Source of the DNA: a virus
Strand: one strand, 5' to 3'
IMG/VR virus record: IMGVR_UViG_3300030117_002802
Span: 1-24,904 of that record
Length of the DNA: 24,904 nucleotides
Positions within the stretch are counted from its first letter, which is position 1. Each line of letters starts with the position of its first letter. Below, piece after piece: positions 1-24,904 of the stretch. The notes beneath the pieces were generated by a model. The model did not search any database. It was not told where the DNA came from and was given only the letters and a program-made list of their open reading frames with translations. Position numbers and translations under genes: made by a program.

Positions 1-367
1 CAGCGCTGTATAGAATCATGTCCTCTACTAGAAAATGAAACGCTTCGTTGAGGTTGCTCGCTGGCTTTTTCAGGCCATCACGGACTGCGCCCATAATCAT
101 GTTGATCAAAGACCCCTGGATGGCAGCGTCAATTTGAGAGAAGTACCTCTCGGTAAAATCTTTTTGCATCGTGAGGGGCTCTATTTGATGTACATCAAAA
201 GGGCCGTCTGGGTGCGTGAATGGGGCTGTGCCCGAAGTGAACTCAGCAAACACATCGTCTATCTCGTTAGACAAAGTGCCCCTAAACGTGTTTACAACGC
301 TGGCTACCTGGGCCAGCTTGCCAATCCTAGTAAACAGTCCGTTCGTGCCTGTGTATGTGATTGCCAT
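1..367 (-). CDS. virion-type protein of unknown function, partial (C-terminus beyond left edge)
   Basis: The frame is open from the ATG at 367 through the left edge, so about 122 N-terminal residues are visible and the stop lies outside. The protein begins MAITYTGTNGLFTRIGKL, followed by a mostly helical stretch (AQVASVVNTFRGTLSNEIDD). I recall this opening, with a GLFTR-G-K core, from uncharacterised phage structural-module proteins, but no function is established that I know of. The start overlaps the stop of the upstream gene by one base (TAATG), which points to translational coupling. It is the most distal visible gene of the leftward virion operon. That the reading frame is real is well supported; its role is inferred only from position. 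Confidence 0.8.
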   Translation of the reverse strand, partial: MAITYTGTNGLFTRIGKLAQVASVVNTFRGTLSNEIDDVFAEFTSGTAPFTHPDGPFDVHQIEPLTMQKDFTERYFSQIDAAIQGSLINMIMGAVRDGLKKPASNLNEAFHFLVEDMILYSA

Positions 368-678
368 TATGCTTCCTGAACAAGGTAGAAGGTTACAGTC
401 CTGTCAGCCACCACGAGCAGTTTCTGTAACGGGTCTAAGGTTATTGAGTAGTTGTCGAACTGCAGAGTGCTGGTCGAATTCGCAGCCACTTGCTGTCGCC
501 ATATCACATGGAAGTTACTGACAGCCGATTTGGTTTCTTCCCTGGGTTGTACCGACACCGTCAGCAATGCCGCGTTGCTGGCGTCTGTGTTACAAACAGC
601 CATAGCAACAATGGCAGAGTCAACAAAGACTTCCTGACTCGTTGTGCTAATTACTTTTTGTGTGCCGATTCTTGCCAT
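367..678 (-). CDS. small virion-module protein, unknown function
   Basis: A 103-residue protein starting MARIGTQKVISTTSQEVF. An AGGA Shine-Dalgarno lies about eight bases upstream of the ATG. It is rich in alternating hydrophobic and Thr/Ser residues, as in a beta-sandwich, with no signal peptide or membrane segment. A single Cys (VCNTD) is present. It starts 32 bases inside the upstream gene and its stop overlaps the next start (TAATG), so it is embedded in the virion operon. A minor structural or decoration protein would fit, but I do not recognise the family. The start is well supported by the ribosome binding site. Confidence 0.75.
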   Translation of the reverse strand: MARIGTQKVISTTSQEVFVDSAIVAMAVCNTDASNAALLTVSVQPREETKSAVSNFHVIWRQQVAANSTSTLQFDNYSITLDPLQKLLVVADRTVTFYLVQEA

Positions 679-1405
679 ACGGGAAAATCCTATTTAGCTT
701 GTCTCTTCGCGCCTTGCACTTCTCGCAACTCTTGATACCGAGCAACCCGAAAAATCTTTCTAGGGTAGTACCGAGGCCTGTGGAGCCCTGCGGTAATCTC
801 TTCGGATGTTTTTTCTGCTGGCATTTGCTACACCCGCCAGTCTTCTCGCCTTTCCTGTCTACCAGGCTAGCTTGTTTGTGAACCCATCCATTGCCCCCAG
901 GTCTGTCCTGCGGGTGCTTGGCCATCGGATATACAAGCTCCCTTTTCTTCTTCAGCAAGTTAGTGAAAGCCGAATCTGGCCACAGATCTTCGATCTCTAT
1001 GATTTCTGGGCCCAGGGTGAAGTTCTTACATCCCATGCAATCTTGGAAGATCGGTGTCCCGTCGAAGTAGCCCCTAGAACATTTTCTTGGCAAAGATTCC
1101 TGCGTGTCTACGTCGCTGCTAAAGACGCACCTCGAAGCGACAACCTCTGATTCGTACGCTGCCATCAAAGATCTCATGGATGCGTTAGCCATTTGAAGAG
1201 CCATCCTTTTGTCTTTTTCTTTGCCATGGTTCGCAACAGCCCTGTTACGAGGTCTTTCGTTAGAGGCTTTCGGAGAGAGACTACCGTCATAGGTGCGGCA
1301 CAATCCTGACGGGTTAGAGGGATCTAATGGCAGTACACCGTCTTCAAGTGGCATGTGCTCTGCGCCGGTCATCTGTATTCTTTTTTGTTCTTCTTCGTAG
1401 TTCAT
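647..1405 (-). CDS. phage protein with C-terminal paired CxxC metal-binding-like motif
   Basis: A 252-residue protein. The N-terminal two thirds is charged and low in recognisable features, with a CMGC pair near residue 123. The C-terminal part carries CSKC, then GLGTTLERFFGLLGIKSC and CEKC, then a basic tail RRDKLNRIFPYGK. Two CxxC pairs could bind zinc. A GLG...C-x2-C-K...LN-x-FPYG ending is one I recall in many uncharacterised aquatic phage proteins; no function is known to me. It sits six bases below the cysteine-rich 641-residue protein gene and overlaps the next gene by 32 bases. Its start has no clear Shine-Dalgarno, so coupling to the upstream gene is likely. Confidence 0.75.
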   Translation of the reverse strand: MNYEEEQKRIQMTGAEHMPLEDGVLPLDPSNPSGLCRTYDGSLSPKASNERPRNRAVANHGKEKDKRMALQMANASMRSLMAAYESEVVASRCVFSSDVDTQESLPRKCSRGYFDGTPIFQDCMGCKNFTLGPEIIEIEDLWPDSAFTNLLKKKRELVYPMAKHPQDRPGGNGWVHKQASLVDRKGEKTGGCSKCQQKKHPKRLPQGSTGLGTTLERFFGLLGIKSCEKCKARRDKLNRIFPYGKNRHTKSN

Positions 1406-1411
1406 TTGGTA

Positions 1412-3337
1412 TCAACAAGTTGCGGGTATGCTTGCGGGAAACCCGCTGACCCTTGACGCTCCGCCAGCTCCATACTGGCTTCCAGTCAGCAATATGTTTG
1501 CTGCGCTATAAAAGTCGTGCCTCCCGTGCACTAAGACTCTTTCGCCTTCATACGTAGGATTGCCCTCATTGGCACAAGTTGTTGCCTCACCTCTTCTGTC
1601 TGAGCAATAAGAACGACCCCCAAAGCTGCTGCTTACTCCACACGAGCCTCCGCTGTTTGCGGCTGCTATGCCAGCACTTGCAAAAGATCTGAAGTCGGGT
1701 GGCTGCGTGGCATCAGTGTTGTAGTTGTAGTAATACTCGTTGTGAGTAGTGTAAGTGCTGCTGTTGTTTTGGGGGTGGATTCCACTTTTGGGAGGAGTGC
1801 AAGCCCAACCGCAAAGATTGTGGTTGCTAGGACCATTGGCCCACCCGACGCAACCCATATTGGTGGACTTTATTTTTGCCCCATATCCACCACCAGAAAT
1901 TCTAAATGTTACTGCAGTGGGGCAGTCTTTCTCTTCTGGCGTGACACATATGCCCCGAGGGTCAAAGATGTAGTACGCCCCGTTGAGTGATTCGTCGAAG
2001 TTGCCATCCATGTCAGGAAATTGTATCCATCCATCAGAGTGAACTATGTCACCCGCCACGAGGCCATCTGGGCAATCGTCCATGAAATAACTCCTGTACT
2101 CAGGGTCTGATTTCATGGCCCTGTTGTGCGCACGTTTTTTGATTCGTTTGTCTTTGCCTGTCGCACCTATTCTCTCTATCGACATTCTTTGAGTCTGAAT
2201 CTCCAGGTTGCCGTCTGACAACTTTTTGAAAGAGTGTGTTAGCCTTGCCGTGTCTGTGTGATTAGATTGTTGTCTAAATACAGCTTTTTCTCCAGGCTGC
2301 ATGGACTGAACGTAGTCCTGGTTCAACCTGAGCTTGCCGAAAAAGTTACGTTCAAGAATGTTTTCATCGACCGGAGCGTTCACTAAACCAGTCTGTAATG
2401 TTTCTTCTTCACTGTTCGAGAACGGAATACTGGACAGACCTGGAAACTTTACATTCTGGTCTTCTCTGTTTTTTCTTCGCAGTATGTTGAACAGTTGTGG
2501 TACAAAACTTGGCCTAACCCGCTCCCCGATCAGCTTAGGAGGATGCCTAAAAACAGCACCAGGATCGCTAGTTTCTGCACTGCCAGCAACTGTGTTGAAC
2601 GGGAGTCTCGGTATGTCACATTGTCCCGGATCTCCATAGCAGTATTCGCAAGGCTCTGGCTGACATTGTTTGTAACAAGCCTGGTTTTCAAAAACTATTG
2701 CTGCGTTGCCGGGACCGACAACCCGAACATCTTGGAAACAAATGACGTTTGTCGGACCTGTAATACTGGAGTATGTGCACTCGCAGTTTGTGCCGCCTTC
2801 GCAATTCGGATTCAGTGAACATCCTGTGTTATTCGGTGTGCATTCGGCATAGCCACAAGATTCGGTTCTCTCATGACCAACTTCAAACGGTCCATGCGTA
2901 TTTGCTATCCCTGCAGATGGAATGTACCTAATAATAGGCATCTGGCACAAAATGCAGGCACCGCACGTTTGTGTCCCAGTAGGGCAATTCGCGCTATCGG
3001 TAACGTAAGGTATGCACCCTTCGTTGCACTGTGCTGCTTCGTCTCTGTAGCCCACAGGAAACGTATAGTTCACGTATAAATTGTAAGTGAACGGCAGAGT
3101 GTCTCCGGTCAAACCATTAGCACAGGATGGCGCAGGGCAACCGACAATAGGCGCTTCGCAGGGACATGTCTGACCTGTGCCAACCGGACCCGTGATCGGG
3201 CTGCAAAAACAGCTCCTGCAGTAACAGGGCTTGTCATCGTCAATTGAACTGCCGCCCCAGCAGCACTCTGGACTATTACAGCCATAGTCATAGTGCGCTG
3301 CTCTCGCGCGTGTCCATATGGTCTGATGCCAAGTCAC
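1412..3337 (-). CDS. large cysteine-rich virion-associated protein
   Basis: A 641-residue protein using a GTG start that overlaps the upstream TAG by one base (TAGTG). No in-frame ATG precedes residue ~130, so GTG is the best choice. By my count it holds about 39 cysteines, roughly 29 of them in the first 245 residues, many as CxC, CC and CxxC. A lower-cysteine basic middle follows, then a Gly/Ser/Asn/Tyr-rich C-terminal part (YYYNYNTD, GGGYGAK) typical of surface-exposed fibre or adhesin regions. There is no signal peptide. The position in the virion operon suggests a tail or host-contact protein. The cysteine density implies disulphides or metal binding once outside the cell. The family is not recognised. 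Confidence 0.8.
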   Translation of the reverse strand: MTWHQTIWTRARAAHYDYGCNSPECCWGGSSIDDDKPCYCRSCFCSPITGPVGTGQTCPCEAPIVGCPAPSCANGLTGDTLPFTYNLYVNYTFPVGYRDEAAQCNEGCIPYVTDSANCPTGTQTCGACILCQMPIIRYIPSAGIANTHGPFEVGHERTESCGYAECTPNNTGCSLNPNCEGGTNCECTYSSITGPTNVICFQDVRVVGPGNAAIVFENQACYKQCQPEPCEYCYGDPGQCDIPRLPFNTVAGSAETSDPGAVFRHPPKLIGERVRPSFVPQLFNILRRKNREDQNVKFPGLSSIPFSNSEEETLQTGLVNAPVDENILERNFFGKLRLNQDYVQSMQPGEKAVFRQQSNHTDTARLTHSFKKLSDGNLEIQTQRMSIERIGATGKDKRIKKRAHNRAMKSDPEYRSYFMDDCPDGLVAGDIVHSDGWIQFPDMDGNFDESLNGAYYIFDPRGICVTPEEKDCPTAVTFRISGGGYGAKIKSTNMGCVGWANGPSNHNLCGWACTPPKSGIHPQNNSSTYTTHNEYYYNYNTDATQPPDFRSFASAGIAAANSGGSCGVSSSFGGRSYCSDRRGEATTCANEGNPTYEGERVLVHGRHDFYSAANILLTGSQYGAGGASRVSGFPASIPATC

Positions 3338-4029
3338 TAATATGTCCCGCCGCTCTGACCGCCACTGGACTTATTGCTGGATCTGTTGTTAGTAGAACGG
3401 TCGCCTAGGAAAGCGTTGGTAACTTTGTCTCTGAATATGCCAAGCAGCTTGCCCCGTTGACGCCCCTCTCTACTATTTCTTTGTATTTCATCCTCTGACA
3501 CAGCTTGCTCTTCTGCTCCGCACTTCACGCACAGGGGTGTGGGGCAGAAAAAGAAATACTGATATCCGTTGGCAGGTCCAGGGTTTTCTATGGTTTCATC
3601 AACCTTAAAGACCGGAACACAGGTCGGCGGCTGTATCTTTTGTATCGTGATTACCAGACTAGAGTTCTCTGGAAAAATTTGATCTAGACATCCAGCGCCA
3701 GGCACAATGAAATCAGGCGTTTGTGGCGTTTCCCACAGGTTGCAAGCTAGCGCGTTTATGCCCTCTGCTGAAGTATCTGTGCTGTGTGCGGCAACCAACT
3801 CTTGTATTTCGTAGACACCGTCGTCTGGCCCATCGCCCAGAATCATGGCAGGGAAAGGCACGCCAGAACCAGAAGCCCCACCGCCACCGGCTATGTCCAT
3901 GTACATCGAGTCCAAGACAGGCTTGTACTTCATCAACATGTTGATGTCAGCAGCCATGCCTCGCAAGAAGTTTCTGAATTCCTGCGACAAGACAGATGAT
4001 GTAGGGAAATTGTCAGATGTGAATCCCAA
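3337..4029 (-). CDS. virion-module protein of unknown function (TTG start)
   Basis: A 230-residue protein. A TTG start at 4029 is preferred because AGGAGA lies six to seven bases upstream; the first in-frame ATG would remove 24 residues and lacks such a site. The N-terminal part is helical (VLSQEFRNFLRGMAADINML), followed by a glycine-rich turn (AGGGGASGSG), a beta-type middle and a basic Ser/Asn/Gly-rich tail. Two cysteine pairs near residues 160-170 (CPTPLCVKCG) could bind a metal. It directly precedes the cysteine-rich protein, and its stop overlaps that gene's GTG by one base. Likely a structural or assembly protein by location; no family recognised. Confidence 0.75.
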   Translation of the reverse strand: MGFTSDNFPTSSVLSQEFRNFLRGMAADINMLMKYKPVLDSMYMDIAGGGGASGSGVPFPAMILGDGPDDGVYEIQELVAAHSTDTSAEGINALACNLWETPQTPDFIVPGAGCLDQIFPENSSLVITIQKIQPPTCVPVFKVDETIENPGPANGYQYFFFCPTPLCVKCGAEEQAVSEDEIQRNSREGRQRGKLLGIFRDKVTNAFLGDRSTNNRSSNKSSGGQSGGTY

Positions 4030-4039
4030 AAGAAGTCTC

Positions 4040-4969
4040 CTAGCTTGGGATACCTAGACTGGAATAAGTCCATTCAGCTCCGGGCTGGACGCCTTCGCGA
4101 ACAGGTCTCATGCCGAACTTATTTGTACTGGATATGGGCGTTGCGACCCAATTCACGAAGTTGTCAGCTCTGGCTGTGAACTCATAGAAACCCCTGTACT
4201 TGAACGTCTGCCCACCAGAAGTCTCGTAACCACCATATGAATCCATTTGTATGCCGTCGAACCGTATTGACCTCTCGGCATATGCAACAGAACCCAACTC
4301 GGTGACTTGCTCGCTATTCAGACCACCTACCTTTTGCGCTACCGCAGCAGTTAGAGGGTTGTTAATTGCTACAAAAGGAACCTGCAGCTTCACAGATGGG
4401 ATCATCACCACCCTGGCAAAAGACTCTGGCGAAACCCCATCTGGCAACTCAAAAGTTTCCCAGTCGTACTGCTCGTTGTCAGATGGACCACCTGGGATAA
4501 GCCAAACATCATCTCCCTCGCTGGTTTCATACTTGAATGTTCTTTTGGCGTAATTTTCTACTCGCAGTTGCAACTCGACAGCAGTTGCCTGACCACCGCC
4601 ACCAACACCAGGCACTATGTAATAGTCCGCCACGATTACGTATCGCTCGTCCCCGACTTTCTGCACTTGAACTGTCTGCAAGGGGAGAAAGTTGTTGTTT
4701 GGGTGCACGATCTCATTCGTACTGGAAGTATCGCCTTTGTCGTCCACATACCTCGGCCCCAAAGATGTTTGCTCTACACCATTCACAGTGGAGGTGGTAG
4801 CACACAAATCAGCGATAATCGTTGTGCTAGTGCTAGAACTCTCGTCGTCAATGTCAGATCTAGTCGATTTGACAATGAATTTGCGAGTGGCTCTCAGCCT
4901 AGTGGCATCGAACCTGCTGTGCTGGTAGCTAGTGCCGATTACGTCAGAATGGATAATTGTTGTAGTCAT
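4040..4969 (-). CDS. virion-module protein, beta-rich; N-terminal domain shared with its upstream neighbour
   Basis: A 309-residue protein without cysteine-rich or membrane segments. Residues ~90-120 (HPNNNFLPLQTVQVQKVGD, then YVIVADYYIV) resemble the C-terminal half of the 110-residue neighbour encoded just upstream, which has LPMQEVTIQKIG and YVIEAVYYYA. Both also begin with a G-[ST]-SY element and a basic R-x3-R-[RK]-F-[IL]-V segment. This looks like a domain duplication, with this gene gaining a further ~190 residues (GGYETSGGQTFKYRGFYEFT). The start overlaps the upstream stop as ATGA. A baseplate, neck or tail role is possible; I do not recognise the family. Confidence 0.8.
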   Translation of the reverse strand: MTTTIIHSDVIGTSYQHSRFDATRLRATRKFIVKSTRSDIDDESSSTSTTIIADLCATTSTVNGVEQTSLGPRYVDDKGDTSSTNEIVHPNNNFLPLQTVQVQKVGDERYVIVADYYIVPGVGGGGQATAVELQLRVENYAKRTFKYETSEGDDVWLIPGGPSDNEQYDWETFELPDGVSPESFARVVMIPSVKLQVPFVAINNPLTAAVAQKVGGLNSEQVTELGSVAYAERSIRFDGIQMDSYGGYETSGGQTFKYRGFYEFTARADNFVNWVATPISSTNKFGMRPVREGVQPGAEWTYSSLGIPS

Positions 4970-5298
4970 AGCGCGTAGTAGTAAACAGCTTCGATTACGT
5001 AAAGGCCTCCATTGACGTTAGAGGTGCCGTCCAATGGTCTGTTGCCTATTTTTTGAATGGTCACTTCTTGCATTGGCAAGTTGCCGTTTGTGTATTGACT
5101 TTGCGGGTGCAAGTCGTTGCCTGAGCTGTCGTCAATTGAATTTATGAACGCAGCAATCAGGCTTGTCTGGTCAAACGTATTTATGCCGTCAACCAAAAAA
5201 CGTCGCACCGCACGTTCTTTTCTGTAGTTGCCTGACCCAGCAGAAAACCCTGTGTAACTTGAACCAGGCAAGTCATGTGCAAGGATTGAGAAAGCCAT
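4966..5298 (-). CDS. virion-module protein, paralogous to the N-terminal domain of the following gene
   Basis: A 110-residue protein starting MAFSILAHDLPGSSYTGF. A GGAG site, contained in the end of the preceding small gene, lies seven bases upstream of the ATG. The element LPMQEVTIQKIGN and the closing YVIEAVYYYA match LPLQTVQVQKVGD and YVIVADYYIV of the 309-residue protein that follows, so the two appear related by duplication. The stop overlaps the next ATG (ATGA). No membrane segments, no cysteines. A structural role is inferred from location and from the shared domain. Confidence 0.78.
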   Translation of the reverse strand: MAFSILAHDLPGSSYTGFSAGSGNYRKERAVRRFLVDGINTFDQTSLIAAFINSIDDSSGNDLHPQSQYTNGNLPMQEVTIQKIGNRPLDGTSNVNGGLYVIEAVYYYAL

Positions 5299-5301
5299 CG
5301 A

Positions 5302-5433
5302 TTACTCCAGAGTGCGCGAAAGCAAGCCCGAGATCTGTGACAACTCAGCGCTGATTTGCGCAAGAGTTTGCGAAATCTCGTTCATCTTTGATTCGATTGC
5401 AGTGGTGTCTACCTTTTCGTCGCTCTCAGCCAT
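5302..5433 (-). CDS. 43-residue predicted coiled-coil protein
   Basis: A short open frame with a good ribosome binding site (AGAGG six bases before the ATG at 5433), ending three bases before the next start. The translation starts MAESDEKVDTTAIESKMNEI and continues with hydrophobic residues spaced three and four apart (I, M, I, L, I, L, I, L, L) to the end. This is a classic amphipathic heptad pattern with almost no helix breakers. It fills exactly the gap between two virion genes, and its last codons supply the ribosome binding site of the next gene. A scaffold, trimerisation or chaperone-like accessory role is plausible, but function is unknown. Confidence 0.75.
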   Translation of the reverse strand: MAESDEKVDTTAIESKMNEISQTLAQISAELSQISGLLSRTLE

Positions 5434-5444
5434 GTCTTGCCTCT

Positions 5445-6023
5445 CTAAGTATCATTGCCCGCCGTGGCGCTAGCGGTCTCCTGTATGGGATCACCGCTGC
5501 CGCCGAACTGCTCTGTAGTTTGACCTGTAATTGTCACGCCTAGCTCATTGGACTCAGTAGACCAGTCAATGGCGATCTCCTGTGGCACCATTCTGAAAGC
5601 CAAGGCCAACTTGTGCACGGCGTTGCTGCCAGTGATTGTGTCGTTGCCCTCGCCCAGGACGATCTTGACATCCAACGACTGGCCAGTAGCTTGCTCAAGG
5701 TTAGCAATACCAATGACATTTGCAGACGGTACATGACCGGCTAGAACAACGGTGCCCTTCATACGCGACAGGCTCACCAGCTTTCTGTCGCGTATGGCGT
5801 TCGCCTCCGACGTGTCCAAGTTAGTCGTGAACTCGCCAGTCGCATCAAACAGGTCAGTAGAAAACTCAAACCTAGCACGCAGCAGTTTGATCTTGAAAAT
5901 GCTGCCGTCATGCGCAATTACATGAGCCGAGCTGATATGCGGGAACAACTTGTCGTCGGAGTTGTCGCCCCTGCCGTCGAACCGACGAAGTGCTATGTGA
6001 GGATGTCTAGCCGGTCCAGCCAT
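5445..6023 (-). CDS. virion-module protein of unknown function, beta-rich
   Basis: A 192-residue protein starting MAGPARHPHIALRRFDGRG. Most of it alternates hydrophobic and polar residues (IFKIKLLRARFEF, VVLAGHVPSANVIGI), typical of a beta-barrel or beta-sandwich, and ends in a flexible Ala/Thr/Ser tail. No cysteine, no membrane segment. Size and composition would suit a tail-tube, head-tail joining or decoration protein, but I see no specific family signature. It starts two bases after the stop of the third tandem paralogue and belongs to the same transcription unit. Confidence 0.78.
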   Translation of the reverse strand: MAGPARHPHIALRRFDGRGDNSDDKLFPHISSAHVIAHDGSIFKIKLLRARFEFSTDLFDATGEFTTNLDTSEANAIRDRKLVSLSRMKGTVVLAGHVPSANVIGIANLEQATGQSLDVKIVLGEGNDTITGSNAVHKLALAFRMVPQEIAIDWSTESNELGVTITGQTTEQFGGSGDPIQETASATAGNDT

Positions 6024-6024
6024 A

Positions 6025-6270
6025 CTACGCTGCGGTCACCAATGGTTGCCAGACAGGGTCTTCGGCAGTGCCAGTGTTGATCAAGATGCGCTTGTTTGAG
6101 TCGAGGGAACCCGTGCTGGTGTTCACAGCAATTGCGCCCTTGCCAAACCCACGGTAACCAGCAGCTACCGTAGCGGGAGCAGAGGTTCCCAGGTCAGCGA
6201 CCAGGAAAAATGCACCGTCGTGCGACGTGCCTTGCTGCGGCCTGCCAAGATTGTCGAGTACGTTAGACAT
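6025..6270 (-). CDS. tandem small virion-type protein, third of three paralogues
   Basis: An 81-residue protein with ACTGGAG upstream and a TGATG overlap with the preceding gene. It shares the layout of the two upstream neighbours: an N-terminal L-[GDN]-x-[LP]-x-Q-type segment, an acidic DG then FFLVAD strand, a glycine-rich loop, a strand GKGAIAVNT, and the ending ILINTGTAEDPVWQPL. The [VI]N-[TV]-GTA-x2-P-[TV]-W core is common to all three. I recall similar N-T-G-T-x3-P-x-W cores in phage decoration or fibre-associated proteins, without a proven role. It is the most diverged of the three, with an extra loop. Confidence 0.8.
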   Translation of the reverse strand: MSNVLDNLGRPQQGTSHDGAFFLVADLGTSAPATVAAGYRGFGKGAIAVNTSTGSLDSNKRILINTGTAEDPVWQPLVTAA

Positions 6271-6509
6271 CAGGATTCTCCAGTGACGTTAGTCCAAGTA
6301 GGGTTGGCTGCTGTGCCAGTGTTGACGAAGAGCGCGTTGGCGCCCGACGTGCAAGATGTGTTCACATACAGACCGCCGACACCAGCGCCCAACTGCGGGC
6401 TGCTCGTGCCGTCAGTGGGAGTACCACTGCCGAACTGCAGGAACCTGCCTTCAAAATCAGGGTGCATCTGCGGCTTGCCGAGTTGCGCCAGTACGTTAGA
6501 ACCTGCCAT
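6270..6509 (-). CDS. tandem small virion-type protein, second of three paralogues
   Basis: A 79-residue protein with GGAGGT upstream of its ATG, starting one base inside the previous TGA context and ending in a TGATG overlap. Aligned with its neighbours by eye: MAGSNVLAQLGKPQ, a DFEGRFLQF strand, GTPTDGTSS loop, GGLYVNTS strand and the shared ALFVNTGTAANPTW ending. It carries a single Cys (TSCTSG) in the loop where the other two have none. The tight head-to-tail arrangement of three equal-sized genes indicates duplication followed by divergence. Probable decoration or fibre-associated protein; inference only. Confidence 0.8.
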   Translation of the reverse strand: MAGSNVLAQLGKPQMHPDFEGRFLQFGSGTPTDGTSSPQLGAGVGGLYVNTSCTSGANALFVNTGTAANPTWTNVTGES

Positions 6510-6510
6510 A

Positions 6511-6747
6511 TCAACCTCCAGCGGTCATGTATTTCCATGTTGGGCTTGCCGCAGTGCCAACGTTCACAAAGATGCGGTCGTTGGCGCCAGTGCCTGCCTG
6601 ATTGATTGCGATTGCGCCCTTGGCAAAGCCAACGTCACCGCTAGCTCCGTCAGAGGGCTCTCCGTCCTTGAAGAGCAGAAACTTGCCGTCGAGTTCGACG
6701 CTAGTCTGCTCCTGGGTCATGCCCCGCAGGGCGTCATGTCCAGCCAT
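6511..6747 (-). CDS. tandem small virion-type protein, first of three paralogues
   Basis: A 78-residue protein with GAGGTG upstream. Pattern: MAGHDALRGMTQEQ, a VELDGKFLLFKDGEPSDG segment, GFAKGAIAINQ strand, and RIFVNVGTAASPTWKYM ending. The GKFLLFKDGEPSDG region corresponds to GRFLQFGSGTPTDG in the next gene, and GFAKGAIAIN to GFGKGAIAVN in the third, so each pair shares different pieces of the ancestral sequence. It follows the 366-residue adaptor-like gene by eight bases. Function unknown; a head-decoration or tail-fibre accessory role is suggested by position and composition. Confidence 0.8.
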   Translation of the reverse strand: MAGHDALRGMTQEQTSVELDGKFLLFKDGEPSDGASGDVGFAKGAIAINQAGTGANDRIFVNVGTAASPTWKYMTAGG

Positions 6748-6755
6748 TTGTCACC

Positions 6756-7856
6756 TCAACTAGGGAACTTAGTCCCGGCTCGGTTTGTGTAGTAAATGCT
6801 ACTTCTATCGGTTTTACGCCCGTAGGGCATTACAACTTCGGATCTGTCTTCGTTCACCCCGTAGTACGTCTCGCGGTCGTAATTGTAGCGATCCTCCTGG
6901 ATCGCCGTCCGCATCGCGGCGTCGTACTGTTTGCGGAACTCTCCGGTGCTGGGCCCTTCGGTGAAGTTCTCAGCAATTGCCATTGCCCCTAGCAGGATCA
7001 CGCCCTGGTACTTGTCAGGGATAGAGCTAGAGGTAACACTCGTGTCCTGGAACTCATAGTCCAGAACGTACTTCTTGTCTGGCAGTGGGAAAAACTGAAA
7101 GTCCTGCTTCGTCGGGTCATAGGCTACAAACCTGGGTGCGTCAGAATAGACTGACTCAGCGGCGTACATGTCGCGCAAAGCGCCAATGTTGATGATGTCC
7201 ACGTTGGCCTCGCCTGAGTCAGCTTGGTGAGTCATGTAGCCAGCCACTCTGTCCTTGTCGTCAGGCGGAGAGGCGTATGCGTTGTAAAACGTATACGACA
7301 CACCGCTCTGTGTGCCTGAAGCAACCTTGGCAACGTCGCCTTCTGCCACCGTCAAAGATGTATCAGCAAGAGTGACTGTCACATCCGGGCTAGCCATGGT
7401 TACGGCGGTAGGGGTGTGATATCCGTCTACGTTCGAGCCTATGCCTGAGATCTGAATGATGCATTCGTTGCTCTTGATCCACTGCAAGGTGCCACTGTTA
7501 ATTTTGTCGAACTCGGTAGTCGAGTCGAGTCCAAGAGTCAGGACTCCATTGGCGATCTGTGGACACTGCTCGCCAGCTACGTTGCTGTGCAACTTGAAAC
7601 CAGCAGCCCCGTCCTGCGAGAACGTCACGGGCTCGTCGATGACAATAGTTTTTGTGCCGCGAAGCCATGACCACCTGTGCGGTTGGTCTTGGTACGGTTT
7701 GCCCAGCGGGCTTTCTATTGCTTGCGTGAAAACATCTGTAGCTTGATCTACGATGCTAGCGACGAGCAGTGTCAGATCTCCACCAGGGGTGGCAGTGAAA
7801 CCATACCCAAGAAAATATGACACTTGCTTTTGAATTTCTGTAGCGCTAATTGCCAT
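6756..7856 (-). CDS. putative head-tail adaptor / neck-type virion protein
   Basis: A 366-residue protein preceded by an AAGGG site. The N-terminus is helical (EIQKQVSYFLGYGF, LLVASIVDQATDVFTQAIESP) and is followed by a W-SWLRGTKTIVID strand region. A beta-rich middle contains a VTVTLADTSLTV block. The C-terminal helical region (IPDKYQGVILLGAMAIAENF, then EFRKQYDAAMRTAIQED) resembles the end of tubular or adaptor proteins that contact the portal, where a planar PD-x-Y...L...A-x2-A segment precedes a long helix. The resemblance is from memory and weak. It sits between the basic HNH-like gene and the three small paralogues. Other neck or tail roles are possible. Confidence 0.7.
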   Translation of the reverse strand: MAISATEIQKQVSYFLGYGFTATPGGDLTLLVASIVDQATDVFTQAIESPLGKPYQDQPHRWSWLRGTKTIVIDEPVTFSQDGAAGFKLHSNVAGEQCPQIANGVLTLGLDSTTEFDKINSGTLQWIKSNECIIQISGIGSNVDGYHTPTAVTMASPDVTVTLADTSLTVAEGDVAKVASGTQSGVSYTFYNAYASPPDDKDRVAGYMTHQADSGEANVDIINIGALRDMYAAESVYSDAPRFVAYDPTKQDFQFFPLPDKKYVLDYEFQDTSVTSSSIPDKYQGVILLGAMAIAENFTEGPSTGEFRKQYDAAMRTAIQEDRYNYDRETYYGVNEDRSEVVMPYGRKTDRSSIYYTNRAGTKFPS

Positions 7857-7858
7857 GG

Positions 7859-8089
7859 TTAGCCCTTCTTCCTGTTGACGCGCCGACTAACGGCTCGAAG
7901 GTTTTTGCGCCTGTTATCGCGAGGGTTACCGTTCCTATGGTCTACCTCTTTGCCGTCACCTTTGCGAACTGCTCCTGACTTTGACAACTTCCGACGTGCA
8001 GCATTACGACTAGCCCTAGCTTTTTTTTGAGTAGGTTTGGCGTGGTAGGTGTCGTATTCACGACGGTAGTTGCGTTTCTTTTTTGCCAT
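7859..8089 (-). CDS. small basic HNH-like phage protein
   Basis: A 76-residue, very basic protein (MAKKKRNYRREYDTYHAKPT). The chosen ATG overlaps the upstream TGA (TGATG); a longer in-frame extension to 8191 would lie wholly inside the structural gene and is rejected. The C-terminal GDGKEVDHRNGNPRDN, followed by RRKNLRAVSRRVNRKKG, has the DH...N...N pattern of an HNH nuclease core. It lacks a clear second metal-ligand half, so catalysis is doubtful. I recall short basic proteins of this form in many phage structural modules. It may bind DNA or act in packaging. Confidence 0.8.
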   Translation of the reverse strand: MAKKKRNYRREYDTYHAKPTQKKARASRNAARRKLSKSGAVRKGDGKEVDHRNGNPRDNRRKNLRAVSRRVNRKKG

Positions 8090-8772
8090 CAGTGATACAG
8101 GGGCGCAAAGTACAAATTGCCAGTAGCAGTAGCGAGACTGCCCTTGTTGAAAGTGATCAACATCTGGTTGAACATACGGGCGGTATGGCAAAACACAAAA
8201 CCAGCGTCGTCGTCATTGCTTCCGACCTCGGCAAAGTTCAGCATAGAAAGCGCCGAGTTTTTGGCACCGTTGTATTGGTAGTGAACGATGTTCAAAGAAA
8301 GAATGTTCCCTACGCCTACAGCAGAGGTATCCCAATCGTGATGGGTGAAAAACTCCTTGCCAGTGCCGCTCACGACTGCGGGGTTGCCAGAAGTCCCGGT
8401 CACGTCACCGCTAGCAATCGTGTTCTTGACCATCTCACTGTGAACCACGAAAAACGGGTTGTCGTGTCCGTCTGCCTCATCGAGTTCGCCAGAGGGAATT
8501 ATGCCGTAAAAGTTGATGGCCGGAGCAGTAGTCCCGCTGCCGCTGCCAGTCAATTCACCCATGAGGCACTTGCAAAACAGCGATGAAGCCCCATCTGTGT
8601 CAATGAGCGCAGCCTCTCCGGCAGTGACGGCTGCCTCGATGGCGGACCTTCTGAACAGTCCCCCACCGCCGAACGCCGCTTGTCCGGTAGAGCCGGTGGA
8701 AACGATTCCGTCATCTGAGGCAAGTCGCATATGTCCCAGAAATGGATTTCTTAAACTTCCTGGTGCTGTCAT
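8089..8772 (-). CDS. virion structural protein, unknown class
   Basis: A 227-residue protein with a clear AGGAG site six bases before the ATG. It is Gly/Ser/Thr-rich with beta-type strands (PAINFYGIIPSGELDE, FFVVHSEMVKNTI, NLYFAPLYH) and begins MTAPGSLRNPFLGHMRL. There is no transmembrane segment. Placement directly upstream of the HNH-like and adaptor-like genes and downstream of the small basic proteins makes a major or minor virion component likely. It is shorter than a usual HK97-fold major capsid protein (normally about 280 residues or more), so I do not call it one. An abundant decoration or tail component is equally possible. Confidence 0.78.
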   Translation of the reverse strand: MTAPGSLRNPFLGHMRLASDDGIVSTGSTGQAAFGGGGLFRRSAIEAAVTAGEAALIDTDGASSLFCKCLMGELTGSGSGTTAPAINFYGIIPSGELDEADGHDNPFFVVHSEMVKNTIASGDVTGTSGNPAVVSGTGKEFFTHHDWDTSAVGVGNILSLNIVHYQYNGAKNSALSMLNFAEVGSNDDDAGFVFCHTARMFNQMLITFNKGSLATATGNLYFAPLYH

Positions 8773-8804
8773 GAGATTCTCCTATAGGCGTAAGGGAACT
8801 GGTC

Positions 8805-8915
8805 TTACTTACGCTTCTTGCCCAGCTTCTTAGCCAGCGCGGCAGGCATCTTCTTGCTGCCGTTCTTCTTCATGCCCATACCCTTTTTCTTCATAGTCTT
8901 CTTCTTGCCGCGCAT
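8805..8915 (-). CDS. 36-residue lysine-rich protein
   Basis: A 36-residue protein starting MRGKKKTMKKKGMGMKKNGS and ending in LAKKLGKKRK: about 45% Lys/Arg, with five Met. An AAAGGAA site lies eight bases before the ATG at 8915. The frame overlaps the end of the upstream 200-residue gene by 86 bases in another frame. That frame gives an unusual Glu-rich tail in the other protein, so both frames may be used. Such an extreme charge suggests binding to DNA or to an acidic virion surface. It may be a shadow of the upstream gene, but the ribosome binding site argues for a real gene. Confidence 0.6.
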   Translation of the reverse strand: MRGKKKTMKKKGMGMKKNGSKKMPAALAKKLGKKRK

Positions 8916-9432
8916 GTTTATCGTTCCTTTCGTGAACGTAGTTTCTGAACTCAGGAGAACAGTTGGTGTAATAACCCTTGCGTTCAAGGGATGCGCTGGC
9001 TTTGTGGAGTTCAGAGATTCTTTGCACAAAAACCATCGCGTAATCTTTTTCAATCACATGTGGCCAGTCAACCATTTCTTCGTCTGGCTGGCCACTGTCG
9101 ATTCCTTCGCCTGGCACAAAATCCATAGCGTACAGATCTGAGTCAGCGTGCCGTGTGTTCTGCACCTTGCAGGTCCACGCGACACGGTCAAACTCCTTCT
9201 CGTTTTTGATAACAAGTATGACAAGATCGTGCTTGTCGTCCCAGCAGGTCATGATTCTGTTCACATCGCTAGCATTGCCAAATACCAACTTGGCTTTGCC
9301 AGTGTTCCAGGCAGACTTGGCGAACGGGCACGGAGCGAGTCCGTTAAAAAACTTCGACGGTCGGTCGAGCACATGCTCGCACCACAGGCCGATTTCTTTT
9401 CTTACCCGGTTTCGCCAAAGAAAATCTAGCAT
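8830..9432 (-). CDS. conserved phage-type protein with CPFA motif, unknown function
   Basis: A 200-residue protein read from the ATG at 9432; a GTG four codons earlier is possible. The N-terminal part has WCEHVLDRPSKFFNGL, then APCPFAKSAW, then GKAKLVFGNASD. A central DKHDLVILVIKNEKEFDR and a later DYAMVFVQRISELHKA follow. The LxPCPFAK...GK-[AV]-[KR] arrangement is reminiscent of the DUF1415 family, whose function is unknown; the match is from memory and partial. The last ~30 residues are Glu-rich (EEDYEEKGYGHEEER) and overlap the lysine-rich gene in another frame. It starts seven bases inside the preceding gene. Confidence 0.72.
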   Translation of the reverse strand: MLDFLWRNRVRKEIGLWCEHVLDRPSKFFNGLAPCPFAKSAWNTGKAKLVFGNASDVNRIMTCWDDKHDLVILVIKNEKEFDRVAWTCKVQNTRHADSDLYAMDFVPGEGIDSGQPDEEMVDWPHVIEKDYAMVFVQRISELHKASASLERKGYYTNCSPEFRNYVHERNDKHARQEEDYEEKGYGHEEERQQEDACRAG

Positions 9433-9698
9433 GAACAGTCCCACTTACGAAGCGCCTTGTTGATCCTGCTGTTCGGATCTCTGCGAGTCTTAGCGCTAGT
9501 CAGCTTAGACTTCATGCCGCACATGCGAGAGCAAAACGATTTGCGACGCCCTGCGGCTTTCTTACTTGTCTTCGCCTGCTTCGCGCTGACTGGCGGCTTT
9601 AGTGTACCCTTTTTGTAGCTACGACGCCCCTTGGCGTTCAGGCCACCGCTAGGGTTTTTGCCTGCCTTGCGCTGCCAGGCTGGAGTTTTCTTAGCCAT
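9426..9698 (-). CDS. small basic conserved phage protein (DUF6321-like)
   Basis: A 90-residue, strongly basic protein. Landmarks are MAKKTPAWQRKAGKNP, GGLNAKGRRSY, a Lys/Ala-rich middle, RRKSFCSRMCGMKSKLTS and AKTRRDPNSRINKALRKW. This order of motifs is one I recall from many aquatic phage genomes and bacteria under the label DUF6321; the label is from memory. No enzymatic motif is evident. The charge suggests nucleic-acid binding, perhaps in head maturation. Its ATG overlaps the upstream TAA by one base, and it overlaps the next gene by seven bases. The conserved Cys occurs as FCSRMCGMK plus a CSC terminus. Confidence 0.85.
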   Translation of the reverse strand: MAKKTPAWQRKAGKNPSGGLNAKGRRSYKKGTLKPPVSAKQAKTSKKAAGRRKSFCSRMCGMKSKLTSAKTRRDPNSRINKALRKWDCSC

Positions 9699-9853
9699 TA
9701 CTTGCGTCGCTTCTTGGCAGTCTTAGCAGATCTCGCGAATGCCTTGGCAGTCGGGGCACCCTTCGATCCTGGCTTCCGCATCTTCTCGCCAGAGCCAGCC
9801 TTGATTCGCTTACGCTTGGCGTGGATGTTTGCGTACAGTCCTCGTTTAGCCAT
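9698..9853 (-). CDS. 51-residue basic conserved phage protein
   Basis: A 51-residue protein with a GAGGTG site upstream of the ATG at 9853, ending in a TAATG overlap with the next gene. It starts MAKRGLYANIHAKRKRIKAG and continues GSGEKMRKPGSKGAPTAKAF, then a Lys/Arg tail. The GLYANI...AKRKRI-x-AGSGE-x-MRKPG-x-KGAPTA pattern is one I recall from numerous uncharacterised phage genomes, usually in the structural module. It has no catalytic motif and is probably a nucleic-acid-binding virion or assembly component. Confidence 0.85.
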   Translation of the reverse strand: MAKRGLYANIHAKRKRIKAGSGEKMRKPGSKGAPTAKAFARSAKTAKKRRK

Positions 9854-9875
9854 AGTTCACCTCGTGGTTAGGGGG

Positions 9876-10040
9876 TTACTCGTCTTCTTCATCGTCATCT
9901 ACTTCGATAACCATTAGCAAGTCCATTGCTATGTCAAACATAACGCCAGATACCTGCCATTTGTCCAGGTCAAACTCAGTCATCCAGTATTTCACATGCT
10001 TGGAGACCTCGGTTTTCATTTTCTCTGCTGGCGTGATCAT
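9876..10040 (-). CDS. 54-residue acidic-tailed protein, unknown function
   Basis: The 54-residue frame starts at the ATG overlapping the stop of the phosphoesterase-like gene (ATGA), with AAGGA ten bases upstream. The sequence opens MITPAEKMKTEVSKHVKYWM, is mainly helical, and ends VIEVDDDEEDE. The strongly acidic C-terminus contrasts with the basic proteins encoded next. An acidic chaperone or a protein partner for those basic proteins can be imagined, but nothing in the sequence proves this. Confidence 0.7.
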   Translation of the reverse strand: MITPAEKMKTEVSKHVKYWMTEFDLDKWQVSGVMFDIAMDLLMVIEVDDDEEDE

Positions 10041-10816
10041 CCATTCATCCTTATCAGTTCGGCTTCCCAGCACTTACCGTTCAGCTTGGACGGCCTGTCC
10101 CAGATGCACTCGATCAAGATTATCGCAGACCCCCACAGGCTTGTGTCTTTTCTTTTGGCGTAATTGGGCTTGAGAGGGCCGCAGGTGCCCACGTTGGCAT
10201 ACCAGAAGGGCAGGGGCACCTTCCTGGTTCTCATGCTCTGTGTGGGCGCCACGGGCCTGTGCGTGTGCCCGCGCACCGTCAAACCGTGTGGTAGCCAGCT
10301 ACTGCAGTTCATCATCTGCAGGCCCTCTAGCTCGTCGCTGTTCATGGAGCAGTCAAACCCATGGTAGAAAAGACATTGCCCGACTTTGTAAACACCCTTT
10401 GACGACTTCTCATACGGCACCCAATACCACTGCTGGAACTCCTCGCCGAACTCTGGGTGGTTACGCCAATCCACCAGACTGCGTAGCGATGCCGGTATAC
10501 GCCTGGGGTCGCTGGCTAGAATGTTATCGTCGTGGTTGCCTGTATTTATCCATCGATTGCAGTCATTTGGCAGCACTTCTCTGATCGACTTCAGGAAGTT
10601 GGCACCATGCTCGTACTCATCTTCTAGCGTGTGAGTGTCCTCGTGAGCATGGACAGACGCTGCGCTGGACTCAAAAACATCCCCGAGATGCCCGAAATGC
10701 GTTAAATCAGGGATGTTAGATATCTGATCGAGAATCCAGTTGTGCGTCTCCGGTGGTGTGAACGGAGAGTGCGTACAGGATATGGCGGCGATTTTGGCTT
10801 TGCGTCGTGTTTCCAT
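10037..10816 (-). CDS. calcineurin-like metallophosphoesterase with altered first metal motif
   Basis: A 259-residue protein with the motif order of the calcineurin-like phosphoesterase fold: ISCTHSPF at residues 12-19, GHLGDVFE with D46, TGNHDD with N94-H95-D96, FYHGF with H152, and RGHTHRP with H184 and H186. In active family members the first motif is D-x-H; here the Asp is Cys14 (codon TGT), so one metal ligand is missing or replaced. The rest of the site is intact, so activity with altered metal preference or a partly dead enzyme are both possible. It lies between the membrane-protein cassette and the virion genes. The substrate (nucleic acid, nucleotide or protein) cannot be told. An ATG at 10816 is chosen; a GTG one codon earlier exists. 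Confidence 0.85.
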   Translation of the reverse strand: METRRKAKIAAISCTHSPFTPPETHNWILDQISNIPDLTHFGHLGDVFESSAASVHAHEDTHTLEDEYEHGANFLKSIREVLPNDCNRWINTGNHDDNILASDPRRIPASLRSLVDWRNHPEFGEEFQQWYWVPYEKSSKGVYKVGQCLFYHGFDCSMNSDELEGLQMMNCSSWLPHGLTVRGHTHRPVAPTQSMRTRKVPLPFWYANVGTCGPLKPNYAKRKDTSLWGSAIILIECIWDRPSKLNGKCWEAELIRMNG

Positions 10817-10850
10817 CACTCAAGTCATCGGCCCCGCCGGATGTTTTTCA

Positions 10851-11057
10851 TTAACCACCGCCGCCAGTGTTGGCGCCAGACGAATCGCTCTCAATGGAGA
10901 GTCTTTCCTCTGCGATGGTGAACTGCTCGATCTGGCCATCTCGAAGAGACGCGACAGCGCCGATAGACCCTGCGCCCATGACCATGGTCAGAACGGTGTA
11001 CTCAGCAGAAATCGAACCCTGCTCGTCAAGCAGAAATCGGTGAATCTTATCCAGCAT
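10851..11057 (-). CDS. Flp-pilin-like single-span membrane protein
   Basis: A 68-residue protein; the ATG at 11057 has GGTGG six bases upstream. The N-terminus MLDKIHRFLLDEQGSISAEY is followed by the hydrophobic stretch TVLTMVMGAGSIGAVASL. A short basic leader, then a G followed by five residues with E-Y at positions +5/+6, then a ~20-residue hydrophobic helix is the signature of class IVb (Flp/TadE-type) prepilins, where peptidase cuts after the G. The polar C-terminus (QIEQFTIAEERLSIESD) is short, as in Flp pilins. In a phage this may instead be a membrane or lysis protein that looks similar by chance. It starts 11 bases inside the preceding gene. Confidence 0.75.
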   Translation of the reverse strand: MLDKIHRFLLDEQGSISAEYTVLTMVMGAGSIGAVASLRDGQIEQFTIAEERLSIESDSSGANTGGGG

Positions 11058-11169
11058 ACTTGCCACCAGTGATCAGCTTGAGAAAGGGCTTCTTGAAAAC
11101 CATGCCAGCGACAAAGCCAGCGGCGCCGACGATGATCATGAACCAAATAGTTCCGAGGAATGCGCTCAT
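11047..11169 (-). CDS. 40-residue single-span membrane protein
   Basis: A 40-residue protein whose ATG overlaps the stop of the lipoprotein-like gene (ATGA). It begins MSAFLGTIWFMIIVGAAGFV, continuing AGMVFKKPFLKLITGG, so one membrane helix with small-residue packing motifs (GAAGFVAG) is followed by a basic cytoplasmic-side tail. Part of a cluster of five small membrane proteins, each coupled to the next. A holin, antiholin or membrane accessory role is plausible by context only. Confidence 0.75.
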   Translation of the reverse strand: MSAFLGTIWFMIIVGAAGFVAGMVFKKPFLKLITGGKYAG

Positions 11170-11534
11170 TTGTTTTTCTTCTCCGTGAGTGTTTGGCGGA
11201 TGAGTTTGTATGTCCACACCGCTGAGATGAGACCTGTGCAAACCAGGACTGGTATGAACAGGTAGTTGTCGAATCTGTGAATTAGAAGGTTGAGCAGGAT
11301 CAATCCGACCCCCGCTCCGATTGCCCATTTGCCCTTGCGACCGCTGGTTACAACAAGAAGCGCGATGCCGCCCAGGATGCTCAGTCCAGAGATCCATGAC
11401 AACATCGCTAGCGGCTCCCCCGGCGGTGCCGTCACATCCGGTACGTATTTTGGTGTGAGCGAGGAAACCCTGGGCGTCACAGAGCACGAGCACAACACCA
11501 GAACCAACAAAGCCATTGTTCGCACTATCATCAT
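11166..11534 (-). CDS. predicted lipoprotein with multiple membrane spans
   Basis: A 122-residue protein. The N-terminus MMIVRTMALLVLVLCSCS has a basic-hydrophobic-Cys layout; LCSC could serve as a lipobox with processing before the second Cys. After a short Pro-rich segment come three hydrophobic stretches: SWISGLSILGGIALLVV, WAIGAGVGLILLNLLI and LFIPVLVCTGLISAVW. A lipoprotein signal followed by membrane helices is unusual; the first segment may simply be an uncleaved helix. It is the largest protein in the membrane cassette and a holin candidate. Coupled at both ends by ATGA overlaps. Confidence 0.75.
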   Translation of the reverse strand: MMIVRTMALLVLVLCSCSVTPRVSSLTPKYVPDVTAPPGEPLAMLSWISGLSILGGIALLVVTSGRKGKWAIGAGVGLILLNLLIHRFDNYLFIPVLVCTGLISAVWTYKLIRQTLTEKKNK

Positions 11535-11731
11535 TCGACGTTCTTACGGATGGTGAAAGCCTTGTCGAAATGCTTGGACAGTTGGCTGGAGTTGTTGCGT
11601 ATGCGTAGGTCGTGAGCTTTGATGTCTCGCTCAAGAATGGAAATCTTGCTGTTCACGCGCCAGAGAAAACCAAACACGCCGAGGATAGCTGGGCCTGCGA
11701 TACTGATGATCACAGTGGTGATGTGTTCCAT
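11531..11731 (-). CDS. small membrane-anchored coiled-coil protein (spanin- or holin-like)
   Basis: A 66-residue protein. An N-terminal membrane helix (TTVIISIAGPAILGVFGFLW) is followed by a polar, heptad-like helix (ISILERDIKAHDLRI). This topology matches inner-membrane spanins or the small membrane proteins that often surround lysis genes in phages. The ATG overlaps the upstream stop as TGATG, and its own stop overlaps the next start as ATGA. No enzymatic motif is present. Confidence 0.75.
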   Translation of the reverse strand: MEHITTVIISIAGPAILGVFGFLWRVNSKISILERDIKAHDLRIRNNSSQLSKHFDKAFTIRKNVE

Positions 11732-12006
11732 CAGCCGTTGCCCCTTTCAGATAACCCCTCGACCCTTCGCTGGAGGTCTGCGATCATTCCAGAGTGGTTG
11801 GCGTCGTTTGCTTCAGACAGCACTTGCGACTTAACCAGATCTTGCGTGATCGAACGAAGTTCCGAAATGTGGAGTGAGTTCATTGTCATGGTCTGGTCTC
11901 TGCGTCCCATTTGCAGAAACACACCAGCAGCGGCAGCACACAAGACAACTGTTTGAACCGCGATCATTGTGTTCGCGGCTGTCTTTCCTTGATCCTTTTG
12001 ATCCAT
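11731..12006 (-). CDS. membrane-anchored coiled-coil protein, first gene of the membrane/virion operon
   Basis: A 91-residue protein: short charged N-terminus (MDQKDQGKTA), one membrane helix (TMIAVQTVVLCAAAAGVFLQ) and a long helical polar region with LEU/ILE periodicity (LRSITQDLVKSQVL, MIADLQRRVEGLSERG). The layout resembles an inner-membrane spanin subunit or a membrane scaffold. It is the first gene after the intergenic gap at 12007-12241 and so is probably close to the start of the late transcript. The ribosome binding site is weak (AGAAA at a poor distance). No lysozyme- or amidase-type gene lies beside it. Confidence 0.72.
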   Translation of the reverse strand: MDQKDQGKTAANTMIAVQTVVLCAAAAGVFLQMGRRDQTMTMNSLHISELRSITQDLVKSQVLSEANDANHSGMIADLQRRVEGLSERGNG

Positions 12007-12241
12007 GAGACACCAGATTTCTTTTCAGTAGCTTTCGCTGTGGGCGTACCGACCCCTAGCACAACGTGGGTATCGGAAAAACCATTGCCACGCATTACCC
12101 ATCACGGACTGGCGGGAGGGGCAGTGTGTCGTACGCCGACCCCTCCGATGGGTCACAATCGGCGCACAGAGCTAGCCGCTAGCTGATCACCGTCTCGCAA
12201 GACTTTCCCAGGTGAACGTGGGTTGGCGTCCGTGCCTATGT
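12007..12241. other. non-coding gap between early terminator and late operon
   Basis: About 235 bases with no convincing gene. It holds two closely spaced GCTAGC hexamers (12169-12182) and a possible stem formed by GGAGGGG near 12115 and CCCCTCC near 12141. A 25-codon minus-strand frame near 12050-12125 lacks a ribosome binding site. I see no good sigma70-type promoter on the minus strand, although the leftward late operon must be transcribed from here or by read-through. A phage-specific promoter would escape notice. Confidence 0.5.
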
Positions 12242-12260
12242 AGTCGCGTCCGACGCGACA
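12242..12260. repeat. 19-base hairpin repeat, copy 1
   Basis: The sequence agtcgcgtccgacgcgaca occurs here and again, identically, at 24706-24724. Its core GTCGCGT-CCG-ACGCGAC is a perfect 7-base inverted repeat with a 3-base loop. This copy is intergenic, immediately beyond the T-run of the early-operon terminator. Confidence 0.8.
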
Positions 12261-12294
12261 AAAAAACCGCCGCTCACAGCGAAGTGAGCGACGG
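12260..12294 (-). terminator. rho-independent terminator of the early (replication) operon
   Basis: Read on the minus strand, an 11-base-pair stem with one G-U pair (CCGTCGCTCAC / GTGAGCGGCGG) and a 6-base loop is followed by seven T. It begins four bases after the stop of the RusA-like gene, the last gene of the leftward early operon. Read on the plus strand it has no T-run. Confidence 0.9.
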
Positions 12295-12298
12295 CCTG

Positions 12299-12700
12299 CT
12301 ACTGGAATTCAGTCTCTGATTCTACCACAACTCGGACTCTTGTGGTTTTGTCAGTAGATTTTTCTTGGGTAACACTGAGGCTCTGTATGTGTGCGTCCGA
12401 GTCATCCGCGATGAGCCCCAGGCTAGCTTTCTTCGACCGTGGGCTAGGTTGCCGTATCGCGTCAAGAAGAAGTTTGCATGAGCCGTACAGGTTATCGGGA
12501 TCCATTTTCCGCTTGCGGTGGCCATACTCCCGCACCACCTTGATGTCCACTGGCACATCAAAGGGCACTACCTCGTCGCCGAATACCCGTAGCAGCTCGA
12601 CCAGCTTCTCGTGCTCCTTCATGCGCACTCGATAGTGCATACGCATCAGAGCGTTTGGGCTGATGAGGTCGTAGTCAGGAATGGTGCAGGTCCAGATCAT
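12299..12700 (-). CDS. rusA: RusA-like Holliday junction resolvase
   Basis: A 133-residue protein; the ATG at 12700 overlaps the primase stop (ATGA), with AAGGG upstream. A longer frame to 12805 lies inside the primase gene and is rejected. The core is RKMDPDNLYGSCKLLLDAI (DPDN at residues 67-70) and GLIADDSDAHI (DDSD at 99-102), followed by strands LSVTQEK and TRVRVVVE. The D-x-DN...K...LDA-[IL] and later DD are the acidic metal-binding residues of RusA-type endonucleases, which resolve four-way DNA junctions during phage replication and recombination. Length is close to the family's ~120-140. It pairs naturally with the RecT-like protein and nuclease of the same operon. Confidence 0.88.
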   Translation of the reverse strand: MIWTCTIPDYDLISPNALMRMHYRVRMKEHEKLVELLRVFGDEVVPFDVPVDIKVVREYGHRKRKMDPDNLYGSCKLLLDAIRQPSPRSKKASLGLIADDSDAHIQSLSVTQEKSTDKTTRVRVVVESETEFQ

Positions 12701-13494
12701 TTGCCCTTGATCAACTCCAGAAAGTCTCGCCTTGTCGCTCCCTGCTGGACAAACTCCCTCGCGTCCTTGGCTGGCGGGATCGCAACAGTAACAGATCTGC
12801 AGCAATCTCTCAAACTCGTCGCCAGTCTCTCTGCTCCGTCGAGCCCAGGTCCGTCACAGTCAGCCATGATTGCGACGTGTCTGTCACTAACGACCTCTTT
12901 GATGAGGTCTGTACCGCTGTTGCATGACGGCCTTCCGATGGCGTCAAAATCCATGTCGAGCAGGCACCCGGTGTCCGTTGGGCCTTCGCAGATCACAATG
13001 CCACCTTTGCCTGTCAGGCCAGAGGGTATGAACAGGCCCTGGCGCGAACCTTTGACCGCCCACTTCTTGCCGTCCATGTTTCGCATACGTATACCGATCA
13101 GCCTGTTTTTGTGCCTTTGCATGGGGAACGAATACGCGCCCTGCTGAAACGAGTAGCCCAGGTGTAGCCTTTTCAGTGACGCGAGGCTGATATCGAGATT
13201 CTCAGCGAGATCCACCAGCTTCTCCTCTGTGATCGCCTTGCACATTTTGCGGGCAATTATTGCTAGCACCTCGTTGTGCTCGGGCAGTTGCTTTTGCTCC
13301 GGCCTCGCAAGCTCGATCTTCCAATCCTCCGTTTCCTTCAGGATGTGCAGATACCCTGACCCGTCTATGTATTTCTTGCTGCCCTTCTCAGTTCTCGGAC
13401 ATATGCAGGCAGACCCGTCCTCGCTGATCGAGCACCAGTCAGTCTTGCCGCAGACAGGGCACGGCTTGTTCGACGACACACGCACCCAGCTCAT
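12697..13494 (-). CDS. zinc-finger / TOPRIM DNA primase-like protein
   Basis: A 265-residue protein. The ATG at 13494 is chosen because GGAGG lies five bases upstream and the codon overlaps the helicase stop (ATGA). The N-terminal zinc-ribbon-like part has CPVCGKTDWC at residues 12-21 with further Cys at 30 and 32. A TOPRIM domain follows: GIVICEGPTD with E170, then RPSCNSG, and VAIMADCDGPG with D212 and D214. These are the catalytic Glu and Asp-x-Asp of DnaG-type and T7-type primases. No RecA-like helicase domain is fused, so the adjacent helicase gene may provide unwinding. It synthesises RNA primers by family analogy. Shorter than most phage primases, so the catalytic fold may be reduced. 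Confidence 0.87.
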   Translation of the reverse strand: MSWVRVSSNKPCPVCGKTDWCSISEDGSACICPRTEKGSKKYIDGSGYLHILKETEDWKIELARPEQKQLPEHNEVLAIIARKMCKAITEEKLVDLAENLDISLASLKRLHLGYSFQQGAYSFPMQRHKNRLIGIRMRNMDGKKWAVKGSRQGLFIPSGLTGKGGIVICEGPTDTGCLLDMDFDAIGRPSCNSGTDLIKEVVSDRHVAIMADCDGPGLDGAERLATSLRDCCRSVTVAIPPAKDAREFVQQGATRRDFLELIKGK

Positions 13495-15128
13495 ATGCGC
13501 CTCCATCCATTGCTAGCAAGGCGTGTAATCTTGTCAGACGCTTCCTTAAACGACACGTCAGTTCGGTAACCGAACTTCTTCAGCAACTTCGCCTGCTTGT
13601 ATGTGCACTGGTTTCTTTTGATGCGCTTGATAAGCTCGTTGTGCAACACGACCTGCTGGTGGTTGTTCAGCTTGTCAACCTCGATGCCACTCTTGCGTAG
13701 CATGTTTGTCTGCTTTGTGGACAGCACCTTGTCAGTCTTCTTGAGCAGGCGGTGAGGCTGTATGTTCAGTACATCGAACGGGTCGCCCTTCTTCTGCGAG
13801 TAGACTGCCTTGGCGGTGAGGTTGTACTGGTCGCCCTTTGCCGTGAGGCCGGATACCTGTGCCTCCTCTTCCTCCTGCGACGCGCGCTCCATCAGAGATA
13901 TGAGGTCCATAGGATCCTCACTCTTCTGCGCAATCTTTGCAGCGCGATCCGCAACCCTGTCGGGGTACTTGCCACCCAGGATGTCGGCAGATGTGACCAG
14001 ACGGTGCTTCGATGAGTTGCCAACGAAGTCAATGATCTCGACGTTCGGCTTGTTACTTTCGACGATTGCTTTTCTGCGGTCCTCTGGGCTGTGTATGCCG
14101 TCCACCACTCCAGGCAGCACACGCGTGCCTCGCCCAGCCATCTGCGTGTACAGGGCTCTGGACATAGTTGGTCTGGCAATGGCGACGACGCCTATCTCAG
14201 GATCGTCAAAGCCCTCGGTAGCAATGCCGACGTTGCAGAGAAACTGGTACTCGCCGGTAGCGTACCTGCGGATTATTTCTCGCCGCTCGTCCTTCGGCGT
14301 TTTGCCGTGGATGAACGCAGCTTTTTTGCCGTGGCGATTGATGATTGCGCATAGATCGTACGCTTGGTTAACCGTCGTCGCGAAGATGAGCGCCTTGCGG
14401 TTGCCAGCAATTTCAACGACAGGAGTAGCAATGCCGTGAAGGTTCGACTCAAGTTCCACAACCTTAGCAAGATCTCCCTGGTTGAGGTCGCCTGCCGTTT
14501 TCCTGACGTGGCTGAAGTCGAGTGACTGCACCACAACCTGATTTGAGACGATTGGTACGAGCCAGCCATCCGTGATCGCTTGAAAGATTTCATAGGTGTA
14601 CGCTACGTCCTCGAACACTGCGCCGAGAGCCTGTTTGTCTGCACGGTCTGGTGTGGCGCTGACTCCGCATATCTTGAGATCCTTGTTACGTCTGAAGTGC
14701 TCTATGGTGTCCATGTACGAAGAGGCGACGCTGTGGTGTGCCTCGTCGATTATCACGAGCGAGAAGTCGTGTGGCGAGAACTTGTTTCTCCTGCGGCTGT
14801 TGCCCCATTTTGCGTTCAGCGTCTGCACGCTGGCAACAACGCATCTGTTTTGGAACAGTCCACCGCCAATCGACTCGTTCGACTTCAGCTCTGCCATCTC
14901 TATAGCAGGCCTGAACCCGCATACGTTCTCGATTTTCCTGGCAGCTTGGTAGATCAGCTCTTCCCTGTGCGCTAGCACGAGCGATCTGCCTGGGTTGTCA
15001 CGGACTAGCTGTGAGAAGACTACCGTTTTTCCAGTTCCCGTGGGCATGACTAGCAGTGTCGAGCCCACCTTTTCCAGCGATGACTTGCAGCTTGCTACTG
15101 CATCATGCTGGTAGGGGCGCAGTTTCAT
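13491..15128 (-). CDS. superfamily 2 DEAH helicase
   Basis: A 545-residue protein with AGAGGA upstream of its ATG. Helicase motifs in order: Q-type start LRPYQHDAV, Walker A MPTGTGKT at residues 28-35, LVLAHREEL (Ia), DEAH at 128-131, VSATPDR (III) at 156-162, ATEGFDDP (V) at 303-310, and QMAGRGTR (VI) at 329-336. The C-terminal ~200 residues are lysine-rich with YKQAKLLKKFGY-type repeats that may bind DNA. It resembles the RadD/ComFA-like and type III restriction-type SF2 enzymes common in phage early regions. It probably unwinds or remodels branched DNA during replication, next to the primase and resolvase genes. Confidence 0.92.
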   Translation of the reverse strand: MKLRPYQHDAVASCKSSLEKVGSTLLVMPTGTGKTVVFSQLVRDNPGRSLVLAHREELIYQAARKIENVCGFRPAIEMAELKSNESIGGGLFQNRCVVASVQTLNAKWGNSRRRNKFSPHDFSLVIIDEAHHSVASSYMDTIEHFRRNKDLKICGVSATPDRADKQALGAVFEDVAYTYEIFQAITDGWLVPIVSNQVVVQSLDFSHVRKTAGDLNQGDLAKVVELESNLHGIATPVVEIAGNRKALIFATTVNQAYDLCAIINRHGKKAAFIHGKTPKDERREIIRRYATGEYQFLCNVGIATEGFDDPEIGVVAIARPTMSRALYTQMAGRGTRVLPGVVDGIHSPEDRRKAIVESNKPNVEIIDFVGNSSKHRLVTSADILGGKYPDRVADRAAKIAQKSEDPMDLISLMERASQEEEEAQVSGLTAKGDQYNLTAKAVYSQKKGDPFDVLNIQPHRLLKKTDKVLSTKQTNMLRKSGIEVDKLNNHQQVVLHNELIKRIKRNQCTYKQAKLLKKFGYRTDVSFKEASDKITRLASNGWRRI

Positions 15129-15129
15129 C

Positions 15130-15477
15130 TTATCCTCTTTTCTTGTGTAAACCCTCGATTGCAGCTCTTGCTATTTCTTTCCGGTCACCACCTTCGACCT
15201 CCATGACAGCCAGGGCGTACACGTCAGAGATGAACTCAGACGTTACCTCGCGGCGCTCGCTAGTCTCAGATATTTCTGACACCCACGACACCATCATCTG
15301 CCAGAGGATTTCACCGACGAGTTGGCCCACCTCGTTTTGTGTGAACTGTCTCTCCTCCCTCGACCACTTGTGCCAGAGGCAGAACGCTGACATGACTGTG
15401 GTCATGGGGAAACGTTCTGTGATCTCGCTGTCAGTCGGGCGGTCTCCCGCTTGTTTCTCGTCCATGAATGCGCCCAT
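15130..15477 (-). CDS. early-operon protein of unknown function
   Basis: A 115-residue protein starting MGAFMDEKQAGDRPTDSEIT; GGAG lies upstream of the ATG. It is mainly helical (EVGQLVGEILWQMMVSWVSE; EFISDVYALAVMEV) without membrane segments or nuclease motifs. The C-terminus is basic (IARAAIEGLHKKRG). It ends two bases before the helicase start and so is coupled to it. I do not recognise the family; a helicase accessory factor is one option. Confidence 0.75.
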   Translation of the reverse strand: MGAFMDEKQAGDRPTDSEITERFPMTTVMSAFCLWHKWSREERQFTQNEVGQLVGEILWQMMVSWVSEISETSERREVTSEFISDVYALAVMEVEGGDRKEIARAAIEGLHKKRG

Positions 15478-15481
15478 CTGC

Positions 15482-16228
15482 CTACTCCGATCCTTCAGAG
15501 TAGGCGTTGAATCGTTCCTCGTTCAGCAGTCCACTGTGAAGGCACTTCTCGCATCCCTCACCGTTACAGAATATGCAATCGGCGTACGGTCGGGAAAACT
15601 TCATGGTGTTGCTGAGATTCTGGAAGTCGGTCTTGACGTGGTGCATGTCTATCCAGACACCCGCAGCGCTTGCACTGAGAACGTCGATCTTGCGATACAG
15701 CGCCGCCATCTCCCTTTTGATCATGTCGAACTCTTGCTGTGCCTGCTCCAGCTTGTCTGCATCTGGGTCCGGCAGGTCTTCTGACGGCACGATCTTGCGC
15801 TTCTCTTCGACTCTTGCTATCTCATCAGCTATGCTACGACCATCCTTGATGGCCTTGACGGCACGCCTGACGTGGCGTGAGCTTGGCTCGTTCGTGGCCG
15901 AAATTTCTTTCGCCCCAGCCCAGGCCTCCTCCCACTGCTCCTCCGGCAGGGCGATGATTTCTGATGCAACTGACGGGTTGGTAACAGGAATTACGGACGC
16001 TACCTGTGGCGTCTTCATCAGCTTGTACGCCCACTGCTTGCCGTAGCCTAGCTCGTCTTCGATGTAGCTGATGAACCCGGCGTGCCCACCCTCTTTCCAC
16101 AACTCGTCATCCCTGACGGTGATCAGTGTCTCGGCCATCACGACCCAGTTGTCTCTGACGTTTTGCTCTGCCGTCTGAATTCTCTCAGTGGCCTCGATCA
16201 GGGTCGTGACTTTCTCAATAGCGTCCAT
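15482..16228 (-). CDS. early-operon protein with DNA-binding-like N-terminus, coiled coil and C-terminal zinc motif
   Basis: A 248-residue protein with AAGGA before the ATG. Residues ~25-70 (RDNWVVMAETLITVRDDELW, then FISYIEDELGYGKQWAYKLM) have the W...L...G-[YF]-[SG]-x-[SQ]-x-[AV]-Y-[RK]-L layout seen in phage proteins with a helix-turn-helix that recognises DNA. A charged region follows (SRHVRRAVKAIKDGRS), then a coiled coil (DKLEQAQQEFDMIKREMAALY). The C-terminus has CIFCNGEGCEKCLHSG, four Cys in a zinc-ribbon-like arrangement. It may regulate transcription or organise replication. No exact family name can be given. Confidence 0.78.
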   Translation of the reverse strand: MDAIEKVTTLIEATERIQTAEQNVRDNWVVMAETLITVRDDELWKEGGHAGFISYIEDELGYGKQWAYKLMKTPQVASVIPVTNPSVASEIIALPEEQWEEAWAGAKEISATNEPSSRHVRRAVKAIKDGRSIADEIARVEEKRKIVPSEDLPDPDADKLEQAQQEFDMIKREMAALYRKIDVLSASAAGVWIDMHHVKTDFQNLSNTMKFSRPYADCIFCNGEGCEKCLHSGLLNEERFNAYSEGSE

Positions 16229-16236
16229 GCTTGTCC

Positions 16237-17085
16237 TTACTCGCCCCAGGGGTCGGCTTCGTCAATTGGTGTAACATCGGTGACCTCGAAGTGTTCGGCG
16301 ATTGCCGGGCTGCCGGACAGCAGTTCTTCGAGTGTTTTCTGTTGATCTATACCAGATTGTACCCACTCGCACACGGCGACTATGTCCTCAGAGGAGGCGC
16401 TGCCATCCGTGGCAACCCCCCTGATGGAGAGAATCTGCTTCGCCTTGATGAAAGTCTGCTGCCCGACCGAGGTGCCGCACCACTTCTGCACCAGATCGAT
16501 CAGCTTGTGCTTCGGATCCTCGGGCTCTGACTCTTCGATCTGAGGAGTCTCCCTCTGTGCCACCACAGGCTTCTTGGGATCGTCGGGTATCTCTGACTCT
16601 CCGTGCTCCATGACGTACACGGGAGCCGATCCCAGAGCGTCTGGGCAGTGCTCACGGTAACCGGCGCTGATCGCCCTGGCGAACAGCATGGCCTTGGGCC
16701 ACTTCCGCCAGTTGTCGCCGCGCAGGCCAGCGTTGGCGGCGTCGTCCATCGTGAACGAGGTTGTGCCGATTTCGGTGGTCTCGGAACCGTGTCGTTCGTA
16801 GAACGTGATCGTGCAGCTATCGGTGGTGGTCTTGGCTCGGTAGTCGTACTTACCGGACGCCTTGATCGCAGCCGCCATGGTGTTGCTCGCGAGGACACAC
16901 TTCCCCTTGATGATGTGCAGGCCGTTCATACTGTCGTAGTCAGTCAGCCCCAGGCCGCGACCGACGATCAGCTTGGACGCGGCGACGGCAACGCTCCTCG
17001 CGTCAGGGAACATGCCGCTGTCAACGAAGACTTGCGCGACCTCCATGGGTGTCATGGCTTCAGTAGCAGGTTGGATGTTTGGCAT
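16237..17085 (-). CDS. RecT-like single-strand annealing protein
   Basis: A 282-residue protein with AAGG upstream. Residues ~20-180 fit phage RecT-type annealing proteins: SGMFPDARSVAVAASKLIVG, RGLGLTDYDSMNGLHIIKGK, LASNTMAAAIKASGKYDY, CTITFYERHG, NWRKWPKAMLFARAISAGYR and APVYVMEHGE. The G-x-GLT-x2-[DQ]-[AS] region and the W-x-x-[MW]-P-x-[ML]-L-x-x-[RK]-[AC] segment are typical. The C-terminal ~90 residues are a separate acidic tail (EESEPEDPKHK; ends DPWGE), reminiscent of tails that recruit single-strand DNA-binding protein. It would promote strand annealing in recombination, working with the Cas4/RecB-like nuclease two genes upstream. Confidence 0.86.
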   Translation of the reverse strand: MPNIQPATEAMTPMEVAQVFVDSGMFPDARSVAVAASKLIVGRGLGLTDYDSMNGLHIIKGKCVLASNTMAAAIKASGKYDYRAKTTTDSCTITFYERHGSETTEIGTTSFTMDDAANAGLRGDNWRKWPKAMLFARAISAGYREHCPDALGSAPVYVMEHGESEIPDDPKKPVVAQRETPQIEESEPEDPKHKLIDLVQKWCGTSVGQQTFIKAKQILSIRGVATDGSASSEDIVAVCEWVQSGIDQQKTLEELLSGSPAIAEHFEVTDVTPIDEADPWGE

Positions 17086-17097
17086 TGCGATTACCTT

Positions 17098-17241
17098 TCA
17101 GTTGCGCTTTCTTTTTTTGAATCCAGTTCTGGGTGCGACCCTTGTGCTGTTCATTCTTTTCTGAATCTTGAGTGTGGCGTGGTGTTTTACAATACAGCGT
17201 CCGTTGCCTCTACTATTGGTGGAACATGGACTGCGTTTCAT
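17098..17241 (-). CDS. 47-residue basic protein between nuclease and annealing genes
   Basis: The frame begins with an ATG overlapping the nuclease stop (ATGA) and ends 12 bases before the RecT-like ATG, filling the gap exactly. The sequence starts MKRSPCSTNSRGNGRCIVKH and ends GFKKRKRN: about one third Lys/Arg/His, with two Cys ten apart. The perfect fit between two recombination genes argues that it is translated. A DNA-binding accessory of the recombination pair is possible; function unknown. Confidence 0.65.
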   Translation of the reverse strand: MKRSPCSTNSRGNGRCIVKHHATLKIQKRMNSTRVAPRTGFKKRKRN

Positions 17242-18182
17242 GTTTCGTTCTCCAGTAGTTCTGGGGTATCACCCCTGTTGCAGAATTCACGCACGTCGCA
17301 GGTCGTACATCGTACAGGCTCAGGAGACTTCGGGAAATACCCGGCGCGCATGACCTCGACTCTTTCTGTCATGTCTGCCTTGATGCTGTCGATGCACTCT
17401 GTCTTGAAGTTCACGTCACGCAGGATGTTGTTGATTGGTCGGTCGTCGCCCTTGAAAAACGTCACCGCGTTTCCGCTAGCATCCTTGCAAGTCGTCTTGC
17501 GCTTGAACGGTGCTAGATAAGGCAGGTGGCACCAAAGCATCTGCGCGTTTTCTCCCAGGGATTCCCACTGGTCGAACGCCGGGAAGGTCATGACCGAACC
17601 CTCCAGTATTGCTAGCCAATACATAGCAAACTGCAGGTTGCGAGACAGGTACGCCCTGGTCGGCACCTCCTCACGGTACTTCCAGTCAATGCACAGAACT
17701 CGACCCCTGCCGTAACCGAACACATCGTCAGTGTCGCGGACCAGCAGATCTACGTGCGAGGCGTAGTTGACCTCGCCAATCGTGAGTCGGCAGGGCAGTT
17801 CAGTGCCTATCACGTCACACTTGTCGAACAACGGCATCAGCCTGGATTTGTAGGCCTCGACCACGGTCGTGACCTGACCGAGTATCGTGTCCCTGTTGCT
17901 GGCCACTGACTCGCTGGGTTCTCTGCCTTCAGTCGCAAGCTCGGCGACGAGGCTGGACCAGATCGTTTCGTAGTCGTGATCAGCTACGTCCCCTGAGAAG
18001 TGCAGCTTCTCCAGCGCCTTGCCAGCCAGCAGCCCACGAAACAGCGCGGTGGGCGCGACGGGCTCACTCTTGCCCTGATGCCTGAGCAGAACCTTGCGCA
18101 AGCACGGCTCCGTCAAATCGGTCGTGTGAACGTCGTTCATCATGATGGGCAACGATTTGCATTGATTCTCTGTACTTTGCAT
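17238..18182 (-). CDS. PD-(D/E)XK nuclease of the Cas4/RecB type with predicted iron-sulphur cluster
   Basis: A 314-residue protein if started at 18182. Starts at 18143 or 18140 are also possible, and none has a good ribosome binding site. Catalytic motifs: E128 in GTELPCRL, D145 in HVDLLVRD, the D-x-K of CIDWKYRE at 166-168, and Q184/Y188 of LQFAMYW. One cysteine near the N-terminus (C27, TEPCLRK) and three at the C-terminus (C292, C295, C301, CTTCDVREFC) form the four-cysteine 4Fe-4S arrangement of Cas4, AddB and related exonucleases. It probably resects DNA ends to make single strands for the RecT-like protein. The start region overlaps the helix-turn-helix gene by 80-119 bases, an unusually long overlap. 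Confidence 0.88.
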   Translation of the reverse strand: MQSTENQCKSLPIMMNDVHTTDLTEPCLRKVLLRHQGKSEPVAPTALFRGLLAGKALEKLHFSGDVADHDYETIWSSLVAELATEGREPSESVASNRDTILGQVTTVVEAYKSRLMPLFDKCDVIGTELPCRLTIGEVNYASHVDLLVRDTDDVFGYGRGRVLCIDWKYREEVPTRAYLSRNLQFAMYWLAILEGSVMTFPAFDQWESLGENAQMLWCHLPYLAPFKRKTTCKDASGNAVTFFKGDDRPINNILRDVNFKTECIDSIKADMTERVEVMRAGYFPKSPEPVRCTTCDVREFCNRGDTPELLENET

Positions 18183-18378
18183 CGATAGCCTGTTCTACCG
18201 CTTCGACGATGCGGTTCAGGGTTTTGGTTGTTGGGTTTGCTAGCTGGCCGGTCCTGTACAGGGAAAGGTTGGCGGGTGGCATGTTTGCTAGTTTGGCAAT
18301 CGTCGAGTACCTGATCCCGTAGATACTTACCGCTTCGTCAATTCTTGCACGCATCTCTGCGGCGGCGTCGATTTTCAT
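18064..18378 (-). CDS. small helix-turn-helix DNA-binding protein
   Basis: A 104-residue protein; the ATG at 18378 has AGGAG seven bases upstream, so the longer in-frame start at 18453 is not used. Residues ~10-60 (AEMRARIDEAVSIYGIRYST, IAKLANMPPANLSLYRTGQL, ANPTTKTLNRIVEAVEQAI) match a Cro/C1-type helix-turn-helix, with A-x-A-N-M-x3-x2-L-x2-[YW]-[RK]-x-G as second and recognition helices. The last 37 residues are read out of frame inside the nuclease gene and are His/Ser/Gln-rich. It is likely the early-operon regulator. The 21-base dyad at 18411-18431 upstream is a candidate operator. Confidence 0.8.
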   Translation of the reverse strand: MKIDAAAEMRARIDEAVSIYGIRYSTIAKLANMPPANLSLYRTGQLANPTTKTLNRIVEAVEQAIDAKYRESMQIVAHHDERRSHDRFDGAVLAQGSAQASGQE

Positions 18379-18410
18379 CGTCGAGTCTCCTTTGTCTGAA
18401 ACCGCGTGAT

Positions 18411-18431
18411 TGACCCTCTGGTATGCGCGGC
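18411..18431. promoter_or_regulatory. candidate operator dyad upstream of the helix-turn-helix gene
   Basis: CTGGT and ACCAG arms separated by 11 bases lie in the 75-base gap before the regulator gene, on the side of its ribosome binding site. The arms are short, so chance is not excluded. Confidence 0.3.
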
Positions 18432-18453
18432 CCACCAGTCCAAAAACACACAA

Positions 18454-18873
18454 TCACACTGAGTCTGCTACGCCCATCTTCCTGAGCAGCGCTTCCAGGT
18501 CTGGCCCGAGAAACTCTTTGATCTCGTCGTCGCAGAACCGAGACAGCTCGTTACACAGATCGCTCATGTCTTTCGTCAGTTGCACCCACTGCGAGCCAGA
18601 AATCATTCGGCCCTCCTGCGTGGCAAGCGCCTCTAGCAAATCGCCTGGGTTTTTGTAATCCTTCTTGTTAATGCCAGTGTCAACCAGTGAGGCTTGTGCA
18701 ATTTGCTCGCCCATCGCGTCGAGGTGCTTGATGAGCAGCATGAGTATCCCTGGGTGCGACGGCACCGAGAACTCGACTGACAGCTTTTTCATCTGGTAGT
18801 CCTTGTGGCATGTGACCGCCATGACCTGCTCGTCCGTGTCGAAATTTGCTTTCTGTGTTTCCTGTTCAGCCAT
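18454..18873 (-). CDS. early-operon protein of unknown function
   Basis: A 139-residue protein with a strong GGGAGG site before the ATG at 18873. Opening MAEQETQKANFDTDEQVMAV, a strand KKLSVEFSVPSHPGILMLLI, then helical segments (LSRFCDDEIKEFLGPDLEAL). No nuclease, ATPase or DNA-binding motif is visible. It overlaps the upstream gene by eight bases and is followed by 75 non-coding bases before the helix-turn-helix gene. I do not recognise the family. Confidence 0.75.
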   Translation of the reverse strand: MAEQETQKANFDTDEQVMAVTCHKDYQMKKLSVEFSVPSHPGILMLLIKHLDAMGEQIAQASLVDTGINKKDYKNPGDLLEALATQEGRMISGSQWVQLTKDMSDLCNELSRFCDDEIKEFLGPDLEALLRKMGVADSV

Positions 18874-19054
18874 CGATGGCCTCCCTTGCTTGCTCTTCTT
18901 TTAGTTCGCACCACTCTGAAAATGTCCTGACCGCGTCAGGCTTTGACATGCCGTAGACCTCTTGCAGGACTCTGACAGACTCATACATGTTGACCAAGCC
19001 GCTCTCCCTGAGAGCGTCCAAGAAATTGAAATGCGCGTGCATTGGCGTTGGCAT
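18866..19054 (-). CDS. small conserved phage-type protein
   Basis: A 62-residue protein. The ATG at 19054 is preferred over 19072 because GAGAGG lies six bases upstream. After MPTPMHAHFNF, the core LDALRESGLVNMYESVRVLQ-EVYGMSKPDAVRTFSEW has the form 'LDALRESG-x-x-NM-x(3-5)-L-Q-x-x-[YF]-G-[ML]-[SD]-x-x-[EKD]-A'. I recall this from short early genes of many phages. It is probably a small helical protein; the function is unknown. It ends in an overlap with the following gene. Confidence 0.8.
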   Translation of the reverse strand: MPTPMHAHFNFLDALRESGLVNMYESVRVLQEVYGMSKPDAVRTFSEWCELKEEQAREAIDG

Positions 19055-19075
19055 CTGTGCCCTCTCTTTCATTGA

Positions 19076-19372
19076 TTAGCCATCAACTCTGTCGATGACG
19101 GCGGCGTACAGGGCGGACTCTTTCATGTCCGCGACGAAGTCCTTCTCCAACCACATCTGAATTGCATCGTGCGCGGAGGCGTTGAGCCTGTTCTCGCAGA
19201 GATCGACTGAGATGATCCTGTGGATAGACACGCCGGTCAGTTCCGTGTAACCGTCTTCGTGCTGCTCGCTGGAAATTTGTACTTCTGCCTTGATCTTCAA
19301 CTGTTGATTCTCAAGGTCGCAAACGTCACCAATCGTGATGATCAGTTCCGGGATTAGGGTGATGTTGTGCAT
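19076..19372 (-). CDS. early-operon protein of unknown function
   Basis: A 98-residue protein whose ATG overlaps the stop of the 30-residue membrane gene (TGATG). The ribosome binding site TACTGGAG lies inside the end of that gene. It opens MHNITLIPELIITIGDVCDL, with alternating beta-type stretches (QLKIKAEVQISS), then a helical end (AIQMWLEKDFVADMKESALY). No known motif. It is second in the early operon and therefore probably among the first phage proteins made. Confidence 0.75.
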   Translation of the reverse strand: MHNITLIPELIITIGDVCDLENQQLKIKAEVQISSEQHEDGYTELTGVSIHRIISVDLCENRLNASAHDAIQMWLEKDFVADMKESALYAAVIDRVDG

Positions 19373-19464
19373 CAGGTGCTCCAGTAGTAGGTCAGAATGG
19401 TGAAGGCAGTCAGTACGATTGCCGTGGAATACATGGCCATTCGTGTTGTAATCTTGACTCTCAT
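19372..19464 (-). CDS. 30-residue membrane peptide, leaderless first gene of the early operon
   Basis: The open frame reads MRVKITTRMAMYSTAIVLTA and continues FTILTYYWST, stop TGA. A basic N-terminus followed by an ~18-residue hydrophobic helix makes a single-span membrane peptide. The ATG is six bases below the -10 box of a consensus promoter, so translation would start at the 5' end of the transcript. Its stop overlaps the next ATG (TGATG). It may be a functional membrane peptide (for instance against superinfection) or chiefly a leader that couples the operon to leaderless initiation. Confidence 0.68.
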   Translation of the reverse strand: MRVKITTRMAMYSTAIVLTAFTILTYYWST

Positions 19465-19470
19465 GACAGC

Positions 19471-19499
19471 AATCTAACGTGTCTATACATGCATGTCAA
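19471..19499 (-). promoter_or_regulatory. sigma70-type promoter of the leftward early operon
   Basis: On the minus strand, TTGACA (19499-19494), a 17-base spacer and TAGATT (19476-19471). The -35 is perfect and the spacer optimal. The predicted transcription start falls at about 19464, the A of the first ATG, which implies a leaderless transcript. Confidence 0.85.
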
Positions 19500-19533
19500 C
19501 AGGATCACGCGGCAATGTTGGAGATTTTCTAAA

Positions 19534-19562
19534 TTGACACGGCTACCTCTACCTTGTATTAT
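19534..19562 (+). promoter_or_regulatory. sigma70-type promoter of the rightward gene
   Basis: TTGACA at 19534-19539, a 17-base spacer and TATTAT at 19557-19562. Six bases (acgggc) separate the -10 from an ATG at 19569, so the predicted +1 is the A of the start codon. It mirrors the divergent promoter at 19471-19499; the two -35 boxes are 34 bases apart. Confidence 0.88.
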
Positions 19563-19568
19563 ACGGGC

Positions 19569-20093
19569 ATGAACATCTTCGCAACCAACCACGATCCAGT
19601 GCAGGCTGCTGCTGACCTATGCGACAAGCACATCCCGAAGATGTGCGTGGAGACTGCGCAGATGCTGGCAGCAGCGCAGGTCAGGCACGGCAGGCCTCTG
19701 GACCAGATGCCCCTGACCCAGGCTGGCACGCCGTACAAAGGTGGATACAAAAGTCACCCCTGCACCCTGTGGTGTGGCGACAACTCGTCGAACTACATCT
19801 GGCTGGCCAGACACGGGCAGGAGCTGTGCAGGCAGTACACCATGCGGTTCGACAAGACCCACGCCTGCGCCGCACCCATCGATCAGCTTGCAGACATGAC
19901 TGACCTGCTGCCGGTTGGCTTGCTGACCCCGCACGCGCTGGCCATGCCTGACTGCTACAAACAGCCAGACCACGTCAGCTCGTACCGCAGCTACTACCGT
20001 GGCGAGAAGATGCACTTTGCACGGTGGGACCACGGCCCTGCGCCTGCGTGGCTCGGCATCTGTGGCGTCGTGTTTGTGCGCGAGGCCTGCTAG
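19569..20093 (+). CDS. conserved phage protein of unknown function, apparently leaderless
   Basis: A 174-residue protein starting MNIFATNHDPVQAAADLCDK. Landmarks: DKH...K-M-x-x-E-[TS]-A-Q-[ML]-L at residues 19-35, YKGGYKSHPCTLW, NSSNYIWLARHG, LCRQYTMRF, LTPHALAMPDCYK and YRSYYRGEKMHFARW. I recall this order (MNIF-[VA]-T-[DN], DKH-x-x-KM, HPC-x-x-W, AMP-x-x-Y-K, Y-R-x-YY) from many phage and bacterial genes, sometimes labelled as DNA-repair-like. I cannot support that label from the sequence. Conserved His, Cys, Asp and Tyr suggest an enzyme. The ATG at 19569 is chosen over an in-frame TTG at 19554, which would lie inside the promoter. Confidence 0.85.
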   Translation: MNIFATNHDPVQAAADLCDKHIPKMCVETAQMLAAAQVRHGRPLDQMPLTQAGTPYKGGYKSHPCTLWCGDNSSNYIWLARHGQELCRQYTMRFDKTHACAAPIDQLADMTDLLPVGLLTPHALAMPDCYKQPDHVSSYRSYYRGEKMHFARWDHGPAPAWLGICGVVFVREAC

Positions 20094-20265
20094 TCGCCCG
20101 GCTACAACGAACGTCACTATCATCGCCCGCGCCATCGGGCACGCCATCTGGCCAGGTGTCGTCGTCGCCCTGGGTCAGCCGGTTCTGCTAGCAGGGCGAG
20201 CCACCTGGCTGACTAGCGCCATCCCCAGGGGAACGTGCGACGCTAGCACCATATCCAGGTAGGCC

Positions 20266-20296
20266 AAAAAAAACCCCCGACCACGAGGGCCGGGGG
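20266..20296 (-). terminator. rho-independent terminator of the AAA+/VWA unit
   Basis: On the minus strand, a 9-base-pair stem (CCCCCGGCC / GGTCGGGGG, one G-U) with a 5-base loop is followed by eight T. It lies 20 bases beyond the stop of the 35-residue membrane peptide. In the opposite direction there is no T-run, so it would not stop the rightward 19.57 kb transcript efficiently. Confidence 0.92.
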
Positions 20297-20316
20297 CGTG
20301 GGTTGCGGTTGGTTTG

Positions 20317-20424
20317 CTAGCCGCCGCGCAGGGCGACGAGCAGCAGGAAGAACAGGGCGGTGAACCAAGGCAAGGCGGTCAGCAGCCAGTGTGGCCGGTC
20401 GCCGTCGTATCGGGGTGGCATCAT
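20317..20424 (-). CDS. 35-residue membrane peptide, last gene of the AAA+/VWA unit
   Basis: The ATG at 20424 overlaps the stop of the preceding gene (ATGA) and has GAGGTG eight bases upstream. The product opens MMPPRYDGDRPHWLLTALPW and continues FTALFFLLLVALRGG, one membrane helix preceded by a Pro/Arg-rich end. A longer frame back to 20556 would run through the upstream gene and is rejected. It may anchor the AAA+/VWA complex at the membrane or be independent; unknown. Confidence 0.72.
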   Translation of the reverse strand: MMPPRYDGDRPHWLLTALPWFTALFFLLLVALRGG

Positions 20425-20843
20425 TGTGAGCACCTCATGTCCCTGACCTGAACCTCGCCGTCCACGTCGTACCAGCCGGAGAGGAGCGGCTCGTCGAACG
20501 TGCGCGCTTCGCAGGCGTGCATGGTGGTCCATGCCATCGCCGCCCAGAGTGCGCACACTTCATCGATGTGGTTGGTGCGCTCCTCGGCGTGATGCACGAA
20601 GAACGAAACACTGAACCCGTCCTGATTGTCCGGCGGGCAGCCGACGTGCGACAGCTTGAAGTGTAGTCCGCGCGGCGGGTCAGGGAACGCCTGCGTTCCC
20701 TCGGGTGCATCGAGTTGCATGTCGGTGAGTCGGTCCTTGATCAGATACATGGCCTGATCCAGGCCTCGCATGATCTCGTCATCGGTCGGCGGGAATTGAC
20801 TGGCGGCGATGATCAGGGTGACGGTCTGTACTTCGGTGTTCAT
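20421..20843 (-). CDS. protein of unknown function in the AAA+/VWA unit
   Basis: A 140-residue protein. The ATG at 20843 is chosen because ACTGGAG stands six bases upstream; the frame is open further back only through the leader and VWA gene end. Opens MNTEVQTVTLIIAASQFPPT, followed by helix-rich DDEIMRGLDQAMYLIKD, a strand RGLHFKLSHVG, then VSFFVHHAEERTNHIDEV and W-containing helices (ALWAAMAWTTMHA), ending in beta-type strands. No recognised domain. Constant association with the VWA and AAA+ genes would suggest a partner or substrate adaptor; that cannot be tested from one window. Confidence 0.75.
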   Translation of the reverse strand: MNTEVQTVTLIIAASQFPPTDDEIMRGLDQAMYLIKDRLTDMQLDAPEGTQAFPDPPRGLHFKLSHVGCPPDNQDGFSVSFFVHHAEERTNHIDEVCALWAAMAWTTMHACEARTFDEPLLSGWYDVDGEVQVRDMRCSQ

Positions 20844-20871
20844 TGTTGTCTCCAGTTGCAGGTTGGAAGGG

Positions 20872-22032
20872 TCAGGCGCGGATGGATTCCGCGCGCTCGA
20901 TTGTACTCTGAATCGCACGTGCGATGGAGTGGATTGCATGGGTCAGGTTGGTAGTCGCATCGACGGTGCGGTCGCCGAAGATGTCAGCGGCGACTCTGGC
21001 ATCGGAGCCGTTGGCGAGCACGGCCAGCCACGACTCGCATGATGCAGAGTCGCGCAGGTAGCGTCGGCAGTGCGAGACGGTGCTCGGCTCGAAGCACGCG
21101 TCGGTGATGCAGATGCCGACGATAGCGTCGCGCGATGCTAGCGCGTGCTGGTACGCGGGCTGCTCGCGCAACATCGGGATGGCCAGCTCCAGCTTGTCGG
21201 TGCCCTTCCCGATGGGCTCGTGCTGGGCGAAGTAAGCATCGAAGTCGTGCGGCGGGTCGATCAGCCGGGCGCTATTGCCGAACAGGCATACGTCCATCGT
21301 GATCTCTGGTCGGTCTGCGATGACCGAACGCACGGCGTCGGTGATGCAGTGAGCGATGAATGCGTTGGTGCCGCCCGATCCAGAGTACGCCGCGAGGTGG
21401 CCCATCGAGCCGCTAGCATCGACGGCTAGCATGATGTGCACGCGGCCCGGCGCGTCGGGCACGCACTGCTGCGAGAATGGATGGTCGGAGCCGATGGCGA
21501 CGTTGACCGCGTCGCGACCGCGCAGGCGACCGGAGTCGTGGCCGGATGCGTAGCCGGACAGGTCCGCGTCCTCGAACGCTAGCCGGTCGGCTAGCACTGC
21601 CGACAGGCGGGACGAGATGCGATGGTGGTGCTGCCGCCACTTGTCATCCCACGACGTGTCCATCGCGGCATCGGTGAATTGCTTGAGCGATGCCTCCAGA
21701 TCGGCGAGCGCGTCGCCGTCGCTGGTCTTCTCGATGGGCGCGCTGTCAGGCGGGGCGTCGGTGCCGTCGCCCTGATCGGTGCCGGGCTGGTCACCGTCAG
21801 CCTCGACAGGGGAGCCGTCGCCGTCAGGCGCGTCGGCCTCGTCAGGCGCGTCGGCGTCGTCGGTACCTGGACTATCGGGTACCTCGGGTGCCGGGGGCGT
21901 GGTGGCATCGTCGCCAGTCAGGGAGGCGGCGAGCAGTCGGGTGATCTCGTAGGCGACCTGCTGCGCGGCGAGCTTCTCACCGGCAGCCATGTGCGCGTCG
22001 TACTCAGTGGTCAGGTCAGAAAGTGATCGCAT
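20872..22032 (-). CDS. CobT-like VWA-domain protein
   Basis: A 386-residue protein; ACTGGAG lies nine bases before the ATG. An N-terminal helical segment is followed by a long acidic, Asp/Pro/Ala/Gly-rich linker (residues ~41-107), as in the CobT/BchD family. A VWA domain follows with an intact MIDAS: LAVDASGSM (D205, S207, S209), T278 in GKGTDKLE and D311 in GICITDA. This fold binds a divalent metal and a partner AAA+ protein. In bacteria CobT works with CobS in cobalt insertion; phage relatives exist. No CobN-like chelatase is present here, so cobalamin synthesis is not implied. Confidence 0.88.
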   Translation of the reverse strand: MRSLSDLTTEYDAHMAAGEKLAAQQVAYEITRLLAASLTGDDATTPPAPEVPDSPGTDDADAPDEADAPDGDGSPVEADGDQPGTDQGDGTDAPPDSAPIEKTSDGDALADLEASLKQFTDAAMDTSWDDKWRQHHHRISSRLSAVLADRLAFEDADLSGYASGHDSGRLRGRDAVNVAIGSDHPFSQQCVPDAPGRVHIMLAVDASGSMGHLAAYSGSGGTNAFIAHCITDAVRSVIADRPEITMDVCLFGNSARLIDPPHDFDAYFAQHEPIGKGTDKLELAIPMLREQPAYQHALASRDAIVGICITDACFEPSTVSHCRRYLRDSASCESWLAVLANGSDARVAADIFGDRTVDATTNLTHAIHSIARAIQSTIERAESIRA

Positions 22033-22060
22033 GATCGTGGTCTCCAGTAGTAGGGGTGAG

Positions 22061-23620
22061 TCAGTCGGCGAGTGCGATGAGGCGGGACGTGGCGGCTGCG
22101 CGCTCCGTATCGTCGTGGTAGCAGTCCACGACCGCGAGCTTGCAGGCGCGTGCTACGGGCAGGCCCTCGGCGACCATGCGCGCTGCGCAGACCGACTTGC
22201 GCGTGCTGGCCGCGCTGCTGACTGCGCCGCCGGTCAGCTTCCCTGACTCGCTGCGCGTCCACGTTGCCAACTTGCTGATCACGTCGGCGTCGGGCTTGCT
22301 GATCCCGGTGCACGCGGTCAGCAGCTTGCACTCCTGAGACGCGGTCAGGTAGTCCACGCGCACGGTGCAGTCGGCGCGGTTGACGAACGCGTCGTCCATC
22401 CGCTGCGCGCCTCGGTAGCTCGCGCCGATGTTAGCAGTCATCACGATGACCACGTTGCTGGCGCAGCGCACTTCGATGGGCTTGCCATCGCCGTCGAGCA
22501 CGCAGTCGATGCGAGCGGTGCCGCGCCCGTCGAGGATCGAGAAGAGCGAGTTGAGCACCTTGGGGTGCGCGCGGTTGACCTCGTCGAGGATGACCACCGC
22601 GTCGGTGGTCGCGAGTGCTTCGGTCATCGCCGAGGGGACGAACCGGGTCGTGCCTGACTCAGCGATCATCGCGCCGAATGCGTCGGTCGGTTCGACCAGT
22701 TGCGTGCAGTCGATGGTGATGGCCGGGCGCTTGCGCGTCGCGGCGTAGTGGTTCGCGCCTTCGGTCTTGCCGCAGCCGGTCGGGCCGGTGACCAGCAGGT
22801 TCTTGCGGCTACCGGCGGCGTGCGCAAGGTCCAGGGCCTCGAACGCGTCGTGCCACGCCGACCCCGGCGGCACGCAGAAGTGCGGGTTGCTGGCAGGCAC
22901 GTCGAACGCGGCGGTCGCGACGTGCGCCTTCCCGGTTACCACTGGCGCTGGCGTCGGCGCGAGGTCGGCGACCAGAGCATCGAGGTCGATGTCGATGGCT
23001 GCGAGCACGGCGCGTGCGCGTGCTGCCTCGTCGGGGACTGCCGGGGTCGCGGCGACACGACTAGCGGGCTCGGGTTCTGCCGGTGTCGCGGCGGTGGTGC
23101 TGATCTCGCTGAGGTCGAGGGACGGCTTGGCTGCCGGGGTCGATTCCTTCCCGTGCGGGTAGTCGTAGACCGGGTGGTCGGACAGGTAGGAGGTCACAAT
23201 CGTGCGAGCGCGGCGCACGGTCAGGGACGTAGCAGCGACCCGGTCGGTCAGCGGCGTGATGCACTTCATATCCTCGCAGTTAAGGACGTACTTGCGATAG
23301 GCAGCCGACTTGGTCAGGCCTTCGTTGGTGCACATCTCGTCGATGGTGTCGACCGCACGGCTAGCTTCGATGGCCCGCTGCCGGATGAGGCTAGCGTCGG
23401 CCCTGCGGGCGGCCTCGACGTACACGTCCTCGAAGTGGTCGTTGCGGCGCTTGCTGACCGTGATGCGGTCGTCGTCGCCGAGGGTGATCAGGCAGTCGCT
23501 CGCCTTGCCACGGTCGGCATGGCGGCCATGGATCACGCCGGGCTTGGCGCTGTTCTGCCACCAGTCGATAGCGTAGAAGGGGTCGTGGGTCAGGGGGAGG
23601 GGTCCAGTAGTAGAAGACAT
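22061..23620 (-). CDS. MoxR/CobS-like AAA+ ATPase with an extended N-terminus
   Basis: A 519-residue protein. The ATG at 23620 has CTACTGGAG nine bases upstream; an in-frame extension to 23899 is low-complexity, lacks a ribosome binding site and is not used. Residues 1-150 form an unrecognised domain (HDPFYAIDWW, GVIHGRHADRGK, FEDVYVEAARRAD). A Pro/Ala linker (~160-230) leads to the AAA+ core: Walker A GPTGCGKT at 279-286, Walker B VVILDEVNR at 342-350, sensor 1 MTANIG at 394-399 and AFVNRADC near 411-418. CobS/MoxR proteins form hexameric rings that act with a VWA partner, here the next gene 28 bases downstream. It probably remodels a protein, but the target is unknown. Confidence 0.9.
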   Translation of the reverse strand: MSSTTGPLPLTHDPFYAIDWWQNSAKPGVIHGRHADRGKASDCLITLGDDDRITVSKRRNDHFEDVYVEAARRADASLIRQRAIEASRAVDTIDEMCTNEGLTKSAAYRKYVLNCEDMKCITPLTDRVAATSLTVRRARTIVTSYLSDHPVYDYPHGKESTPAAKPSLDLSEISTTAATPAEPEPASRVAATPAVPDEAARARAVLAAIDIDLDALVADLAPTPAPVVTGKAHVATAAFDVPASNPHFCVPPGSAWHDAFEALDLAHAAGSRKNLLVTGPTGCGKTEGANHYAATRKRPAITIDCTQLVEPTDAFGAMIAESGTTRFVPSAMTEALATTDAVVILDEVNRAHPKVLNSLFSILDGRGTARIDCVLDGDGKPIEVRCASNVVIVMTANIGASYRGAQRMDDAFVNRADCTVRVDYLTASQECKLLTACTGISKPDADVISKLATWTRSESGKLTGGAVSSAASTRKSVCAARMVAEGLPVARACKLAVVDCYHDDTERAAATSRLIALAD

Positions 23621-23762
23621 AGGTGTCTGCTCCAGTAGCTGCCCGGCTTCCACTGCGGAAGTCCGGGGTGACCGTGCTACTGGGGGGGGTCGTGGCATGG
23701 TGCCGGGTGCCATCTCACTGTGAGCAGGAACACCGTGACCGGCCAGTAGCAGGGCCGTCGTC

Positions 23763-23771
23763 ATTGTACCA
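23763..23771 (-). promoter_or_regulatory. possible extended -10 promoter of the AAA+/VWA unit
   Basis: TGG-TACAAT on the minus strand matches an extended -10 (TGn-TATAAT, one mismatch). No good -35 is seen. A start near 23756 would give a leader of about 135 bases. Confidence 0.3.
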
Positions 23772-23924
23772 CAGGCTGGGGTGGCTGACCTGACCGGGGT
23801 GGTACCAGTTTGTCCAGGACTACGTGCAGAATCGGGGCTGGCGATAGTGCTAGGGGGGATACCGGATCCCGTAGCACCTCCCCTGATCCCACCCCCCACG
23901 TAGCATCGGACCCCCGGCTAGCAG

Positions 23925-23948
23925 CTAGCACCGGCGGCGGTCTGCTAG
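23925..23948. repeat. inverted repeat in the divergent control region
   Basis: CTAGCA and TGCTAG arms are exact inverted copies separated by 12 bases (ccggcggcggtc). An extra GGCTAGCA lies directly before the left arm. A dyad of this spacing could be an operator. Confidence 0.55.
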
Positions 23949-24043
23949 TAGCACGGCGCCCGGCAGGCGGGTACTATCATGCGTAGCGCGGCGTGCGCAG
24001 GGCCTCCGAGATTTGGACCACACCCCGCCGGTCGGCTGGTTTC

Positions 24044-24052
24044 TGCTATATA
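24044..24052 (+). promoter_or_regulatory. possible extended -10 promoter of the rightward genes
   Basis: TGC-TATATA fits an extended -10, with no recognisable -35 at the usual distance. A start near 24059 would leave a 35-base leader before the ATG at 24094. Confidence 0.3.
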
Positions 24053-24093
24053 TACCCCCGCCCCAGCGCGGCGAATTTGAAAGATGTGGTAAA

Positions 24094-24471
24094 ATGGGAC
24101 GACTGGACCGAGTAATCCACCACTGCGACCTGCAGAAGCTAGGGGACCAGTATCAGGGGGATGGTACAGCCAGGCCGTCTTGGGACCAGAGGGCAGTAGG
24201 TAGCAGGCCAGAGCAGTTCGCTGCTAGGAACAATATCGAAAAATACACAGCGCACGAGGTCATGAACAGCCTGCGTGGTTTGAGCGTGGTGGTGTGGGAT
24301 ATATCGCAGACGCTGCCAGAGGGCGACGAGAGGACTGATTTGCTGTATGTAGCAGATCGGATCTCGATGTTAGTTGGCGTGATGGAGGAGCGGGTGCGTA
24401 CTCGCAATCATGACGATTACAATGACAAGCACCAGAAGAGCAGTCGCCGTGGTAGCAGGGGGGGCTCATGA
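24094..24471 (+). CDS. rightward phage protein of unknown function
   Basis: A 125-residue protein if the ATG at 24094 is used. The frame is open back to 24013, but that part lies upstream of the possible promoter. The first half is polar (DRVIHHCDLQKLGDQYQG); the middle and end hold a helical segment EVMNSLRGLSVVVWDISQTL and DLLYVADRISMLVGVMEERV, then a basic Ser/Arg/Gly tail. No family recognised. Its TGA overlaps the next ATG (ATGA), so the two form one rightward unit. The ribosome binding site is weak. Confidence 0.65.
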   Translation: MGRLDRVIHHCDLQKLGDQYQGDGTARPSWDQRAVGSRPEQFAARNNIEKYTAHEVMNSLRGLSVVVWDISQTLPEGDERTDLLYVADRISMLVGVMEERVRTRNHDDYNDKHQKSSRRGSRGGS

Positions 24472-24904
24472 CCAGGCCGCCAGAGCACGAATATAAACGA
24501 AGACTTGCAAAAGCGGATATGCGCCGCGAGCTGGTCGGCAATGGCCGGTGGTCGGATTTTGTTAGGTTGCGCGAGGAGCTGAAGGAGCGGGGCGTGCCGC
24601 CGGACGTGGCCTGGCAGAAGGCCTACGACACCATAGAGGGTGACCCTATCGACGCACCACCACCATCTGATGATCCTCCTCGCGAGGTCAAGAAGGTCGT
24701 TAGCAAGTCGCGTCCGACGCGACAGTCGAACTCTCTTGACGCCTCTAGCGATGTCTTCGCTGAGAAGTCTTGTAGCACACCGCGTACGGTGGAGTGGGTA
24801 GCTGCAAACATCAGGGTTAGCGACGCCCAGGCCAGCGATGCACCTAGCAGTGAGGCGTGGTCTATGTTGTGCTGGGTCAAAAGCAGCCCACAAGCGGAGA
24901 GCCA
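24468..24904 (+). CDS. rightward phage protein, partial, possibly packaging-associated
   Basis: An open frame from the ATG at 24468 through the right edge; 145 residues are visible. N-terminus MTRPPEHEYKRRLAKADMRR with a basic helical region and VPPDVAWQKAYDTI, then a Pro/Ser/Asp linker. The last part, RTVEWVAANIRVSDAQASDA followed by PSSEAWSMLCWVKSSP, resembles a motif (EWVA-x-N...AWS-[LM]-L-x-W) that I recall in phage genes placed just before the large terminase. The memory is unverified, so a packaging role is only a suggestion. Copy 2 of the 19-base hairpin repeat lies within its coding sequence, encoding KSRPTRQ. Confidence 0.72.
   Translation, partial: MTRPPEHEYKRRLAKADMRRELVGNGRWSDFVRLREELKERGVPPDVAWQKAYDTIEGDPIDAPPPSDDPPREVKKVVSKSRPTRQSNSLDASSDVFAEKSCSTPRTVEWVAANIRVSDAQASDAPSSEAWSMLCWVKSSPQAES
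24706..24724. repeat. 19-base hairpin repeat, copy 2
   Basis: Identical to 12242-12260 (agtcgcgtccgacgcgaca), with a 7-base perfect stem and CCG loop. This copy is inside a coding sequence, where chance conservation of a hairpin is less expected. Confidence 0.8.

Follow-up and report, generated by a model that had tools for sequence, protein, structure and literature searches.

The window analyzed here is the whole 24,904-nt stretch of an environmental IMG/VR virus record. Its features around a divergent promoter region are listed below by coordinates and strand.

19076..19372, minus strand: 98-aa gene, the first Shine-Dalgarno (SD)-led gene of the leftward operon
19372..19464, minus strand: 30-codon open reading frame (ORF) encoding a small peptide that, judging by its sequence, probably spans the membrane; the stop codon of the ORF overlaps the following start (TGATG)
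19379..19382, minus strand: SD-like GGAG of the 98-aa gene, within the peptide ORF and six bases before the 98-aa ATG
19465..19470, minus strand: six-base gap GCTGTC with C at -1; predicted transcription start at A19464
19471..19476, minus strand: -10 box TAGATT of the leftward promoter, 17-nt spacer
19494..19499, minus strand: -35 box TTGACA of the leftward promoter
19500..19533, no strand: 34-bp stretch separating the two -35 boxes, with no visible repeated operator
19534..19539, plus strand: -35 box TTGACA of the rightward promoter
19557..19562, plus strand: -10 box TATTAT of the rightward promoter, 17-nt spacer
19563..19568, plus strand: six-base gap ACGGGC with C at -1; predicted transcription start at A19569
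19569..20093, plus strand: 174-aa phrog_624/Pyr_excise-like gene, its start set by the conserved N-terminal MNIF (homology)
20273..20297, minus strand: terminator-like hairpin ending the leftward operon that is convergent with the 174-aa gene

The boxes and spacings were read directly from the sequence and bear out the preliminary description of two divergent promoters with 17-nt spacers and six-base gaps to an ATG. These two promoters were the only sites with at least 10 of 12 promoter consensus matches in the 24.9-kb window, and the only promoter-ATG pairs with a gap of 0-30 nt before an ORF of at least 30 aa. In dinucleotide shuffles, starts with a gap of exactly six bases (ORF of at least 30 codons) occurred at a mean of 0.01 per shuffled sequence, and two such starts were found in 0 of 200. 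On both strands, the hallmarks of a leaderless sigma-70 start were found, including a -10 box 5-8 nt upstream of the start with a matching -35 box, an ATG start codon, no SD upstream, and a pyrimidine at -1 followed by a purine at +1 (C/A). SD-like 4-mers, which precede about half of the listed ORFs of the window, were absent at the 19464 and 19569 starts. Because each -10 box lies six bases from the ATG, each transcript is expected to start with its own start codon, leaving no ribosome-binding leader. In the minimum-energy folds of the predicted mRNAs, the first 12 bases (right) and 27 bases (left) were unpaired.

An operator common to both promoters was considered and rejected, as ACATGCATGT has a single occurrence, its frequency is close to the chance expectation, and no direct repeats were found. 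The G+C content climbs from approximately 52% to 62-68% at the divergent region (window 19500-24000), and this right block also harbors an AAA ATPase as well as a 386-aa gene in which a vWA-like motif was recognized by eye.

The 174-aa protein matched phrog_624 (E 1.7e-53) and the Pfam model PF03013 (Pyr_excise) with 36.2 bits, above the curated cut-off of 23. Proteins matching these models are found in cyanophages, pelagiphages, vibriophages, and others, and share with the window protein the MNIF N-terminus. In 201 representatives of the family, the N-terminus read MN(I/L/V)F, with N2 and F4 in all and I3 in 195. Since the relatives begin with MNIF, the ATG at 19569 is secure as the start by homology. 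Annotations of the family name either a DNA-binding protein or a pyrimidine dimer glycosylase. In the T4 pyrimidine dimer glycosylase, the nucleophile is the amine of the N-terminal threonine (PMC3285167), whereas residue 2 was Asn in 201/201 representatives; the search pattern for these already required Asn2, and unselected homologues show it too. The glycosylase label of the phrog_624 protein is therefore doubtful. The predicted structure (pLDDT 91) matched viral predicted structures, and no significant PDB match to the family was found by sequence or by fold. Among the named phages fetched with a phrog_624 gene, this gene was mostly operonic or behind a leader, unlike in the window, and phage S-H34 may have a weak leaderless box upstream of it (TAGGAT, gap 6, no clear -35). 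In Roseobacter phage CRP-810 (L209), a CobT-annotated gene lies two genes upstream of the phrog_624 gene, in a neighborhood possibly like the right block of the window.

IMG/VR viral contigs were scanned with a pattern of TTGACA, 16-18 bases, TANNNT, 0-30 bases, and an MNIF start. Among the 120 matches listed, the gap was 6 in 47 and 7 in 17. Among the matches listed with a consensus promoter within 30 nt, and with identical promoter stretches removed, a gap of 5-8 was found in 56 of 82 phrog_624-like starts (mode 6) versus 27 of 84 MKKI-start controls from the same scan (Fisher p 5e-6, an optimistic value because related contigs are not fully independent). SD-like 4-mers, again among the matches listed, were present at 1/56 starts with a gap of 5-8 versus 10/21 with a gap of at least 15. 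The MKKI control also peaked at gap 6, indicating that leaderless geometry is general in these viral contigs and enriched in the phrog_624 family. Leaderless use specific to phrog_624 was thus ruled out, as non-family genes peaked at the same gap as well, only less: among 700 non-family promoter-ATG pairs from all fetched loci, gap 6 was found in 75, gap 5 in 15, and gap 7 in 28, with a second broad hump at gaps 24-34.

Searches by homology and by protein pattern gave further cases. Of the 80 loci retained after searching by homology, four had strong leaderless geometry (L013, L054, and L079 with gap 6; L004 with gap 7), and in many others the gene was in an operon, often with an SD-like sequence. 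A promoter-blind scan with the family pattern returned 120 stretches; 111 were newly fetched and scored, giving 3 leaderless and 12 leadered promoters at a threshold that overlooks some leaderless loci (e.g., L410, by eye), and most of these promoter-blind relatives had no nearby consensus promoter. The re-listed loci L083, L085, L086, and L088 were leaderless too. All 105 leaderless-class relatives started with ATG (105/105), which is weak evidence since most relatives were fetched with an ATG pattern. The same spacing before relatives of the rightward gene in many other viruses supports a real design.

The base just before the ATG was biased as well. A pyrimidine was found there in 49/53 gap-6 relatives versus 128/227 non-leaderless relatives (p 2e-7), and, among non-family genes, in 60/75 with gap 6 versus 273/504 with a gap of at least 12 (p 2e-5). 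RNA polymerase usually favors a pyrimidine at -1 followed by a purine at +1, and such a bias is expected if transcription starts at the A of the ATG. Non-leaderless genes of some bacteria also show a pyrimidine before the start codon (PMC3160421).

Clustering at 50% protein identity gave 61 clusters, 21 of them with a leaderless member, and on a FastTree phylogeny of 201 representatives the leaderless label changed 24 times, with at least 8 changes forced by well-supported branches; as the set was enriched by promoter-based fetching of members, these figures measure recurrence, not prevalence. They indicate that leaderless geometry recurs and is not inherited from the nearest relatives. Those nearest to the window by sequence were mostly operonic, which rules out inheritance of a leaderless promoter from close relatives. 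The six-base gap, for which conservation in related genomes had been proposed as a check, was found in many relatives, but the closest ones are mostly in operons. A divergent pair of starts with gaps of 5-8 occurred in the window alone among 513 loci (4.4 Mb), a non-random sample in which many loci were fetched for holding one promoter. The arrangement had been called unusual, and this applies to the mirror pair, whereas single leaderless promoters are common in viral contigs. Named phages near the leaderless contigs gave no matches, or short or partial matches only.

On the leftward side, the ATG opens MRVKITTRMAMYSTAIVLTAFTILTYYWST, a 30-residue peptide whose charged N-terminus leads into a hydrophobic stretch, and its stop overlaps the start of the next gene by one base. 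This half is less secure than the rightward one, since the 98-aa gene has its own SD and no relatives of it were detected in viral_contigs; relatives of the 314-aa exonuclease-like gene were likewise not found there. The leftward half of the preliminary description, a membrane peptide coupled to the early operon, is the weaker one: coupling and a plain leader are both conceivable, and the early timing is putative.

We consider it probable, from the sequence and its comparison, that a tailed phage here has a compact, divergent regulatory region giving two leaderless messages, with a one-gene unit on the right and a peptide coupled to an operon on the left. Two host-type sigma-70 promoters would act back to back, and at each of them RNA polymerase would start on the A of the ATG. 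Both mRNAs would carry a 5'-terminal AUG without SD and would be translated via the known 5'-AUG-dependent route. The rightward message would yield the phrog_624 protein. On the leftward message, ribosomes would load on the 5' AUG and read the peptide first, and coupling through the TGATG overlap together with the internal GGAG would lead into the SD-led operon of exonuclease, RecT-like, and helicase genes, possibly early in infection. The earlier proposal of leaderless use is partly supported overall, the comparative support being the gap-6 peak, the repeated changes on the tree, and the pyrimidine/A bias.

It is also conceivable, but unlikely, that only the rightward promoter is leaderless and that the leftward transcript provides an untranslated leader of ~90 nt to the 98-aa gene, the 30-codon ORF being incidental. 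The GGAG six bases upstream of the 98-aa ATG and the lack of relatives of this gene in viral_contigs would fit such a leader, and an ATG at one given position has a chance of ~1 in 64. This reading would require the exact gap of six, the C at -1, the 30-codon frame with its one-base overlap, and the charged-then-hydrophobic peptide to coincide, and starts with this exact gap were rare in shuffles. More improbable still is that both gaps are coincidental, so that transcription starts elsewhere or the TA-like signals belong to a different SD-less mode of initiation on short leaders, for instance binding by S1 or a dipyrimidine signal. Bacteria are indeed known to have leadered genes that lack an SD, and a dipyrimidine conserved ahead of start codons (PMC3160421; PMC5397173). 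However, a signal for translation alone would not be expected to produce full -35/-10 promoters with 16-18-nt spacing and a sharp gap-6 peak, and within the phrog_624 family the pyrimidine bias was stronger in gap-6 than in non-leaderless members.

A few bacteria have been well studied for leaderless translation, and lambda is the classical case. The mRNA of the lambda repressor cI is leaderless and comes from one leaderless promoter of the repressor switch. As in the window, where this is predicted, a phage gene has an mRNA that begins at the AUG; lambda has one such promoter at cI, whereas the window has two, one for a phrog_624 gene and one for a small peptide. Lambda is given as the first leaderless case in the survey of Zheng et al. 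(2011, PMC3160421), in which bacterial "TA-led" genes carry a TANNNT box ~12 bp upstream of the start. In these genes, as proposed for the window, a sigma-70 -10 box makes the transcription start coincide with the start codon and no SD is present; that survey covered bacterial and archaeal genomes, whereas the present sites are in viral contigs and two of them face away from each other. Leaderless translation depends on a 5' AUG and IF2, and GUG or UUG is no substitute at the 5' end (PMC4611024). No paper on leaderless use together with cyanophages or marine-phage start mapping was found in a literature search with little coverage of subscription journals. Tentatively, leaderless promoters might be a regular, repeatedly evolved means of single-gene expression in environmental phages, and the window might be a paired version in opposite directions under shared control. 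The gap-6 peak in viral contigs is a simple sequence rule that can be tested by 5'-end mapping, and it would aid gene callers in placing start codons without SD.

Two further observations were made. A 129-aa protein encoded at window 18064-18453 (minus strand) looked like a helix-turn-helix repressor by eye and had no Pfam, PHROG, or NCBIfam match. In L194, an uncultivated 14.4-kb contig with a DUF932-like protein among its ORFs, about half of the listed plus-strand ORFs carried a TA...T box located 5-8 bases upstream of the ATG (ATGs at 209, 1251, 2151, 2742, 3154, 4770, 5963, 6915, and 12676), several of these boxes with a TTGAC-like -35.
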